Of a DNA stretch of 60,914 nucleotides, positions 1-60,914 are shown in pieces. Within the stretch, counting starts at the first letter, position 1. Each line of letters opens with the position of its first letter. Under the pieces are notes generated by a model, which saw only the letters and a list, made by a program, of their open reading frames with translations, searched no databases and had not been told where the DNA came from. The stretch spans positions 1 through 60,914 of the IMG/VR virus record IMGVR_UViG_3300006339_000003; one strand, written 5' to 3'. The position numbers and the translations under genes were made by a program. Source of the DNA: a virus.

Positions 1-174
1 TAATATAACTGTAGCTGTACTCTTTTCTTCTGAAACTGCAACAGGTGTTGGAGCAACTGCTTGTAAATTACTTGCTTGTATTCCCCACTGATCTTCCATC
101 ATTTTGGCCATATCAGCAGCTTCTTGCATAGTTAATTTACCTATTTCATTTACTAATTTGTTAATGTCTGCCAT
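1..174 (-). CDS. rplL: Ribosomal protein bL12 (L7/L12), 5' part, cut by window edge
   Basis: The minus strand from 174 encodes 58 residues before the window ends, with no stop, so the C-terminal part is missing from view. The start [20 protein letters not shown] matches the dimerising N-terminal domain of bacterial L7/L12. It is followed by an Ala/Pro/Val hinge and the [10 protein letters not shown] segment, which lines up with the EEKTEFDVIL that opens the E. coli L12 globular domain. In cells bL12 forms the ribosomal stalk and recruits translation GTPases. The start overlaps the end of an upstream microprotein gene by 14 bp. Viral ribosomal-protein genes are known, so this is a credible phage gene. 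Whether the GTPase-binding face of the C-terminal domain is kept cannot be seen here. Confidence 0.9.
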
Positions 175-307
175 TTCTCTTTGGGTGTCTACCCATATAA
201 TGCTCGGATGGTTCGTAGTTCCATCTATGTCCGTGGTGTCCTCTTACGTCAGCATACCACATTCTAAACTTAACTATCATAACTCTCCATAATGTTCTCT
301 TTGCCAT
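161..307 (-). CDS. Arg/His-rich microprotein, unknown (48 aa)
   Basis: An ATG at 307 opens a 48-codon frame ending at 161, inside the start of bL12. The product is very basic and aromatic (many Arg, His, Trp, Tyr; for example [11 protein letters not shown] near residues 23-33). There is no signal peptide or membrane segment. Its fit between two genes and its 14-bp coupling to bL12 support it as real. The composition would suit RNA or nucleic-acid contact, but that is a guess. Confidence 0.6.
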
Positions 308-313
308 TTCTTA

Positions 314-868
314 TCAGATTGCTCTCCTACTGTCTGCCCATACTTTACTTGCTGGTGCTTTTCTAAATTGTTGTACTGGTAAATATACTGCAATAGCCAT
401 TTCGTCTGCGTCTATTCTTAAAAAGTTTGACCTTACGTGTCGCCACAAATATTTCTTAATCGTTGGTTGTATCATAGGTATATTTTTAAGTGTACTGTAT
501 GTCGCATTTATTCTTGTTGTAGAATCAAATTGTGTATTGCTAGCATATCGTTGTATCTCTTGTAATAATCTAAATCTCATTATATATGGTAAATAGTGAA
601 AATTCAACCCTACAAAACCACCTTTAAATGTATCTACTGGTAAAACTAATGGAAATATGTCGTAATATGGTAATTTCTTTTTAGTTTTAGGGTCATAAAA
701 ATACATATTCAAACGTCCTGCACTAGGTCTTTGATTTAGTTTTCCACTTCTCATAAGAGCTTTTGCACTTGTCCTACCTGCTATAGTTTGTACTGCATTC
801 CTATACCATTCGGCTGACTTTAGTACACCCTTTTGTCTATCTACTATGGGTTCAAATATATTTGCCAT
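314..868 (-). CDS. Conserved T4-like phage protein, unknown (184 aa)
   Basis: I do not recognise a function with certainty. The protein has a conserved-looking core (LPYYDIFPLVLPV near residues 66-78, then GLNFHYLPYIMRFRLL), a pattern I associate with proteins conserved in T4-like marine phages. A longer reading from a GTG at 895 would start inside the terminator hairpin that follows gene 32, so the ATG at 868 (MANIFEP) is preferred. A perfect late promoter TATAAATA ends 5 bases before this ATG, so the predicted transcript would be almost or fully leaderless. It is probably a late, virion-related protein. Confidence 0.7.
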   Translation of the reverse strand: MANIFEPIVDRQKGVLKSAEWYRNAVQTIAGRTSAKALMRSGKLNQRPSAGRLNMYFYDPKTKKKLPYYDIFPLVLPVDTFKGGFVGLNFHYLPYIMRFRLLQEIQRYASNTQFDSTTRINATYSTLKNIPMIQPTIKKYLWRHVRSNFLRIDADEMAIAVYLPVQQFRKAPASKVWADSRRAI

Positions 869-873
869 ACTAC

Positions 874-881
874 TATTTATA
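874..881 (-). promoter_or_regulatory. T4-type late promoter (TATAAATA) for the 314-868 gene
   Basis: A perfect TATAAATA on the minus strand lies just after the gene 32 terminator and 5 bases before the ATG at 868. With T4 late-promoter geometry, transcription would start at or within a base or two of the A of that ATG. Confidence 0.75.
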
Positions 882-883
882 AT

Positions 884-913
884 GAAAAAGGGCACCTATT
901 ACTAGGTGCCCTT
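884..913 (-). terminator. Rho-independent terminator after gene 32
   Basis: A 10-bp perfect stem (AGGGCACCTA / TAGGTGCCCT) with a 4-base loop is followed by a run of T on the minus strand. It lies about 30 bases after the gene 32 stop codon and isolates this highly expressed gene from the next late gene. Confidence 0.9.
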
Positions 914-944
914 GAAGTTTTAACGTTTTTTGAGAGAGAAAGGT

Positions 945-1835
945 TTACTCTTCGTCTGCCAATTTACTAAAATAAGACAACGTATCGTCTTCCTCACTAG
1001 CAGGTTTAGAGTTCACAACGTTAGTACTTTTCACCTTGCCATTGACCTGTTGTGGGAGGTCAACTGTTTCAACAGTTTCGGTGCTTCGTGTACCCATAAT
1101 TATCCTATTCAGTTTCTCTTTGAGTTCGTCATAAGATTTAAAATTACTAGGGTCCACAAATGGTTTCAAAGGATACTGTTTCGCCCATATTGCTTTAATA
1201 GCAGTATCTTCACTTGCTACTGGCGTAACACCTTCAAATTCAGATTTGTCGTAGTTCCAATAACCATCAACTTTTCTAATTTTTAGTTTAAAGTTTGCAC
1301 CTTTCCAAAAATCAAATGGGTTGATTGCCTTTTCATCCGCAAATTGAGGTTGCATTGCTTCTGATATCTTATCAAATATCTTTTTACCAAATTTGTATAA
1401 GAAAACTTTGCCTTCATTTTCGGGATGTTTTGGATCACTAACAATATAGATGTTAGAATAGTATGATAATTTTCTTTTTCTCTTACGAGCAATATCCTTA
1501 TCACTATCAACACCTGTATTCCATAATCTTGTATTATCTTCACTAACTGGATCTTTAGTATTTAAAGTTGTTAATGAATTTTCAATGTACCAACCGCCTT
1601 TGTCTTGAAATGCGTGTGACCATACTCTTTGCCAAGGCATTTCTTCGTTGTTAGACGCAGGTAAAAATCTAATAACAGCATAACCGTTACCAGTTTTATC
1701 TAACTCTGGTTTCCAAAGTCTATCGTCTTGATACTTGTTTTTGTTTGCTTGATCCTCGGGACCGAGGTTCTTTTCAAGTGCCTTTGTAATCTTATCAAAG
1801 TTACTTGATGATGATTTTAATGTTTCAAAATCCAT
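945..1835 (-). CDS. 32: Single-stranded DNA-binding protein, T4 gp32-like
   Basis: This 296-aa protein matches T4 gp32 in length and layout. It has a basic N-terminal cooperativity segment, an OB-type core (YAVIRFLPA, VWSHAF, WYIEN, SYYSNIYIV, PFDFWKGANFKLKI) and a Ser/acidic C-terminal tail ending in DDTLSYFSKLADEE, which in T4 recruits gp59 and other replication proteins. T4 gp32 binds zinc through one His and three Cys. Here His74 is kept, but the protein has no cysteine at all and the CPVC region reads DPVSE (95-99), so the zinc site is lost. The ATG at 1835 has a strong AAGGAG Shine-Dalgarno. Both an early-type and a late promoter lie upstream, as expected for a protein needed throughout infection. 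Confidence 0.95.
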   Translation of the reverse strand: MDFETLKSSSSNFDKITKALEKNLGPEDQANKNKYQDDRLWKPELDKTGNGYAVIRFLPASNNEEMPWQRVWSHAFQDKGGWYIENSLTTLNTKDPVSEDNTRLWNTGVDSDKDIARKRKRKLSYYSNIYIVSDPKHPENEGKVFLYKFGKKIFDKISEAMQPQFADEKAINPFDFWKGANFKLKIRKVDGYWNYDKSEFEGVTPVASEDTAIKAIWAKQYPLKPFVDPSNFKSYDELKEKLNRIIMGTRSTETVETVDLPQQVNGKVKSTNVVNSKPASEEDDTLSYFSKLADEE

Positions 1836-1901
1836 ATGTATTCTCCTTTTGTATTAACATATTCGTTGTATTTGTGTAGACTATATAATCGTCTTCATTA
1901 T

Positions 1902-1909
1902 TATTTATA
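1902..1909 (-). promoter_or_regulatory. T4-type late promoter for gene 32
   Basis: A perfect TATAAATA on the minus strand lies 66 bases upstream of the gene 32 ATG, within the intergenic space and just downstream of a sigma70-type promoter. Tandem early and late promoters fit continuous need for ssDNA-binding protein. Confidence 0.8.
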
Positions 1910-1923
1910 CACTCACTATGTCT

Positions 1924-1952
1924 AATATAACATAATTAGAGCATAGAGTCAA
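1924..1952 (-). promoter_or_regulatory. Sigma70-type promoter upstream of gene 32
   Basis: The minus strand has TTGACT (1947-1952), exactly 17 bases, then TATATT (1924-1929). The -35 box overlaps the last codons of the upstream gene. The same box pair and spacing recur at six other gene fronts in this window. Confidence 0.75.
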
Positions 1953-2823
1953 GTGTGGTATAATCTATGTACTTCAGGTTAGGTATGCCTTTCCACTCTT
2001 CAATAGGTCCATTGACCTTATCCCTGCCATCATTATATCTATTGACCTTATAAAAATGTATGTCTGGATACCATTGGAACATAGTTCTCCATTGGTTGAT
2101 CCAATTCAACCCTGGTGTTGGACTGTTATCTTTTGCTGTATAATGCTTACTACTCTTGTAGATATTATTAATCTTTTCATTATGACTATGTAAATCGTGT
2201 CCTATTAGGTACACTTCACAAGGATTCTCTTTCTTAACTGCAACCAAACCAGCACTTGCCCCACACGCCCAACCGTGGTCTCTAGGTTCGCATACATCAT
2301 CTAATGAGTGTGAATAATCTGGTTCTTTTATCCAACTAACTTTAATTTGAGCTTGGTCAACTTTCCTTTTAAGTACTGCACCATCTGTCAATACACTTAC
2401 TACACCTTTTAAATTAGAACCGTGTAAAACATATTCTTTACTATCACCACGTCCATTGGTTATAACAGCACCTTGTTCTATTGCTCTATCTAATTCTTCT
2501 TTAGGTAAACCATCTTGTATTATTGCGTCATATGTATGAGCAGGCACTTTAGTCCAATTTCTAAAATAACAAGGTATCTTTTGTGCCATACCTGCGTGAT
2601 ATATTTCGTGTATCATTCCGTGGTCTACACCAGTTAACACATCACATAAATTAGGATAATCTCTATAAATGGCATTGCAACCATATATCTTACCAAATTC
2701 TTTATACTTTAATAAATCTATACCTATTCTACTCTCACCGTTACCGATACAGAATACTCTACTAGACCTTTTTTCTTCTTTAATTTCTTTTGCTAACTCT
2801 TCAACGTCTTCTGATATTATCAT
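1936..2823 (-). CDS. Putative DUF115/MptE-like or sialyltransferase-like protein (295 aa)
   Basis: The N-terminal half carries VFCIGNGESRIGIDL (23-37) and IYGCNAIYRDYPNL (45-58). This layout, a Rossmann-like GNGxS loop followed by a GCNAIY strand, is seen in phage and bacterial DUF115/MptE-like and sialyltransferase-like families. A later GASAGLVAVKK and EVYLIGHDL fit the same fold. These families act on activated nucleotides or sugars; the substrate here is unknown. The start overlaps the end of the neighbouring 2OG-oxygenase gene by 4 bp, so the two are probably translated together. Family assignment is by motif memory and is moderate at best. Confidence 0.5.
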   Translation of the reverse strand: MIISEDVEELAKEIKEEKRSSRVFCIGNGESRIGIDLLKYKEFGKIYGCNAIYRDYPNLCDVLTGVDHGMIHEIYHAGMAQKIPCYFRNWTKVPAHTYDAIIQDGLPKEELDRAIEQGAVITNGRGDSKEYVLHGSNLKGVVSVLTDGAVLKRKVDQAQIKVSWIKEPDYSHSLDDVCEPRDHGWACGASAGLVAVKKENPCEVYLIGHDLHSHNEKINNIYKSSKHYTAKDNSPTPGLNWINQWRTMFQWYPDIHFYKVNRYNDGRDKVNGPIEEWKGIPNLKYIDYTTLDSML

Positions 2824-3413
2824 TTTTCGTACAATCCACAGTATGATTTATTATTTTCTATTTTAAAAAAGAAAGATAATGTTAATCTTTCTTTAAAGGT
2901 ATAATCTAAACAAGGAGAGTGGTATCTACCACCGTGATATAAAACTAGTCTATTTGGAACAGCACTTATATAAATGTCTGGCACTCTCTCCATTTGATTA
3001 TTAAAAAATGCCGTACCACCATCATATGCCTGGTCAAAGTACATCATACCTGCTATTATAGGTTCTTCTTTTTCACCTGCTGGATAGTCCCTATGTACAA
3101 GACCATATTTACCAAAGTTTTGTGGAGATTGTTTTATTTCACTCAATATAATCTTTCTAGCAACTGTCCTGAAATCAATAATTTTAGTTTGTAGTATACC
3201 TTCTATTTTATTTGTGATATAATCGTTCTCTTTATCATATTGATTTTCATAACAAGGATACGCCTGCAATCTATTACCATAATACCCACTTCCTGGTTGA
3301 TGTTGTGCTTCATAGTTCAACCTATCTAAATCTGATTTAATATTATTATACTTTTCTTTTGTGAAGAAATTATAATGAATTGATATTCCACCATTTAAAA
3401 TATAATCAATCAT
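2820..3413 (-). CDS. 2-oxoglutarate/Fe(II) oxygenase-like protein, copy A
   Basis: The protein has a double-stranded beta-helix oxygenase signature: H107-x-D109 in VHRDYP, a distal His (H160 or H165 in YHGGRYH), and Arg176 in ERLTLSFFF as the likely 2-oxoglutarate anchor. The arrangement resembles the DUF6445 group. Such enzymes hydroxylate or demethylate proteins, nucleic acids or small molecules; the substrate is not shown. A close paralogue lies at 9539-10111, with the central and C-terminal parts nearly the same and the N-terminus diverged. It overlaps both neighbours by 4 bp in a run of oxygenase genes between 59 and 32. Confidence 0.75.
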   Translation of the reverse strand: MIDYILNGGISIHYNFFTKEKYNNIKSDLDRLNYEAQHQPGSGYYGNRLQAYPCYENQYDKENDYITNKIEGILQTKIIDFRTVARKIILSEIKQSPQNFGKYGLVHRDYPAGEKEEPIIAGMMYFDQAYDGGTAFFNNQMERVPDIYISAVPNRLVLYHGGRYHSPCLDYTFKERLTLSFFFKIENNKSYCGLYEK

Positions 3414-3952
3414 TTAAATATATTACCTTGCACATTTAAGTAATTAAAGTTTATATTAACTCTTCTTGTATCGTTTGTTGTGCTTGTACTAGTATGGTCA
3501 GTACTTGGATCAAATAGTATTGCTCTATTTGCAACACTATCAATTTTCTTATCTCCTATCCTTGTATATCCATTGCAAGTGTTCAAAGCAAACACACACC
3601 CCACACTAGGAAAAGCATAATCTCGGTGCATACCGTGTTCAATAAGCTTACCTTGATTAGGAAATGAATTTACTTTTACTCTTAATAAAGTTTCCATCTT
3701 AATATTTGGATCTTTAAATTCTTGTAATTTACGTAAAACTGGATCCATTATTTCCCAAGATGTAGTAAATGTTGGTCTGTCATTGTCATATAACATATGC
3801 ATATTAAAGTATTGATAACCAATTTTTCCTCTATCAGATGTTCTTACTATTGTGTCATAATAAAACCAAGGAAAGTATTTACCCATTATCTTTTCTTCTA
3901 ATACATCAAAATCTTCTTTATCTAAAAAATTATCTATTACTATTGTTTTCAT
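3410..3952 (-). CDS. 2-oxoglutarate/Fe(II) oxygenase, tandem copy 1 (180 aa)
   Basis: The catalytic pattern is clear: H109-R-D111 in HGMHRDY, distal H153 in DHTS, and an RR pair (163-164) before VNINFNY for 2-oxoglutarate. It is a tandem duplicate of the gene just upstream (3953-4492). Both start with IVIDNFLDK and share FTTS-E-MDPVL, VKVNS-PNQG, NTCNGYT, SVANRAILFD and NDTRRVNINFNY. Phages carry many such enzymes, and these may modify phage or host macromolecules. The substrate is unknown. The gene abuts its twin with no gap. Confidence 0.8.
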   Translation of the reverse strand: MKTIVIDNFLDKEDFDVLEEKIMGKYFPWFYYDTIVRTSDRGKIGYQYFNMHMLYDNDRPTFTTSWEIMDPVLRKLQEFKDPNIKMETLLRVKVNSFPNQGKLIEHGMHRDYAFPSVGCVFALNTCNGYTRIGDKKIDSVANRAILFDPSTDHTSTSTTNDTRRVNINFNYLNVQGNIFK

Positions 3953-4492
3953 TTAAAAATAGTTAAAGTTTATATTAACTCTTCTTGTATCGTTTGTTGT
4001 ATTTGTACTGCAATGTGGAATGGTTGAATCAAATAATATTGCTCTATTTGCAACACTATCAACTTTAGTACCATCTTCAAACTTTGTATATCCATTGCAA
4101 GTGTTTATACAAAATACACACGCCCTACGGTTTAAATTATCCTTACTCCCTAGCAACGGCCAATCTGTATGCATAGTGTGTTCCCTAAATGTACCTTGAT
4201 TAGGATATGAATTTACTTTTACTCTTACTAAAGAAATCATACGAATATTTGGATCTTCTAATTTCATTAATTTATTCAAGACTGGATCCATTAATTCAAA
4301 AGATGTAGTAAATAGTGGTCTGTCATTGTCATACATCATATGCGTTACATAAAATGTCATATCTTTTTTATGTTCTTCTTCTAGTATTATTTCATCAAAA
4401 TGAAACCAAGGAAAATATCTACCCATTATCTTTATATGTAATTCATCAAAATCTTTTTTATCTAAAAAATTATCTATGACTATTGGTTGCAT
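3953..4492 (-). CDS. 2-oxoglutarate/Fe(II) oxygenase, tandem copy 2 (179 aa)
   Basis: This is the partner of the adjacent duplicate. It has a His-Thr-Asp metal triad start (MHTDW), a distal His in IPHCSTN, and the RRVNINFNY 2-oxoglutarate-binding end. A longer reading begins 13 codons earlier, but the ATG at 4492 (MQPIVIDNFLDK) has a GGAG Shine-Dalgarno at good spacing and aligns with the start of the twin, so it is preferred. The two copies differ mainly near residues 30-50 and just after the metal-binding HxD, where this copy has an insertion. Confidence 0.8.
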   Translation of the reverse strand: MQPIVIDNFLDKKDFDELHIKIMGRYFPWFHFDEIILEEEHKKDMTFYVTHMMYDNDRPLFTTSFELMDPVLNKLMKLEDPNIRMISLVRVKVNSYPNQGTFREHTMHTDWPLLGSKDNLNRRACVFCINTCNGYTKFEDGTKVDSVANRAILFDSTIPHCSTNTTNDTRRVNINFNYF

Positions 4493-4549
4493 ATAATCTC
4501 CATTGCCTCTAGTATCTCTTGTACAGTCCACGTACCATTTATTTTCTTA

Positions 4550-5173
4550 TTAAGATTTGAGTTCACTAGTTATAATCTCTTTCATTACTAATTTAGCTTT
4601 AGTCTTGTTAAATGATATAAATGGTTTCATTTTCCGCAATTTTCTGGACATATCAGTCCACACAACTTTTTCCGTAACTTGTTTATCCCAGTCTTTAATA
4701 AAACCAAGGACTGAATCAAGTATGATGGCGGTTGGGTATGAAACTTTCCGTTGAATAAGTAATCGTAGCATTCGTGGATGTTGCCCATTAACCACGCTAA
4801 AGCCATCATCAAAAGAAATGCCCCTCCTACTAAAGTCATAAACAATACTATTAATACTGCTTCGTAAACTGTAGTCAAAAGACTCAAAATATTTTCTGTA
4901 CTGAAGGTAGGTTTTGTGTCCATTGTCATTTAATAAATTCCCTATCCATTTCTTACTATCGTCAATAAAATTACTTACAAAGAAATCAAGCACTTCACTT
5001 GGACTATATCTTGTAGATAACTTATAGAAGAAGTATCTATCTTTTCTTTTGGTAAATGAATCCAATGTAGCATTTACCTTTCCACTATATTTATGATAGT
5101 CATAGGTGTCTGTTGTAAAATGCAACTTAACTCCTAGATATATCTTATATACGTCAAATCCTCCATATGCCAT
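4550..5173 (-). CDS. 59: gp59-like loader of the replicative helicase
   Basis: The 207-aa length and sequence layout match T4 gp59, the helicase assembly protein. The N-terminus has DVYKIYLGVKLHF, followed by KRKDRYFFYKLS, a segment ending VSNFI and then KKWIGNL, closely parallel to the T4 protein (KSVYKLYLMIKQH, KRRDKYFFQKLS, WIGDI). In T4, gp59 binds forked DNA and gp32 and loads the gp41 helicase. Its position upstream of gene 32 and downstream of gene 33 repeats the T4 order, here with oxygenase genes inserted between 59 and 32. Confidence 0.88.
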   Translation of the reverse strand: MAYGGFDVYKIYLGVKLHFTTDTYDYHKYSGKVNATLDSFTKRKDRYFFYKLSTRYSPSEVLDFFVSNFIDDSKKWIGNLLNDNGHKTYLQYRKYFESFDYSLRSSINSIVYDFSRRGISFDDGFSVVNGQHPRMLRLLIQRKVSYPTAIILDSVLGFIKDWDKQVTEKVVWTDMSRKLRKMKPFISFNKTKAKLVMKEIITSELKS

Positions 5174-5174
5174 A

Positions 5175-5789
5175 CTAATCTATCAAATACTTATAACAAA
5201 TTGGGAAATGGTCTTTCATATGTCTTGATAACTGGTGAGTGACCATTCTTGTTTCTGCTTGAGCATTACTCTTACTCCTTAAATTACAAACTCTACTAAA
5301 TGCAAATACACTACCTGACCATATCCACTCGGTCATCATACATTGAGGTAACACCATTCTTGCCATTTCAGGTGCTATACCTTCTTCTAACATATAGTTA
5401 TAAGTTCCTTTGCAAGTATCTATTAATTCTGTAATATCAAATTCAATTTCTTCATCACTTGAACCTTGTTTAATACTCTTCTCTGGTTTCTTTCTCCACA
5501 TAAAAGGTATATAAAACTCTGGTTTATCTGAAACATATCGTCTACTCACTTCGTTCCAACTTAAACCTACTTGATGTTTAACTAATTGTCTTGCAACAAA
5601 GATAGGTGCTTTAATTCTAAATGATAGAAAGGCGTGAGCAAATGGTGACCAATGTCCGTGCAATGCCAAATACTTAATTAACTTGTCATCTTTTTCATCA
5701 AGTACATCTTTTCTTTTTGCAAATGATACTCTAGCAGCATTTACTACTGATAGGTCAGTACCTAATTTATCTATAAGTTCTATGTCCAT
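5175..5789 (-). CDS. thyX: Flavin-dependent thymidylate synthase ThyX
   Basis: The 204-aa protein has the ThyX fold signature: a leading segment with HGHWSPFAHAFLSFRIKAP, then FVARQLVKHQ and SWNEVSRRY (77-85). C-terminal conserved residues include SRVCNLRSKSNAQAETR and QLSRH. ThyX makes dTMP from dUMP using methylene-tetrahydrofolate, FAD and NADPH. The classic RHRxxSxNExSxRY box is altered: the RHR part reads KHQ with one extra residue, a variant I believe occurs in other phage and bacterial ThyX. The start overlaps the stop of the upstream CxC protein (TAATG). It supplies thymidine for AT-rich phage DNA, together with NrdAB. Confidence 0.93.
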   Translation of the reverse strand: MDIELIDKLGTDLSVVNAARVSFAKRKDVLDEKDDKLIKYLALHGHWSPFAHAFLSFRIKAPIFVARQLVKHQVGLSWNEVSRRYVSDKPEFYIPFMWRKKPEKSIKQGSSDEEIEFDITELIDTCKGTYNYMLEEGIAPEMARMVLPQCMMTEWIWSGSVFAFSRVCNLRSKSNAQAETRMVTHQLSRHMKDHFPICYKYLID

Positions 5790-5956
5790 TATTCTCCATA
5801 TCCATCTATTGCTCTTGCGTGAAAAGGATTCTCTTTCTTTTCCTCTTCTTTCAATTCATCATATTTCTTTTTCTTTTTTTTATATTCTTCTTCTGTTAAA
5901 CTATGCCAACCTATACAAAGTTGTGTTGGTGACCTTCCACATTGACATACTGACAT
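5789..5956 (-). CDS. CxC/CDGSH-like small iron-sulfur candidate (55 aa)
   Basis: A 55-aa frame starts at an ATG at 5956 and is coupled by 1-base overlaps to the genes on both sides. The N-terminus is CQCGRSPTQLCIGWH (4-18), which resembles the CDGSH 2Fe-2S pattern CxCxx(S/T)...C.G.H, but it is one residue shorter and lacks the usual Pro and Asp. The rest is a Lys/Glu-rich helix. It could bind an iron-sulfur cluster or zinc. The coding call is strong because of the exact fit between thyX and the upstream membrane protein; the metal-binding role is inference. Confidence 0.7.
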   Translation of the reverse strand: MSVCQCGRSPTQLCIGWHSLTEEEYKKKKKKYDELKEEEKKENPFHARAIDGYGE

Positions 5957-6144
5957 TAAAATAACTTCCCTATTTTATATACTCCCCATAATGCCATAAA
6001 AACAAATAATGCACTTAACACCCCACCTTCAAACAAAGCAACTAATGTAACTGTTGCCCACAATGCATAGAACACTAAAGATTTCCAGTTCATAAAGAAC
6101 CAAACTAATCCTAATCCAATTACTTTTAAATATTCTTTTATCAT
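5956..6144 (-). CDS. Small membrane protein, unknown (62 aa)
   Basis: The product has two hydrophobic segments (about residues 8-35 and 38-57) and short charged ends, so it is probably a two-pass inner-membrane protein. It is coupled to the gp33-like gene upstream and the CxC gene downstream by overlapping stop and start codons. No family is recognised. Confidence 0.65.
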   Translation of the reverse strand: MIKEYLKVIGLGLVWFFMNWKSLVFYALWATVTLVALFEGGVLSALFVFMALWGVYKIGKLF

Positions 6145-6359
6145 TATGGTAATACTCCAGGTTTACCACCCTTTAACAGGTTTAGTTGTGCTGATTGATG
6201 TTGTATTTTTTCTTTGAGTTGTTTTGTAATTAGACGTGCTGTAGTTTCAACTTCAATAGTATTTTCTTCACAATATTTAACAATAGCATCCACATATGAC
6301 ATATCTTTATGCCTTTTTACTATGTCCTCTATGATTAAAGAAAATTCTTTTGAGTTCAT
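6144..6359 (-). CDS. 33: gp33-like late transcription co-activator
   Basis: This 71-aa protein has the compact helical layout I associate with gp33 of T4-like marine phages: FSLIIEDIVK, SYVDAIVKYCEENTIE, ETTARLI-KQLKEKIQ, and a short LNLL tail. In T4, gp33 bridges the sliding clamp and host RNA polymerase to fire late promoters. Its place upstream of 59 and 32 matches the T4 order 33-59-32, and T4-type late promoters are present in the window. Identity rests on motif memory and synteny, so it is likely but not certain. Confidence 0.72.
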   Translation of the reverse strand: MNSKEFSLIIEDIVKRHKDMSYVDAIVKYCEENTIEVETTARLITKQLKEKIQHQSAQLNLLKGGKPGVLP

Positions 6360-6387
6360 TTTATTACTATAACATATTTATTAGCAA

Positions 6388-6645
6388 ATGTAAAGTGTGT
6401 AGTTTCTGTTGCCACGTACTACACAACGCCGTTTGCCTATTAACTAGGCAGCAAGAGCATAACTTTCGTTAGCTTTTATATGTTTGTCCTTTAAAGTAGC
6501 AACCTACTATCTAACTCCAGTTAGTTTTGATTGTGAATCGATCCTGTATCATCCCCCATAAGCACACTTGAAATCAATGTGTTTATGGTGGAGATGGTGA
6601 GAATTGCACTCACGTCTTCTCCAACTATTATCTAACCTTCAACGT
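6388..6645 (-). ncRNA. ssrA: Circularly permuted (two-piece) tmRNA, ssrA
   Basis: Transcribed leftward. The acceptor piece comes first. Its T-arm is a GTGAG/CTCAC stem with loop TGCAATT (6598-6614). The 3' acceptor strand CATCTCC (6596-6590) follows, then discriminator A and encoded CCA (6588-6586). A linker hairpin (CCATAA/TTATGG) covers 6557-6585 and would be processed out. The coding piece starts GGGGATG (6556-6550), which pairs with CATCTCC over 7 bp and places a G-U at the third pair, the alanine identity mark. The tag reads ANESYALAA then TAG (6473-6444). After it come a GCCTA/TAGGC hairpin and an H-type pseudoknot (GTTG..CAAC crossing GTGTAG..CTACAC) ending near 6395. GTTAG (acceptor piece) can pair with CTAAC (coding piece). 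The outer ends are approximate. Confidence 0.93.
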
Positions 6646-6652
6646 CAAATTC

Positions 6653-6680
6653 ATTATAAACTTATTCCTTTGCCTTTAAA
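6653..6680 (-). promoter_or_regulatory. Possible promoter for the tmRNA gene
   Basis: The minus strand has TATAAT (6653-6658) with TTTAAA 16 bases upstream. Transcription from it would begin a few bases before the tmRNA acceptor piece. It overlaps the 3' end of the gene at 6654. The -35 match is weak, so read-through from upstream genes is also possible. Confidence 0.45.
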
Positions 6681-7037
6681 CTTTAAATCAAATGACTTGT
6701 ATAACATACAAGACTCTAGTCCATTCATTGTTGACATAACTACAAGTGATATTGTATATGTAGGGTCAACATAATAACTTACTATAAAAACTGGTTCACC
6801 ATCTGGTCTAGCTCTATCTCTACCAACAGAAACATTAACCAAAGTCATTTCGTTCTTTTCTATATATGCAAGTACACTTTCACTTGTTCCACATATAACA
6901 GGCATTTGTAACCAATATAATTGTCCTTGTTCACTTGGAAATTCAGGCAATGGTGATGTTTCCTGCTCCGCCATAGCAAGTGTGCTCATAGTTATGAGTA
7001 CTGCTCCAAATATTATTGATTTTAACCTTTTTAACAT
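6654..7037 (-). CDS. Exported protein with signal peptide, unknown (127 aa)
   Basis: The N-terminus (MLKRLK, a hydrophobic core, then LAMA before EQE) is a classic Sec signal peptide with likely cleavage near residue 23. The mature part has two Cys (in VICGTSES and LESCML) that could form a disulphide, and beta-rich segments. It is probably periplasmic. It stands alone between the nuclease gene and the tmRNA. No family is recognised. Confidence 0.65.
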   Translation of the reverse strand: MLKRLKSIIFGAVLITMSTLAMAEQETSPLPEFPSEQGQLYWLQMPVICGTSESVLAYIEKNEMTLVNVSVGRDRARPDGEPVFIVSYYVDPTYTISLVVMSTMNGLESCMLYKSFDLKFKGKGISL

Positions 7038-7072
7038 AAGTGACCTCTCGTGGATAATCTCTAGCCACTTTG

Positions 7073-7771
7073 TTAATGATTTTGCTTGATTTTATCTTTG
7101 TTTAGTTCTTCATAGTATTTATAAAAATACTGTATAGATTCTTGTAGTTTTGGCTCAAATATTTTTTTATCTTTGACAAAAGAACGCATTGTGCCGTCTT
7201 CACCTGCCATTAAGATAACTAATTGGTCTATGCGTTTGCCAAATAGCTCTTCATACATAATTGCATAGGCAGTTGTTTGGACAAAATAGTTTTCTATCCA
7301 ATCTTCTTTACGTTCCTTGTTCGCTGTCTTGAAATCTATTACTGATAACTTGCCATTGTACTCAGCAACACAATCAACTTGACCTGCAATGGTCAATTTA
7401 TGACTGTACATAATCTCTTCTAGTAAATGTATGTTATTAATTTGTGCTAAATAAGGCAACATCAATCTAAACATACCTAAAGGTAGTACATCCCTAATAC
7501 TAGGTGTTTCACCTTTGATATACTGTTCAACAAGTGTATGAGTTGCTTTGCCTCTACGTGCCGCTCTACCCATTTCCCAATTGGCTGCTTCTTCACCAAC
7601 TGCTTTTCTCCACTTCTCTAATCCTGCTTTTTTCTGAACACCTAAAACTGTAGTGATAGATGGATAGTTCTTGCCATCTACATCATAGAAACGGAAACCG
7701 TTTATACGTCTACCTTTTGTTTTTGGAAGTTTTGTCTTATCAATATTAATCCAAGTAAATTTATCTGCCAT
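7073..7771 (-). CDS. PD-(D/E)XK exonuclease, RecB/Cas4-like
   Basis: The 232-aa protein has the nuclease core of the RecB-like PD-(D/E)XK superfamily. GKATHTLVEQ (74-83) is the first helix, Glu119 a possible helper acid, GQVD (D133) and IDFKT (D146, K148) the catalytic pair, and Q165-xxx-Y169 (QTTAY) the RecB-type motif IV. Such phage nucleases process DNA ends in recombination or degrade host DNA. No helicase domain is fused. The start is coupled to the upstream 50-aa gene (TAATG). Confidence 0.8.
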   Translation of the reverse strand: MADKFTWINIDKTKLPKTKGRRINGFRFYDVDGKNYPSITTVLGVQKKAGLEKWRKAVGEEAANWEMGRAARRGKATHTLVEQYIKGETPSIRDVLPLGMFRLMLPYLAQINNIHLLEEIMYSHKLTIAGQVDCVAEYNGKLSVIDFKTANKERKEDWIENYFVQTTAYAIMYEELFGKRIDQLVILMAGEDGTMRSFVKDKKIFEPKLQESIQYFYKYYEELNKDKIKQNH

Positions 7772-7923
7772 TATTTGTTCCTCAATTTCTTTCTTAATAC
7801 ACTAATTCGGTGTTTGATACCATCTATTGTTGTGTACATCCATCCACAATCGTGTGGTTCAATTTGAGTTCTGAACCACTTGATTGTATCTTTTAATACT
7901 TCAATCTGTTTTTTTATACTCAT
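7771..7923 (-). CDS. Small helical protein, unknown (50 aa)
   Basis: ATG at 7923, stop at 7771 overlapping the nuclease start. The product is basic and helical (KKQIEVLKDTIKWFRTQIE, then IKHRISVLRKKLRNK) with a central CGW. A near-perfect sigma70-type promoter ends 6 bases before the ATG, so the mRNA may be leaderless. It is the first gene of the unit that continues into the nuclease. Confidence 0.65.
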   Translation of the reverse strand: MSIKKQIEVLKDTIKWFRTQIEPHDCGWMYTTIDGIKHRISVLRKKLRNK

Positions 7924-7929
7924 AATCAT

Positions 7930-7958
7930 ATAATAACATTATATTGCCAATTTGTCAA
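7930..7958 (-). promoter_or_regulatory. Sigma70-type promoter before the nuclease unit
   Basis: TTGACA (7953-7958), 17 bases, TATTAT (7930-7935) on the minus strand. The predicted start site, about 7 bases past the -10 box, coincides with the A of the ATG at 7923, suggesting a leaderless early transcript. Confidence 0.75.
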
Positions 7959-8042
7959 TGCTTATTACGTACCCTTTTGAGCGTACATATCAATGATTTT
8001 ATTACGTTCATTGATTCTATCATCATCAATAATTTTAACCTC

Positions 8043-8513
8043 TCAACTAGGGTCATATGGCTCATATATCGTCTTTCCATCAGAATTTCTATAAGCTCTT
8101 AATATCTGCTTTCTATTATCTTCTGAATTCTTATATGAGCAATGGATCCAACCGCTATTCGGTTCATCCACATTGTGGTATTCCAATATCAATTGGTCAA
8201 AATCTAAATTATCAATAATGTATTTTGCTAGTTCAGCATTTGGTAACCCAAATATTTCAAAATCAGCGGCTTGCCCTTTGGCGTGCTGTGATTTTAAACT
8301 TGAACCTATCTTAACACATAACTCTGGTGAACGGTACCCACTTGATACTGATACTACTTTACCATAATGTGTTCTAATCGGTTGTAGTATGTTCTCACAC
8401 AATTCCTTTAAATTATCTTGGTGGTCTTCACTAGGATTATTACTAATGCCGTGTCTTTCAGCGGTTTGGCTTTTAACCATCTCCGACAATGAAAAGTTTT
8501 CGGTTAATCTCAT
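8043..8513 (-). CDS. Peptidase M15-family endolysin
   Basis: The 156-aa protein matches the M15 (D-Ala-D-Ala carboxypeptidase-like) fold. SSGYRSPELC (57-66) leads to the zinc ligands H77 and D84 in SQHAKGQAADF, with H124 in GWIHCSY. Such phage enzymes cut peptidoglycan cross-bridges during lysis. There is no signal peptide, so it would need a holin to reach the wall; a holin-like protein is encoded at 49736-49894. A second wall enzyme (GH73-like) is encoded at 11855. Confidence 0.85.
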   Translation of the reverse strand: MRLTENFSLSEMVKSQTAERHGISNNPSEDHQDNLKELCENILQPIRTHYGKVVSVSSGYRSPELCVKIGSSLKSQHAKGQAADFEIFGLPNAELAKYIIDNLDFDQLILEYHNVDEPNSGWIHCSYKNSEDNRKQILRAYRNSDGKTIYEPYDPS

Positions 8514-8516
8514 TTA

Positions 8517-8909
8517 TTATCCTCTTGTTAACTTTAATAGTTTCTCTATTTGACCTTTTATAATTGGACCTCTATTCGGCCAATGGATATAAGGTTCATC
8601 ACTTTTTTGTAAATTATATAAAAACGGTAACACAATCTTTTCAATATCTTTAAACCTTGCTTTAATAGACTCATCATCTATCTCTTTTGTTATCGTTTCT
8701 TTATCGTTCACTATCTGCATAATTTCGTTCATCATACTTTTAATAGAAGAAACATCTGACTTAACTTTAGATAGTTCTATGTTTGTACCTTCTACTACTT
8801 TAGGATCAATGCTTGGCGTGTCTGATGGTTTAGATGATACTGGAGTAAAACCCCAATCGTTATCTAAATCAAATCCACGCATAAAATCAGGTATATCTTT
8901 ATCTGCCAT
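8517..8909 (-). CDS. Conserved T4-like phage protein, unknown (130 aa)
   Basis: An acidic N-terminal half (DKDIPDFMRGFDLDNDWGF) is followed by a helical, probably coiled-coil middle. The C-terminus EPYIHWPNRGPIIKGQIEK is a pattern I recall from T4-like cyanophage proteins. No signal or membrane segment is present. It sits between the endolysin and another conserved phage gene. Confidence 0.65.
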   Translation of the reverse strand: MADKDIPDFMRGFDLDNDWGFTPVSSKPSDTPSIDPKVVEGTNIELSKVKSDVSSIKSMMNEIMQIVNDKETITKEIDDESIKARFKDIEKIVLPFLYNLQKSDEPYIHWPNRGPIIKGQIEKLLKLTRG

Positions 8910-8920
8910 TTGTTTAATCC

Positions 8921-9235
8921 TTATCTTTTAAAATGTAGTGCCTTTTTAGCGTGTTTGGCTCTCGCTTGTTCAGTTTTAACTTCCTTTATGCCTCTACGTC
9001 TATGGTGTTTTGCAAAAGAGCTATTTGGATGTGCTTCTGCAATCTTCTGATTTACTTCCTTCCAACCTTGGTCGGTCTTATGAGTTATCCCTTGAACACC
9101 AGATACTATATTTAGGGGAAATAAGACTTGTCTAACGTGTGGGTTCTTATCTAACATTTCTTCCATTTCTGCAATCATCATAAAGTCTACCCATTGTTTA
9201 CCTGTCTTCTTATTTTCAAACGTATATCTAGGCAT
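8921..9235 (-). CDS. Conserved T4-like phage protein, unknown (104 aa)
   Basis: Starts MPRYTFENKKTGKQW, like FmdB-type proteins, but lacks the zinc-ribbon cysteines of that family. The middle (NIVSGVQGITHKTDQGWKE) and the basic tail resemble proteins I recall from marine T4-like phages. The Arg/Lys/His-rich C-terminus could contact nucleic acid. The start overlaps the upstream 47-aa gene by 8 bp. Confidence 0.65.
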   Translation of the reverse strand: MPRYTFENKKTGKQWVDFMMIAEMEEMLDKNPHVRQVLFPLNIVSGVQGITHKTDQGWKEVNQKIAEAHPNSSFAKHHRRRGIKEVKTEQARAKHAKKALHFKR

Positions 9236-9371
9236 TTAAATATCTCTTCTTGTACCACCTATAAAAAGGTTTGTTAGAAAAGTACTCAAATACTGCCGAG
9301 GCAGGTACTTGGTCACTTCTAATACAATCAGCTATATCCTGATATTCAGATTTTTTAATTTTTAACTTCAT
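9228..9371 (-). CDS. Small basic protein, unknown (47 aa)
   Basis: ATG at 9371, stop at 9228. The product starts MKLKIKKSEYQDIADCIR and ends with an aromatic, basic stretch (FYRWYKKRYLNA). It overlaps the genes on both sides by 8 and 17 bp, in the tight style of this genome, which supports it as coding. Confidence 0.6.
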   Translation of the reverse strand: MKLKIKKSEYQDIADCIRSDQVPASAVFEYFSNKPFYRWYKKRYLNA

Positions 9372-9549
9372 ATTTCTTTTTTAGTCTGTTATAGTCTGAC
9401 TCACTACTTATTCCAAATTCATCATCTGCTGCCCCAAAATTATAATACTTCTTTACCATAGGAGCAATCGTACCTTTTTGACGACCTCCTTTATTTCTAT
9501 GTATCCTTCTAGGAGTTCTATTAGTAGACATATTTTTTTTAGATGTCAT
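9355..9549 (-). CDS. Small basic protein, unknown (64 aa)
   Basis: The N-terminal half is Arg/Lys-rich (TNRTPRRIHRNKGGRQKGT) and the C-terminal half mixed and helical. It starts within the last codons of the 2OG-oxygenase gene (ATG at 9549, or ATG at 9531 after the stop). No family is recognised. Confidence 0.55.
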   Translation of the reverse strand: MTSKKNMSTNRTPRRIHRNKGGRQKGTIAPMVKKYYNFGAADDEFGISSESDYNRLKKKYEVKN

Positions 9550-10111
9550 TTTCTCTCCATATTCTAAAAAAGAAAGATAATGTTAATCTTTCTTTAAAGG
9601 TATAATCTAAACAAGGTGCGTGGTATATACCACCGTGATATAAAACTAGTCTATTTGGAACAGCACTTATATAAATGTCTGGCACTTTCTCCATTTGATT
9701 ATTAAAAAATGCCGTGCCTCCATCATATGCCTGGTCAAAATACATCATACCTGCTATTAAAGGTTCTCTATCACCTATAGGATAATCCCTATGTATAAAA
9801 CCATATTTACCAAAGTTTTGTGGTGATTCTTTTACTTCACTCAATATAATTTTTCTAGCAACTGTCTTGAAATCAGTAATTTTAGTTTGTAATATAGTTT
9901 CTATACCAGTTGTGATATAATCGTTCTCTTTATCATATACACCTTCATAACAAGGAAACGCCTGCTTCCTATTACCATATTTATTCTTATATGGTTGATG
10001 TACTGGATGATATTTCAACCTATCTAAATCTCTTTTAATACTATTAAATTTATCTGGTTCAAAAAATGGTATATGTTGTGATATCCCACCTCTTAAAATA
10101 TAGTTTAACAT
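9539..10111 (-). CDS. 2-oxoglutarate/Fe(II) oxygenase-like protein, copy B
   Basis: This 190-aa protein is a close paralogue of the gene at 2820-3413. Long stretches are identical or nearly so, including GIHRDYP-type HxD, GGTAFFNNQME, VPDIYISAVPNRLVLYHGG and DYTFKERLTLSFFF. All catalytic positions (HxD, distal His, Arg) are kept, so both copies should be active. Divergence is concentrated in the first 60 residues and at the end, where substrate choice may lie. The copies are 6 kb apart, pointing to a duplication inside the phage lineage. Confidence 0.75.
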   Translation of the reverse strand: MLNYILRGGISQHIPFFEPDKFNSIKRDLDRLKYHPVHQPYKNKYGNRKQAFPCYEGVYDKENDYITTGIETILQTKITDFKTVARKIILSEVKESPQNFGKYGFIHRDYPIGDREPLIAGMMYFDQAYDGGTAFFNNQMEKVPDIYISAVPNRLVLYHGGIYHAPCLDYTFKERLTLSFFFRIWRENDI

Positions 10112-10112
10112 T

Positions 10113-10307
10113 TTAGATGTCTTTTAGAGTTTCAATAATCTCTTTATTATCTGCTATAACTTTTAATTCTTTGACAACTGTTTCAACTGAATCCATATGC
10201 GTTGCAACACCAACTGGATTATTTAAAAATACATCCACGTTTGTCTTTGCTCTAGCAATATTACCTTCAGCGTGTTTTCTTACTGCGTCTAATATTTTCT
10301 GTTTCAT
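10113..10307 (-). CDS. Conserved small T4-like phage protein (64 aa)
   Basis: An all-helical protein (MKQKILDAVRKHAEGNIARA, NNPVGVATHMD, VVKELKVIADNKEIIETL). I recall the same pattern from T4-like cyanophage proteins with no known function. It abuts the oxygenase gene with a one-base gap. Confidence 0.65.
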   Translation of the reverse strand: MKQKILDAVRKHAEGNIARAKTNVDVFLNNPVGVATHMDSVETVVKELKVIADNKEIIETLKDI

Positions 10308-10480
10308 TAATGATATGTTACCTCTTCTGGTTGATATTTACTTCTTAACTTCTTCCACACTCCGTGCCAAAAGTTCTTTGACCATTTTGTTTCTGACCTG
10401 TCTAATGCTTTTTCTGCTTGTTTAATCAGTTTATCAGCACATCTAGGACAAGCGTATAAATGAGTATTCATAAGTACCAT
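10307..10480 (-). CDS. Small CPRC-motif protein, unknown (57 aa)
   Basis: The product has a single CPRCADK motif near its start, half of a zinc-binding site, and a basic, Trp-rich tail (WSKNFWHGVWKKLRSKY). The frame is open further upstream, but the ATG at 10480, just after the upstream lipoprotein stop, or the ATG at 10471, fits better. It may bind zinc as a dimer. Confidence 0.55.
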   Translation of the reverse strand: MVLMNTHLYACPRCADKLIKQAEKALDRSETKWSKNFWHGVWKKLRSKYQPEEVTYH

Positions 10481-10484
10481 AATA

Positions 10485-10793
10485 TCACTTTTTAACATCT
10501 TTGTCAATGGTAGTATTAGTTGGTGGATGTATTTTTACATCTTTACAAATATACTCTATACCTTCTTTTAATGCTCTACTAACTTTACACTCATAACCAG
10601 TTATACGTGATAACACAAAATCGTTTGTTGTTGGTAAATCTGCTAAACTTAATGTAAAATCTGTACCTGTTTTTATTACAGACATAACTTTATATTCAGA
10701 ATATGTACCTGCACTCGTAGCTAAAAACGCTGGTGCTGTTGCCCCACACGCATTTAAAAGTAATAATAATGATAGTATTGCTATCTTTTTCAT
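10485..10793 (-). CDS. Small lipoprotein, unknown (102 aa)
   Basis: The N-terminus MKKIAILSLLLLLNAC is a lipoprotein signal with the acylated Cys at 16. The mature part (GATAPAFLATSAGTYSEYK, then Thr/Val-rich) looks like a small outer-membrane-anchored domain, with a possible disulphide between two further Cys. It overlaps the upstream membrane-protein gene by 4 bp. Confidence 0.7.
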   Translation of the reverse strand: MKKIAILSLLLLLNACGATAPAFLATSAGTYSEYKVMSVIKTGTDFTLSLADLPTTNDFVLSRITGYECKVSRALKEGIEYICKDVKIHPPTNTTIDKDVKK

Positions 10794-11848
10794 TTCTTAA
10801 CTCCTGATTCTAAATAAGGTTTAGACTTTGGATCATTCCATTCCATTATCTGGTCTAGTTTGATTCTTATCTCATCTGGATCTAAACCTAATTTCATTAA
10901 CTCTTCTGTACCCATACTCTTAAAAAAGTCTTCATAATCTCTATTCTTTAAATCTCTCTTACCTAGTTTTGCAAAAAATGTTTTATAAAAGTTTTGCTTA
11001 TCTCGTAACTTTTGCGCTGTAGCTTTTGACGTAGAAGCGACCCTTTGCCAATTAATTTCTTTTGTTTCTTTCTTCTTTTTCGCTTCATTTTGTAATTTTC
11101 TTTCTCTTATTGATATATTAGCGGCAATCAATAACAATACTGCTAATGGATCAAATACAAATATTAATACTATTATTATATATCTAACTGCCTTATCAAA
11201 ATGTTCTTTTGCTTCATCACCATATATTAGTTCTGCAATATATTTAAGAGGTCCTACATCTGCCTCTATCTTTAATTGTTCTAATTCTATATTACCTTTC
11301 TTTAATGTCAATTCTGCAATGTTATCCATTGCAACTCTTATTTCATTATTTAAAAAATCTCTTTCTTCTTTCTGCTTTTTTCTTTCTTTAAGACCTCTAC
11401 TAACATATTCTTTATCTAGGTAGACTTCTAATGCTTTGTCTAATAAGTTTAATGTCTTTTCTGCTCTATCTATAACAACATTTTCTTGTATAATCTGTCT
11501 ATCTATTAATGCTATGTGTACTGTATTATCACTTGTAGGTCTTACTTGGTCTAGGTGTGCCTTGGATAAGAAACCAAAGATACCCATACTAGTTACAAAT
11601 ACTAACACAATAACAGACGTTGTTAAATATGCTTTTATTGTTGATGGTAGATTTGGATTTCTCCAATTATGATACAACCAACTGGCGGCAACTAACTTAC
11701 CAACTTCTAATGAAGTACCCATAGCAATAATTGCTATCTTCGCACCTGCAAATAGAGTTGCTAGTCCTATAATACTATAAGCGGCAGCTATACCTGATAT
11801 AGATATAGCACTTAATAGTACTATGAATATAAAAAGTAAACTCTTCAT
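10790..11848 (-). CDS. Multi-pass membrane protein with coiled coil (352 aa)
   Basis: It has hydrophobic segments at about 4-24, 26-50 and 73-95, a long charged coiled coil at about 115-200, another membrane segment near 222-246 (IIVLIFVFDPLAVLLLIAA), and a charged cytoplasmic tail. The SIIGLATLFAGA and FDPLAVLLLIAAN blocks are ones I recall from unannotated phage proteins. The function is unknown. The neighbouring lipoprotein and the membrane-anchored glucosaminidase suggest a role in the host envelope. Confidence 0.65.
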   Translation of the reverse strand: MKSLLFIFIVLLSAISISGIAAAYSIIGLATLFAGAKIAIIAMGTSLEVGKLVAASWLYHNWRNPNLPSTIKAYLTTSVIVLVFVTSMGIFGFLSKAHLDQVRPTSDNTVHIALIDRQIIQENVVIDRAEKTLNLLDKALEVYLDKEYVSRGLKERKKQKEERDFLNNEIRVAMDNIAELTLKKGNIELEQLKIEADVGPLKYIAELIYGDEAKEHFDKAVRYIIIVLIFVFDPLAVLLLIAANISIRERKLQNEAKKKKETKEINWQRVASTSKATAQKLRDKQNFYKTFFAKLGKRDLKNRDYEDFFKSMGTEELMKLGLDPDEIRIKLDQIMEWNDPKSKPYLESGVKK

Positions 11849-11854
11849 TTAAAC

Positions 11855-12535
11855 TTACTCCTCTAACACTTGAGCAATTTTTGTCATCATATTGATAACT
11901 CTTTTATCATAATCTTCGGTAGTTGAAAACTTATCTAACGTAGCAATCAACTGTACTGAATCTAACAGTTCACCTTTTTCTAATAGTTTTGCTCTTAATG
12001 CTCTAAACTCTTTGTATGCTGGGTGTTCATTTAATATTCTTATATATTCTTGAACACTATTACACTTCGTTGTAAAAACTCTTACACGCCAAGGTGTGTC
12101 TTCACTCATACCGTGAGGTAATAAACCTTTATCTTTATTCCAAGTCTTAATTCCAAATAAGTTATTTGCTTCTATAGCAAATCTACTTGTACCCCAACCA
12201 CTCTCTAAAGCAGCTTGTGCTGTCACCATTTGAATTGGTACTCTTTTATCTGGTGCTGTTTTCCAATTTAAATAGTCAAGGCACTTATTGACTTCTAATA
12301 TAAATTCTTTATTATTTGTATATTCAAAACTAGGTTCGTGTAGTCCTAATTTTTCTGCCCAAATTGCGTGTTCTATTCTAACTTCTTCTGTTGCTTTCTT
12401 AACTGCAATAGGATTAGGTTTAAATGTTCCCCAACCATATGCTAGTGAAGATACAAAAACAACTAATAAAATTGCTTTAATCCACCAATATGTTTTTCTG
12501 AAAGCACCTGAATATTTTTTTAAGTTCAGTTTCAT
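11855..12535 (-). CDS. Membrane-anchored GH73/Bax-like glucosaminidase
   Basis: One N-terminal membrane segment (about 17-36) precedes a glucosaminidase domain. The motif QAALESGWGTSRFAIEANN with catalytic Glu111, followed by LFGIK, is typical of Bax and GH73 enzymes, which cut the glycan strands of peptidoglycan. The domain would be periplasmic. It could act in lysis or locally open the wall for envelope assembly. The cell also receives an M15 endolysin from this phage. Confidence 0.8.
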   Translation of the reverse strand: MKLNLKKYSGAFRKTYWWIKAILLVVFVSSLAYGWGTFKPNPIAVKKATEEVRIEHAIWAEKLGLHEPSFEYTNNKEFILEVNKCLDYLNWKTAPDKRVPIQMVTAQAALESGWGTSRFAIEANNLFGIKTWNKDKGLLPHGMSEDTPWRVRVFTTKCNSVQEYIRILNEHPAYKEFRALRAKLLEKGELLDSVQLIATLDKFSTTEDYDKRVINMMTKIAQVLEE

Positions 12536-12816
12536 TAAAACCTCGCTATCTGATATTCATATCCACCGATTGATGGATCATTTTTCCTTTGGACAAAACT
12601 TATCTTGTTCTGAAATTGTGCCATACGTTTGAATATCTTTTCTGCTTGTATTTCAGTAAAGTTATCATATATGTCTTTTGACCAATCTCCAGTATAATAA
12701 GTCATAGAGAATTCACCTTCTGCATTATCTATAAACTGTTGAATTTTGTCTGGAACCTTTAAAATTATTCTCTTTAAATAGTAGTCTAGTTCCTTTGTCT
12801 TTCTCACTTCTGCCAT
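12535..12816 (-). CDS. Unknown protein (93 aa), late promoter
   Basis: A soluble-looking protein with no recognised motif (KTKELDYYLKRIILKVPDK, later GEFSMTYYTGDWSKDI). A perfect late promoter lies 16 bases upstream of the ATG with an AAGGAA ribosome site between. The stop overlaps the start of the glucosaminidase gene by one base, so both are probably expressed late. Confidence 0.65.
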   Translation of the reverse strand: MAEVRKTKELDYYLKRIILKVPDKIQQFIDNAEGEFSMTYYTGDWSKDIYDNFTEIQAEKIFKRMAQFQNKISFVQRKNDPSIGGYEYQIARF

Positions 12817-12832
12817 AATCTATTCCTTGTTT

Positions 12833-12840
12833 TATTTATA
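12833..12840 (-). promoter_or_regulatory. T4-type late promoter before the 12535 gene
   Basis: A perfect TATAAATA on the minus strand spans the stop codon of the SprT-like gene, giving a leader of about 11 bases with an AAGGAA ribosome site. It puts the glucosaminidase unit under late control. Confidence 0.75.
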
Positions 12841-13258
12841 TATCTAATCCGACTGCTTTCAGTTTTGGTCTAAAACTATAAAACGTGTCGTTATGATTTC
12901 CTGTATCACCTAAATTTGCCATTTGATACAGATGGATCATTTCGTGTGCCAACGTATCAACAAATTCTTTTTTATTACCATAAGACTTTAACATTTCTAA
13001 TACAAAGTTTCTAGTTCCTTTGCCTATCTTATCATTTATTACAACTTGTCCTATGTAATTTCTTGGTTTATGTACCAACTCAATATCATTAAAGGGAGAT
13101 AACTTATTATCAAACACGTGTTCATTAATAAGTTTAAAATACTTTTTGATATCCTTATATGTAGTTGTATATTTTAACATCTTCACAGCAGAAAGTTCCT
13201 TCTTTAACTTTCTTTTGATTTTCTGCCTTTTTGTAACTGTTTTTGTTCTTTTAGCCAT
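12836..13258 (-). CDS. SprT-like zinc metallopeptidase
   Basis: The 140-aa protein has H105-E-x-x-H109 (HEMIH) and a third ligand in GNHNDTF (H122), as in SprT/Spartan-type peptidases. The N-terminal 25 residues are very basic. Cellular relatives cut proteins cross-linked to DNA; phage versions are common but poorly studied. It overlaps the small membrane-protein gene upstream by about 55 bp. Confidence 0.8.
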   Translation of the reverse strand: MAKRTKTVTKRQKIKRKLKKELSAVKMLKYTTTYKDIKKYFKLINEHVFDNKLSPFNDIELVHKPRNYIGQVVINDKIGKGTRNFVLEMLKSYGNKKEFVDTLAHEMIHLYQMANLGDTGNHNDTFYSFRPKLKAVGLDI

Positions 13259-13395
13259 TCTCTTTTTCTTTTTCTATCCCCTAATTCTAAAATAACAAAT
13301 AAAATCATACTCCCAAGAATTACTATTACTAATTCTCTAGGAATATATTGATATATCCAATGTAAAACGTTAACTATATTTTCAATTACACTCAT
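13204..13395 (-). CDS. Single-pass membrane protein, unknown (63 aa)
   Basis: A hydrophobic segment (about 22-38, ELVIVILGSMILFVILE) is followed by a very basic tail (DRKRKREWLKEQKQLQKGRK). The ATG at 13395 overlaps the stop of the upstream gene. The small size, one membrane span and basic tail would fit a holin, pinholin or antiholin, but nothing is specific. Confidence 0.55.
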   Translation of the reverse strand: MSVIENIVNVLHWIYQYIPRELVIVILGSMILFVILELGDRKRKREWLKEQKQLQKGRKSKES

Positions 13396-13711
13396 AGTCA
13401 CTACCTTTTAAAAGAGCACATTTAAACTCTTTATCGTTTTTTTGTCTGATTTCACTAGCAATACTATCTAGTATATTTGGTAGGTGTTCTTGTAATACGC
13501 CACTAAATTCGTTTATCATAGCGTATACTATCCTATGTAGTTCTGCCTCCATTAAAGCAGTTGAATCTACACCGTTGCCGTCAAGGTTTTCCTTGATAAC
13601 GTGTGCTATAACTGCTTTATTATAATCATTTGCATTAGCAATATTGGATAGACTAGTAAGTCCAAACCATATTACTAAATTCAATAGTATAATAAACATC
13701 ACTTTTTTCAT
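13382..13711 (-). CDS. Exported protein with signal peptide, unknown (109 aa)
   Basis: A signal peptide (MKKVMFIILLNLVIWFGLTS) ends near residues 27-28 (NANDYN). The mature part is helical with a C-terminal Cys pair (FKCALLKGSDYECN). It is the first gene after a strong sigma70-type promoter, so it and the next genes are likely early. Probably periplasmic. Confidence 0.65.
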   Translation of the reverse strand: MKKVMFIILLNLVIWFGLTSLSNIANANDYNKAVIAHVIKENLDGNGVDSTALMEAELHRIVYAMINEFSGVLQEHLPNILDSIASEIRQKNDKEFKCALLKGSDYECN

Positions 13712-13752
13712 AATATATTCTCTCTTTCTATATTTATTGTTTATATGTATCT

Positions 13753-13781
13753 ATTATACACATAAAAGAAAGGAAAGTCAA
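13753..13781 (-). promoter_or_regulatory. Sigma70-type promoter before the 13382 gene
   Basis: TTGACT (13776-13781), 17 bases, TATAAT (13753-13758) on the minus strand: a perfect -10 box at ideal spacing in a short intergenic gap. Confidence 0.82.
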
Positions 13782-13815
13782 GCACTTAAAATCAAGTAAA
13801 ACCAAGTCTTTTTGA

Positions 13816-14349
13816 CTATATGTTCTTTTTTTGTTCTTCTTTTTGATACAATTCGTTCCATCTAAACGCTTCTTTTACTACAGAGTCGCTTAACCCTTTA
13901 TATGCTCTATGTAATTCTTTATTCTTTACACTAAGCAATAATCTCGCTTCGTCCATATGTAATCCTTCTAACATTTGGATAAACATAGTTTCTTTTTGAG
14001 TTTTTGTAGTTTTATTGTCTGCGCCTCTAATAAAATGCCACAAACGTTTTGCTTCAGTTTTAAGTGTTGTATGTTCAGTACCTTTCGGTGCTGGATTTTC
14101 CATATAAGGAGGTGTACCGTCTGGTAACTCCCACTCAATACTAGGATCAAATGATCCTTTTAAAAGCATCCTTAAAGATGGATGGTCATATTGTTTTAAG
14201 ACCGTCAACTTTTTAGATTTATCTTTTGCGTTATTTACTCTAGTTAAGACTTCTGAAAATAGCAAGTCACCTGAACCAGCGGTGCTGGCCATTGCTTCCA
14301 TAGAGGACTTACTTATTAATGATGGATGTTGTTTTGCTTCTTCTGCCAT
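13816..14349 (-). CDS. DUF6433-like conserved T4-type phage protein
   Basis: This 177-aa protein carries blocks typical of a family widespread in T4-like phages: LKGSFDPSIEWELPDGTPP, APKGTEHTTLK, LWHFIRGAD, KETMFIQMLEGLH and DEARLLL. Its role is unknown. The frame is open to a TTG slightly upstream, but the ATG at 14349 has a GGAG ribosome site at good spacing. A late promoter lies 35 bases upstream. Confidence 0.75.
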   Translation of the reverse strand: MAEEAKQHPSLISKSSMEAMASTAGSGDLLFSEVLTRVNNAKDKSKKLTVLKQYDHPSLRMLLKGSFDPSIEWELPDGTPPYMENPAPKGTEHTTLKTEAKRLWHFIRGADNKTTKTQKETMFIQMLEGLHMDEARLLLSVKNKELHRAYKGLSDSVVKEAFRWNELYQKEEQKKNI

Positions 14350-14382
14350 TTTATACTCCAATTTCTAATATTAATCATATAT

Positions 14383-15267
14383 CTATTTATATAACTTATC
14401 TACCTGTTCCGCTGTTAATCTTCTCCCTATACTCCAAAATAGCGTCTTTTCTTTTGTAGTATCTATATTCTCTCTCATCCATTTATGTGCTTTACCTTCG
14501 TATATATCGTCAATAAAGCCATTACCAACATCTTCCCATATGGGTTTTGAATATGGATATGGTGTTTTGTACATTTCATAATCTTGAAACTTCTTAAAAC
14601 CTGATTCAAGATTACTAAATTGATTTAAATACTCGTCAATCTTTTTACTACGGTCAACAAAGGTGACCCCTATAATTCTTTTTACTTTTTTCTTAAACTT
14701 CTCTATACCTTTTACTATACCTGCAAACTGTATACCACTACCAACTGAAATTACTATATTATCTAACTTGTCAGGTATGTTTTTAACTTGATTAGCAACA
14801 CTATCAAATATTGATTCAGGATTCGTAGCAGCACTATTACCAAACTTGATTAACATATAACCTTTTTTAGATATTACTTTCTTTTTTAATCCACTATCTA
14901 TTGCAACTGTATATCCGTGACCTGCAACGTTTTCAATATCAGCACCATAGTGTCTTGATAATCTCATCATATGGTGGGTGTCTATTGTTTTTGGTGTTGT
15001 CCCACCTACACCTATGACGCATTTAAAACCAAAGTCTTTAGCAACTGCCGCTATGATAGGTGCTTGTGGACTATTAACAGATGAACCTGTAACTACTCCA
15101 CCATTATATTTGTTTTTAATTTCATCTTTTAATTCTCTAAACAAACAAATTGCTTGTCTTGTTTTTCCTCCATTAACATTGTCTTTACCATATGGAGCAT
15201 AATAATCATCCCTTTTGTAATAGATGTTATTATGAATTTCTACTGGTGTTAAATCTGTTGTTTTCAT
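14383..15267 (-). CDS. PLP-dependent enzyme, ACC deaminase / D-cysteine desulfhydrase-like
   Basis: The 294-aa protein has a fold-type II PLP layout: YYKRDDYYAPYGKDNVNGGK with Schiff-base Lys35, VTGSSVNSPQ and IGVGGTTPKT in the small domain, then a glycine-rich phosphate cup (VISVGSGIQFAGI). Relatives break down ACC, D-cysteine or similar amino acids. Phages that hypermodify thymine also use PLP enzymes, which is a second possibility, but no other hypermodification gene is obvious here. A terminator precedes it, and a late promoter follows at its end. Confidence 0.72.
   Translation of the reverse strand: MKTTDLTPVEIHNNIYYKRDDYYAPYGKDNVNGGKTRQAICLFRELKDEIKNKYNGGVVTGSSVNSPQAPIIAAVAKDFGFKCVIGVGGTTPKTIDTHHMMRLSRHYGADIENVAGHGYTVAIDSGLKKKVISKKGYMLIKFGNSAATNPESIFDSVANQVKNIPDKLDNIVISVGSGIQFAGIVKGIEKFKKKVKRIIGVTFVDRSKKIDEYLNQFSNLESGFKKFQDYEMYKTPYPYSKPIWEDVGNGFIDDIYEGKAHKWMRENIDTTKEKTLFWSIGRRLTAEQVDKLYK
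14384..14391 (-). promoter_or_regulatory. T4-type late promoter before the DUF6433-like gene
   Basis: A perfect TATAAATA on the minus strand overlaps the stop codon of the PLP-enzyme gene and drives the DUF6433-like gene, consistent with a late or virion-linked role. Confidence 0.75.
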
Positions 15268-15273
15268 TGTATA

Positions 15274-15304
15274 TAAAAATATAGGCGACCCGAGAGTCGC
15301 CTAC
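15274..15304 (-). terminator. Rho-independent terminator after the 15330 gene
   Basis: An 8-bp stem TAGGCGAC / GTCGCCTA with a 6-base loop, then TATTTTTAT on the minus strand. It ends the unit 15330-17840 and separates it from the PLP-enzyme gene. Confidence 0.88.
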
Positions 15305-15329
15305 ATCAATCGTATTGGTTACGATTCTA

Positions 15330-15629
15330 CTACGCACTATAAGCGTATTCAGTACCGTATAGTTTTTGTATCCCAGCAGCTATAATAGCTTTTGTAGGAG
15401 TACCCAATCTATAAGATGTACCTGAAGATGATTTATTAATATAAATCATATGACCTTTTGAACGTAGTTTGTCAACCATCGCTCTTGGTGATATTAGGTC
15501 ATATCTGTTTCTTAAATGTTTCCAAGAAACTGGTTCACCTTTCTCAAATAAGTTTAATACTTTTTGAGTTTTAGACAGTCTTTTTCTGCCTTGCGTTGCA
15601 ACTGCAACTTTACTTTTTGAAAAAAACAT
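15330..15629 (-). CDS. Winged-helix-like conserved phage protein (99 aa)
   Basis: The frame is open further upstream, but the ATG at 15629 has a strong AAAGGAGG ribosome site and starts MFFSKSKVAVATQGRKR. The body (LNLFEKGEPVSWKHLRNRYD, SPRAMVDKLRSKGHMIYIN, TSYRLGTPTKAIIAAG) has helix-turn-helix plus wing character. I recall similar proteins in T4-like cyanophages. It probably binds DNA; the target is unknown. Confidence 0.7.
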   Translation of the reverse strand: MFFSKSKVAVATQGRKRLSKTQKVLNLFEKGEPVSWKHLRNRYDLISPRAMVDKLRSKGHMIYINKSSSGTSYRLGTPTKAIIAAGIQKLYGTEYAYSA

Positions 15630-15675
15630 AATGTTTCTTCCTCCTTTATTTTTGCTTTTTAAAGTCTGCATAGGA

Positions 15676-15825
15676 CTATTCCTCAACGGAATTCTTTTTA
15701 AATGCTTCACAATTACCACTACCAATACAATCAAAAAATTTCTCCATTGCATTCAGTTCAGTTTTTGGTTTTGTACAACCCATAAAAGTAAGCATTATTA
15801 ATATTATTAAACTATTTCTTATCAT
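15676..15825 (-). CDS. Lipoprotein microprotein (49 aa)
   Basis: ATG at 15825 overlaps the end of the upstream gene in another frame. The N-terminus MIRNSLIILIMLTFMGC is a lipoprotein signal with acyl-Cys at 17, and the mature part is only about 33 residues with a possible disulphide (FDCIGSGNCEAF). It is one of several tiny envelope proteins in this region. Confidence 0.65.
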   Translation of the reverse strand: MIRNSLIILIMLTFMGCTKPKTELNAMEKFFDCIGSGNCEAFKKNSVEE

Positions 15826-16318
15826 CATCACCGTTCAAATCCATATCAGACTCAAACATATCTGATCCATCTTGTAAATCATTTAACTCTTCTTTAAATT
15901 CTTTATTAAAAATATTTCTTTGTTTATTTGGTTTTGCTTTCATAAAATCTGAATAATCTATCCTGGCAGCGGATGCTCTACCCATTCTATTAAATTTTAT
16001 TGCTACCATTTTATCTGCCATTAATTGAGCAGCGTGTGCCATATCAAAATCTCTATAAATTAAACCTCTTATACAATCAATAACTAACGCAAGGTCTTTA
16101 GTAAATGATTGTTTTGAAGTCTTTAATCCCATATCATTAAATTTTCTTAATAAATCAAATCCAACTTCATCTACACTATGTTCAATAAACTCTCTAGTTT
16201 GTTGCTCTTTTAATCGTTTTGTAAATGGGGATTCTTGTGGTTTTGTAATTCTTTTTTTAATTCTGTTTTCAGGAAATAAAATTAATTTACCCTTTTTCTT
16301 ATCTTTATCTTTAATCAC
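15812..16318 (-). CDS. Conserved T4-like phage protein, unknown (168 aa)
   Basis: The GTG at 16318 has a GGTGAG ribosome site 7 bases upstream; a GTG four codons earlier is an alternative. The protein has a basic N-terminus, a helical core (FIEHSVDEVGFDLLRKFND, KDLALVIDCIRGLIYRDFD) and a very acidic tail. I recall this pattern from marine T4-like phages. It overlaps the glutaredoxin gene by 8 bp. Confidence 0.65.
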   Translation of the reverse strand: MIKDKDKKKGKLILFPENRIKKRITKPQESPFTKRLKEQQTREFIEHSVDEVGFDLLRKFNDMGLKTSKQSFTKDLALVIDCIRGLIYRDFDMAHAAQLMADKMVAIKFNRMGRASAARIDYSDFMKAKPNKQRNIFNKEFKEELNDLQDGSDMFESDMDLNGDDDKK

Positions 16319-16598
16319 GGATAATCTCACCTTTAAAATTCACTACACCTTTATTATTAAAATATTCTATAAGTTGATTATATCCACCGACTAGTTCGCC
16401 GTCTATTTTGATTTGAGGCATTGCTCTTACTTTTTTACCAATGTCCTTAATCATTTCGTCAACAGACGAAAATTCTTCTAATTTCTTTTCTGTAAAAGTT
16501 AGACCAAGTCCCTTTAGAAGGGACTTTGCCTTCACACAGTATACACAATTTTGTTTTGAATATACTGTGATATCTTTAATCGCTAACTTCTTTATCAT
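16311..16598 (-). CDS. Glutaredoxin
   Basis: A 95-aa thioredoxin-fold protein with active site C18-V-Y-C21 (SKQNCVYC), cis-Pro motif RAMPQI, and GGYNQL near the C-terminus, all standard for glutaredoxins. It can supply electrons to the phage ribonucleotide reductase (NrdAB encoded at 34410-38502). The ATG at 16598 has an AAGGA ribosome site; another ATG lies two codons upstream. Confidence 0.9.
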   Translation of the reverse strand: MIKKLAIKDITVYSKQNCVYCVKAKSLLKGLGLTFTEKKLEEFSSVDEMIKDIGKKVRAMPQIKIDGELVGGYNQLIEYFNNKGVVNFKGEIIRD

Positions 16599-17196
16599 TG
16601 TCATCCTTTTTCATAAGATTATCAAATGATTTATTAGCGTGATACTTTAAGTTATAAGCGTCTGTTGCTTGTTCTATTGTATAGTTGAACATTTTATTAT
16701 ATTCACCTAATGGCAATCTCAAGCCGATCCAAGCTCTATAGTAACCGTTCTTTGTTAAGGTTACATCTTGAGCAAAAATCTCATATCCTCTAACTGGTGT
16801 ATCTTTAATAATATTGACCAATACAGATTCTACTTCACTAACAACTGTCTTACTGTTTGATTTACCAATTTCAGTAATAAATTGTTTTGACTCTTTATTC
16901 ATCTCCCCTTTGATAATGTCTGCTATTTCAGCTTTCGCTATCATTTTAGCTTTCTCAATTGCGAGATTTAAGTCTGGTGAAACGCTAGTACCAACTCCAA
17001 AGATACATTGCTTTTCTTTTTCTTTACCGAATCTTGCTATATCACAAGCTTCTTTTTCAGAAAAATCATTCATATACCATTTTGGAACAGTATTAACTAC
17101 TTTTCCTTTTTCACTTTTGATTTTATAATTAGCAGCACAATTAGTCAATAATAGACCTAGTACTGTAACTAATAAAATCTTAATGTATTTGTTCAT
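16576..17196 (-). CDS. LPP20-like lipoprotein
   Basis: A lipoprotein signal (MNKYIKILLVTVLGLLLTNC) with acyl-Cys at 20 precedes a domain with VPKWYMN, IFGVGTSVSPDLNLA and EKAKMIAKAEIAD, the pattern of LPP20-type lipoproteins, which insert into the outer membrane or face the periplasm. A perfect sigma70-type promoter lies just upstream, inside the end of a small ORF, so it is likely made early and could change the host envelope before lysis. It may relate to the curli-like module, as LPP20-like and CsgG-type proteins can occur together, but that link is inference. Confidence 0.75.
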   Translation of the reverse strand: MNKYIKILLVTVLGLLLTNCAANYKIKSEKGKVVNTVPKWYMNDFSEKEACDIARFGKEKEKQCIFGVGTSVSPDLNLAIEKAKMIAKAEIADIIKGEMNKESKQFITEIGKSNSKTVVSEVESVLVNIIKDTPVRGYEIFAQDVTLTKNGYYRAWIGLRLPLGEYNKMFNYTIEQATDAYNLKYHANKSFDNLMKKDDNDKEVSD

Positions 17197-17339
17197 TAGT
17201 TTTTCACACTCCTTTGTACATTATATAACAGTTCTTGCAATAAGTCAATGCTAGATTGAGCATAACCCAAAAATTCTGTAGCACTTACTCCATATACAAT
17301 AACTAATAGGAGAGCAATTATGATTATATTTTTAATCAT
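17196..17339 (-). CDS. Small membrane or exported protein (47 aa)
   Basis: ATG at 17339, stop overlapping the LPP20-like start. The N-terminus (IKNIIIIALLLVIVYGVSA) is a signal peptide or membrane anchor, followed by a helical tail. A strong promoter for the next gene lies inside its 3' half, so the frame serves two roles or the ORF is less certain. Confidence 0.5.
   Translation of the reverse strand: MIKNIIIIALLLVIVYGVSATEFLGYAQSSIDLLQELLYNVQRSVKN
17220..17248 (-). promoter_or_regulatory. Sigma70-type promoter for the LPP20-like lipoprotein
   Basis: TTGACT (17243-17248), 17 bases, TATAAT (17220-17225) on the minus strand, followed by an AAAGGAG ribosome site before the ATG at 17196. Confidence 0.8.
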
Positions 17340-17840
17340 TTATTTTACCTTCCATTCTCCGTCCTTATTTAAGCACACTTTTCCGAACGATTTAAAAGCG
17401 TGTTTCTTACGACTATAATATCTACAATACTCTGGTGTAGGTATATCACGGTAGTAAAACTGGGCAAAAAGTTCCCAATAAGAAGGTGTATCTATGCCAC
17501 TACTTCCATCGGAACAATATAATTTCTCTTCTTTGGATATATTTCCATTTGACTCTTGTTTAATAATAACTTTTATATAACAAAATTGGTCAGTATCATT
17601 TTTAGTTACTGGCTTAACATTATCATATAATATCTTTTGAGAACCATCTACAACTTTTGTACTACGTTGTATAGTTCCATCTGGATTGTGCCACTCTATT
17701 TCCATTACTTCAGCAGTTTTTTCAAATTCTTTTTTATTTAAATCACAATCTACACACGCTTGAGCACCACTTACTGCATATGCACATATTAATAAGAATA
17801 TTAATATTGTTGTAGCTATAATTTTTTCTGGATTTCTCAT
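17340..17840 (-). CDS. Exported Cys-rich protein, unknown (166 aa)
   Basis: A signal peptide (hydrophobic IIATTILIFLLICAYAVSG) is followed by a mature domain with at least six Cys (ACVDCD, QFCYIK, LYCSDG, EYCRYY, KVCLNK). This suggests a disulphide-stabilised periplasmic protein. It overlaps the upstream lipoprotein gene by 4 bp, and the two are likely made together. Confidence 0.65.
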   Translation of the reverse strand: MRNPEKIIATTILIFLLICAYAVSGAQACVDCDLNKKEFEKTAEVMEIEWHNPDGTIQRSTKVVDGSQKILYDNVKPVTKNDTDQFCYIKVIIKQESNGNISKEEKLYCSDGSSGIDTPSYWELFAQFYYRDIPTPEYCRYYSRKKHAFKSFGKVCLNKDGEWKVK

Positions 17841-18352
17841 TTATTTCCTTCCAATAGATAATCAGCAACTAACCCAGCAGGTTTTTCAATCCATTGTCCG
17901 TCTGGCAACTGACAAGCACTTCCAAAGACAACTTCTCTTTGTACTCTACCAATTCCAATCATTGGCCAACCTGATGTTATATCTACTACGTGGTCATAAT
18001 CTTTACATTTAAGTGGACCAATCAAATAAGATTTTGTTATGTGTATAGTTCCATTATTACCATTTTTTGGATTATACCAATTTGTATAACTTGCACCATT
18101 TGGACTTGTATTTAAATGGTCTACAAATACGGCATTATGTATATCTTTATCACCTTTATATAAAAGTTCTGCACCTGCAAAAGCACTACCAGTTGCACAA
18201 GCAGCAATCAAATAAGGATTATCTCCTAGGTACTCTAAACATAACATTGTTCCTGATGTTGCACCTAACACGGCACCTGTATGTGACCTGTTAGCACAAT
18301 TTGTTAGTAATAAACTAACTAGTAAAATCCATATTATTTTTGCGTATCTCAT
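17837..18352 (-). CDS. Glycine-zipper lipoprotein, surface-antigen-like (171 aa)
   Basis: The ATG at 18352 gives a lipoprotein signal (KIIWILLVSLLLTNC, acyl-Cys at 19). It leads to a small-residue segment (HTGAVLGATSG, then AACATGSAFAGAEL) like the glycine-zipper of 17-kDa surface antigens, and a C-terminal Trp/Gly-rich domain with several Cys. Probably attached to the outer membrane. An upstream in-frame ATG would spoil the signal peptide. Confidence 0.65.
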   Translation of the reverse strand: MRYAKIIWILLVSLLLTNCANRSHTGAVLGATSGTMLCLEYLGDNPYLIAACATGSAFAGAELLYKGDKDIHNAVFVDHLNTSPNGASYTNWYNPKNGNNGTIHITKSYLIGPLKCKDYDHVVDITSGWPMIGIGRVQREVVFGSACQLPDGQWIEKPAGLVADYLLEGNK

Positions 18353-18524
18353 TACATATTTTCTGACTATTAACACTCTTAACTATGTAATAGTCTTCGT
18401 TATTATCAATAACATAATTATTAAAACCCTTTTCCTGCCAGAACGTATGTGCTCTAGCAGTAATAGGTCTGAAATAATGTGTACCGTCATTGGCACTTGT
18501 ACAAACAAAATCTCCGTATGCCAT
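18315..18524 (-). CDS. Small protein, unknown (69 aa)
   Basis: A soluble protein starting MAYGDFVCTSANDGTHYFR. It overlaps the upstream membrane protein by 1 bp and the lipoprotein downstream by 38 bp. No motif is recognised. Confidence 0.55.
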   Translation of the reverse strand: MAYGDFVCTSANDGTHYFRPITARAHTFWQEKGFNNYVIDNNEDYYIVKSVNSQKICNEIRKNNMDFTS

Positions 18525-18709
18525 TATTTCACTCTTTTCTTTAATACCAAAGGTTTGCCCATTTTTGTATTACCAATGTGGCAAATCTCTTTTAATATAC
18601 TTCTTAAATTTCTAGCAATCTTATATAAAAAATAAACCGCTAAAACTTTTAACCCTAGTATTAACCAAGGTTCAAGAGTATATGAAAAATTTACATATAA
18701 ATCGTTCAT
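18524..18709 (-). CDS. Single-pass membrane protein (61 aa)
   Basis: One hydrophobic span (about 14-31, PWLILGLKVLAVYFLYKI) with a basic C-terminal tail. It is coupled by 1-base overlaps to both neighbours in the run of envelope microproteins. Function unknown. Confidence 0.6.
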   Translation of the reverse strand: MNDLYVNFSYTLEPWLILGLKVLAVYFLYKIARNLRSILKEICHIGNTKMGKPLVLKKRVK

Positions 18710-18921
18710 TAGTTACTCCAGTTCAACATTTTTTTAAATTTCGCAATAGTACTAGCAATTTGGTTTTTACCATCTTCCCATTGTACTTTTTGAAATTCAA
18801 TTGTAGTTGCTTTCTCATTAGCAAACCACGTATTTACTGCATTAATCTTATCTTCAACGGCTCCTGCATTAGCAGACGTTGATAGTATAATTAACACTAG
18901 TATTGACATTATAGTTTTCAT
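18709..18921 (-). CDS. Small exported protein (70 aa)
   Basis: A signal peptide (TIMSILVLIILSTSANA, cleavage near 19) precedes a short helical mature protein rich in Lys and Trp (NTWFANEKA, IAKFKKMLNWSN). Likely periplasmic or secreted; the amphipathic helix could touch membranes. Confidence 0.65.
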   Translation of the reverse strand: MKTIMSILVLIILSTSANAGAVEDKINAVNTWFANEKATTIEFQKVQWEDGKNQIASTIAKFKKMLNWSN

Positions 18922-18936
18922 AATATTCTCCTTCTA

Positions 18937-19176
18937 TTAATGTACACTTACCTTTTTAAACGGTTCAATTCTATCTTTTGATTTATAAACCGTTTCCATT
19001 ATTCCGTCATAGTCTGCACTAGGCATTACTGACTTCATAATTTTTAATGTTTGACCCAAAATTGTCATCTGAACCATTACTGGATCATTAACTTTTTCTG
19101 TTTCTATTCTTACCCATTCGTGAAAATCATCACAAACGGTTTGCATTGGGTCAAAAATTTCTTTAAACTTTGGCAT
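18937..19176 (-). CDS. Small protein, unknown (79 aa)
   Basis: The frame is open further upstream, but the ATG at 19176 comes one base after the stop of the preceding gene, as in other coupled genes here. The product (MPKFKEIFDPMQTVCDDFHE, later LKIMKSVMPSADYDGIM) is soluble and helical. No family is recognised. Confidence 0.6.
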   Translation of the reverse strand: MPKFKEIFDPMQTVCDDFHEWVRIETEKVNDPVMVQMTILGQTLKIMKSVMPSADYDGIMETVYKSKDRIEPFKKVSVH

Positions 19177-19177
19177 A

Positions 19178-19555
19178 TTATCTTTTATAACTTCTATTCT
19201 TTCTTCTACTTCTATAATATGAATCTTCTCCTCCGTCATCATCTTTTTCTGATTCAGAAGTTTCAAAACTCATTTGTTCAGCATATGTTCTGCCGAATAC
19301 TGATTTATAGAAATGGTCTCTTGGACTTTCAGAAGAATAAGCAGTTATTAAACTGTCCCACTTAATATCGCAATCGTATAAACCTGGGTCTTTCTCATTT
19401 AGTTCTTTATGGTCTTTACAAAACTGCAATCTGTTTGTATGGATATCGTCTTCTTTTTCTTCTTGTGTTTTCTTGTCTGATAGTTCAATGTCTTTTTGTT
19501 TTGCAACATTAAACTCTTTGTAGATGTTCTCTTTATTGTATATCACCGTACTCAT
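19178..19555 (-). CDS. Charged protein, unknown (125 aa)
   Basis: The ATG at 19555 has a GAAAGGAA ribosome site and a strong promoter just upstream. The product is highly charged, with a Lys/Glu/Asp-rich middle, a SYYRSRRKNRSYKR tail and a short acidic stretch (EKDDDGGEDS). It is probably an early protein; the mix of acidic stretch and basic tail suggests nucleic-acid or RNA polymerase contact, but this is a guess. Confidence 0.6.
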   Translation of the reverse strand: MSTVIYNKENIYKEFNVAKQKDIELSDKKTQEEKEDDIHTNRLQFCKDHKELNEKDPGLYDCDIKWDSLITAYSSESPRDHFYKSVFGRTYAEQMSFETSESEKDDDGGEDSYYRSRRKNRSYKR

Positions 19556-19583
19556 AATGTATATTCCTTTCTCAATTGTCTTA

Positions 19584-19612
19584 ATATTAACATAAATCGT
19601 TGCTAATGTCAA
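19584..19612 (-). promoter_or_regulatory. Sigma70-type promoter before the 19178 gene
   Basis: TTGACA (19607-19612), 17 bases, TAATAT (19584-19589) on the minus strand, with a leader of about 20 bases before the ATG at 19555. Confidence 0.75.
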
Positions 19613-19619
19613 TCCTTAA

Positions 19620-19716
19620 ATTATGCTCTATTTTACTCGTTTTCCTGCATTTCCGACCCCCTAGCAAGAGCGCTGGTGAGCTTTTCCAACTACTTTGATA
19701 GTCTGCTATAGCGGGA
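19620..19716. other. GC-rich stretch without a clear gene
   Basis: About 100 bases between a sigma70-type promoter and a membrane microprotein gene are clearly richer in G and C than their surroundings and hold several short inverted repeats (TAGC/GCTA with CCC/GGG, ACTA/TAGT). No tRNA fold or open frame is convincing. It may be a structured leader or non-coding RNA on either strand. Confidence 0.35.
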
Positions 19717-19887
19717 TTATTCATCTTTTTCATCTGTTATCTTGTCTATTCTATTCATTAGTCTTTTAGTTCTATTCAATAATCTATCAATTAACGTACT
19801 CATTTCATTTGATAAAATTATCATATAAACTAAACCTGCCATTGAAAAAATAAACAGGATTAACAATATCATTCCGTTTCCGTCCAT
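19717..19887 (-). CDS. Single-pass membrane microprotein (56 aa)
   Basis: ATG at 19887. The N-terminus holds one hydrophobic span (MILLILFIFSMAGLVYMIIL), then a basic-acidic coiled tail (TLIDRLLNRTKRLMNRIDK). About 100 bases without a clear gene follow it, which are unusually GC-rich for this genome. Confidence 0.6.
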   Translation of the reverse strand: MDGNGMILLILFIFSMAGLVYMIILSNEMSTLIDRLLNRTKRLMNRIDKITDEKDE

Positions 19888-19888
19888 A

Positions 19889-20158
19889 TTATTTTCCTAT
19901 TGCCATTTCGTTTTCCAATTGTAGCATTGTATCTATAATTGAATCTTCTGGTTCTGGTTTTACTAGTTTCATATACTTTTCGCCTCCTATTCTTTGTGTT
20001 AAATCTTTTTTTAATATATGTTGTTTTACTTCTTCTCTTTGGTCCTCATTACTTAAAAACTCTACTGGTTTCCAGTCTGTACCGTGAATAGATATATTCA
20101 TATCATTTACATCATAGTAAAAATTCATTTTTTTGTATATAATCTTATTACTTACCAT
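19889..20158 (-). CDS. Small protein, unknown (89 aa)
   Basis: The ATG at 20158 overlaps the end of the upstream 35-aa membrane gene, so it is chosen over a longer frame. The product (MVSNKIIYKKMNFYYDVNDM, then FLSNEDQREEVKQHILKKD) has no known motif. Confidence 0.6.
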   Translation of the reverse strand: MVSNKIIYKKMNFYYDVNDMNISIHGTDWKPVEFLSNEDQREEVKQHILKKDLTQRIGGEKYMKLVKPEPEDSIIDTMLQLENEMAIGK

Positions 20159-20259
20159 ATATTTGCTGTTAAAATTAAAATAATCATTGTTGGCACAACT
20201 ATTGTCATTGGCCAAAAATCTAATAATTCTAATATAAGTTTTTTTGTTTTCTTTTTCAT
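20152..20259 (-). CDS. Membrane microprotein (35 aa)
   Basis: ATG at 20259 overlaps the stop of the DUF3310-like gene (ATGA), and the stop overlaps the next start. A basic N-terminus (MKKKTKKL) and one hydrophobic span (MTIVVPTMIILILTANIW) make it a likely inner-membrane peptide. Confidence 0.5.
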   Translation of the reverse strand: MKKKTKKLILELLDFWPMTIVVPTMIILILTANIW

Positions 20260-20582
20260 TTTGTAATTGCTAATTCGTTTATTGTTTTTTGTATATCTTC
20301 CATATTAGGTTCCATTAAAGTGGATCCGTTTTCTTCACTATTAATTAATAAAACAATATAGTGTATCGCTTTATATAAATCCATTTTATTTCTACCGTCT
20401 TTTTTACCGTATCTCATAAGGTATTTTATTGCATTTGATAAACTGAAATCTTTGTCTATATCTAAATGTCTTAATATGTCTTGTACTTGGAAACCTTCTT
20501 TAGTAGTTGAATAATGTTTAGAATAAGTTGTCTTAATATATTCTAATACTTCATTTAATATTTTATCTTCTTTATATTTCAT
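20256..20582 (-). CDS. DUF3310-like protein
   Basis: The 108-aa protein has the short DUF3310 core common in phages: a Y-x-HY start (KHYSTTKEGFQVQDILRH), FSLSNAIKYLMRYGKKDG and DLYKAIHYI. The family is often described as a nucleotide-kinase-like or MazG-related helper of unknown reaction. Confidence 0.7.
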   Translation of the reverse strand: MKYKEDKILNEVLEYIKTTYSKHYSTTKEGFQVQDILRHLDIDKDFSLSNAIKYLMRYGKKDGRNKMDLYKAIHYIVLLINSEENGSTLMEPNMEDIQKTINELAITK

Positions 20583-20743
20583 TAGTCAGTATCTCCATTA
20601 TTTAAATCTCTTATTGATTGTTGAACACTTGTTAATTTTTCTTTTTTCTTATTAGATTTACTTCCGTAATGTAAAGCAACAGCAAATCCAATTACTGTTA
20701 AAATAATTCCAATCACTCCCAATAATATTAATTGATGATCCAT
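20582..20743 (-). CDS. Single-pass membrane microprotein (53 aa)
   Basis: ATG at 20743 overlaps the upstream stop. One hydrophobic N-terminal span (LILLGVIGIILTVIGFAVAL) precedes a polar, basic tail (KSNKKKEKLTSVQQSIR). Similar in design to the other tiny membrane proteins in this stretch. Confidence 0.6.
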   Translation of the reverse strand: MDHQLILLGVIGIILTVIGFAVALHYGSKSNKKKEKLTSVQQSIRDLNNGDTD

Positions 20744-21192
20744 TATTTACTCTCTACTAGTTTATAACTATTGTTTGGGTTTAATGCTTCGTGTAAATCG
20801 TCAAGTGGTGATTCTTCTTTATCAACAACTTTACCGTCTGCTGTGACTATATCATTTTCTAAAGCGTATGTGTCTAACTCAACATCACCGTTTTCTATAG
20901 CGTTTTCTAAACCGTCATAGTCATCATAAACTACTTTAGCAACATATTCAGTTTTAGCTGAATCTGTATAGTTGGCGTCTGTCATATAGGTTTCAACACC
21001 GTTTTTTTCTTCTGCTAAGTCTTTATTGATTTTACTATAATCAATTCCGCAATCACTTAATTTAGTGTCTGCTTCTTCTTGATTTTTAGCAAGACAATCT
21101 TGTTCTATGCATAAAGTATAATAAGTTTTCTTTCTGTATAGGTTTTTACCGATATCGTCTTTTCCGATATATTGGTCTGTTATATTACTCAT
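20743..21192 (-). CDS. Acidic protein, unknown (149 aa)
   Basis: A soluble, very acidic protein with a C-terminal Asp/Glu-rich half (YDDYDGLENAIENGDVELD). Three Cys are spread through the first 50 residues. A strongly acidic early protein could mimic DNA, but nothing here shows that. It overlaps the upstream gene by 4 bp. Confidence 0.6.
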   Translation of the reverse strand: MSNITDQYIGKDDIGKNLYRKKTYYTLCIEQDCLAKNQEEADTKLSDCGIDYSKINKDLAEEKNGVETYMTDANYTDSAKTEYVAKVVYDDYDGLENAIENGDVELDTYALENDIVTADGKVVDKEESPLDDLHEALNPNNSYKLVESK

Positions 21193-21428
21193 ATTGTTCC
21201 TCCGTTTCTTAATTGTTGTACTTGATTTTGTCTATCTGCAATTGTAAGGTCAATCCACTCTTCTATATTATCAGGAGAGTCTAGTCCTTCCATTGCAATG
21301 TTATAATTTGTTTCATTAAGTTTCTTTAAAGCAACTTCTTTAGTCATTTCACCGTCTAATAACTTGCTTTCAACTTTACTTAAAAATTCAGTTGCTTGGT
21401 CCCAAGCGAGATTTTTAGTTGCACTCAT
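21189..21428 (-). CDS. Small helical protein, unknown (79 aa)
   Basis: A soluble helical protein (MSATKNLAWDQATEFLSKVE, GEMTKEVALKKLNETN). The start overlaps the previous stop by one base. No family is recognised. Confidence 0.6.
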   Translation of the reverse strand: MSATKNLAWDQATEFLSKVESKLLDGEMTKEVALKKLNETNYNIAMEGLDSPDNIEEWIDLTIADRQNQVQQLRNGGTI

Positions 21429-21883
21429 TAGTTTAGTCCTTTCATTTGTTCTACTTTTCTTTTTATTGGGTTTAATTTATATGTTAATTCTTTATTAAAA
21501 TCTTTTCTGAAAGATTGTCTGTCATAAGATTGACCGTAATCATTAAACATTGATTTATTGTCTTCTGCAACATCACCGAATACTTGTTCATATGTTTTAT
21601 AATATTCATCTTGGTCTATTAATTCAACTTTAGTTACGTTTTGAAAGTTAACAGCAGGTTCTTTATAATTCCAATCACAATATTTAAGAATTTTCATCTT
21701 CATAGATTTTGTATTGAATTTGTCTTTGAATTTATATGGAACGTTTCTATAGATAGTTTCGTATGCATAAAAGAATTCTTGGTCATCTGGATCAATATAT
21801 TCTCTTAAATAAACTACATTAAAAGTATAGTCAACGTCATTTAATTTTACTTGATTTGTTTTTTTCATAGTGTTTATTTTCAT
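21428..21883 (-). CDS. Protein of unknown function, first gene of an early unit (151 aa)
   Basis: A soluble, Tyr/Asp/Lys-rich protein (YTFNVVYLREYIDPDDQEFF). A strong sigma70-type promoter ends only about 12 bases before the ATG at 21883, so the leader would be a few bases; a second ATG lies five codons in. It heads the unit 21883 to 19717. Confidence 0.62.
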   Translation of the reverse strand: MKINTMKKTNQVKLNDVDYTFNVVYLREYIDPDDQEFFYAYETIYRNVPYKFKDKFNTKSMKMKILKYCDWNYKEPAVNFQNVTKVELIDQDEYYKTYEQVFGDVAEDNKSMFNDYGQSYDRQSFRKDFNKELTYKLNPIKRKVEQMKGLN

Positions 21884-21894
21884 AGTATGTGTAT

Positions 21895-21923
21895 ACTATA
21901 CAGGAGTTTTTCGGGAGAGTCAA
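21895..21923 (-). promoter_or_regulatory. Sigma70-type promoter before the 21428 gene
   Basis: TTGACT (21918-21923), 17 bases, TATAGT (21895-21900) on the minus strand, in the gap that follows the glycan island. Confidence 0.78.
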
Positions 21924-21979
21924 TAGTTAATTTACGTTGATTTTACTGACTTTTTAGAGATATTTGTTCTTGTTTTGTT

Positions 21980-22657
21980 CTAATTCCACAATTTCTTGAC
22001 CCATTCTTGGTCTGAATCGTGTGGTAAAGGTCTTCCGTGAAATACTGCAACTTTCGCTTTTTCTTTCTTTTCAAACTTCCAACCTGACTTATGAAATCTA
22101 GGGTCTTTTCTACTATGCCATTTATAAGAATATGTCCATTCGTCTGGCATAACCTTTAAATTCTTACTATTTTTAACTAATTTGGACATTGCGTTTTGGT
22201 CACCTTGCAATTTCATTAAATTAGATTTATCTTCTAAAAACTTATTCCATACTAATTTAGTTGCAACTTCATTATTGAATTTCATTATACTTGAATTATA
22301 CTCTTTCGTTGCTAGGTTGAAATCGTTTATTACACCAAATGTCATATCATCACCAAATGTCGCTAATTCATTGATGTTATCTAAAATCACTACATCTAAA
22401 TCCATATATAAACAAGGACCTTTTAAGTCTGACTCTTCTCTAAATAACTGCATTTTATTCCACCAACCTTCATAAGTTGAATCTCTAAACTTTCTAAACT
22501 CTATGTCGCCTTTTAATATCTTTTGAGGTTTTACGTGGTCTGAAAAACATATAAACTTATGGGGTATGGTTAAATGTCTTTTAACCATATTGTATAGCAC
22601 TTGTACATAATCTAGTGAATACTTTGTTCCATAATATACACAGCAAAAATTCATCAT
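21980..22657 (-). CDS. Glycosyltransferase, GT-A fold with DxD (225 aa)
   Basis: The N-terminus FCCVYYGTKYSLDYVQVL, then CLYMDLDVVIL with the metal-binding DxD (about residues 78-86), and a late AVFHGRPLPHDSDQEW mark a GT8-like nucleotide-sugar transferase common in marine phage genomes. The acceptor is unknown. It is the last gene of a 10-kb sugar island and overlaps the previous gene by 4 bp. Confidence 0.75.
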   Translation of the reverse strand: MMNFCCVYYGTKYSLDYVQVLYNMVKRHLTIPHKFICFSDHVKPQKILKGDIEFRKFRDSTYEGWWNKMQLFREESDLKGPCLYMDLDVVILDNINELATFGDDMTFGVINDFNLATKEYNSSIMKFNNEVATKLVWNKFLEDKSNLMKLQGDQNAMSKLVKNSKNLKVMPDEWTYSYKWHSRKDPRFHKSGWKFEKKEKAKVAVFHGRPLPHDSDQEWVKKLWN

Positions 22658-23466
22658 ACGTTTTGTTCTTGTAATGTTCTATAAGCAGTTCCATCTGTAA
22701 TTTCAGATATTGTAAATTGATTTTCTGCAACCATCTTTAACCATTCTGTTATAGTCTTTCTTCCTGGTCTCATTGGTTTGTTTATAAACTTTATATCTTT
22801 TGATGAAACAAATGACGCTATGTTTCGTTGATGGCATATTACAGGTACTTGATTTAATATTGCGTCAATAGCAGATAAACTCATATTGGTTACCAAACAA
22901 TGAGCATTTTTTAAGTCTTCTTTAATATCTGTATTCCAAAACTCATTACCAGGTCTAGGTTTATTTCTAAATCTAACTGGTTTATCTGTATGTTCTGCTA
23001 TCTGTTTTGTTGCTTGTTCAACCCATTGTGATTGGCTCATACCATTGATTTGGTAAGTTACCGTTTCAGAAGAAGGTGCTACTAGTATATGAGTTGTTTC
23101 TCCAGTATTCCACCCTTTAAACTGTACATCAATCCCTTGATGCTCTAGTTTCTGTAATCTTGAACCAGGTCCAACTTTGCACCTAATCGTGTGTATATTA
23201 CCTTTACATATTCTAAAATATGTCTTATCGTAATCGTGTATTTTAGGTTCTGGATATCTTGTAATTTGTTGTGTTAAATAACCAACATCTACGTACCACC
23301 ATTCCTCACCACTCTCCATACATTTACGTATTTCTTTTCTATTCTGTCCAGCTAACCCCCAAAAAAAGTGAACAGGTTTATCTGTATCAGTCCAACCTTT
23401 TTCTATGGCAGGAAATAACTGTTTACTTAAACATTTATCCCAAGGTATATTATGCGTTATTATCAT
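22654..23466 (-). CDS. GT-B/capsule-type transferase-like protein, paralogue 1 (270 aa)
   Basis: No catalytic motif is certain. The layout (an N-terminal THNIPWDK, a central THILVAPSS segment, then HCLVTNMSLSAIDAILNQVPVICH) looks like the C-terminal nucleotide-sugar domain of capsule and KDO-type GT-B enzymes. The gene at 24502-25254 is a paralogue with the same ending (E-x-L/I...NQFT-x-x-EI-x-x-GTA-x-R). The start is the ATG at 23466, overlapping the GMP-reductase stop; a TTG lies three codons upstream. Confidence 0.6.
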   Translation of the reverse strand: MIITHNIPWDKCLSKQLFPAIEKGWTDTDKPVHFFWGLAGQNRKEIRKCMESGEEWWYVDVGYLTQQITRYPEPKIHDYDKTYFRICKGNIHTIRCKVGPGSRLQKLEHQGIDVQFKGWNTGETTHILVAPSSETVTYQINGMSQSQWVEQATKQIAEHTDKPVRFRNKPRPGNEFWNTDIKEDLKNAHCLVTNMSLSAIDAILNQVPVICHQRNIASFVSSKDIKFINKPMRPGRKTITEWLKMVAENQFTISEITDGTAYRTLQEQNV

Positions 23467-24505
23467 AAGTTTCAAATACTGTATTCAATGATTGGTTACA
23501 TCTAACAAAACTTGCACATTTAGGAATATCTTTTAGTCGTCTTGCACCAATATAGGTACAACTTGACCTAACACCCCCTAATATATCTTCTATTGTTTCT
23601 TTAACAGCACCTCTATCAGGTAATATTACTGCTCGTCCTTCATTACCTCTATAACCATCTTTTCGTTTTCCGTGTACTTCTCTTGCTCTATCAGAAGACA
23701 TCCCATAAAACTCTCTTTGTCCATCTTTTAATTCTACTTCACTTTCATTATGTCCTGCTAACATTCCACCTAACATCACAAAATGAGCACCACCACCAAA
23801 TGCTTTCGCAATATCTCCTGGCATATTACAACCACCATCTGCAACTATATGACCACCAACACCATTAGCAGCGTCAGCACACTCTACTACTGCACTAAAT
23901 TGAGGTACCCCTACACCTGCCATTGTTCTTGTTGTACATACACTACCTGGTCCAATACCTACTTTAACTACGTCTGCACCTTGTATAATTAGTTCTTCGG
24001 TCATTTCAGCAGTTACTACATTACCTGCAATTATAGTTTTGTCTGGATACTCTTCTCTAACTGCACCAACAAAATCTGAAAAATTTGTATGGTAACCATT
24101 TGCAACATCTACTGTAATAAACTTAACATCTGGAAAACTCTTTAATACTTCTTGCATTGTAGTATAATCTTCAGCATTATCATCCCATAATTTACCTGTG
24201 CCTGTACATACTGATAGATACTTTAGTTTAATACCTTCACCTACTGCTTTTCTCCATTGTTCTATCGTTGTTGTCTTTGTAATCGTGGTTAACATCTTAT
24301 ACTCTTGTATAACTTTCGCCATACTAAATGTTCCCACTCCATCCATATTACTTGCTATTATTGGACAACACTCATATGTTTCACCAGAGTTTCTAAATGT
24401 AAATGACCTAGTCATTTCTACATCACGTCTTGATGATAATGTTGACCGTTTAGGTTTCAACAATACGTCTTTATAATCTAATTTTACTTCGTTATCTAAT
24501 CTCAT
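23450..24505 (-). CDS. guaC: GMP reductase (IMPDH/GMPR family)
   Basis: The 351-aa barrel protein has the family signature GIGPGSVCTTRTMAGVG with the catalytic Cys, SNMDGVGTFSMA near the N-terminus, IVADGGCNMPGDIAKAFGGGA for phosphate binding, and FYGMSSDRA, which points to GMP reductase rather than IMP dehydrogenase. There is no CBS insert, as expected for GuaC. It converts GMP to IMP with NADPH. Placed inside a GDP-sugar island, it could rebalance guanine nucleotides released when GDP-sugars are used, or shift purine pools toward ATP/dATP for an AT-rich genome. The ATG at 24505 has a GGAG site; a TTG upstream is less likely. Confidence 0.85.
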   Translation of the reverse strand: MRLDNEVKLDYKDVLLKPKRSTLSSRRDVEMTRSFTFRNSGETYECCPIIASNMDGVGTFSMAKVIQEYKMLTTITKTTTIEQWRKAVGEGIKLKYLSVCTGTGKLWDDNAEDYTTMQEVLKSFPDVKFITVDVANGYHTNFSDFVGAVREEYPDKTIIAGNVVTAEMTEELIIQGADVVKVGIGPGSVCTTRTMAGVGVPQFSAVVECADAANGVGGHIVADGGCNMPGDIAKAFGGGAHFVMLGGMLAGHNESEVELKDGQREFYGMSSDRAREVHGKRKDGYRGNEGRAVILPDRGAVKETIEDILGGVRSSCTYIGARRLKDIPKCASFVRCNQSLNTVFETYDNNA

Positions 24506-25254
24506 TGTACTTTTCTCCAAGCTGTTCCATTTTTTATTTCTGTCATAGTGAATTGATTTGCTAATAAACTATGTATCCATTTTAATCTAGCAGGTTTTAT
24601 AGGTTGTTCTATTTTACTAAAATCTGTTAACCCCATTGGTACTCCCATATTCATTTTATCACAAAATACAGGTACCCCATTTAAAACAGCGTCAACTACA
24701 ACTGCTGAATTATGAGATACTATAGCATATGCACTTTGTACTTCTTCTCTTAAAGGTCTGCTACTCTTTTTATCTCTTACTTTAATAGGTCTATCTGTAT
24801 ATTGTTTTAAAGTCTTTATAGTATCATCAACCCAACTACCTATATTATGATATGCTATTTGAAAATGAGAAGGTGCTATAATTAAGATATAATTGCCATC
24901 ACTTTTCCAAGGTTGTAATTTTATATATTGTTTATACTTTTTAATTCTTTCATTATCTTCATCTGTTAGTTCTTGTATAGTTTGTATATGATAATGATTT
25001 TTTGTTAATCTATATATTCTCTCACCAGATACCTTTGATGGAGAGTGTCTATTACCATATAAGTAAGCGTGGTCAAAATAATAAAACTCTTTACTTTGTT
25101 TTAAAAGTTCGCCTGTGCCTCTTAATATTCCAAAACAAGTAATAGGTTTATCTATATCAACATCTTTAACATTATGTAATGTTCCTCCTGCACTTGAAAC
25201 AAAATGTCTTACAATATCATCTGTTGCTGGTCTAGTTAATAATCCTTGTATCAT
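24502..25254 (-). CDS. GT-B/capsule-type transferase-like protein, paralogue 2 (250 aa)
   Basis: Shares layout and C-terminal ending with the protein at 22654-23466. Key parts are YILIIAPSHFQIAYH in the middle and AYAIVSHNSAVVVDAVLNGVPVFC, the usual nucleotide-sugar binding region of capsule/KDO-like transferases. The substrate is unknown. Four-base overlaps with both neighbours show one translational unit. Confidence 0.6.
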   Translation of the reverse strand: MIQGLLTRPATDDIVRHFVSSAGGTLHNVKDVDIDKPITCFGILRGTGELLKQSKEFYYFDHAYLYGNRHSPSKVSGERIYRLTKNHYHIQTIQELTDEDNERIKKYKQYIKLQPWKSDGNYILIIAPSHFQIAYHNIGSWVDDTIKTLKQYTDRPIKVRDKKSSRPLREEVQSAYAIVSHNSAVVVDAVLNGVPVFCDKMNMGVPMGLTDFSKIEQPIKPARLKWIHSLLANQFTMTEIKNGTAWRKVQ

Positions 25255-25928
25255 TTAACCATATTTGTTTCAGTTGTTTCCTCTTTTAATTTTATCCATT
25301 CTTCTGAATAATCACAATTTAAATAATCTACAAACCAAGGTCCACCTTCTGTAAAATGGACGTTCTTAACATCATCTTTCTTTTGATATTCGCCACTTAA
25401 CCAATTCCACTCTAAAGGTAGTCCACCAATCATATCATCATTTTCTAACCATTTAAATTGATGTAGTTGTAATCCTGTTGCACTATTCACATAATCTGGT
25501 GTTAACGCTGTACACTTATCACAATTCATCAACATAAAACTTGACCAGTTTTTCTTTTCATATTTTGTTTGTGGTTGACCTAAAAACTTCTTTGTCTTTC
25601 TTGGTACATAATCGTGCTTACATACTTGTACAGCATAACGTTCATCCCTTAATCTCCATAACTCAGCAATATCTGTTAACATTAACTGGTCACAATCCAT
25701 AAACAATGCCCACCCTTTATAATTCATAAGGTGAGGTACTATAAATCTACTAAAACTAAATTCAGTTGATTCTATAGTACTACGTTCTCTAGTAAAATTA
25801 TCTTTTATATTTTTTAAATATATTGGTGTAATAGATACAGGTCTGGTACTATGTTTTAATATACTATATGCAAGTACATTAAAAGCTACCTTCTCTTTAC
25901 TATCATACCCAATAAAAATATTAATCAT
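25251..25928 (-). CDS. Glycosyltransferase, GT8-like (225 aa)
   Basis: The N-terminus INIFIGYDSKEKVAFNVLAY and the block TEFSFSRFIVPHLMNYKGWA before LFMDCDQLML (DxD) are typical of a GT8-like family frequent in marine phages and bacteria. The late VKNVHFTEGGPWF holds the second metal-binding His. It likely adds a hexose to a surface glycan; the acceptor is unknown. Confidence 0.78.
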   Translation of the reverse strand: MINIFIGYDSKEKVAFNVLAYSILKHSTRPVSITPIYLKNIKDNFTRERSTIESTEFSFSRFIVPHLMNYKGWALFMDCDQLMLTDIAELWRLRDERYAVQVCKHDYVPRKTKKFLGQPQTKYEKKNWSSFMLMNCDKCTALTPDYVNSATGLQLHQFKWLENDDMIGGLPLEWNWLSGEYQKKDDVKNVHFTEGGPWFVDYLNCDYSEEWIKLKEETTETNMVK

Positions 25929-25930
25929 TA

Positions 25931-26152
25931 CTATTTCGTTTTTATAGGCATTCTTATATTTTTACGCAACGCTCTTACTAACTCACCTAACTTATCAATA
26001 ATCGCTATCGCATCCTCATCCGTAATATAATGTCGTTGCTCTTTAAGTTCATCATATTCTCTTAAAGGAATCGTAACAGTTCTATTAAGTTGTGTTTCAT
26101 TTTCATATGTCAAGTTATGAGCATTGTCTTGGTCATCTACGCCGTTTGTCAT
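25931..26152 (-). CDS. Small protein, unknown (73 aa)
   Basis: The ATG at 26152 overlaps the stop of the upstream transferase gene (ATGA). The product has an LNRTVTIPLREYDELKEQ segment and a helical basic tail. The VTIPLxEYDEL pattern is seen in small phage proteins of unknown role. Confidence 0.55.
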   Translation of the reverse strand: MTNGVDDQDNAHNLTYENETQLNRTVTIPLREYDELKEQRHYITDEDAIAIIDKLGELVRALRKNIRMPIKTK

Positions 26153-26922
26153 CTGTTTCTTCTCCATTCTGGACTATTTGCTTGTTTTTTTCTTTGTCCT
26201 TTTCTATGGTCTATATATGGGTTAAGAAACGTATCTCTTGCCATTATATGTCCATTTCTACCATCCCCTAGTGGTTTTTCACTATACCTGGGATCGTCTT
26301 TAAACATTTGCCTAGTACCGTCCAATGTATGGCAATCTGTCCAAAAATTCTTTCCTAATTTCTTTATTGTATATACTTTATCTGTTATATACCATTTTTT
26401 ATATTCACGAAAAAAGTCATCTACTACACGACTTCTATTATTAAATGCAACAAAACCTGTTTCTGTATATTGTGATGGTCTATGATAAAATGATAAAAAT
26501 GTTAAATCTGGTAAACAGTTCTGATACCAAGAGTCGTGTATTGTGTCCATAAACTTACAATCACTATCTACATAATATATTTTAGTTCCCCAACCTCTTG
26601 CTGCTGATTGAGCAAATACTTTATAACTAAATCTTACCGCTTCTTCATAAAAATTATTTGCTGTTCTATGTTTATTTCTTTGAACAAAATCTTTACAATC
26701 TGGTTCAAAGTCAAATAAATTATAATAATGTACTCTATCTACTTTAGGATATAAATTTGGATTATCTTCAACAAAAACATACATATGTGGTTTTTGATTT
26801 GTTGCCACGTATGAGTCAATTAATTGATGAGCATAATCATCATATAATCTTTTATTAAATGTTGTACAAAATATGTATGGGGCTAATCCCCTAGTTGGTC
26901 CGTATGCTCCGAGTCCGCTCAT
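26149..26922 (-). CDS. Putative glycosyltransferase with DSD motif (257 aa)
   Basis: The N-terminal part LAPYIFCTTFNKRLYDDYAH and KIYYVDSDCKFMD (DxD at about 119-121) suggest a GT-A fold transferase. The ATG at 26922 overlaps the gmd stop (ATGA), so it is preferred to a longer reading. It probably uses the product of the GDP-sugar genes just upstream, though this is inference from position. Confidence 0.6.
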   Translation of the reverse strand: MSGLGAYGPTRGLAPYIFCTTFNKRLYDDYAHQLIDSYVATNQKPHMYVFVEDNPNLYPKVDRVHYYNLFDFEPDCKDFVQRNKHRTANNFYEEAVRFSYKVFAQSAARGWGTKIYYVDSDCKFMDTIHDSWYQNCLPDLTFLSFYHRPSQYTETGFVAFNNRSRVVDDFFREYKKWYITDKVYTIKKLGKNFWTDCHTLDGTRQMFKDDPRYSEKPLGDGRNGHIMARDTFLNPYIDHRKGQRKKQANSPEWRRNR

Positions 26923-27968
26923 ATACAATTCTCTGGAGCATCCCAAAGTCTTGGTACTCCTGATTGATGGTCACTACAATATCTACCTACATCAGCGTCA
27001 ACCATTTCTTTCATTAAACTCTCTACATTATGTTTATGTTCCCAACCTAATACTTCTCTTGCCTTACTAGCATCCCCTTGTAATACATCTACCTCAGCAG
27101 GTCTTAAATGTTTCTTATCAGTAGTAATAATTAATTGATTGCCGTCTGTAAAACACTTACCATCTTTCCAATAATGTTTTATTCCTTTATAATCTAATGC
27201 CATATCTGCAAATTCTTTTACTGTATGAATTTCACCAGTTGCTAATACATAGTCATCTGGTTTATCGTGTTGTAGCATTTGCCACATACCTCTAACAAAA
27301 TCCTCAGCGTGTCCCCAATCTCTTTTTGCATTTAAATTTCCTAAAACAATTGGTCTTCCTTCTTGCAACCAATGTGCTAAACCTTTTGATATCTTTCTAG
27401 TTACAAAGTCCTCACCTCTATGTGGACTTTCGTGATTAAATAAAAGACCACAACAAGCAAACATATCATACGCTTCTCTATAATTAATTGTTATATGATG
27501 AGCATATAGTTTTGCAACACCATATGGTGACCTCGGCCAGAATTTTGTTGTTTCTTTTTGTGGCGTTTCAAATACTTTTCCATACATTTCACTTGTACTT
27601 GCTTGATAGAATTTTATTTTAGGATTTACTTGTCTTATACTTTCTAGTATTCTCAAAGGACCCATTGCGTCTATTAGAGTAGCAAGTTCTGGTTGTTTAA
27701 ATGATAACCATACAAATGATTGAGCAGCTAAATTATATACTTCGTCTGGTTGAGATTCCTCTATTGCTCTTCTTATATTCGCTTGGTCTATTACATCAAG
27801 TTCAACAAACTCTATTTGGTCTGTAATACCCATTTCATCTAGTCGCCAATGTTTTGGTGATGTACTTCGTCTTTGTCCACCAAATACTTTATAACCTTTT
27901 TCTAATAACAATTTAGCAAGATAAGCGCCGTCTTGTCCAGTTATACCTGTAATCAATGCTCTTTTCAT
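26919..27968 (-). CDS. gmd: GDP-mannose 4,6-dehydratase
   Basis: The 349-aa short-chain dehydrogenase has the NADP-binding loop GITGQDGAYL (8-17), the catalytic STSEMYG and SPYGVAK (Ser/Thr, Tyr, Lys), and the GMD-specific C-terminal RPAEVDVLQGDASKA and LGW. It makes GDP-4-keto-6-deoxy-mannose, the branch point for GDP-fucose, rhamnose, perosamine and colitose. The next gene in the unit is a ColD-like dehydratase, which points to a 3,6-dideoxyhexose. Confidence 0.92.
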   Translation of the reverse strand: MKRALITGITGQDGAYLAKLLLEKGYKVFGGQRRSTSPKHWRLDEMGITDQIEFVELDVIDQANIRRAIEESQPDEVYNLAAQSFVWLSFKQPELATLIDAMGPLRILESIRQVNPKIKFYQASTSEMYGKVFETPQKETTKFWPRSPYGVAKLYAHHITINYREAYDMFACCGLLFNHESPHRGEDFVTRKISKGLAHWLQEGRPIVLGNLNAKRDWGHAEDFVRGMWQMLQHDKPDDYVLATGEIHTVKEFADMALDYKGIKHYWKDGKCFTDGNQLIITTDKKHLRPAEVDVLQGDASKAREVLGWEHKHNVESLMKEMVDADVGRYCSDHQSGVPRLWDAPENCI

Positions 27969-29119
27969 TTTATGTCCTTTGTTATGTGATATACCATATC
28001 AATATTTTCTTTTAAATCTCTTATATCATTTCCTATAAACAAACCATTGTTATGAATATAATCTGCATTTGGACAACTATTATTATAATAATCAAGATAA
28101 TCTATTACAGGATTGTTCATAAAATTACCTGCAACAATAGGTCTACACTCTACTCCGTTTTCTGTAAGTTTCTTAACAAGTTGGTCTCTTTTGCCTTCAT
28201 ATTCATCAACTAACAAAATGGAAAATCCAAACCAACTAGACTCTCCTATTTCTTTTTGTAATTGTACACCTGGCATTTCTTCAAACTTATGTTGAAAATA
28301 GTTTGCATTACGAATTCTTTGTGTTCTCATTTCTTGTTCTTTTTTAAGTTGTACACTTCCAATTGCACCACTCATTTCTAAAGGTCTTACACTATAACCT
28401 GGAGTTACAAACGTAAAACTATCTTTAAACTTATCACCTGTCTTTTTATAAATCTTATTATCGTCTGGTAAATCTCTACACCAACCGTGTGCTCTTAATG
28501 ACCTTAAATAATCAGCGTCATCTTTATCTCTACAAGCAATCATTCCACCTTCCATTGTTTGTAAATGGTGTGAAAAGAAAAATGAAAAACTACCTAACTG
28601 ACCAAACGTACCACAAAACTCATAATTATATGTCTTTGCACCTAAACTTTCACAATTGTCCTCTAATAATATTAGGTCGTGTTCTCTAGCAATATGATAT
28701 AATGAATAATGGTCACAGGAGTTACCTAAAAGATTAACTGCAAATATAGCGCAAGTGTCATCATTAATTGCTTCTCTAACTTTATTAGGGTCTATATTTA
28801 AAGTTTCTCTATCTACATCTACAAAATTTAATTTGAAACCGTATTGTTGTAATGGAAAGAAAGTTGTTGACCAAGAAACGGCAGGCACAATTATATTACC
28901 ACCTCTTTTATATTTTAATTTTAATAATGCAATCATTAATAGATTGGCAGTTGAACCACTATTAACCATAACTGCGTCTGCACATCTAAAATATTTGGCA
29001 AACTCTTGCTCAAACTTCTTGACGTGTGGACCCATTGTATATCGCCCACTTTTTATGACTTCCTGTATTGCGTATAATTCTTTATGATCCCAAGTATCAC
29101 AAGCTAATGGATATTTCAT
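27965..29119 (-). CDS. ColD/E1-like sugar 3-dehydratase (DegT family, Lys replaced by His)
   Basis: The 384-aa DegT/DnrJ family protein has VNSGSTAN (52-59), VPAVSWSTT and LLEDNCESLGA for PLP. In aminotransferases of this family a Lys forms the Schiff base in SF-x-x-x-K. Here the site reads SFFFSHHLQTMEGG, with His184 in the Lys position. That replacement marks GDP-4-keto-6-deoxy-mannose 3-dehydratase (ColD) and CDP-sugar E1. So it should remove the 3-OH from the GMD product, giving GDP-4-keto-3,6-dideoxymannose. A ColC-like epimerase/reductase is not seen, so the host or a gene outside the window may finish the pathway. Confidence 0.8.
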   Translation of the reverse strand: MKYPLACDTWDHKELYAIQEVIKSGRYTMGPHVKKFEQEFAKYFRCADAVMVNSGSTANLLMIALLKLKYKRGGNIIVPAVSWSTTFFPLQQYGFKLNFVDVDRETLNIDPNKVREAINDDTCAIFAVNLLGNSCDHYSLYHIAREHDLILLEDNCESLGAKTYNYEFCGTFGQLGSFSFFFSHHLQTMEGGMIACRDKDDADYLRSLRAHGWCRDLPDDNKIYKKTGDKFKDSFTFVTPGYSVRPLEMSGAIGSVQLKKEQEMRTQRIRNANYFQHKFEEMPGVQLQKEIGESSWFGFSILLVDEYEGKRDQLVKKLTENGVECRPIVAGNFMNNPVIDYLDYYNNSCPNADYIHNNGLFIGNDIRDLKENIDMVYHITKDIK

Positions 29120-29127
29120 AATTTTCC

Positions 29128-30954
29128 TTATATATTCATCTTAAAAACCTTGTACCAAATCGCAAATGCCATTATAGTAAACAGTTCTTTTTGTGAGCGT
29201 TGACCAATATTAGGTAATATTTTCTTTTCTCCAGCTTTATTTAAACCTTTTGACCAACTTTCTCTTTTATTACACATATATTTATCATCTATTTCGGACT
29301 GGTTATATTCAAATATTTCTTGCATTTCTTTATTTGATAATACATTCCTAATATAATCTTTTAATACATTTCTATCATCAGCTCGTTTGCTAAGTCTACC
29401 TACAATAAATTCATCTGTAGGAAATCTCCAACCAGTTTTCTCTCTCTCTAATATTTTTAATGGTAATCTTTTATAATATGCTGTCTTTAATAGTGGTTTA
29501 TTATAATATGCCCAATTATCTTCCATAAAATTCTTGTTGATTTTATGTTCACTAGGGATACTTCGTATATAATCTCTAAAAGTTTTATTCATAAAAGGAA
29601 ATCTTCCTTCTAAACTAAATCTCATACCTAACTTATCATTTCTCATTAAAAAATCTTCTGATAATGTATTTAAACACTCAATGAACATAAAATCATTTCT
29701 TTCATCACCTTGCAAACCACCTTTTGGAAACCAACTATCAAGATACTCTAATTGTTCTTCGTGTGTTGCCCATAGTTCTTTATTTTTTAATTCTCTATGA
29801 TTAGCACATAATGCTTTTAACTTCGTTGCCCAATCTGGTTGTCTATGATGTTTATAACCACATAACAATTCATCTCCACCATCACCACTTAAAGTTACCG
29901 TTATACCTTGTTTCTTTATATATTCATTAACTCCAAAATATACAGGTAAACTTTTACTTTGTCTAGGTTCTTCTAATGCTAACGCTGTATTTTCCCAATT
30001 ATCTGTAAAATATTGTTGATTAATATATAGTTCTCTATGTTCACCACCATATGTTGCTGACATTTCTTTTGCCAATATACAATCTTCGTTAGACCTTGAT
30101 TTCCAATCATAAGTTTCAAATTTTGAACTAAATGTTTTTGGTTTTGTTTGCCACAATTTTGACATTTCATAACAAATAGCCGTACTATCAATACCACCAC
30201 TTAAAAACAATCCAATTTCTCTACGACCCATTAAGGTTTCTTTTACTGCCTGGTGTAATCTATTTCTAACTTCTTCTTTAATTTTACCTACATTTTTAAC
30301 ATTTCTTAACCCTATTTGTCTATTATTAATATTAGTAGAAATTTTAGCACTAGTTACTACGTTCATCTTAACAACTTCACCTGGTACTAATTTTTTAATA
30401 CCTTTAAACAATGTCAAATAACCAGAATTATATCCTTGTTTATAATACTGTTTGAATGCCTCTTTATCTACTTTTCTTTCAAATCCTAATGTTAATAAAC
30501 TTTTAATCTCGGATGAAAAAGCAAACTTACCATTTATATAACCATAATAAAGAGGTTTAGTTCCATTACTATCTCTGGCAATAATTAATTCTTTTGTTAT
30601 CTTATTATAACAAGCAAACGCAAACATTCCATCTAATTTTTCAATAAATGATATACCATATTTTTCTAAACCTAACATTAAAACTTCTGTATCTGTATTA
30701 GTTTTAAGTTTAAATTCTTTACCTAGTTCTTTGTAATTGTATATCTCTCCATTATATACTAATACCCTATCGTTATGAATCCAAGGTTGTTTTGAATTTT
30801 CTGTAGTGTCTATGATTGATAATAAATTATGACCTAAAGTAATATCTTCATCTTGCCAATGTCCATTACCATCAGGTCCTCTATGATGTGCTTCGCACAA
30901 CATTTCTTTTATCAAACTAGTTGATGACCATAATATTCCGTGTATCGCACACAT
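29128..30954 (-). CDS. asnB: Asparagine synthetase, glutamine-hydrolysing (AsnB family)
   Basis: The 608-aa protein has Cys2 as the glutaminase nucleophile (MCAIHGI), RGPDG, VYNGEIYNY, and a C-terminal synthetase domain with the PP-loop SGGIDST and LSGDGGDELLCGY. AsnB-family enzymes in glycan islands often amidate uronic acids or amino sugars rather than make free asparagine. Position in the sugar unit supports that, but the substrate is not visible. Confidence 0.85.
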   Translation of the reverse strand: MCAIHGILWSSTSLIKEMLCEAHHRGPDGNGHWQDEDITLGHNLLSIIDTTENSKQPWIHNDRVLVYNGEIYNYKELGKEFKLKTNTDTEVLMLGLEKYGISFIEKLDGMFAFACYNKITKELIIARDSNGTKPLYYGYINGKFAFSSEIKSLLTLGFERKVDKEAFKQYYKQGYNSGYLTLFKGIKKLVPGEVVKMNVVTSAKISTNINNRQIGLRNVKNVGKIKEEVRNRLHQAVKETLMGRREIGLFLSGGIDSTAICYEMSKLWQTKPKTFSSKFETYDWKSRSNEDCILAKEMSATYGGEHRELYINQQYFTDNWENTALALEEPRQSKSLPVYFGVNEYIKKQGITVTLSGDGGDELLCGYKHHRQPDWATKLKALCANHRELKNKELWATHEEQLEYLDSWFPKGGLQGDERNDFMFIECLNTLSEDFLMRNDKLGMRFSLEGRFPFMNKTFRDYIRSIPSEHKINKNFMEDNWAYYNKPLLKTAYYKRLPLKILEREKTGWRFPTDEFIVGRLSKRADDRNVLKDYIRNVLSNKEMQEIFEYNQSEIDDKYMCNKRESWSKGLNKAGEKKILPNIGQRSQKELFTIMAFAIWYKVFKMNI

Positions 30955-30956
30955 AA

Positions 30957-32012
30957 TTATTTTTGTAATAACTCCTTTATATAAGGTATAATCAAGTGTG
31001 AATTAAATTCTGACCAATCAAATTCTGTATGAGATACCATTTTATACCAATTTAAAACTTCTAGTGGAGTAGCATAATATATCTTCTCTATCCTATCAAT
31101 ACTAGTATTGTTTAATTTAATTCCAAAATTCCATTTTGAAGTAATACAAGGTATTCCTAAATTAATAAGTTCAAAAATACTTGTACTTTCTCCTAACACA
31201 CCACAATAAACTCTATCTACAATAGTTCGTAATTTGGTCTCTCTTGGTAAAACTTCAACATCTTTCACCAAATCTTTAACTACAATTTTACTTAATGGGT
31301 GTGGTTTAACTATAATTTTTCTATTTGTTGCTAGTCTAACTCTTTCAACACTAGTTTTAATAAATTCTGGTACAGAAACAGAAGATGTAGGGTCATATTC
31401 TAAACCAGGCATAATTAAAACTGCACCATCTTTATTATTTTTCCATTGATGTGGTTCTATATTCTGCAACTTTATTTTATTTTTCTTTTCAGTTTTTTCA
31501 ATCATAGTATGTAATCTTGATGGTTTTGAATTATCAACTTTACACCATTTAGTTCTTCCATATGTCCAATGACCTAACCCCATACGATAATATCTTGGAC
31601 CTGTATTTTTATACCAAGAATCTATGTAATTACATTTTATTCTTGATAATGTAGCACTTTCAGTTACAATAACTTTTTTATTATACATCTTTGCTAGTTC
31701 TTGAACAAAGACATTTATAAATTCCATTCTTGCACTTCTAACTCCTGTGCTTGGTCTTCCGTGAGCTAGTTTACTATCTTCAGCATAAATTTTATCTGGT
31801 TTCCATTGTCTTGCTGGATTTGTACTACCCCAAGTACCATCAACTAGATAAGCGTCAGCATTTTTTATCCAATATAAATCTTCTAAAGATATTGGTTTAT
31901 CTTTTACTTCAGCAACTCTATGTACTGACATATCAGATTGTGAATTAGAATTAATAACTCCACATATTGCTGCCAATGCATTACCCGATCCAAAAGCTAC
32001 TATCTTTTTCAT
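30957..32012 (-). CDS. GT-B/capsule-type transferase-like protein (351 aa)
   Basis: The C-terminal half (KIIVKPHPLSK, then YCGVLGESTSIFELINLGIPC) matches the sugar-nucleotide region of capsule polysaccharide (KpsS-like) and related GT-B enzymes. The N-terminus starts KKIVAFGSGNALAAICG. It may be the largest transferase of this island and the start of the unit. The exact family is unsure. Confidence 0.6.
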   Translation of the reverse strand: MKKIVAFGSGNALAAICGVINSNSQSDMSVHRVAEVKDKPISLEDLYWIKNADAYLVDGTWGSTNPARQWKPDKIYAEDSKLAHGRPSTGVRSARMEFINVFVQELAKMYNKKVIVTESATLSRIKCNYIDSWYKNTGPRYYRMGLGHWTYGRTKWCKVDNSKPSRLHTMIEKTEKKNKIKLQNIEPHQWKNNKDGAVLIMPGLEYDPTSSVSVPEFIKTSVERVRLATNRKIIVKPHPLSKIVVKDLVKDVEVLPRETKLRTIVDRVYCGVLGESTSIFELINLGIPCITSKWNFGIKLNNTSIDRIEKIYYATPLEVLNWYKMVSHTEFDWSEFNSHLIIPYIKELLQK

Positions 32013-32018
32013 TAATCT

Positions 32019-32336
32019 TTATTCATTTTTCACATTATAAAAAGTATATTTAACTGTTAATTCTTCCCACGCTTTTATAGGTCGTTCAGTATATAAAAAA
32101 TACTTATTATAGTCTTCAACATCTTCACGCCCTAATACACCTCTAACCTTTATACAGTTTGGTTTATCACTATGATTAATATGTCCACCTAAAGGTGTTC
32201 TTATAAGTTCATCTTTAACAACAATATGACATAAACCTAACTTTATATCTTTCTCAATAAACTTTGTTGTAAATAATCCTTGACCTTCTATAGAAGATTT
32301 TTTAATTATTAATCCGTCTGGTAATGGTTTATACAT
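32019..32336 (-). CDS. SET-domain protein, putative lysine methyltransferase (105 aa)
   Basis: A minimal SET domain: GQGLFTT (18-24) matches the N-terminal GxG turn, GHINHSDKPNC (51-61) the NHS-x-x-PN pseudoknot that binds S-adenosylmethionine, and EELTVKYTFY (91-100) the catalytic tyrosine end. Its size is close to the smallest viral SET enzymes. It would methylate a protein lysine, in the phage particle or the host. The adjacent gene encodes a prolyl-hydroxylase-like oxygenase that overlaps it by 8 bp, which suggests a protein-modification pair. Confidence 0.8.
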   Translation of the reverse strand: MYKPLPDGLIIKKSSIEGQGLFTTKFIEKDIKLGLCHIVVKDELIRTPLGGHINHSDKPNCIKVRGVLGREDVEDYNKYFLYTERPIKAWEELTVKYTFYNVKNE

Positions 32337-32985
32337 TTGTATCTCCTAGATGTAAATAAGACATCATAACATATTTTGGTCCACTAATTGGTTTTAATCC
32401 AGCGTGTGGATGAGTCCAAAAAGGTGGAAACATTAACAATCTTCCTGCTCTTGGTGCAATCTTTATTTCTTGTTTTATTAAATGTGTTTCACCGCCTTCT
32501 TCAACATCATTAAGATATAAAATAAAAACTAAAAATCTTTTTGATGAAGGACCTTTAGAACGGAGTACATCAACGTGGATTTTAAATTCATCTTTATCAT
32601 TAGGTAAATACTTTTTTATTCTTATGTTTTCTCTATCAATTACTGGTGGAAAATCTCCTTTATCACGTATATTCAAATTTTTCTTAAATCTATCTGTATA
32701 TATTTCCATCATTTCCATAAATTTGGTTTTAGTTTCTATCCAAAAATTTGGATTAGAAGATGTATCTAAATCAATTTCAGTAAATTCTTTATTACCAGTT
32801 TTAAATGCTTCTACTTGGGATTTATCCTTATGAGATATCTGTTCAAACTGTTTAATAAACAAGTTACACTCTTCAACTGGCATTGCCCAATTATACACCA
32901 TCATATTATTCCTAGCAAATTCATCCATTGTTTCCTTTGGTAAATCTTTTAATCTAGTTTTTATTCCTAATGCTTTATTGTCCAT
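32329..32985 (-). CDS. Prolyl 4-hydroxylase-like 2OG/Fe(II) oxygenase (218 aa)
   Basis: The second half holds H137-V-D139, LYLNDVEEGGETHL, PRAGRLLMFP, a distal His in THPHAG (192/194) and Lys204 in GPKYVMMSYLH. This is the P4H pattern, in which Lys rather than Arg anchors 2-oxoglutarate. It is a fifth oxygenase in the window and unlike the other four. It may hydroxylate a proline in a phage structural or host protein. Confidence 0.82.
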   Translation of the reverse strand: MDNKALGIKTRLKDLPKETMDEFARNNMMVYNWAMPVEECNLFIKQFEQISHKDKSQVEAFKTGNKEFTEIDLDTSSNPNFWIETKTKFMEMMEIYTDRFKKNLNIRDKGDFPPVIDRENIRIKKYLPNDKDEFKIHVDVLRSKGPSSKRFLVFILYLNDVEEGGETHLIKQEIKIAPRAGRLLMFPPFWTHPHAGLKPISGPKYVMMSYLHLGDTNV

Positions 32986-33385
32986 AACTACTCGGTGCCA
33001 TAAATGTTCGTCTAACTATTGCTGCTTGTTCATCTTTAGTTTTAACATAATATCCTTCAATATGTGTGTATCCATTTTCTTTTGCCCAATACACTCTCTT
33101 GTTGCCTGTATGTACTGCAATACCAGGTATAGGAATTCCTGAATATGCGTCCTTCGGCCATCTTTTTTCTACTAACCAATAATACTTCATATTAGTATAT
33201 ATGATTGGATACATCATACCTAACCTATCTATACTTTTCTTAAATTTAGGATATCTTTTCATCATCCAATCATTATCAGCAGTTAACATTAAATTTTCTA
33301 ATGGTACTTCTACTACTCTTGGAGTTACACCTACTAAAGGTTCATCTTTACAAGTAACTCTTTTTTTTGCTTTTAATAATTTCAT
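32975..33385 (-). CDS. ParB/Srx-like fold protein (136 aa)
   Basis: The order VPLENLML..., a helix, LGMMYPIIYTN, then VHTGNKRVYWAKENGYTHIEG resembles the ParB/sulfiredoxin-like N-terminal domain (P-I...GN-R--A---G), often a DNA-binding or nucleotide-using module in phages. It lacks a helix-turn-helix domain. The function is uncertain. It overlaps the oxygenase gene by 11 bp. Confidence 0.55.
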   Translation of the reverse strand: MKLLKAKKRVTCKDEPLVGVTPRVVEVPLENLMLTADNDWMMKRYPKFKKSIDRLGMMYPIIYTNMKYYWLVEKRWPKDAYSGIPIPGIAVHTGNKRVYWAKENGYTHIEGYYVKTKDEQAAIVRRTFMAPSSYGQ

Positions 33386-33699
33386 ACTTGTAATTCAAAA
33401 ACATCAAATTCAATGCCTTCTAACTCTTTTGGTTTGCCTTTAGGATAAGTCGGCCAAAGTTGGAATTCTTCTCCAGTTGTATCACTTTTACAACCTGCAA
33501 CTAACCAATCCCATTTAAATTCTCCATCTATAACAAACTCGTTCATCACTTCATATCTTCCATCTGGTTTTTGTAAAAGTAATTCTTTTTTACATTCTTC
33601 CATATTTTTATACCAACCTTCCATTTGAAAAGTTTGTTGTGTTTCTATTGGACTATGACCAATTAGATATGCTAATATTAATATTTTAAAGTCGCCCAT
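33382..33699 (-). CDS. Unknown protein (105 aa)
   Basis: A short hydrophobic start (FKILILAYLIGHS) could be a weak signal or anchor; the rest is acidic and Trp-rich with two Cys. No known family. It overlaps both neighbours by a few bases. Confidence 0.55.
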   Translation of the reverse strand: MGDFKILILAYLIGHSPIETQQTFQMEGWYKNMEECKKELLLQKPDGRYEVMNEFVIDGEFKWDWLVAGCKSDTTGEEFQLWPTYPKGKPKELEGIEFDVFELQV

Positions 33700-34228
33700 A
33701 ATTTGCCTTTGCTATATACCAACTATCAACTATATCTGATACTGGATTGCCTGCCTTTGCTGTGTCTAATAACTTCTTTAAATCTGTTTTTGTATCTTTA
33801 CAAAATTGTTCGTACATCATTTCTTTATCTGCATTACCTTTACCTGTAGCAAATTTCTTAACAACACTTGGTACAATAACACTATATTTCCATTTTTGTT
33901 CTAATAATCTATATTTAAGTATACCACAATTTTCTGCTATTTGAAATAATGCTTGACCTTTAGAACCATAAGAATAGTTTTCTATTGCTATTGTAATCCC
34001 ACCAGGTTGATATAAACGTAAAACTTTTAAAACCCAATCAGAAATTTGAGTAAATCTTTGTATAGGGTCTGTCCACGGTTGATGTTCAGAACCATTTATA
34101 TTGCCAAATATGCCCATATGTTTTTTCTTATTAGTAAGAAAATAGAAACGGCTATGTTCAAACGTAAAGTCTTCTGTTACACATATTGCAGGACTTGTTA
34201 AACTATAATCAATCCCAACTTGTTTCAT
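33686..34228 (-). CDS. RuvC-like RNase H-fold nuclease (Holliday junction resolvase-like)
   Basis: The ATG at 34228 has AAGGAG at good spacing. The protein starts MKQVGIDYSLTSPAICV, with an Asp in the first strand, then IAIENYSYGSKGQALFQIAE with a Glu, and near the end DIVDSWYIAKAN with Asp, the acid set of RuvC-type nucleases. A basic segment with SVVKKFATGKGNADK fits the RuvC fold. It may resolve replication junctions before packaging, in place of T4 endonuclease VII. Confidence 0.75.
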   Translation of the reverse strand: MKQVGIDYSLTSPAICVTEDFTFEHSRFYFLTNKKKHMGIFGNINGSEHQPWTDPIQRFTQISDWVLKVLRLYQPGGITIAIENYSYGSKGQALFQIAENCGILKYRLLEQKWKYSVIVPSVVKKFATGKGNADKEMMYEQFCKDTKTDLKKLLDTAKAGNPVSDIVDSWYIAKANYGRL

Positions 34229-34400
34229 CTTCATCTCCTTCAATAATTCCATCTTCTTCTTCATCATCAAATTCATAACTACAAAATGGACACGACATAG
34301 GTTTCATATCTGTTTCTTCTTCATCATACTTAATTGTAAATTTAGTCTTACAATTTCCACAGGTGGTCTTAAATTTCTTTGTTACTTCATTTAGATCCAT
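34209..34400 (-). CDS. Small zinc-ribbon protein (63 aa)
   Basis: Two CxxC knuckles (TCGNCKTKF and SCPFCSYEF) form a clear zinc ribbon, followed by a strongly acidic tail. Such proteins often contact RNA polymerase or other proteins. It overlaps the RuvC-like gene by 20 bp. Confidence 0.75.
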   Translation of the reverse strand: MDLNEVTKKFKTTCGNCKTKFTIKYDEEETDMKPMSCPFCSYEFDDEEEDGIIEGDEDETSWD

Positions 34401-34409
34401 TATATACTT

Positions 34410-35513
34410 TTACAATTTAAATTTCTTGAATTGATCCTTCTGTACGTCTTGTTTAATTCCACCTATAACATAACTTTCAATTTCGGTCTCCTGTGGTGCA
34501 TTTTGTAATGACCTACTATTTAACCAATGGTCAACCCAAGGTAATGGATTTGTTTTCTGGTCGTATCTTGGTTCTAATCCTATTGCTCTCATACGTCTAT
34601 TTGCCATATACTCTACAAATTGATGTAATAGTTTTTCTGATAATCCTATCATAGAACCTTTTGAAAACAAATAAGTTGCCCAACGCTTCTCTTGTCCAAC
34701 TGCATTTTCATACATTGTATAAACTTCTTTTTCTGAATCTTTCATAACTTTATTCATAATTTTATCATTTTCATTATCACGATAGTTATTAAGTATTCTT
34801 TGTGTGATTGATAAATGCAAAGTTTCATCCCTTGCAATTAAAGAAAGTATTTTAGCAGAACCTTCTAACAACTTTAATTCTCCAAATGCAAACGAACAAG
34901 CAAAAGAAACATAAAATCTTAATCCTTCTAATATATTAACAGTCATCAATGTTAAATATAATTTCTTTTTCAACTCATACATATCAACACTATCTGGTTG
35001 TAATTGCCATTTATAACCTAAATTAATCATATCATCATATCTACTTGTTATACTCATTGCCCTTTTCTCAATTTTCTCATCTGTAATTATAGTATCAAAA
35101 ACTTCACTAGGATTTGAATATAAGTTCTTTATAATGTATGTATATGAGTGTGAGTGTATGTTTTCAAAGAAGTCCCAAGCTATAATACAACTTTCTAATT
35201 CAGGTATAGATACAAATGGTAAAAATGCCAAACAAGGTCCACGTCCTTGCACACTATCCATCATTGTTTGATATTTTAAATTAGATGTAAATATAAATTT
35301 ACTTGGTTCATTTAATTCTTTAAAATCTGATATATCTTTTTGTAAAGATACTTCTTCTGGTCTCCAAAAATAACCTAACTGTTGTTGAAACAGTTTATTA
35401 AAGATAGGATATTTCATTTCATCATATCTTTGCACTTGTAAATCTTTACCAAAAAACATAGGTTGTTTGGTATAATCTAATTTCTTATCTATATTAAATA
35501 CACTTTTAGTCAT
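34410..35513 (-). CDS. nrdB: Ribonucleotide reductase class I, beta subunit
   Basis: The 367-aa protein has the di-iron ligand set of NrdB: FFENIHSHSYTYI (Glu, His and the radical Tyr), EGLRFYVSFACSFAF, and IARDETLHLSITQ. The C-terminal tail that docks on the alpha subunit is present. It generates the tyrosyl radical that starts nucleotide reduction. A conserved 223-aa protein gene lies between it and nrdA. Confidence 0.95.
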   Translation of the reverse strand: MTKSVFNIDKKLDYTKQPMFFGKDLQVQRYDEMKYPIFNKLFQQQLGYFWRPEEVSLQKDISDFKELNEPSKFIFTSNLKYQTMMDSVQGRGPCLAFLPFVSIPELESCIIAWDFFENIHSHSYTYIIKNLYSNPSEVFDTIITDEKIEKRAMSITSRYDDMINLGYKWQLQPDSVDMYELKKKLYLTLMTVNILEGLRFYVSFACSFAFGELKLLEGSAKILSLIARDETLHLSITQRILNNYRDNENDKIMNKVMKDSEKEVYTMYENAVGQEKRWATYLFSKGSMIGLSEKLLHQFVEYMANRRMRAIGLEPRYDQKTNPLPWVDHWLNSRSLQNAPQETEIESYVIGGIKQDVQKDQFKKFKL

Positions 35514-36177
35514 TTATCGGTTCTAATTGGTCTTGCATTCTTTCTGATTCTGTTAATTCATAATGGTGGTCATCACTATCACCTGCTGTCCATTTATTCA
35601 TATTATCTACACTATACTCTCTAGTAGATACTTTATAATCTGGTCTTTTTGGTTTACTAGGTGTTAATGATTTATCATAAAACAAAACTCTATTATTAGG
35701 TTGAGCAGCAAAATGCCCATTATCTAACTTTAGTATGTTAAATGATTTATGTTGAGAAGGAGTTTCACTATACCCTACATTATTTTCTTTATTCGTTGCA
35801 CAACAACTATCTATACTAAACATATAGTTTCCTTCATATAATTTCTTACTTGGTGATAAAAACGTACATCTATTACCACTTACCAATTGTTTCTGTATAA
35901 TAGTAATATCATAATCAAAACAATCCCATAACTGTAATTCTGGTAGTGCTATATCTTCTTTTGTTTTTTTCCATACAAAAGCATTTATAGGCAACTTATC
36001 ATATAGTGCTCCTGTTTCATACAAATAAGTTTCAAAGTATAATGCTCTGCCTTGAATACTTTTAACAGTACACCAAATACCTGGTTCAAACTCTCCAAAA
36101 CCTTTTTCTAAATCATAAAGGTATTGTTTTTTAACTAGTACTTCCGTATGTGGTACATTTGCACATAAAAATGCCAT
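35506..36177 (-). CDS. Conserved phage protein between nrdA and nrdB, unknown (223 aa)
   Basis: The protein (MAFLCANVPHTEVLVKKQYL, FEPGIWCTVKSIQGRALYFE, LPINAFVWKK, PELQLWDCFDYDITII) resembles a family I recall as conserved beside the reductase genes of T4-like marine phages. No catalytic motif is clear. Its place and 8-bp overlap with nrdB suggest a link to nucleotide metabolism, but this is inference. Confidence 0.65.
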   Translation of the reverse strand: MAFLCANVPHTEVLVKKQYLYDLEKGFGEFEPGIWCTVKSIQGRALYFETYLYETGALYDKLPINAFVWKKTKEDIALPELQLWDCFDYDITIIQKQLVSGNRCTFLSPSKKLYEGNYMFSIDSCCATNKENNVGYSETPSQHKSFNILKLDNGHFAAQPNNRVLFYDKSLTPSKPKRPDYKVSTREYSVDNMNKWTAGDSDDHHYELTESERMQDQLEPIND

Positions 36178-36186
36178 AAAGTTCCT

Positions 36187-38502
36187 TTAAATTACGCAGG
36201 TTTCACATTCTTCTTCGTCTTTTTTCTCCATTATAGTTTTTGTTTCTGGCACATCATCTTTCCAACCAATAGGGTGTACAGGTTCCTCTATATCTCTTTT
36301 ACTATCATATGTATTCTGATAATAGGAAGTCTTCCATCCTAATTTATAAGTTGTTAATAAATCTTCCGCCATTATTGATAAAGGTATTTCTCCTTCATCA
36401 TAATTTTCAGGATTATACGACCAGTTTCCACTAATTGATTGGTCAAAATATTTCTGCATTACTGCTACTATGTTTATATATCCTTCGTTAGATTTCATAT
36501 CCCATAACAATGTATAATTATTTTTCAATTTTTTATAATCAGGTACAACTTGTTTTAGAGTACCTTTCTTACTTTTCTTAACTGAAATATAGTCCCTAGG
36601 TGGTTCAATGCCGTTTGTGGCATTACAAACCACACTAGAGCTTTCAGAAGGCATTTGAGCTGTGAGTGTGCTATGTCTTAACCCAAATTCCTTAATATCT
36701 TTCCTCAAGTCTTCCCATTTATAAGATAGTTTCCTAGATACAATCTCATCAACTTCTTTTTTATAGGTGTCTATTGGTAAGATACCGTCTGAATACTTTG
36801 TTTTAGAAAAGGATTCACATTTGCCCTTTTCTTTTGCTAATTCATTACTTGCTCTTAATAGATAATATTGGAACGCTTCTGATAGTTTATCAACTTCTTT
36901 CCAAGCAGATTTACTTTCATAACCAAGTCCTAATGTTGCTAAGTAATGAGCAAGACCAATATATCCAATTCCTAAACTTCTTCTATTTCTTGTAGAAATT
37001 TCTGCCGCTCTAACTGGATATCCTTGATGGTCTATAACTTCATCTAATGACCTTACTGCTAAATCGCATAAGGATTCTAATTCATCTAAATCTTTTAAAA
37101 GTCCTACATTAATTGCTGATAAAATACATAATGCAATTTCTCCTTTACCATCTATATGACTTATTGGGTCTGTAGGTAAAGTAATCTCTTGACATAAGTT
37201 AGACATATAAATTTTATCTTTAAAAGAGGAGTGAGTATTACAATGGTCTATATTCATAATGTAAATACGACCTGTTTCTGCTCTTTCTTTTAAAATTGAC
37301 ATAAACAAGTCCTGTGCTTTTACTTTATGTTTCCATACACTTGTTTTTCTTTCTGCCGTTTTATATATTTCATCAAATTCTTTTGTTCCCCACGCTTCAT
37401 AAAGTTCTGGTACTTCGTGTGGTGAAAATAATGTTATCTCTTCATCATTAATAAATCTTTCATAAAATAATTTAGATAACTGTATAGAATAGTCTAATTT
37501 TCTTACTCTATTATCTTCGCTACCTTTATTATTTTTTAATACAATAATATCTTCTATTTCTTTGTGCCAAATAGGAAAGTGAACGGTTGCCGAACCTCCT
37601 CGTACCCCATTTTGAGTACAACACTTAACAGTTGCTTCAAATTTTTTAAGAAAAGGAATGACGCCAGTATGTTGTACTTCGCCACCTCTAATACGTGAGT
37701 TGATTCCTCTAATTCTTCCTGCATTGATACCAATACCTGCTCTTTGGGCAACATACTTGCCAATAGCCATATCACTGGAAAAAATACTAGGCAAAGTATC
37801 ATCAACATCCACCAAGACACAACTCGCATACTGCCTAATAGGAGTTCGTACACCAGCCATAACAGGTGTTGGAATATTGATTTTAAAACGTGAAATAGCG
37901 TCATAATATTTTTTAACATAACTCATCCTTTTGTTCTTTGGGTATTGTGAAAATAATGTAGCAGATATCATCATATACATAAATTGTGGCGTTTCATAAA
38001 TTTGTCCTGTACTTCTATCTTGCACTAGATACTTGTCGATGACTTGTCTTAACCCAGCATATGTAAAAGTATAATCTCTTTCGTGATTTAACCAATTTTC
38101 CATTCTATCAAAATCTTTTTTGTCATACCAATTTAAAATTTCTTTATCATAGACGCCTTTGTCTATACCATTTTGTACGTGTTGAAAAATATGTGGATGA
38201 TCCCACATTTTATGAAATAATTGTTTTCTTAAACTATAGAGTAATAGTCTAGCGGCAACATATTGATAATTTGGATTTTCTAAAGTGATTAAATCGTTTG
38301 CTGATTTAATTAAGATTTGTTGAATTTCGTTTGTTGATATGCCATCATAAAATTGTAGACCACTATTCATTTCTACAGAAGAAGCAGAAACTTGCGTTAT
38401 ATCTTCACACGCATATTCTACCATTTGATGTATCTTCTCAATGTTTAGAGATTCCTTACCTCTACCATTTCGTTTCACCACACTAATATTTTCATTCACC
38501 AT
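36187..38502 (-). CDS. nrdA: Ribonucleotide reductase class I, alpha subunit
   Basis: The 771-aa protein has the NrdA layout: an N-terminal ATP-cone-like region (about 5-95), the active-site Cys segments (YASCVLVDVDD and EIALCILSAINVG), HSTLTAQMPSESSSVVCNATNGIEPP and a C-terminal redox pair (EECETCVI). It reduces ribonucleoside diphosphates to deoxy forms, with NrdB, for phage DNA synthesis. The ATP cone suggests normal dATP feedback control. Confidence 0.96.
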   Translation of the reverse strand: MVNENISVVKRNGRGKESLNIEKIHQMVEYACEDITQVSASSVEMNSGLQFYDGISTNEIQQILIKSANDLITLENPNYQYVAARLLLYSLRKQLFHKMWDHPHIFQHVQNGIDKGVYDKEILNWYDKKDFDRMENWLNHERDYTFTYAGLRQVIDKYLVQDRSTGQIYETPQFMYMMISATLFSQYPKNKRMSYVKKYYDAISRFKINIPTPVMAGVRTPIRQYASCVLVDVDDTLPSIFSSDMAIGKYVAQRAGIGINAGRIRGINSRIRGGEVQHTGVIPFLKKFEATVKCCTQNGVRGGSATVHFPIWHKEIEDIIVLKNNKGSEDNRVRKLDYSIQLSKLFYERFINDEEITLFSPHEVPELYEAWGTKEFDEIYKTAERKTSVWKHKVKAQDLFMSILKERAETGRIYIMNIDHCNTHSSFKDKIYMSNLCQEITLPTDPISHIDGKGEIALCILSAINVGLLKDLDELESLCDLAVRSLDEVIDHQGYPVRAAEISTRNRRSLGIGYIGLAHYLATLGLGYESKSAWKEVDKLSEAFQYYLLRASNELAKEKGKCESFSKTKYSDGILPIDTYKKEVDEIVSRKLSYKWEDLRKDIKEFGLRHSTLTAQMPSESSSVVCNATNGIEPPRDYISVKKSKKGTLKQVVPDYKKLKNNYTLLWDMKSNEGYINIVAVMQKYFDQSISGNWSYNPENYDEGEIPLSIMAEDLLTTYKLGWKTSYYQNTYDSKRDIEEPVHPIGWKDDVPETKTIMEKKDEEECETCVI

Positions 38503-38518
38503 TTTTATTTACACACTC

Positions 38519-39514
38519 CTAACATTTCTTATAATAGTTTAATTTCGTTAACGCTTCTAATTTACTAAAGGTATTATTACTTATGATATCTCTTAACTCG
38601 CTTATTTTCATTCCATTCATTATCATTTCATTTACATCTTTAAGTTGTACGTCATTTGGCCACACTACTACGTTATAATTTTTTTCAATTACAGCGTACA
38701 TCCTTTTTATGATTTCTTTATTACGAGGTTCGTTGTCAAATATATATGTAACTTGGTCACTTGACACTCTCAATGTTAAGTCAGCACCACCTGCTGCTAA
38801 ACAATTATCTAAAAACAAACTATCAAGTGGACCTTCAACTATGTAAATATGTTTTTGATAATTTACACGTTCAAGTCCATATACTTTCTGTTTTGTTTCA
38901 TCAAGTTTAATAGTAATATATTTTGGTTGTTCTTTTCCAAATGCTCTGCCTTGGAATGCAAACAACTGACCAGTTACGTCAAAGAAAGGAATAATTAATC
39001 TAGGGTGTTCATAACTTTCTTTAAAAGTCCCTGGTTTCACTTTATTGGCAAAATTGTGAAATTTGTCAACAAAATAAATTATTTCATAATATTGTGGAGG
39101 AATCAATCTCTTCTTTACGTACTCCTTTACAGGATGTCCGTCTTTTAACGTACTTACTTTAATACAAGAATCTAATAAATTTGTTTCTTTAAATTTTGTT
39201 GGTTTAAAGTCAAATTTCGGCTGGGGCGTGGATGGTGCCGATCCCTTGTATCTCTCTAATAAGTATTCTCCGTATTTTTTGGGATCCAAGAATTTAATGA
39301 AATTTGCTAAATTCTGACCCATACCACAATTGTGGCATTTGAAGAACATATCATTTTTTACTCTATAAAGATATGCCCTTGCTTTTGTTTTACTCTTCTG
39401 TGAGTCTCCACAATGTGGACACCTAAAATTGAAAAGATAATCTGTCTTCTTTTTAAACTGGCTTAATGCTGAAGAAATAGCATTAATATACTTTAAATCT
39501 ATATAACTTGACAT
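38519..39514 (-). CDS. 61: DNA primase, T4 gp61-like
   Basis: The N-terminal zinc ribbon (C32-P-H-C35 and C60-H-N-C63) is followed by a TOPRIM-type catalytic region with IYIVEGPLDSLFL (Glu) and TYIFDNEPRNKE (Asp-x-Glu). Length and layout fit T4 gp61, which makes the RNA primers for lagging-strand DNA synthesis together with helicase gp41. A strong sigma70-type promoter lies upstream. Confidence 0.9.
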   Translation of the reverse strand: MSSYIDLKYINAISSALSQFKKKTDYLFNFRCPHCGDSQKSKTKARAYLYRVKNDMFFKCHNCGMGQNLANFIKFLDPKKYGEYLLERYKGSAPSTPQPKFDFKPTKFKETNLLDSCIKVSTLKDGHPVKEYVKKRLIPPQYYEIIYFVDKFHNFANKVKPGTFKESYEHPRLIIPFFDVTGQLFAFQGRAFGKEQPKYITIKLDETKQKVYGLERVNYQKHIYIVEGPLDSLFLDNCLAAGGADLTLRVSSDQVTYIFDNEPRNKEIIKRMYAVIEKNYNVVVWPNDVQLKDVNEMIMNGMKISELRDIISNNTFSKLEALTKLNYYKKC

Positions 39515-39527
39515 AACACTATCTCAT

Positions 39528-39556
39528 AATATACACCATAACGCAAAAAAAGTCAA
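39528..39556 (-). promoter_or_regulatory. Sigma70-type promoter before the primase gene
   Basis: TTGACT (39551-39556), 17 bases, TATATT (39528-39533) on the minus strand, about 14 bases before the primase ATG and downstream of a terminator. It probably also drives nrdA and nrdB. Confidence 0.78.
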
Positions 39557-39578
39557 GTCTGCACGGCAAACCTGGTGA

Positions 39579-39610
39579 AGAAAAAATACCCAGGCTATTT
39601 TCCTCGGGTA
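39579..39610 (-). terminator. Rho-independent terminator after the 39629 gene
   Basis: An imperfect 8-bp stem (TACCCGAGG / CCTGGGTA, one bulged G) followed by ATTTTTT on the minus strand. It ends the curli/FecR unit before the primase promoter. Confidence 0.8.
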
Positions 39611-39628
39611 AAAGGTACGAGTATTCTA

Positions 39629-40057
39629 TTAGCTCATCAACCTAACAATTTCGGAGAAATTGCCAGATACTATCCATCCTATTACTATAGCAGCACCTAA
39701 TATAATCCATCTATATTTTTCTAACATACCAACTCTAGCACCAATATCGTTTCTTATTGCTTTAATTTCTAATAATAAACGTTTTTCACTTTGTTCTATT
39801 TCTCTAGTTAATTCTCTACGTACATTGTCAATTTCACCTGCTCTTTCTTTCAATTTTTCAAATATGACTTCATCAATTTGTTCTTGTCTGCTGATTTTTT
39901 CGGAGTGTACTGCGAGCATAGACTTAATAGATGATGATACATCTGTTAATTTATCTATTGCTATATCTAAACGGTTGTGAATTCTATCAAATTCTTCAAC
40001 GTCTTTTTTGAGTTTAGCAATATCTACTTTTGTTTTTATTCCGTTATTTTCGTCCAT
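39629..40057 (-). CDS. Coiled-coil protein with C-terminal membrane anchor (142 aa)
   Basis: A long charged coiled coil (about 10-110) ends in a hydrophobic span (WIILGAAIVIGWIVSG, about 116-131). The topology is a cytoplasmic coil with a tail anchor. I recall similar proteins from T4-like marine phages, without function. Confidence 0.65.
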   Translation of the reverse strand: MDENNGIKTKVDIAKLKKDVEEFDRIHNRLDIAIDKLTDVSSSIKSMLAVHSEKISRQEQIDEVIFEKLKERAGEIDNVRRELTREIEQSEKRLLLEIKAIRNDIGARVGMLEKYRWIILGAAIVIGWIVSGNFSEIVRLMS

Positions 40058-40149
40058 TAGAAATCTCTATCTATCCACTTGTAAATACTCCAATTCATAT
40101 AGAGTAATAGACCCATTATTAACCAAAAATTAATTGTTCCCCAATCCAT
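40057..40149 (-). CDS. Membrane microprotein (30 aa)
   Basis: ATG at 40149 overlaps the upstream stop; its own stop overlaps the next start. The sequence is almost a single membrane helix (WGTINFWLIMGLLLYMNWSI) with a short charged end. Existence is supported mainly by the perfect one-base couplings on both sides. Confidence 0.45.
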   Translation of the reverse strand: MDWGTINFWLIMGLLLYMNWSIYKWIDRDF

Positions 40150-40280
40150 TATACGTTTCTCCATTGTGTTGGCAACCACCATTCGGTGTACCAATGTCTA
40201 AATTGTGCTGGGTGTCTACCTATGATAAAGATATACCAGAAACCCTTTATTAATTCTTTTATTGCTGTTAACCTACTCAT
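40149..40280 (-). CDS. Trp/Arg-rich small protein (43 aa)
   Basis: ATG at 40280 overlaps the FecR-gene stop. The product (KGFWYIFIIGRHPAQFRHWY, then WWLPTQWRNV) is very rich in Trp, Arg and His with a short hydrophobic piece. No family is recognised. It is part of the unit that begins with csgF. Confidence 0.5.
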   Translation of the reverse strand: MSRLTAIKELIKGFWYIFIIGRHPAQFRHWYTEWWLPTQWRNV

Positions 40281-42400
40281 TAATCCGTTTGTATGATTGT
40301 AATATTTTCTTGGCTGGAACTGCTGCCAATATCAATGTGTTGTGCTTCTTTATCTTGTAAAATTTGAACGTCTGCCTCGTCAGCAGTTTCAATTTTTAAA
40401 TAAGCACGGTGGTTGTCATTATATCTATTTATAATTGAGTAGCCGCTAACAGACGTATCAACATCAGCGTCATAAGTGTTGCTACCTGTTGTATATCTTC
40501 CTGTTAATGTTTCAGAAGTTTTTACATCACCTTCTGTTGTTGTAGTAGTTTGAGTAATATCTCCTGTGGTGTAATTTAATATTTCACCGCTAGTTGTTGT
40601 TGTCGTTTCTGATTTTGAATTGTCAACCCATTCTGTTCCACAAGAAGAGTTTGCTTTGTCCCAATAGTATCCCCAATTAACACAATCATTTTCATTATCT
40701 ATATCTGCTAACCATAATTCTAATTCAGCGTCTATGTCATAATCATCCTCATAACTATATTCATCTTCCAATGTTGTAGAATCATCTCCTGTATCATCAT
40801 ATGAACCTGTGTACCACCAACTAGATGTATTGTCATAAAATTTTTGCCAATCTGAATTGGTCCATTCAGAAACATATTTGTCTTTTAAACTTGCCATCTT
40901 CCAAGGTTTAGGTTGTCCAGAACACCACTCTGGTTTGTCCCAAGTACCACACCAGCCATACCATTTTTTAAATAATTTTCTAGCTCCTTTTTCCCAACTA
41001 TCATAATCTTTAAACAATGTCCAATCGTCTTCGTACCAAGCGTTTAAATAATCTATATAACTCTGGTTACACCAAGATGTATCCCAACCATTATAATCAC
41101 AATAGTTTTCTATTGTTAACGTTGGTGGTCCACCTGCCGCTATGTAATCTGCATTATTATAATATTCATTTGATAAATCAAAATCTTCCCAAGTGTATCC
41201 AACAACTGTTGATGTTGCTTCTTCTTCAACTGTTTCAGTTACATCTTCTTCCTTTACATCATAAGAAGTTAATCCATATTTTTCTAACGTATCATTATAC
41301 TCATCATAATAAGCATCCCAATCAACTTTATCCCAATCAACCTCTTCCCAATTAATAGTATCCCAAGTACAATCTGAGCAACCTATTGCGTCAAAGTATG
41401 CTTGATCCATTTCAGCGTACATAGTTTTAGCTGTATCCCAATCCATTTTCTGTTCACCAGTAGCATCCCATACTGATATTTGATTATCTTCATCAATGTA
41501 TCCCCAATCTTTTAAATCTTCTTCCCATTCATCATAATAAGAAGTATCAACTTCCGATTCTTTTCCTGCTTGGTCTACTGCTGATTCTTCATAACTATAA
41601 CTATCATCACTTCCAGAAGTACCTAAATCGGAAGTAGTGTCATATGTATCATATGTTTCTGTAATTGAACTCTCTTCAGAAATAATAGCTTCTTCCATTT
41701 TTTGTAATTGTTCATTGTTTTCTGCTCTATCAAATTGTTGGTCGTGTTTCTTTTTTATATCATCATCAATACTATCAATATCAAACAAATTCTTTTTCTG
41801 ATTGTTATCCAACGCTGATGGAGTTTTAATCATAACATCTGAACCAACTACAGTTACAGAAGTATATACGTTAGTTAATGTTTGAGAACCTGCGTCATTG
41901 GTTACGGTTACTTGTCCTACATCACCAGAACTATCTGGAAGTAATGTAATTGTTGTTTGACCTGAAGTATCTACTGTACCTGAAAAGGCAGTACCTTGCA
42001 TAGTTATAGTTGCTGTTGGTGTAACTAATTCAACCTCACCACCTAATTTTTTTACATCTCCTGATTCATATGTAAATGTACCAACATTAATTGATATGTT
42101 CATTGCAATTTCAATTGGTATAACAGACGTATCAAAAGCAAATTCATCAATGATTAATTCTGTATTCGGACCCATTGTAAATTTAGTATCATCTTTATAA
42201 TGTAAAATCATACCACCATCTTCTCCTGTCTGGAGAAAATCGTTCATTTCTAATAGGTAACCTTTAATTACTTCTTCGGTACGTCCATCTCTTTCGTTCC
42301 AAGTTTGACCCATTTTATCAAAAACAGAACCAATAGTAACTGCTAATGCTTGTGTAGTGAATAGTATCAGAAACGATACTATGAATAAAAGTTTTTTCAT
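40280..42400 (-). CDS. Large exported FecR-domain protein with Asp/Trp/Tyr-rich repeats (706 aa)
   Basis: A Sec signal peptide (LLFIVSFLILFTTQALA) precedes a FecR-type beta domain at about 20-200: GSVFDKMG..., a segment ending MILHYKDDTKFTMGPNTEL, NISINVGTFTYESGD, VELVTPTATITMQGTAF. The next 400 residues are low complexity, rich in Asp, Glu, Trp and Tyr (EEVDWDKVDWDAYYDEY), with Cys pairs; a Thr-rich stretch and a C-terminal beta-like region follow. FecR domains sit in periplasmic sensors and in secreted proteins next to CHASE2 cyclases in bacteria. It is probably a periplasmic or surface partner of the curli-like and cyclase genes. The repeats could be an extracellular or calcium-binding matrix. 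Confidence 0.82.
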   Translation of the reverse strand: MKKLLFIVSFLILFTTQALAVTIGSVFDKMGQTWNERDGRTEEVIKGYLLEMNDFLQTGEDGGMILHYKDDTKFTMGPNTELIIDEFAFDTSVIPIEIAMNISINVGTFTYESGDVKKLGGEVELVTPTATITMQGTAFSGTVDTSGQTTITLLPDSSGDVGQVTVTNDAGSQTLTNVYTSVTVVGSDVMIKTPSALDNNQKKNLFDIDSIDDDIKKKHDQQFDRAENNEQLQKMEEAIISEESSITETYDTYDTTSDLGTSGSDDSYSYEESAVDQAGKESEVDTSYYDEWEEDLKDWGYIDEDNQISVWDATGEQKMDWDTAKTMYAEMDQAYFDAIGCSDCTWDTINWEEVDWDKVDWDAYYDEYNDTLEKYGLTSYDVKEEDVTETVEEEATSTVVGYTWEDFDLSNEYYNNADYIAAGGPPTLTIENYCDYNGWDTSWCNQSYIDYLNAWYEDDWTLFKDYDSWEKGARKLFKKWYGWCGTWDKPEWCSGQPKPWKMASLKDKYVSEWTNSDWQKFYDNTSSWWYTGSYDDTGDDSTTLEDEYSYEDDYDIDAELELWLADIDNENDCVNWGYYWDKANSSCGTEWVDNSKSETTTTTSGEILNYTTGDITQTTTTTEGDVKTSETLTGRYTTGSNTYDADVDTSVSGYSIINRYNDNHRAYLKIETADEADVQILQDKEAQHIDIGSSSSQENITIIQTD

Positions 42401-42768
42401 TTCTGAAACACCTCATCTAAATCATTATAAAACGATTGTTTATCTGCATACCCTATTATTCTTGTTAATTCTTTTCTACCATTCCATATTATAAATGTTG
42501 GTGTTCCTCTAATAGGTTTAATTCTTCCTTCAGCATATGCTTCTTTAAACCAGTTAGGTTGATTATATAAATTAATAATAACTAAAGGTAAATCTTCATA
42601 CTCATAGTCAACTCCTACCTCTTGTAAAAAGTTTTGACATATACCACACATAGGATTGTGTGCCATTAATAATTCATTTGCTTTCGCTGATGATATGCCT
42701 AATATTAATAATACAGTAACACAAATTATTATTGCCCACTTTTCCCAAGTGTTGTGAAATAGTTTCAT
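42397..42768 (-). CDS. Periplasmic thioredoxin-like protein (123 aa)
   Basis: An N-terminal anchor or signal (WAIIICVTVLLILGISSAKA) leads to a thioredoxin-fold domain with active site C41-G-I-C44 and cis-Pro in IRGTPTFIIW. It should handle disulphides outside the cytoplasm. It overlaps the FecR gene by 4 bp, and FecR and the curlin-like protein both have Cys, so it may help fold the exported proteins of this unit. Confidence 0.8.
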   Translation of the reverse strand: MKLFHNTWEKWAIIICVTVLLILGISSAKANELLMAHNPMCGICQNFLQEVGVDYEYEDLPLVIINLYNQPNWFKEAYAEGRIKPIRGTPTFIIWNGRKELTRIIGYADKQSFYNDLDEVFQK

Positions 42769-42896
42769 TTAAATTTCTTCTTCTTTTCTTTTCTTTTCCA
42801 TTTTTCTGGATAGTAATTGTGGATTAGTGTACAGATTATGCCACCTGATAAACATATTGTACCAAATATTAAAAAGAAAGCGACAAACCCTTTCAT
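42765..42896 (-). CDS. Membrane microprotein (43 aa)
   Basis: ATG at 42896, one base from the curlin-like gene stop, with its own stop overlapping the thioredoxin start. One hydrophobic span (FVAFFLIFGTICLSGGIICT) and a strongly basic tail (KWKRKEKKKKFK). It lies inside the curli-like unit and may be an inner-membrane partner. Confidence 0.55.
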   Translation of the reverse strand: MKGFVAFFLIFGTICLSGGIICTLIHNYYPEKWKRKEKKKKFK

Positions 42897-43985
42897 TTAA
42901 CACCCGCCAGTTATCGTATTAGTATAATCTGCTGTTTGATTGTTTCTGTTATATGAATAGGTACAACTATCATTACCGTCTTGATTCACGTGTAAAGTAT
43001 AGTCGTATATTGAATCACCTGATACATAAAGATAAGCATAGTTGTCATCATTAAGTTGTTTAAGGTTAACAATTGCGTCATCTGTATAGATATAAACTTT
43101 TGCTACATTATCATCACCATTTGCATAGTAAGTAAATGTATTATCGTTTCCAACAGTAACCGTTTTCATCCAATTGTCATCACCTCTTTGTATCATTCTT
43201 ACGTGACTACCTGTGCAACAGGAGTGAACATCTAAAATATTTGAATCACCTATGATATCGTGAACTTGGTAGTTACTTTCGCCCCAAATTCCTGTGTGTA
43301 CTCTATTAGAATTTCCTATAATGTAAAAATCTATTGTTGCACCTTCACTACCTGAATCATCTGCAAAGATTCCGTGAGAAGCAACATCTGGACCTATCAT
43401 TATATTTGCCTTGTCAGAACCAACCATACCTTTTGATTCTGCTCTGTTACTATAAAATTCTACATCATTTGAATCTCCATTAATCAATACATATAAGAAG
43501 TGTGAATCACCGTGAGAATTCATCCAAAAATCATTTGAGTCTCCTACAATATCTAAATCAAGGTGTGTATCCTGTACATCATCACTTGTATTTGTATCTA
43601 TCTCTACTATGTTTGATGAACCTGTAATATCAATGTCATAATAGTGTCCATCTGCGCCTACATCATCTAAATCTAATCTTAATACATTGGAACTACCTAC
43701 AGCATAATAATCAAAGGTCATATTAGAACCCATAAATGCTCTATGGTTGCTATCTTTAGCAACATTATTGTCACCTATTTGTTTAATTATAAGAGTAAGA
43801 TTTGGTCCGTTGACTAAAAAAGGATATGATGTGCTTAACCCAACCATATTACCAGTACCATCTTGTTTGATGTAGATGGAACCATCATCATCTTGGTTAA
43901 CTTGCCAAATATATACTGAATTTCCTGCTAGACAATTAATCGTTGTCGCTAGAAGAATCACTAGAGCCATTATCATTTTCTTCAT
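42897..43985 (-). CDS. Curlin-repeat-like exported protein (362 aa)
   Basis: A signal peptide (IMALVILLATTINCLAG) precedes about 340 residues of short repeats with Gly-Asp-Ser/Asn-Asn turns between beta strands: GSIYIKQDGTGNMV, LIIKQIGDNNVA, DIVGDSNDFW, DIIGDSNILDV, TVGNDNTFTYY, HVNQDGNDSCTY. The Q-x-G-x-x-N spacing in several units is the curlin signature that builds amyloid fibres. The long form and acidic content differ from E. coli CsgA (about 150 aa). It follows csgG directly and is probably the secreted substrate. Confidence 0.82.
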   Translation of the reverse strand: MKKMIMALVILLATTINCLAGNSVYIWQVNQDDDGSIYIKQDGTGNMVGLSTSYPFLVNGPNLTLIIKQIGDNNVAKDSNHRAFMGSNMTFDYYAVGSSNVLRLDLDDVGADGHYYDIDITGSSNIVEIDTNTSDDVQDTHLDLDIVGDSNDFWMNSHGDSHFLYVLINGDSNDVEFYSNRAESKGMVGSDKANIMIGPDVASHGIFADDSGSEGATIDFYIIGNSNRVHTGIWGESNYQVHDIIGDSNILDVHSCCTGSHVRMIQRGDDNWMKTVTVGNDNTFTYYANGDDNVAKVYIYTDDAIVNLKQLNDDNYAYLYVSGDSIYDYTLHVNQDGNDSCTYSYNRNNQTADYTNTITGGC

Positions 43986-44934
43986 TTGTGTTCTCCTTTT
44001 CTTTTAACTCGTCTTGAATCTTTTTCTTACGTTCTTCTTTTTGGTTTTCTTTTTCTAATAGATAATCTTCGTATGTTTTCTCTACATTAGGTTCTTGTTG
44101 TTCTATAACTACTTCAACCTTTTCTTCTGTAATGACTTCTGCGTCTGACTCTTCAACAATAACTGGCTTTTCAATTTCCCATAAGCCTTTTTCGTCACCT
44201 TCTTTTATCAATTCTACTATACCTTTTTCTATTGCTTTTCTTACTGCAAAGGTAACAGGTTCATTTCTTGCAACACCAACCTCTAACTCTAATAACAATG
44301 TATCAGCGTCAAAGTATTTGAATATATCTCCACCAGTTTCACCTGAAATTATAGTTTTCTCAACTACTATTGATATTACTACTTCACCAGTTTGTACATT
44401 AACTAATCTTAAAATAATAGTAACTACATCTTGTCGCCATTGTTTATGTGCTTGAATACCTAAAATTCTTGCACCATAACCGCCTGTCTTTACATCACTA
44501 TCATAACCTATAATTCCACCTGTAAGATATGCACCTGCAAACAATAGTGGTGGTAAAGATTGTGCTTTATCACCATCAACTTGTTGTCTTGTAGAACGTA
44601 TTAATTTTCGTTCTTGTAATAGACTTGGCAAACTTGCTCGTTCTACTACTCTAAACCATTTGCCATCGCCTGCGTCTTGTAATGCTTTAATTAATATTTG
44701 ATATGCACCTTGAGTTACTGCCGTACTCATTGTTGCATAATTGCCACCTGGTTTCTTTTGACCAGTTAAATCCATAAAATCATACACAGCAATTACAACA
44801 GGTTCACCGACAGGTGATTCTATTGTAGTTAAATTTTTAACTGCTGGTATTTGTTTTCTAACATCAAAGTCTGGCTTACCTGCACAACTAACTAACAATA
44901 ATGTTAACAAAAATATTGCTATACTTCTAAACAT
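43936..44934 (-). CDS. csgG: CsgG-like curli secretion channel
   Basis: The lipoprotein signal (FRSIAIFLLTLLLVSC, acyl-Cys at 17) and body match CsgG: VVIAVYDFMDLTGQKKPGG, WFRVVERASLPSLLQERKLI, GAYLTGGIIGYDSDVKTGG, ARILGIQAHKQW, VTIILRLVNVQTGEV and NEPVTFAVRKAIEKGIVELI. CsgG forms the nonameric outer-membrane pore of type VIII secretion. This copy carries an added C-terminal region of about 70 residues, highly acidic and Lys/Asn/Ser-rich, absent from E. coli CsgG. It overlaps csgF by one base and the curlin-like gene by 50 bp. Confidence 0.93.
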   Translation of the reverse strand: MFRSIAIFLLTLLLVSCAGKPDFDVRKQIPAVKNLTTIESPVGEPVVIAVYDFMDLTGQKKPGGNYATMSTAVTQGAYQILIKALQDAGDGKWFRVVERASLPSLLQERKLIRSTRQQVDGDKAQSLPPLLFAGAYLTGGIIGYDSDVKTGGYGARILGIQAHKQWRQDVVTIILRLVNVQTGEVVISIVVEKTIISGETGGDIFKYFDADTLLLELEVGVARNEPVTFAVRKAIEKGIVELIKEGDEKGLWEIEKPVIVEESDAEVITEEKVEVVIEQQEPNVEKTYEDYLLEKENQKEERKKKIQDELKEKENTNEENDNGSSDSSSDND

Positions 44935-45386
44935 TAATCTTCCTTCGGCATAGTAAATGTCGTTACTGTTCCATCCGTTTCAGTAACAGTCACTACTACG
45001 TTACCTGTTCCTGAAGGTGTTGTCCACTCAACAAGTTCTCCACCAATTGGTGATGTAAATGAACCTGTATCTTGTTGTAGACCATCAGCACCAAATATAT
45101 TTGTTGTAATTTGTTTTGCTAGTGCTGTATAGAACCTTGATTCTAAATTTGCTTTGAATTTTGCTACTGCTGTATTTTTAGCATCCTCTTTGACTTTATC
45201 AGCCGCTGCTTTTTCAGCTGCTTTTATAGCGTCTTTACGAGTCTTCTCTATATTTTCTACAGTTAAATAGTGTGATGATTTTCCTTCCCCACTAAAGGAT
45301 GGACTATCAAATTTAAATGTTAATTCACTTGCATTTGCTATAGAATATAATGATAATACTGCTAATATTGTAATGATTATTCGCAT
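44934..45386 (-). CDS. csgF: CsgF-like curli assembly factor
   Basis: A signal peptide ends near NASELTFKF. The mature start ELTFKFDSPSFSG parallels E. coli CsgF (TMTFQFRNPNFGG), the segment that inserts into the CsgG pore. A helical Ala/Lys stretch follows, then RFYTALAKQITTNIFG and a beta C-terminus (VTVTETDGTVTTFTMP) like the CsgF globular end. In the bacterial system CsgF couples secretion to nucleation. It is the first gene of the unit, under a late promoter. Confidence 0.85.
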   Translation of the reverse strand: MRIIITILAVLSLYSIANASELTFKFDSPSFSGEGKSSHYLTVENIEKTRKDAIKAAEKAAADKVKEDAKNTAVAKFKANLESRFYTALAKQITTNIFGADGLQQDTGSFTSPIGGELVEWTTPSGTGNVVVTVTETDGTVTTFTMPKED

Positions 45387-45409
45387 TTTCCTTCTCTCTT
45401 TGATGTATA

Positions 45410-45417
45410 TATTTATA
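45410..45417 (-). promoter_or_regulatory. T4-type late promoter of the curli-like operon
   Basis: A perfect TATAAATA on the minus strand, 24 bases before the csgF ATG, with an AGAAGGA ribosome site. It shows that the secretion unit is expressed late in infection, like virion and lysis genes. Confidence 0.82.
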
Positions 45418-45425
45418 AGATATCT

Positions 45426-45439
45426 GTACTAAATAGTAC
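45426..45439. repeat. Short inverted repeat before the cyclase start
   Basis: GTACT-AAAT-AGTAC, an exact 5-bp inverted repeat ending two bases before the cyclase ATG in the 55-bp divergent gap. It could be an operator or an mRNA hairpin over the ribosome site. No clear Shine-Dalgarno precedes this ATG. Confidence 0.4.
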
Positions 45440-45441
45440 GT

Positions 45442-47097
45442 ATGATTAAAATATTGACGAAAACGTGGGCAGTATATTTGACGTTGATTATATTACTTGG
45501 AATATATATATCAAATCCTATCTTGCTACAGTCAGCAAAACTAAACACCTTTGATTTCTACCAAACCTTTGGTAAGAATTATGAATCCAAGAGTTTAGTA
45601 CTAGTAGACATATCAGACAAAGCATTAGAAAAGAATGGGCAATGGCCGTGGAAGAGAGATTTACTTGGTCGTGTCATAATCAATGCATATAAAAATGGTG
45701 CCGCTCTTGTAGTTCTGCAAGTAGTCTTCCCACATAAAGATAGATTAGGTGGTGATGAAATGTTTTTGAAAATGATTTCAAAATATCCAATCATACTTAC
45801 TGAAACCGATACTGTAAAAAATCTTATTAGTATCTCACGTAAAGCAATAGCAATAGGTAATGTATCTGCACCAGTTGATATAGATGGCACTATAAGAAAA
45901 CTACCTCTTGATAAATCCATACCTGAAGTTATCTTAAAAGTTATTAATGCAAAAACTTTAGCAGAAGATACTATTTGGATTGATTTCAGACATAATATTC
46001 CTAGAATAGATTACACCGATAAAGATTGGTCATCTGTAAAAGGTAAAATAGTTTTCATAGGTACAACATTCCAAGGTTCAACATTTGTTACTACTCCTAA
46101 TGGATTAAAAAACACACACGAAATTATGGCAATCAGTACAGAAACTTTATTGTCAGGTAATTTTATTAGTAGACCTTATTGGTTACCATATAGTGAATTT
46201 GCTTTTATACTATTAGGTGCTCTATTCTTTCTCATAGTTATACCTAGATGTGGTGTAATGTGGTCTGCGATATGGTTTGGTGGATACTTATTTGATTTAA
46301 CACTTGCAAGTTCTTATCTATGGACACAACACTTAATCATAACTGATTGGTTCAGTCCACTTGTAATAGGGTCTGTAGTATGGGGTCAGTTAACATACAA
46401 TAACTATTCAAAAGAAAATAAATTAAGACTACAAATTAAGAAACAATTTGAACACTATCTATCTCCAGATATGGTTAAGAAACTACAAAAGAATCCATCT
46501 CTATTAAAACTTGGTGGTGAAAGAAAAGTAATGACGTTTTTGTTTTCAGACATACGTGGCTTTACTCCTATATCGGAATCTATGAAAGGTAATCCAGAAA
46601 AACTTACCAAGTATGTTAATAAGTTCTTGACTGTAATGACTGATATAATATTAAAAAATGGTGGTACTATTGATAAGTATATGGGTGATTGTATAATGGC
46701 ATTTTGGAACGCACCCCTAGACAATCCAAATCATCAAAGACTAGCAGTACTATCTGCATCCCAAATGAAAAAAACAGTTGAAGAAATGAATAAGAGTGGA
46801 GAGTTTGACCCACCTTTAAAGATTGGTATAGGTATCAATACTGGTGAGTGTCTTGTAGGTAATATGGGGTCTGAACAACGTTTTGATTATTCTGTTATTG
46901 GTGACGCTGTTAATTTGGCAAGTAGATTGGAAGGTAAGAGTAAAGATTTTGATACTACAATAGTAATATCTCAACATACTGCTGAAGGTATTGACTTTGT
47001 TCCATTGGCAAGACCAGATGGATTTAAATTCTATAAACTAGGTATCTCTACTGTAAAAGGTAAAAAAGAAAAGGTTAATTGTTTTTCTATTAAATAA
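45442..47097 (+). CDS. CHASE2-domain adenylate cyclase (551 aa)
   Basis: The only recognised plus-strand gene. The order is an N-terminal membrane helix (about 11-29), a CHASE2 sensor domain in the periplasm (about 35-245, with LVLVDISDKALEKNGQWPWKR), three membrane helices (about 252-318), then a class III cyclase domain (360-545). Metal Asp370 (FSDIRGF) and Asp416 (DKYMGDC), purine-selecting Lys412, and transition-state Asn491 and Arg495 (AVNLASRLE) are all present; Ser484 sits where Thr or Asp is usual. So it should be active and make cAMP. In bacteria, CHASE2 cyclases are often beside FecR-domain genes; here a FecR gene lies in the divergent curli-like unit. No catalytic residue is lost. 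Confidence 0.9.
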   Translation: MIKILTKTWAVYLTLIILLGIYISNPILLQSAKLNTFDFYQTFGKNYESKSLVLVDISDKALEKNGQWPWKRDLLGRVIINAYKNGAALVVLQVVFPHKDRLGGDEMFLKMISKYPIILTETDTVKNLISISRKAIAIGNVSAPVDIDGTIRKLPLDKSIPEVILKVINAKTLAEDTIWIDFRHNIPRIDYTDKDWSSVKGKIVFIGTTFQGSTFVTTPNGLKNTHEIMAISTETLLSGNFISRPYWLPYSEFAFILLGALFFLIVIPRCGVMWSAIWFGGYLFDLTLASSYLWTQHLIITDWFSPLVIGSVVWGQLTYNNYSKENKLRLQIKKQFEHYLSPDMVKKLQKNPSLLKLGGERKVMTFLFSDIRGFTPISESMKGNPEKLTKYVNKFLTVMTDIILKNGGTIDKYMGDCIMAFWNAPLDNPNHQRLAVLSASQMKKTVEEMNKSGEFDPPLKIGIGINTGECLVGNMGSEQRFDYSVIGDAVNLASRLEGKSKDFDTTIVISQHTAEGIDFVPLARPDGFKFYKLGISTVKGKKEKVNCFSIK

Positions 47098-47179
47098 ATG
47101 TTAATATCAAATAACAACTTAACCCTATAACTATTCCTAATACTGCAACAACACCTGCTAAGGTATATATTGTCTTCAT
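47090..47179 (-). CDS. Membrane microprotein (29 aa)
   Basis: ATG at 47179 overlaps the stop of the preceding 54-aa gene. The product is one hydrophobic helix (YTLAGVVAVLGIVIGLSCYL). Its 3' end overlaps the last codons of the convergent cyclase gene. Confidence 0.42.
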   Translation of the reverse strand: MKTIYTLAGVVAVLGIVIGLSCYLILTFI

Positions 47180-47340
47180 TTTTTGTCTGTTAACTTATTA
47201 ATAAGTTCAAACGCTACTTTAACTTTCTCTTCCAACACTTTAATTCTATAGTGTGATTGTGCTAAAGTAACTATCAATAACACAAATGCTACTAGCATCG
47301 GCCAAAGTCTACTCAACATTAATACTGCTTCACTATCCAT
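47176..47340 (-). CDS. Single-pass membrane microprotein (54 aa)
   Basis: ATG at 47340 overlaps the upstream stop. One membrane span (LWPMLVAFVLLIVTLA, about 12-27) and a charged coiled tail (HYRIKVLEEKVKVAFELINK). It belongs to the run that starts with formate dehydrogenase or the spanins. Confidence 0.58.
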   Translation of the reverse strand: MDSEAVLMLSRLWPMLVAFVLLIVTLAQSHYRIKVLEEKVKVAFELINKLTDKK

Positions 47341-47525
47341 TACTGTACTATTTCATCTCCTGTTTTTACATTGGGTCTTGGTTTCTCACAAACAGAACAA
47401 TCACATTTACTACAAATAATAGTTACTGTCTTTTGATTTCGTAATCCATCTGGACTAGAAGTAATATACTCCATTAACTTTTCAGGACAATGAGCTTCCC
47501 TACCACAATTTTTACATTTTTCCAT
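47340..47525 (-). CDS. Cys-rich zinc-binding microprotein (61 aa)
   Basis: Eight or nine Cys in CKNCGRE, AHCPEK and IICSKCDCSVCEKPRP, enough for two zinc sites or an iron-sulfur centre. It abuts formate dehydrogenase with a one-base overlap (TAATG). Function unknown. Confidence 0.65.
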   Translation of the reverse strand: MEKCKNCGREAHCPEKLMEYITSSPDGLRNQKTVTIICSKCDCSVCEKPRPNVKTGDEIVQ

Positions 47526-48721
47526 TACTTTTTAAACTTTGTTGCCTCTTCTGAACCGCCTGTTGCTGTTCCTTTTGTATAAGAATGAGCACCCATACCT
47601 GCAAGGTCTCCATCTTTAACAATTAAATATTGATTTCTTATTTCTGTTCCATCAAATAAACACTCTAGTATTTCTCTTACACCAGCAGCATATCTTGTTT
47701 GTGCTGATAGTGAAGTACCTGAAGTGTGTGGTGTCATACCGTGGTTAGGCATTGTTCTCCATACGTGGTCATTAGGTGCTGGTTGTGGAAACCATACATC
47801 ACCTGCATAACCGCTTAATTGTCCTGACTCTAATCCTCTAGCAACAGCATCCTTATCACAAATTTTTCCTCTTGCTGTATTAATTATGTACGCACCTTTT
47901 TTGCACTTACTAATTAAATCATCATTAAACATATGTTCAGTTTCAGGATGTAAAGGACAACTTATATTAATCACATCACATACTGCAACTAACTCCTCAA
48001 CTGAATTGTGATATATTAAATTTAATTCTTTCTCTTTATCTTCTGGCAATCTATGCTTATCAAAGTAATGTAGGTGTACATCAAATGGTTTCATCTTTCT
48101 TAACATATCATAACCTATACGTCCAGCAGCAATTGTACCTATATGCATACCTTCTACGTCATAAGAACGTTTAACTGCGTCAGCTATATGCCAACCACCT
48201 TCGTTAACTATTCTATGTTGATTATGATAATCTCTAACTAGTGCTAGTATCATCATAACAATATGTTCTGCAACACTTCTACTATTACAATAAGTTACTT
48301 CAACTACATCAACTTTATGATCCATAGCCGCTTGTAAATCTACGTGGTCTGAACCAATACCTGCTGTAATTGCCATCTTTAAATTTGGAGCACTCTCTAT
48401 TCTTTTTCTATTTAAATAGTACGGCCAGAATGGTTGTGATATGACTACATCTGCGTCAACTAGTTCTTTATCTGCAACGCAACCATCTGCGTCTTTATCA
48501 GAAGTAACTACTAACGTATGTCCTGCGTCTTCTAAAAACTTTCTTAATCCTAATTCACCTGACACACATCCTAATAAATCACCTGGTCTAAAATCAATAC
48601 CCTTTGGTGTAGGTAGTGTCATTCCATCTGGATACTTTTCTAATTTTGGTAAGTCTTTGACTGGATATGATTTTGGCATTCCATCTTTAGGGTCGTCATA
48701 TAATATACATAATATTTTCAT
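47525..48721 (-). CDS. fdh: NAD-dependent formate dehydrogenase, full length
   Basis: The 398-aa protein is collinear with the bacterial NAD-dependent enzyme (about 400 aa in Pseudomonas sp. 101) from MKILCILYDDP to GTATGGSEEATKFKK. Catalytic residues fall at the same numbers: Asn146, Arg284, Gln313, His332. The cofactor loop AAGRIG and Asp221 predict NAD rather than NADP. It oxidises formate to CO2 and makes NADH, with no metal. In a phage it would be an auxiliary metabolic gene that powers biosynthesis from C1 substrates. No truncation is visible. It sits between virion/lysis genes and a Cys-rich microprotein, not in a host-like operon. Confidence 0.95.
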   Translation of the reverse strand: MKILCILYDDPKDGMPKSYPVKDLPKLEKYPDGMTLPTPKGIDFRPGDLLGCVSGELGLRKFLEDAGHTLVVTSDKDADGCVADKELVDADVVISQPFWPYYLNRKRIESAPNLKMAITAGIGSDHVDLQAAMDHKVDVVEVTYCNSRSVAEHIVMMILALVRDYHNQHRIVNEGGWHIADAVKRSYDVEGMHIGTIAAGRIGYDMLRKMKPFDVHLHYFDKHRLPEDKEKELNLIYHNSVEELVAVCDVINISCPLHPETEHMFNDDLISKCKKGAYIINTARGKICDKDAVARGLESGQLSGYAGDVWFPQPAPNDHVWRTMPNHGMTPHTSGTSLSAQTRYAAGVREILECLFDGTEIRNQYLIVKDGDLAGMGAHSYTKGTATGGSEEATKFKK

Positions 48722-48724
48722 TAT

Positions 48725-48901
48725 CTATTTTCCTCTATTAATTGTTCTCTTAACTAAATCAACAGTACTTTTACTAATATCTTTAGTCCTTGTTAATAAA
48801 CCACTACCTAGCTTTTCTATTGTTGCTCTAGTTTTTATCGTTGTTTGTTTATATTTTCCTGTTTTTGGATCATACTTTTGCTGTAAAAATTGCATTACCA
48901 T
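48725..48901 (-). CDS. Small basic protein, unknown (58 aa)
   Basis: ATG at 48901 overlaps the spanin-gene stop. The product (MVMQFLQQKYDPKTGKYKQT, then TRATIEKLGSGLLTRTKDIS) is basic and has no membrane span. Function unknown. Confidence 0.6.
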   Translation of the reverse strand: MVMQFLQQKYDPKTGKYKQTTIKTRATIEKLGSGLLTRTKDISKSTVDLVKRTINRGK

Positions 48902-49272
48902 TATTCCTTCTCCTTTTCTTTTTTCTTATCATCTGGTTCATAATATTCTTTATATTGGTCAAGTAAATCATTAGTGTGTTTCAAGTGTGCTCTTATTTGA
49001 GCAAAGTTTTTTGCAATTAATTGAAAGTCCTTATCACTCAATCCAAATAGTACTGGATCAAGTCCTTGTTCTTCCATCTTTTGGAATACTTCTTCTGCAT
49101 TGTCAGAAGTAATTATAATCCACCTCAACTTTTCAAGTTCAGGCATAGTAGGTTTAACTAAATCTAATTTCTGTCTAGGTTCTTCTAACTTAAATATTTT
49201 AAGTTGTTTCTCACCAATTGAACAACCAGTAAGTATTAGAACAGCAATGATACTAATTATTATACGGTACAT
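48901..49272 (-). CDS. Outer-membrane spanin-like lipoprotein (o-spanin)
   Basis: The ATG at 49272 gives a lipoprotein signal (YRIIISIIAVLILTGC). It starts inside the end of the upstream coiled-coil membrane gene, the usual Rz/Rz1 nesting. The body contains IIITSDNAEEVFQKM and DPVLFGLSDKDFQLIAKNF, a pattern I recall from T4-like marine phages, then a charged tail. In the pair it would link to the inner-membrane partner and fuse membranes at lysis. A longer frame upstream lacks a signal. Confidence 0.75.
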   Translation of the reverse strand: MYRIIISIIAVLILTGCSIGEKQLKIFKLEEPRQKLDLVKPTMPELEKLRWIIITSDNAEEVFQKMEEQGLDPVLFGLSDKDFQLIAKNFAQIRAHLKHTNDLLDQYKEYYEPDDKKKEKEKE

Positions 49273-49729
49273 AATTTGGGTTGGCAATGCTTGGACATTC
49301 CCTATTAATTTCTGATTTTTTAGTTGCGTTAATTTCTTTTTCGGTAAGTGGTGAACCACCTGCTATCTCTACACAACGGATTGCTTTATCACTAGCACCG
49401 TTAATAATTCTTTGTATAGTTTCTGTTTTTTCTATGGCGAGTTTACCAAAGTCACGACCTTTTTTATTAAATCTTTTATCTAAATCATCTAAATCTTTTT
49501 TAAGAGCTGAAACAAGTTCGTTCATCTTGTTGTTTGCTTTTAAAATTTCTTTAAAGTCTTCTTGTTGCTTAGCAATGAGTTCCTTTTGAGAACTCACTGC
49601 TTCTTCCAATTTGATTTGATTCGCTTTTAAAATGGCATTATCGGATCGTAACTTCATTACATACATACCTGCACCTGCAAGTCCTGTAATCATCACAACT
49701 ACCATCGCCATTTTTAAATAACCAAACAT
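49253..49729 (-). CDS. Inner-membrane spanin-like protein (i-spanin)
   Basis: An N-terminal membrane anchor (YLKMAMVVVMITGLAGAGMYV) is followed by a periplasmic coiled coil of about 80 residues and a globular end with two Cys (IRCVEIAGG, NRECPS). This Rz-like layout, with an Rz1-like lipoprotein starting within its 3' end, identifies a two-component spanin. Confidence 0.75.
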   Translation of the reverse strand: MFGYLKMAMVVVMITGLAGAGMYVMKLRSDNAILKANQIKLEEAVSSQKELIAKQQEDFKEILKANNKMNELVSALKKDLDDLDKRFNKKGRDFGKLAIEKTETIQRIINGASDKAIRCVEIAGGSPLTEKEINATKKSEINRECPSIANPNYVPYNN

Positions 49730-49735
49730 AACTTT

Positions 49736-49894
49736 CTAGTCTTTCTTTAGAACTGCCCAAGCTCCGTAAGCAATTGCCGCCCAAGCAGCAATTTTAGCAA
49801 CTGGACTGAAAAACAAAACTACAACGCCTAATCCTATTAATACTCCACCGTGTAATGATGTTAGTTCTTTTAGTCTTCCTGTTATAAAACCCAT
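49736..49894 (-). CDS. Small membrane protein, holin candidate (52 aa)
   Basis: ATG at 49894. Two hydrophobic stretches (GGVLIGLGVVVLFFSPV and KIAAWAAIAYGAWAVL) with charged ends. Placed just before the spanins, it could be the holin that releases the M15 endolysin. I recall similar small proteins from T4-like cyanophages. The role is inferred from position and topology. Confidence 0.62.
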   Translation of the reverse strand: MGFITGRLKELTSLHGGVLIGLGVVVLFFSPVAKIAAWAAIAYGAWAVLKKD

Positions 49895-49909
49895 ATTGGT
49901 TCTCCTTTT

Positions 49910-50491
49910 TTATTTTATCTTGGCACCAACTTTTCGGTGCTTATTCCAAGCCAAAAAACCACCTAGTCTTAAAGAATAATATGCTAGATAGTTCATAAGA
50001 TAGAATCCATTTACTCCGATATTAATATCTCTAAAGATTTCATCTGCTCTTTTTTGAGATATAACACCAAGGGTATCTGCCTTATTTATTTTTAATAGTG
50101 TCTGATACTTATAAGCATAATCGTGTACCAAACCACCCATTAAAAGTACACCTACTGGTGATAAAAATGTATGCAAGAATTTTGGAATACTTGCACCGTC
50201 AAATTTAAATCCAGCTGGTATCGTATATTTTATATCGTTTAATTCGTATTCAAAATCTTCTGCAATTTCCCAATTTCTTGTAGTGAGTATCCACAAAAGA
50301 ATTCCTTTAAAAAAACCTTTGCCTTTTGTTCTTATTGGCAACGCTCTCATAACTGGCATTTTATTATAACTAAAGTTATGACATTTAGGTTTCTTCTTAT
50401 CAAATAAATTGATAATTAATCCTGCTATAATAACTAAAATTACTATTGTCCACATCCAAAACTTCATTGCTAAACTTATTATTAGTTCCAT
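49910..50491 (-). CDS. DUF1353-like protein with membrane anchor (193 aa)
   Basis: An N-terminal membrane segment (about 8-30) precedes a DUF1353-like domain: YTIPAGFKFDGASIPKF, then GLVHDYAYK and KRADEIFRDI. Phage members often lie in virion or lysis regions. The catalytic role is unclear, but the HDYAY block is conserved in the family. Confidence 0.75.
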   Translation of the reverse strand: MELIISLAMKFWMWTIVILVIIAGLIINLFDKKKPKCHNFSYNKMPVMRALPIRTKGKGFFKGILLWILTTRNWEIAEDFEYELNDIKYTIPAGFKFDGASIPKFLHTFLSPVGVLLMGGLVHDYAYKYQTLLKINKADTLGVISQKRADEIFRDINIGVNGFYLMNYLAYYSLRLGGFLAWNKHRKVGAKIK

Positions 50492-50785
50492 TTATTTCTT
50501 CCTTGTTCTCATACTAGATGTTGGTTGAGCACCTCTTACGTGAACCATACCACCCATAGTATTTTCTTTCTTTTTATTTCTTGGTTCTACTTTTGGATCA
50601 GCAGACAAAAAAGGTCTTTGATTTACTGCTGTTGTATAAGCAGCGTGTAGTCCAACACCTCTAACATTTTTTCCACCTGCTCTTTTTTTAGGTGGTGTAT
50701 CACCTAAACTTGCTATAGGTTGTGTATTTGAATAGTTTCCTATTCTAACACCTGTTGTACCTATAAACTCTCTAAAACTTTTCAT
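50492..50785 (-). CDS. Basic protein with capsid-targeting-like N-terminus (97 aa)
   Basis: Starts MKSFREFIG, similar to the T4 capsid-targeting start MKTYQEFI. A basic, low-complexity body follows (KKRAGGKNVRGVGLHAAYTT, then RNKKKENTMGG). Such proteins may be packed in the capsid with DNA. No clear I/L-x-E cleavage site follows the leader, so processing is less certain than in its neighbours. Confidence 0.55.
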   Translation of the reverse strand: MKSFREFIGTTGVRIGNYSNTQPIASLGDTPPKKRAGGKNVRGVGLHAAYTTAVNQRPFLSADPKVEPRNKKKENTMGGMVHVRGAQPTSSMRTRKK

Positions 50786-51108
50786 ACTCTTGCTTTTTCT
50801 TTAATAGTTTTTTTTCTTTTAGGTGTTTCAATTTTAATTTCTTCTTTCACAACTCCACTTATTTCATCAATCTTTTCTTCAAGTTTATTTAACACTTTAT
50901 AAACACCTTTCAATACAACATTGTTATTGTCTTCACTCTCTTGTACTTTTCTTTTTAAAGTACCCATAACTCTTTTCTTACCAGTTGGATTCATATCTAC
51001 ACCACCGTGTGCTACTGCATTTGCTGGTGCGTCTTCTTTTTTTTCTTTATCATCAATCTTATTGATGAGTTCGTCCATCATATCTTTATAATGTTTTGGC
51101 ATACTCAT
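50782..51108 (-). CDS. Helical protein, unknown (108 aa)
   Basis: A charged helical protein with a C-terminal coiled-coil segment (VLKGVYKVLNKLEEKIDEIS). The N-terminal MPKHYKDMMDELINKID and GGVDMNPTGKKR resemble conserved virion-region proteins of marine phages. The ATG two codons inside is an alternative start. Confidence 0.58.
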   Translation of the reverse strand: MSMPKHYKDMMDELINKIDDKEKKEDAPANAVAHGGVDMNPTGKKRVMGTLKRKVQESEDNNNVVLKGVYKVLNKLEEKIDEISGVVKEEIKIETPKRKKTIKEKARV

Positions 51109-51565
51109 ACTCCGATACTAGTTTATTATTTTGTTCATATATACCGACACCTAAACAAGTCATTACTGGTTCATCTTCTATGTCTGGTATATCTCTTACT
51201 TCATTTAACATAGTTTCATACTGATTAGTTTCTTTTAAATATGAAACAACACCTGCTTCTATTGCGTCTTTGTGTACCATTAACTGTTTATCTTCTCTTA
51301 AAACCATTGCCATAGCAGCGAAAAAAGAACCAAACTTACTACCTAATCCAACTTTTTTAAATAGTCTTTTCATATTAAAAACAAACCTATGTAAATATGT
51401 ATATGCTTTTCTATCTTTATTATGTTTCAATTCTTTATTAGGTCTTAATACTTTACCGTTCTTATCAATAATACCTCTAGCAAATGCTTCTTGCTTCTCC
51501 CAAGGTGTTACCAATAGTTTAACTACTCGGTAAGTTATTAACATATCTACTGCTCTACTAGCCAT
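51086..51565 (-). CDS. Conserved T4-like marine phage protein (159 aa)
   Basis: The pattern MASRAVDMLITYRVVKLLVT, PWEKQEAF, then LHRFVFNMKRLFKKVG and GSFFAAMAMVLRED is one I recall from T4-like cyanophages. No enzyme motif is clear. It precedes another conserved small protein and is probably virion-linked. Confidence 0.65.
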   Translation of the reverse strand: MASRAVDMLITYRVVKLLVTPWEKQEAFARGIIDKNGKVLRPNKELKHNKDRKAYTYLHRFVFNMKRLFKKVGLGSKFGSFFAAMAMVLREDKQLMVHKDAIEAGVVSYLKETNQYETMLNEVRDIPDIEDEPVMTCLGVGIYEQNNKLVSEYEYAKTL

Positions 51566-51927
51566 TATAGTTCCTTTAACATCTGTTTTATCTTTTCATC
51601 TTCTTCTACGTCACCAATTTCGTGTTCATAAAGTAATTTAAGATAGTTCAATACTGTTTTTAATACTGACCAATATTCTCTATCTATCTTAAACAATAAC
51701 AAAGTTATTGCTACGTCTGCACCAAAGACATTTTGTAATACTACAATGTGGTTAATAATTAATCTTATTTTAACATCACCTGTAGTCTTATACTTACGAA
51801 ATAACCTTTTGAGATATTTAAATCTCTTTATATCTTCCAAAAACTCTACATTATCTTCCAATGTAGGATTGCTATAATTTTGCTGAGCGAATAGCAACCA
51901 ATTATCTTTGGTTATTTCCTCAAACAT
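51565..51927 (-). CDS. Conserved T4-like marine phage protein (120 aa)
   Basis: The sequence FEEITKDNWLLFAQQNYSNP, FLEDIKRFKYLKRLF, GDVKIRLIINHIVVLQNVFG and REYWSVLKTVLNYL fits a small helical family I recall as common in T4-like marine phages. Function unknown. Confidence 0.68.
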   Translation of the reverse strand: MFEEITKDNWLLFAQQNYSNPTLEDNVEFLEDIKRFKYLKRLFRKYKTTGDVKIRLIINHIVVLQNVFGADVAITLLLFKIDREYWSVLKTVLNYLKLLYEHEIGDVEEDEKIKQMLKEL

Positions 51928-51932
51928 TTGAC

Positions 51933-52358
51933 CTACACTAACTTAGCGTAGACCTTTGATGTACCGTTTTTCAAAGTTTCATAATTAACTTCTAAATTTA
52001 GACCGCCAGATTTTTTGTTTGATATACCATCATCATTAATATCAGAACCGTCCGTATCTTTTCCAAACCTTCCACCAAATTGACTAACTTTCGCACTAAC
52101 TTTTCCAGATGTTCCTTCCATATTAACTGGTGATACTGTTAAACCAATTCGGTTTAGTTTTTCTCTCAAACTATCTACCGCTTGTTGTGGTTTAAGGTAT
52201 TCCATATCTCCTATAGAACCTACAAAAGCATTAACTCTATTTAATACTTCTGGATCGGAAACGTTATGTACGCCTAAATTACCATCTTCAACAGCATTAG
52301 ATGTAGCTGTGCCAACCATCTTGCCGTCTTCTGTTAAGTGTTGTTTAAACGTTTTCAT
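51933..52358 (-). CDS. Internal head-protein candidate with capsid-targeting N-terminus (141 aa)
   Basis: Begins MKTFKQHLTEDG. The first ten residues copy the T4 capsid-targeting sequence, and LTE before Asp-Gly is close to the gp21 protease rule (I/L-x-E then a small residue). The mature protein is Gly/Ser/Asn-rich with a beta-like end (LNLEVNYETLKNGTSKVYAK). It is probably packed in the prohead and cut. Confidence 0.65.
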   Translation of the reverse strand: MKTFKQHLTEDGKMVGTATSNAVEDGNLGVHNVSDPEVLNRVNAFVGSIGDMEYLKPQQAVDSLREKLNRIGLTVSPVNMEGTSGKVSAKVSQFGGRFGKDTDGSDINDDGISNKKSGGLNLEVNYETLKNGTSKVYAKLV

Positions 52359-52473
52359 TTTTTTCTTTTCCCTTTTCTTTTGCTGTGTCCTCTTCAGGAC
52401 AATCAGCGATTACTTCTTCCTCAAAATCGTCCAAGTCTTTATCTTCATTAAAAATCTTAAACTTTTTTAACAT
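52345..52473 (-). CDS. Acidic microprotein (42 aa)
   Basis: ATG at 52473, stop inside the start of the next gene. The product is very acidic then Lys-rich (LKKFKIFNEDKDLDDFEEEV, then DTAKEKGKEK). It overlaps the genes on both sides by 14-17 bp. Function unknown. Confidence 0.52.
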   Translation of the reverse strand: MLKKFKIFNEDKDLDDFEEEVIADCPEEDTAKEKGKEKNENV

Positions 52474-52669
52474 CTTCTGTTTTAACTGGATTATCTCCAG
52501 TCATTCCTATTAACTTATTAACTTGTTGAATAGCGCCATTGATTGCATTTAAATTTGCTTTCATCTGACCTAAATCCACTTCAACTTGTTTTATATTTTT
52601 TGCCAACTTATCAAAATCTACTTGTAGACCTTGTTTTTCTTCGTTAAGTTGCCCAATGCTTATAGTCAT
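52457..52669 (-). CDS. Coiled-coil small protein (70 aa)
   Basis: A short heptad-like helix (LNEEKQGLQVDFDKLAKNIK, then VDLGQMKANLNAINGAIQQV) in the virion gene run. It may be a structural linker or assembly factor; no specific family is known. Confidence 0.6.
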   Translation of the reverse strand: MTISIGQLNEEKQGLQVDFDKLAKNIKQVEVDLGQMKANLNAINGAIQQVNKLIGMTGDNPVKTEDVKKV

Positions 52670-52691
52670 AATTATCTCCTTATATTATATA

Positions 52692-53153
52692 TTATGCAAC
52701 TGCGTATCCGTTACCTGCAATTACGTTCCAATTTGAATTTTTAAATAACAAAGTAACTGTTTCACCTACATTATTTAAAACGATATTTGTTCCGCCTCTT
52801 AAATTTGTTGGTGTTATAGTTATTGCATTACTACCAGCTGTTGATGTATTAAGAACAGTTTTAACTTGTCCATTTGAACCATCTGCTAATGATACTGCAC
52901 CTGTGCCCGCTGTTGCGTTCACTTCTGTAACAGCACTTTCTACATCTGCAACTAAAGTTCCAGAACCTGTCGCTGTTAATGTTTGGGATGCTTGACCAAG
53001 ACCTAAAAACGTTGGTACGTTATTAAATACATTTGCCGCTGATACTTTTTTGTTTATCGGTGTGCCTGATGGATCATCTATTACGTGAAACAGGTCTACA
53101 CTTGCTATTGCGTTACCTAAATCGGTAAGCTGGGTGACTTTTTTATCTGCCAT
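52692..53153 (-). CDS. Virion structural protein, fibre or decoration-like (153 aa)
   Basis: The N-terminus [30 protein letters not shown] is a frequent start of phage fibre and decoration proteins (the D-x-F-x-V-x-D joining segment). The rest is beta-rich and Ala/Thr/Gly/Asn-rich, consistent with a surface-exposed virion part. A late promoter and terminator lie upstream. Confidence 0.68.
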
Positions 53154-53213
53154 TTGTTTCTCCTATTAACCCTTTCGGGAATGCTACTGTAGGTAATTCC
53201 TACATCATAATAT

Positions 53214-53221
53214 TATTTATA
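53214..53221 (-). promoter_or_regulatory. T4-type late promoter before the 52692 virion gene
   Basis: A perfect TATAAATA on the minus strand, directly after the terminator of the gene upstream. The 60-base leader includes a small GTAGG/CCTAC hairpin and a strong AGGAGA site. Confidence 0.8.
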
Positions 53222-53246
53222 AGGGCAACCCTAGAGGATTGCCCCT
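53220..53246 (-). terminator. Terminator-like hairpin after the 53260 gene
   Basis: A 9-bp stem (GGGCAATCC / GGGTTGCCC) with loop TCTA, one G-T pair, close to the stop of the 53260 gene. The T-run is poor, and the next late promoter begins at once. Confidence 0.7.
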
Positions 53247-53259
53247 ACGTTATTGATTA

Positions 53260-53550
53260 TTAAGCGTCAGCTGAATTAGTCAATGCAACAAGAGTTTCTT
53301 GTGATACACGACCTGCTCTGCCACCTGAACCAGTTGTTTTTAAATTCCAACCTGCGTGAGCTACTTTTCCATCTGATACTTCACTATCTTTGTAATTAAA
53401 CAATCCGATAGTAACACCTGTGATGAAATTGTCAGCAGTTGCGTCATTAAAAAGGTTCGTACGGTGAACACTAGTAAACGGCAATCTAATTGCCGCTACT
53501 GCCCATAAGGGTGCTCCAGCCGCTTCGTCTTTATTAGTGTGACTTGACAT
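53260..53550 (-). CDS. Conserved marine T4-like virion protein (96 aa)
   Basis: The start SSHTNKDEAAGAPLWAVAAI and the end AHAGWNLKTTGSGGRAGRVS match a small family I recall from T4-like cyanophages. It has its own perfect late promoter and terminator, so it should be an abundant late, probably structural, protein. Confidence 0.75.
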   Translation of the reverse strand: MSSHTNKDEAAGAPLWAVAAIRLPFTSVHRTNLFNDATADNFITGVTIGLFNYKDSEVSDGKVAHAGWNLKTTGSGGRAGRVSQETLVALTNSADA

Positions 53551-53606
53551 ATTATTCTCTCCTTTAATATTTTATGTTAAAGTACTCAATTCTTAATATA
53601 TGTGTA

Positions 53607-53614
53607 TATTTATA
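53607..53614 (-). promoter_or_regulatory. T4-type late promoter before the 53260 virion gene
   Basis: A perfect TATAAATA on the minus strand in the short gap after the HAD-family gene, 56 bases before the ATG at 53550, with an AAAGGAG ribosome site. Confidence 0.82.
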
Positions 53615-53627
53615 AGAAAAAGGTGTG

Positions 53628-54122
53628 TTAGAAACCTAATTGTTTTAGCTGTCTTATTGAATTAGACGCTGAAGTATGATATATTCCTATACCACCACGA
53701 CTTGTAAATGCATCCGTATTAGGTTTATAATCGTCAACTAATACTGCAGGACTTCTGTATCCTGTTTGAGCATAATTTTGTTTCTGACTTCTTAAAACTA
53801 AATTAACTCTTGCACCACTTAAACCTAATTGACTTCTGCACCATCTAGTTTTGCCTGGTATACAGTTCGGGTCTATATCACGCTTAACATACGCTGATAA
53901 TATATCTGGCTTATGTTTTTTAATATAGCTCCATAGTTGTCTACCGTCAGAAGTCCAAGGTAATCTTTCCCAAAAAGTTTTATCATTTCTGATTGGGTTC
54001 CATTTTTCTTTTTTTGTTAGGTTCATCCATTTACTGATAGGGACTCCTGTTGCTTTCTCGGCACCTTTTTTAAAGTCTGCCAATACGCCGTCCATATCAC
54101 AATAGAGTTTAGGAAGAGGCAT
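53628..54122 (-). CDS. HAD-superfamily phosphatase, 5'-nucleotidase-like (164 aa)
   Basis: The HAD motif I YCDMDGVLADF (Asp9, Asp11) and a late VLVDDYKPN (motif IV) define a phosphatase of the 5'(3')-deoxyribonucleotidase type. It could recycle nucleotides or act on DNA ends. It lies amid virion genes and has no late promoter of its own. Confidence 0.8.
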   Translation of the reverse strand: MPLPKLYCDMDGVLADFKKGAEKATGVPISKWMNLTKKEKWNPIRNDKTFWERLPWTSDGRQLWSYIKKHKPDILSAYVKRDIDPNCIPGKTRWCRSQLGLSGARVNLVLRSQKQNYAQTGYRSPAVLVDDYKPNTDAFTSRGGIGIYHTSASNSIRQLKQLGF

Positions 54123-54139
54123 AATCTGAATTGCCTCCT

Positions 54140-55555
54140 TTAATTAGTATAACTTATCTCTGGATCAGTTTCAATTTTTGAAGCAGGGTTACCAGTCATA
54201 GTTCTACCTTTGGTAGGTTCATCTTTCTTTTTAGCAAGTTTTGCTTTTTCTGCTTTTTCTTTAAGTCTTGCTCTTAAAGTTTCATATTTTAGTTTGTAAG
54301 GACTTACTGCTTCTTTTTTAACTTCGTCTTTGTCTTCTTTTTTTTCTGCTTTATCTCTTAAAAGTTTTTGTGCTAGTCCAACTGTTAAAGGAACTTCTCC
54401 TGTTTCTTTATCTGCAACAGGTTTAATTACTTTATTTTTTTCATTTTCTAATTTTGCTTTTAATATATTTACTTGACCTTGCAACGTTAAAATTTGTTTC
54501 TCTTGTGCTGCTGGGTCTTTACCACCTTCTTTACCATCCATCTTATCTCTTTTCAATCTTATCTTTGCAATCTTAACACCAGGTTTATTATCTTTAGCAA
54601 CTGGTGGAACTTTAGCTGTAGAAGCACCTTTGCTATCTTTGTCATCTACACTTTCATTTCTTGTAGGCAACAGTTTAGAGTCTCCTCTTTCTGCTGTTTC
54701 ATTAGCTGCTTTATTCCAAATATTTCTGATAGTATTTTCTAAATTTGGTTCTGGTTTATCACTACCAATAACATCTTTCTTAACTTCTTTTTTATCTTCT
54801 GTAGTAGATACATTTGCTGTACTAAACTTAACTTCTTTTTTCTTGTCAGCCATTTTAGATACTTCGCCTGCGTCAATCGTTTCAGCAATTTCTGTAGGTC
54901 TTTGTGACTCTACACCTGAAATAGCAAAAGGTGTATCTGTATCATATCCTTCTGCAAGTTTCCATCCTTTTGCTAGATATTCTTTTTCTTTAGACTTATC
55001 TATTACTATAGTCTTACCGTGTTTAGAAACCATTGTTTCTTTTTTAGGGTCTTTAAGTTGTCTTGGTAATTCTTCTTCTAAATCATTACCTTTAGGTTGT
55101 TTTTCAGCAACTCTATAACCTAATCTATATTTTTTCTTAGCATTTCTGGAACGACTACCTTGTCTTGATGAAGTATTTGCACCATCTTTTTCAGTAATGG
55201 TTTCTTCTGACATTGCTTCTTGTCTTGCTAAATTCTTGTCGTTTGCTAAATGAGGTTTGATTCTGTTGCCATTATATGCTCTCTTATTTTCAGGTATCTT
55301 TTCTACTTTACCACCTTTGTCAATAAAGTCTTTCATTAACTGTTCATCAGCGTGTTTTCCTGTAGAAGGTTTCCATTCTTCTTCTACTTTATTAAAAAAT
55401 GCTATCTTTTCTTTAGGTGTCATTGAACCAATACCACCCATAGTATTTTTTAATGCTTCAGCGAATTTCTTTTTATAACCTTCTTCTTTATACTTCGCTT
55501 GATGTTTATATACCACATCCTCAATACTGCCTGGTTTTTGTTTTAAATATGCCAT
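54140..55555 (-). CDS. Long charged, disordered virion-region protein (471 aa)
   Basis: The ATG at 55555 (MAYLKQKPGSIEDVVYKHQA) is preferred to a longer frame. Most of the protein is Lys/Glu/Asp/Ser-rich and probably disordered, with many repeats of KKE and DK and a possible coiled coil near 390-420 (LTLQGQVNILKAKLENEKNK is one run). It resembles long charged proteins in the structural region of marine T4-like phages. The precise role is unknown. Confidence 0.65.
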   Translation of the reverse strand: MAYLKQKPGSIEDVVYKHQAKYKEEGYKKKFAEALKNTMGGIGSMTPKEKIAFFNKVEEEWKPSTGKHADEQLMKDFIDKGGKVEKIPENKRAYNGNRIKPHLANDKNLARQEAMSEETITEKDGANTSSRQGSRSRNAKKKYRLGYRVAEKQPKGNDLEEELPRQLKDPKKETMVSKHGKTIVIDKSKEKEYLAKGWKLAEGYDTDTPFAISGVESQRPTEIAETIDAGEVSKMADKKKEVKFSTANVSTTEDKKEVKKDVIGSDKPEPNLENTIRNIWNKAANETAERGDSKLLPTRNESVDDKDSKGASTAKVPPVAKDNKPGVKIAKIRLKRDKMDGKEGGKDPAAQEKQILTLQGQVNILKAKLENEKNKVIKPVADKETGEVPLTVGLAQKLLRDKAEKKEDKDEVKKEAVSPYKLKYETLRARLKEKAEKAKLAKKKDEPTKGRTMTGNPASKIETDPEISYTN

Positions 55556-55559
55556 AATA

Positions 55560-56882
55560 CTATTTATCTCCTCGTTTATGCTGTGACCACAATCTTTCAA
55601 AAGTTAGTCTAGGACCTGCACCGTGAGTAGCAATTTCAACTAATTTTGATATGTGTGGTATATCTGCGTGTTTAATTGCTAGTTGTGTAGGTATGTCCAT
55701 TCTCTTAATCATTTGTCTAACAGCGTCGGTTACATCTGTTGCTTTTTTATTCTTCCATACGTTCTTAATGTTAGCAATTTGTTTGTCGTTCATTTTACTT
55801 TGTAAATATCCACTATCTTCTTTAATTACTTTAACTGATTTAGTCTTACTCATATTACCTGTTTTATACCAACTAATATATTTTTCTGCTTCAGCAGGTG
55901 TATTATATTTACCAATAACTAATTTACTACCATCTGATTTTGTAATCTGTACTGTATATGCTTCTGGAACTTCTGTTTTACCTTCTGGTTCTGGTAGTTT
56001 TGATTCAACAGGTGATGTATTTCTACCCATTTTATCAATCTTAAATCCCTTACTTCTTAATTTCTGTGCTCTGTTTTGTAAATCTTGTAGAGTTTTTGCG
56101 TCTTCAAAACCTGCGTGTTTACCGTACTTATCACTATAAGACAATCTAAATTCTGCTTTTTCATCTAGTTGTTCTCTTCTCATTTGTGCCAATTGGGCAG
56201 CATTAGCTCCGTGTTTTGAAATGAGTCTTGCTTGCGCTAACATTGACACAAATGGAATCTTTGCTTTTAATAACTTTATTAAAAGCGGTTTGCTCTTATC
56301 AAACTTATCAAAAATTTTCATAAGTTTGTTTGCATTAATTCCACTTATAGTTTTACCTTGTAATCCTGCGTAATCTTTTTTCAAACTTGCTATTTGAGTG
56401 TCAGTAAATTCAGCAAATACTTCTTCACCTAAAATAGTTTTTACAGTTGATACTTTTAGTTTTAATCTTTTAGCAATCTCTTCTTTAGATTTACCTTCTT
56501 GATCCATCGTGTAGATATCTTTCATTCTACCTTCATCAAGTTCTTCTAGTTGTTCTTCTTTATTCAACCATTCGCTATGTTTTTTACCTGGGTGTACTTT
56601 TGAACAATCGTGTTCTTCACCTAAAATTGATTTAGGCATTATTGCTACATCACCATTAGTTTTTTCTACTTCTTTTTTTAGTAATGATTTAGCTTTTTCC
56701 ACATCCGCTCTTGGAAGGAATAAGATACCGTATGAAAATCTAGTACGACCAATGCCGTGTTTCTTTAAAAAAGTTTGGACTCCCCACTCAAAACCTTCGC
56801 TCATTTTATAGCGAGTCAAACTCATAGGTTCTCTATACCTACTTTGTTTCCACTTTTCTAATTGTTCTTTTAAGTCGCCCAT
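55560..56882 (-). CDS. Virion-region protein with helix-turn-helix segment (440 aa)
   Basis: The ATG at 56882 (MGDLKEQLEKWKQSRYREPM) follows the previous stop closely. The first 90 residues form a compact domain (TRFSYGILFLPRADVEKAKS). Residues of about 123-145 (MDQEGKSKEEIAKRLKLKVS, then TVKTIL) look like a helix-turn-helix, which I recall from cyanophage virion proteins. The C-terminal part is basic and helical. Function unknown. Confidence 0.62.
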   Translation of the reverse strand: MGDLKEQLEKWKQSRYREPMSLTRYKMSEGFEWGVQTFLKKHGIGRTRFSYGILFLPRADVEKAKSLLKKEVEKTNGDVAIMPKSILGEEHDCSKVHPGKKHSEWLNKEEQLEELDEGRMKDIYTMDQEGKSKEEIAKRLKLKVSTVKTILGEEVFAEFTDTQIASLKKDYAGLQGKTISGINANKLMKIFDKFDKSKPLLIKLLKAKIPFVSMLAQARLISKHGANAAQLAQMRREQLDEKAEFRLSYSDKYGKHAGFEDAKTLQDLQNRAQKLRSKGFKIDKMGRNTSPVESKLPEPEGKTEVPEAYTVQITKSDGSKLVIGKYNTPAEAEKYISWYKTGNMSKTKSVKVIKEDSGYLQSKMNDKQIANIKNVWKNKKATDVTDAVRQMIKRMDIPTQLAIKHADIPHISKLVEIATHGAGPRLTFERLWSQHKRGDK

Positions 56883-56883
56883 T

Positions 56884-57306
56884 TTATTTAAATATGTTTT
56901 GTCTTTTGAAATTGTATGATAAACTATGTCTGCTGTATAAGTGTCCACCGTGTGTGTCAAATACACGATTTAATGAGTCCATATACTTTCTATCTAAAAC
57001 GTTTCCTCTAGCACCTTTTGCTGGAGCATTAATACCAGCTGCCTTCAAAACATCTCCTGTTACCTTATCTACGAAGGCGTGGATACTTCTCTTTTGTCCT
57101 CGTTCCGTATCCCAAATTTTGATATACTTACCACCTACACTTGTAGCTACATCACGTCTTTGGTCTCTATATAAATTGGCAAATTGTGGGTGTCTTTTGA
57201 TTTTTTCCCTAGCGATTTTAAGGTAATCATCAACTCCCTTTAAGACCATAGCCGAACTTTCTGCTACGTATAGTTTTTGTACGTATTCTTTGAATTTAGT
57301 TGCCAT
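56884..57306 (-). CDS. Conserved virion-region protein with targeting-like N-terminus (140 aa)
   Basis: Starts MATKFKEYVQKLYVAESSAM, similar to a capsid-targeting leader with a Glu-Ser step. The core GGKYIKIWDTERGQKRSIHA and the later VDKVTGDVLKAAG, PAKGARGN form a domain I recall in several phage structural proteins. It could be an internal or packaged protein. Confidence 0.65.
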   Translation of the reverse strand: MATKFKEYVQKLYVAESSAMVLKGVDDYLKIAREKIKRHPQFANLYRDQRRDVATSVGGKYIKIWDTERGQKRSIHAFVDKVTGDVLKAAGINAPAKGARGNVLDRKYMDSLNRVFDTHGGHLYSRHSLSYNFKRQNIFK

Positions 57307-57314
57307 TTCTCTCT

Positions 57315-60056
57315 CTAAAGTTTCTCAATCATCTTAGCGACTACTTCGTTTAGTTTCGCTTTCCACTCTTCTTTATAACGTTGTTTATATTTATCTATTG
57401 TTGAATCTTGGTTTGACCATTCTTTTACTTCCTTTGTAGTTAATTTATCCTCACCAACTTTAGCATCCGTTGCCTTACCTGGGCGTGATATGTATGTATC
57501 AGTAGGTTTTCCTCGGTCTTTTGAGTCAACAGGAGGTGCATCCTCTTTTTCTCCTGGTGTCATCTGTTTACAATGATTAGCATAGTCAGCACCTATTTCA
57601 TAACTATCTCTAATTGCTGTGTAAGGTTTAGGTACTGGTATTGTTTCAACTGCTTCAAATCCATAATCAACATCTAGGTTGTATTCTCTTAACATTGGTT
57701 CTTTGTCAGCAGCAATTGGTATACAATCCCATATCCAGCATTTGTGTAAATTATTATTCGTATCTTCTAGTACAACATAGTTCGTACCTCTTCGTACTAC
57801 CTTACCTTGTTTATCTTCTTTAAGATACTTGACTTGGTCTCCAATATTAAATATCATCTCCCTAACGTATAGGTCTCTAACTTGTTTCTGTTCAAACTGT
57901 CCTAATGTCATAACAGGTTTTGAAATATCTGGTTTATAGTCTTCTCTTATACCCATACCTTTTCTTACTGCTTTAAACAGTCCATCAACATCTCTAAAAT
58001 GAGATGGTAGTCCTCTCTTAAATGACGCTACATCACCTTTTTGAGCAGCATCCCTCATCTTGCTCGCACTCATACCTGAAGCGCCCTCAGCGTCTGGATC
58101 ACGCTCTCCAGCAGATATAACATCTATTGTTTTGAAGTTATAGAATCCGTGTCTATTCTTTTCATTGTTATATTTTTTAAGTATCGTTTCAAATTCTCTT
58201 ACTCTATCACTACCTACTACAAATTTAAGAACATTATGCCCTTTGTTATATAACATAGTAGCAATATCTAATATCATATTTGTTGTATTAATTTCAATGT
58301 TTCTAGCATATTGTGGAAATATCTTTTTCATCCAAGATAATTTTTCTCTAGGAGATAATGGATTCTTTTTACTATCTTCTGACCTACTGATATAGATTTT
58401 ATAATTTCTATCTGCTCTTACAACTTTATTAATAAGTTTTTCGTGACCTATTGTTGGAGGATTAAATCTTCCAAATGTAATTGCAATAGATTTTTCTCCT
58501 ACTGCTTCTGATTTTAAACTTTTTATTTCTGCGTCTGTTACCTTTTCATCTTCTAATATTTTTTTACATTTGTAAAAGAATTTTGTGTAATGAAATTTCT
58601 CCAAATACTTATAGACAACATTTTTAGGTAACTTATGAGCGATACCATATTTTTTAATCTCTTCTGGTGTCAAAGGTCTATTAAATAAATCTCTTCTTGC
58701 CTGCATAAGGTTATCACCCATTTCGGACATCTTCTTTATAGCATCCTCTATCTCTTCTAATTTCTCAGCAGTTTTTATATGTAAATCTAATATATCATTT
58801 GGTTTTAATTCTTTTAACTCTTCATAGTCAACTATATCTCTTTGTAATTCTCCTTTAACTACATCTAGTTCTGCCACTTTCTTTTGAAATTCTGCCTCAT
58901 ATACTTTAGGATCAAACGTTTGTGCTGGAGGTCTCTTATCAAATTTCTGTTTGAATACATCATAAACTCCTATAGAAGTTGCAAGATGAGCGTCATTTAC
59001 TTTAGGGTCTGTTTGAACATAATAATTAATCGGGTGTTGCGTACCTGGTACTAACTTACCACTAACTTCTCCTACAGATTGTCTTGCTTCTAAACCAACT
59101 GTTTCTCTATCTTTTTCTGGTATGTCTATCAATACATCAATATCTAAATCTGCGTCATTTCTATATCTCTTTCCAAGAATAGAACCTATTAATTTTACTG
59201 ACACAACAGGACCCCATTTTGAAAAATGATTTGCACCTGCTTTAATCATATCAAAAACTTTTGGTTTTAATTTTGGATTTTCTGTTTCAGCATTATCAAA
59301 TACACCAACAGCATATCTACTTCTAGGTACATCTATAATACTTTCTCCCATTACCAATCTTCTACCAACACTAAACATTGTATTCTTAAACATTTGTTCT
59401 CTTGACATCCAATTTTTTGCAATATGACTTTTAACTGGTGCTCTCATATATCGTCTAACTAATCTATCACAACCTGCTAATGTTGCTGTTACCAATTCTT
59501 TATCTGACCTATTGTTATCTACTACAATAAAATTTGATTGACCAAATAATCTTTGAAACTTACCTATATTAGATTGTACTTTCTCCCAAGATGTTTGCAC
59601 AACATATTCTGGTATTTGTCTACTTCTTATTTTATTTCTTTCTAACGCAACAGGTAATGTTGTGTTAACAAATATCATATAACAATCATAACCTAATGCG
59701 TGTAGCATATTATATTCGGAACTTATTCTTCCATAATCTCTTCCAGTTGCGTCAATAACTAAACCTAATCTGCCTCCTACATATTGGTGTAACTGTTTCA
59801 TCATTGTACCTTTTGCTCTATTTCTTATAAGGTCTCTAAAATATTTTTCTTGGTCAGGCATTTTGTCTGAAAGTCCTGCCTGTTTCAATGCTCTTTCAAA
59901 TATTATATCTGAATTAACAAACTTTAATCCAGTTCCAGCAAATGCGGAAGAAGCGATAAATGATTTACCACTACCAGGTCCTCCTGCCATAAAAAAGGCT
60001 TTAAATATACCTGGATCGTATACACCTTCTTGTAATAAAAATTCTTTAAACTTCAT
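57315..60056 (-). CDS. Three-enzyme fusion: P-loop kinase, pol-beta-type and HIGH-type nucleotidyltransferases (913 aa)
   Basis: Begins MKFKEFLLQEG, a capsid-targeting-like leader with LQE-Gly as a possible prohead-protease site. Domain 1 (about 20-200) is a P-loop kinase with GGPGSGKS (25-32) and LVIDATGRD. Domain 2 (about 270-420) is a pol-beta nucleotidyltransferase with LIGSILGKRYRNDADLDIDV. Domain 3 (about 522-700) is a cytidylyl/NMN-adenylyl-type enzyme with FGRFNPPTIGHE (HIGH) and SGMSASKMRDAA. A C-terminal domain (about 715-780) has VKYLKEDKQGKVVRRG. Similar large proteins exist in T4-like marine phages; the combined reaction is unknown. It may ride in the capsid and act on nucleotides or RNA on entry. 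Confidence 0.85.
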   Translation of the reverse strand: MKFKEFLLQEGVYDPGIFKAFFMAGGPGSGKSFIASSAFAGTGLKFVNSDIIFERALKQAGLSDKMPDQEKYFRDLIRNRAKGTMMKQLHQYVGGRLGLVIDATGRDYGRISSEYNMLHALGYDCYMIFVNTTLPVALERNKIRSRQIPEYVVQTSWEKVQSNIGKFQRLFGQSNFIVVDNNRSDKELVTATLAGCDRLVRRYMRAPVKSHIAKNWMSREQMFKNTMFSVGRRLVMGESIIDVPRSRYAVGVFDNAETENPKLKPKVFDMIKAGANHFSKWGPVVSVKLIGSILGKRYRNDADLDIDVLIDIPEKDRETVGLEARQSVGEVSGKLVPGTQHPINYYVQTDPKVNDAHLATSIGVYDVFKQKFDKRPPAQTFDPKVYEAEFQKKVAELDVVKGELQRDIVDYEELKELKPNDILDLHIKTAEKLEEIEDAIKKMSEMGDNLMQARRDLFNRPLTPEEIKKYGIAHKLPKNVVYKYLEKFHYTKFFYKCKKILEDEKVTDAEIKSLKSEAVGEKSIAITFGRFNPPTIGHEKLINKVVRADRNYKIYISRSEDSKKNPLSPREKLSWMKKIFPQYARNIEINTTNMILDIATMLYNKGHNVLKFVVGSDRVREFETILKKYNNEKNRHGFYNFKTIDVISAGERDPDAEGASGMSASKMRDAAQKGDVASFKRGLPSHFRDVDGLFKAVRKGMGIREDYKPDISKPVMTLGQFEQKQVRDLYVREMIFNIGDQVKYLKEDKQGKVVRRGTNYVVLEDTNNNLHKCWIWDCIPIAADKEPMLREYNLDVDYGFEAVETIPVPKPYTAIRDSYEIGADYANHCKQMTPGEKEDAPPVDSKDRGKPTDTYISRPGKATDAKVGEDKLTTKEVKEWSNQDSTIDKYKQRYKEEWKAKLNEVVAKMIEKL

Positions 60057-60914
60057 TTATTTCCATCCTTTTGGCAACGTAAAGTTTGCCCTACTAAATT
60101 CTAATCTATCTACTATTTTTACTGCACCTGCTACTCTATCTACTGCAACATATCCTTCAGGTGCTGTTACTCTATATCCTGTTCCAGTTTTAATGTAGTG
60201 TCCTATCTGTTGAATTTGATTCATCTTTTGTATCAATGTGTTCTTCGCATTACCTAAAGTTACGTGACTTGCAATTGCCATATATAGACCTGATTTATTT
60301 TGATTAATAAATCTTAATCCATCTGCTAATATATCTCTATATTTTTGTTTTGCTTTTTCAGTTTTTCTTTGGTCTATTTCTGTCTTCAAAATGTTTTCAT
60401 AATAATCTCTAAACATATCTTGCAAGACTCTAACCTTTGCCATACTGCCTTTATTATTTCTAATGTAATGATTGAAAAATGCTTTTAATCTAAACCCTAC
60501 AGATAAAGGGTCACTAGCACGACTAGTCATTTCATCTAATATCTTACTTGCTCTACCTAAAGAACCTTCTGCCATTCTTAATTGAGCATCAAATTTTCCT
60601 AGTTCTGATTTAGTAAAAGTAATAGAACCAGAGTCATCCTTATATTCAGCACTCGCAACCCATACTCTTGCATTACCTGACCCTCTAACATTACCAAAAC
60701 TTGCATTTAAACTTTTCATATCTTTACCAGTATACATTGTATGAAATACTATACCCATTTTAGCACGAGCAATCTTCTTACCAATATTGCTACTTGCCTG
60801 TACTGCATATGTGATTGTATTTGGTGTAAAGGTTATCATTTTTTCACCATCAATTGAAGCTGATTTTTTATCGTTAGTGAATAATAAATCACCTTGTAAA
60901 ATTTGTTTAATGTT
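60057..60914 (-). CDS. DUF6267-like protein, 5' end beyond the window
   Basis: The frame is open to the window edge, so an upstream part of unknown length is missing. The visible part reads QGDLLFT, SIDGEKMITFTPNTITYAV, then GKKIARAKMGIVFHTMYTG, the second half of the T4-like phage family I know as DUF6267, whose missing N-terminus carries a ligase-like KWDG segment. The rest is helical with a C-terminal FSRANFTLPKGW. It may be a ligase-fold, possibly virion-packed enzyme. Confidence 0.7.
   Translation of the reverse strand, partial: NIKQILQGDLLFTNDKKSASIDGEKMITFTPNTITYAVQASSNIGKKIARAKMGIVFHTMYTGKDMKSLNASFGNVRGSGNARVWVASAEYKDDSGSITFTKSELGKFDAQLRMAEGSLGRASKILDEMTSRASDPLSVGFRLKAFFNHYIRNNKGSMAKVRVLQDMFRDYYENILKTEIDQRKTEKAKQKYRDILADGLRFINQNKSGLYMAIASHVTLGNAKNTLIQKMNQIQQIGHYIKTGTGYRVTAPEGYVAVDRVAGAVKIVDRLEFSRANFTLPKGWK

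Follow-up and report, generated by a model that had tools for sequence, protein, structure and literature searches.

The locus studied here raises the question of whether a phage carries a functional tmRNA gene (ssrA), where such a gene came from and what it would do during infection. Permuted tmRNAs are already known from phages, SAR11 phages among them: two-piece tmRNAs were described in 2022 in the phages Melnitz and Mosig, in a study reporting 53 phage two-piece tmRNA structures, 50 of them marine or aquatic (PMC9004378), and the tmRNA database includes phage tmRNAs (PMC11915505). The DNA analyzed, called the window from here on, is an IMG/VR virus record of 60,914 bases, possibly a fragment. 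Its genes include T4-like ones for replication as well as those for a coactivator resembling gp33, ThyX, the curli pore CsgG and a bL12 that is truncated. The best match among phage records was Pelagibacter phage Mosig EXVC030M, to which the genes for ssb and the DNA end protector aligned at a DNA identity of 77%. CsgG-type curli genes are a known trait of SAR11 myophages (PMC9004378), and an L12 gene occurs in some PMP-A pelagimyophage genomes (PMC7029224). The source virus was likely a T4-like pelagimyophage, with SAR11 as its likely host. The features used in the analysis, all on the minus strand, were the following:

1..174 (-): N-terminal portion of ribosomal protein bL12, truncated at the window edge (PF16320, 7.2e-9, above the cut-off)
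5175..5789 (-): ThyX-type thymidylate synthase (phrog_85, 1.1e-68)
6144..6359 (-): 71-aa late-transcription coactivator resembling gp33, immediately downstream of the tmRNA (PF16805, 3.8e-23; phrog_254)
6366..6394 (-): promoter-like TTTACA-17-TATAGT between tmRNA and gp33 (consensus match only; present in close relatives)
6394..6649 (-): circularly permuted two-piece tmRNA (ssrA), 3' end approximate (RF04321, RF01849, ARAGORN tmRNA*, covariation)
6396..6430 (-): 3' H-type pseudoknot, both stems covarying
6444..6473 (-): tag frame ANESYALAA, resume codon GCU, stop UAG (ARAGORN)
6550..6556 (-): acceptor 5' strand GGGGATG, 7/7 pairs, 7-bp stem with G3-U70
6557..6585 (-): intervening linker, expected to be excised on two-piece processing (hairpin in single-sequence fold)
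6586..6596 (-): acceptor 3' strand CATCTCC, A73 and encoded CCA (sequence)
6597..6613 (-): T-arm GTGAG-TGCAATT-CTCAC (sequence)
6653..6680 (-): promoter-like TTTAAA-16-TATAAT just upstream of the tmRNA (consensus match only)
6654..7037 (-): 127-aa protein directly upstream of the tmRNA, position conserved
7073..7771 (-): PD-(D/E)XK exonuclease (PF12705, phrog_298)

The original prediction had placed a phage-encoded, permuted two-piece tmRNA at this site, and this was confirmed on the minus strand by Rfam, ARAGORN and reading of the sequence. The Rfam covariance check gave strong matches: RF04321 scored 101 bits over 6649-6444 (E 1.5e-18, gathering threshold 47), and RF01849 scored 91.9 bits over 6691-6394 (E 1.1e-23, gathering threshold 50). 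The Rfam permuted-tmRNA model was matched over its full length (1-213). ARAGORN reported a permuted tmRNA with the tag ANESYALAA; both ARAGORN and the covariance models derive from cellular tmRNAs, and their scores are uninformative on activity. The gene order read from the sequence was T-arm, acceptor and CCA first, followed by the linker, the 5' acceptor strand and the tag. The tag frame reads GCT AAC GAA AGT TAT GCT CTT GCT GCC TAG (6473-6444) and closes with a hydrophobic -AA degron and a stop. Where the mature coding piece ends on its 3' side (about 6394) was estimated from the model. In the pseudoknot, stem 1 pairs CGT (6428-6426) with ACG (6417-6415), and stem 2 pairs TGTGTAGT (6425-6418) with ACTACACA (6403-6396). 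Thus, the T-arm, encoded CCA, 7-bp acceptor stem with G3-U70, tag with stop and H-type pseudoknot were all found as claimed, as was the bL12 gene at the window edge. The prediction had also read tmRNA plus bL12 as a phage programme directed at translation, which is speculative. The predicted linker hairpin also formed in the single-sequence fold, and it varied among relatives, between which the linker sequence differs. Four divergent copies (L228, L259, L297 and L302) had longer linker hairpins with a common loop, a GAG(A/T)TTAACACAGACAATC-like motif.

Several controls were applied to the gene and its structure. The permuted-tmRNA pattern occurred once in the window and in 0 of 100 shuffles, and the fold of the tmRNA strand had a z-score of -3.48, with 0 of 200 shuffles equally stable. 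Across 24 distinct phage copies, 96.0% of the cells were paired over 36 base pairs, drawn from helix P2 (two parts), the T-arm, the acceptor and both pseudoknot stems, against 79.5% with shuffled partners and 39–48% with slid partners. The alignment was not structure-fitted, but part of the structure had come from this alignment, so that the slid control is somewhat flattering. Double-sided changes were found at 21 of these 36 pairs. The pseudoknot stems also showed double changes, with 90% (stem 1) and 96% (stem 2) of their cells paired, and G3-U70 was present in all 24 aligned copies. In the larger set of 53 distinct phage copies, the T-arm was paired 5/5 in every copy, with 12 stem variants, and the pseudoknot stem was kept in 51; the acceptor 5' strand was not located by the stem-counting script in two copies (L285 and L287). 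The intact acceptor variants were GGGGATG/CATCTCC, GGGGGTG/CACCTCC, GGGGCTG/CAGCTCC and GGGGGCG/CGCCTCC, all of them with G3-U70; position 5:68, an A-U pair in the window, was G-C or C-G in relatives. The permuted tmRNA gene is real, intact and not a product of chance, and purifying selection on the phage ssrA is the best explanation of its upkeep.

Related loci were collected with gp33 as bait, counting only those with at least 330 nt upstream. The tmRNA was present at 76 of 76 gp33-linked loci (62 by ARAGORN and 14 by Rfam), and the order exonuclease, 127-aa ORF, tmRNA, gp33 was constant and was also that of Mosig; the 127-aa protein itself gave no match in Pfam and PHROG searches. BLASTN of the window tmRNA against phage records gave no match either because the DNA is too diverged, whereas neighbour genes and RNA models succeeded. 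Stem and tag, whose breakage in close relatives would have spoken against the prediction, were both intact. These counts bear on whether the gene might be a non-functional passenger picked up from a host, for instance through inaccurate excision from an integration site in ssrA. Although tmRNA genes are, according to work cited in PMC9004378, frequent integration sites of which prophages can carry fragments, the gene was complete in all 76 linked relatives, with compensatory changes throughout, and no integrase was found in three records, including that of a 177 kb relative. The passenger origin is therefore already strongly disfavoured, and we regard it as extremely improbable. Ribosome rescue would instead be a stable component of a widespread SAR11 phage lineage and not the accident of one isolate.

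When the exonuclease was used as a second bait, more distant relatives were reached (L355-L381), in which this protein was 72–76% identical to that of the window and gp33 was 49–59% identical. ARAGORN detected no tmRNA at the locus in this group, nor did Rfam in the seven loci scanned, and in most of these loci about 110–130 nt separated gp33 from the 127-aa gene. The presence of the tmRNA in one lineage and its lack at the same site in another make a gain or loss there clear. The tmRNA-less relatives (e.g., L358:3800-3905) had a strong promoter-like TTGACA-TATATT and a hairpin leader, GGTGGY..GCTAGCGT..RCCACC, with a variable stem; this leader upstream of gp33 had no Rfam match in the seven tmRNA-less loci scanned.

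This arrangement, together with the position of the tmRNA directly upstream of gp33, could mean that the RNA serves mainly as a leader regulating gp33, its tmRNA activity being secondary, since the short hairpin leader occupies the same place in the relatives without tmRNA. Moreover, the ssrA of Methylophilales phage Melnitz EXVC044M, a phage with a gammaproteobacterial (OM43) host that was compared by description only, is reported to contain a glutamine riboswitch in its 3' part (PMC9004378). A glutamine riboswitch was also reported for Mosig and is described as common, not defining, at Mosig/Melnitz-type ssrA loci (PMC9004378); in contrast, none was found near the window tmRNA, as an Rfam search of 5900-7900 gave no riboswitch match at E values up to 10. 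The promoter-like site between the tmRNA and gp33 also argues against a leader role, as gp33 need not be transcribed through the tmRNA. Promoter-like matches in the region around 6653..6680, on the upstream side, were no more numerous than in shuffles. Finally, a pure leader would not conserve the tag and G3-U70, and a main role of the RNA in regulating gp33 is accordingly very unlikely.

The tag was then compared with those of cellular tmRNAs. The SAR11 set was taken from an alphaproteobacterial sample as small low-GC genomes with the tmRNA beside a divergent thyX, so that its clade assignment is inferred; P. ubique has been reported to have this gene arrangement (PMC2704228). A permuted tmRNA was found in 92 of the 117 genomes of the SAR11 family sampled. 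Sixty-eight SAR11 tags were read and 67 were counted, all 9 aa long: ANDKFALAA (21), ANESYALAA (20), ANNKFALAA (11), ANESYAIAA (8), ANEQFALAA (4), ANQKFALAA (2) and ADESYALAA (1). The tag of the window is therefore identical to that of 20 of 67 SAR11 tmRNAs, and it was found in 0 of 107 other alphaproteobacterial tmRNAs, only one of which had a 9-aa tag (ANNKYALAA). The predicted alphaproteobacterial host was thus borne out and narrowed to SAR11. The same comparison contradicted the notion that the phage had a tag of its own, since ANESYALAA is frequent among SAR11 hosts, and it speaks against altered proteolysis or escape from host control through the tag, as a host tag with its ALAA end was retained. 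By known rules, an ALAA-ended tag should act as a normal ClpXP-type degron.

A second phage tag, ANEQFALAA, was also a SAR11 tag, while ANESLALAA, DNASYALAA, GEGNFALAA, GESNFALAA and the GEDNFALAA of Mosig were absent from the SAR11 sample. Every gp33-linked phage tag read ended in -AA. In nearly every case the last four residues were ALAA, the others being AMAA (L298 and L300) and PMAA (L294). Some IMG/VR contigs, possibly non-viral, had permuted tmRNAs with very long tags of 20–31 aa (L030, L036, L054, L062, L048, L040, L044, L039 and L066), one pair of them ending in ASA, and the tags of L011 and L075, also possibly non-viral, ended in AQAA. The Mosig ssrA (MT647606) resembled that of the window in being permuted and two-piece and in its locus, exonuclease, hypothetical protein, tmRNA, gp33 and ThyX, but differed from it in the tag. 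No description of the tag match to SAR11 was found in the open-access PMC literature searched. New findings are that the tag is identical to SAR11 host tags, that every member of a large gp33-linked set retains the gene, and that the phage copies covary.

To place the phage RNA among its relatives, a tmRNA tree was built without the tag (233 columns, with several long branches). Phage tmRNAs formed one clade (96/93) and those of SAR11 another (84/100), and a single clade of phage plus SAR11 was not rejected (p-AU 0.41). An earlier tree with IMG/VR hits picked by the AGGATCGA pattern was discarded because this pattern biased the sample. Without the tag, the window RNA was at best 71% (median 68%) identical to SAR11 tmRNAs, which it resembles in being permuted and in its 9-aa tag, and at best 68% (median 61.5%) identical to those of other alphaproteobacteria. 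A recent capture from a sampled SAR11 strain was rejected, the phage clade not being nested in SAR11. The nearness of tmRNA and thyX in both SAR11 and phage might have been a trace of joint transfer, but the orientation speaks against it, since thyX lies beside the SAR11 tmRNA in divergent orientation, on the other strand (also PMC2704228), and the two genes share a strand in the phage. The simplest reading of these sequence comparisons is a single ancient acquisition by the phage lineage from an alphaproteobacterium, which may have been a SAR11 ancestor.

Two phage tags equal SAR11 tags even though the tag-free tree puts the phage clade outside SAR11, which suggests that phage tags might follow those of SAR11 hosts, by convergence or by exchange of the tag segment, with the RNA body evolving separately. 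In the codons, ANESYALAA agreed between phage and SAR11 up to the fifth codon, and ANEQFALAA differed at synonymous sites. We put this idea forward tentatively and consider it somewhat doubtful; if true, selection would act on the match to the host degron, and the tag might be of use in predicting the host.

The most probable role of the gene, in our judgement, is that the phage augments ribosome rescue by the host with a functional ssrA that keeps the host degron and works through host SmpB and AlaRS. As predicted, no SmpB gene was present in the window record, and none was found in any of seven phage records (the window, the 177 kb relative, Mosig and four others), while SmpB was present in 10 of 10 SAR11 genomes tested. 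Host tRNA-processing enzymes would cut the precursor, by analogy with known permuted tmRNAs, removing the linker and leaving an acceptor piece and a coding piece base-paired together. Host AlaRS would then charge the phage tmRNA through G3-U70, and host SmpB and EF-Tu would deliver it to stalled ribosomes, where ANESYALAA would be appended, the ribosome released and the product passed to host ClpXP-type proteolysis. Host RNA and DNA breakdown in T4-like infection should increase non-stop complexes. The phage would thereby increase rescue capacity while infection yields broken mRNAs, with the host degron unchanged. We infer transcription, processing, charging, the use of host SmpB and the benefit to the phage from the gene and its context. 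Two findings count against this explanation: SAR11 hosts already encode their own tmRNA, and a related phage lineage lacks the gene at the same locus. Stable retention of the gene and the host-like tag make two ideas testable, namely exhaustion of the host's tmRNA by infection and tag identity as a predictor of host range.

A different use of the same RNA would be selective recycling or interference, in which the phage tmRNA mainly tags host proteins for destruction or acts as a decoy of the host tmRNA. To our knowledge, tmRNA has no means of selecting host mRNAs, which counts against selective recycling. An intact tag and stop, with a tag equal to that of the host, also imply that the products should be treated as they are with host tmRNA. 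Tagging of host proteins for destruction was nevertheless proposed by the authors of the Melnitz study (PMC9004378), and a precedent for a decoy exists in the RNA of Mycobacterium phage DS6A, another phage-encoded tmRNA relative, which is described in work cited in PMC11915505 as having no tag frame and inhibiting host tmRNA. Unlike DS6A, the window copy has a full tag frame, and we consider recycling or interference unlikely as the main role.

Additionally, other genes of the window were recorded. Three adjacent ORFs at 2820-4531 (-) all belonged to PHROG family 274 (annotated as endonuclease V), a possible tandem duplication, with a weaker fourth match at 9539-10111. Consecutive genes for a GDP-mannose 4,6-dehydratase, a DegT-type aminotransferase and an asparagine synthase at 26919-30954 (-) resembled a cell-surface sugar gene set. 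The longest plus-strand ORF of the window (45442-47097) encodes a 551-aa protein with a CHASE2 sensor (PF05226, 1.3e-26) and an adenylate/guanylate cyclase domain (PF00211, 5.4e-22), a nucleotide cyclase being unusual in a phage.
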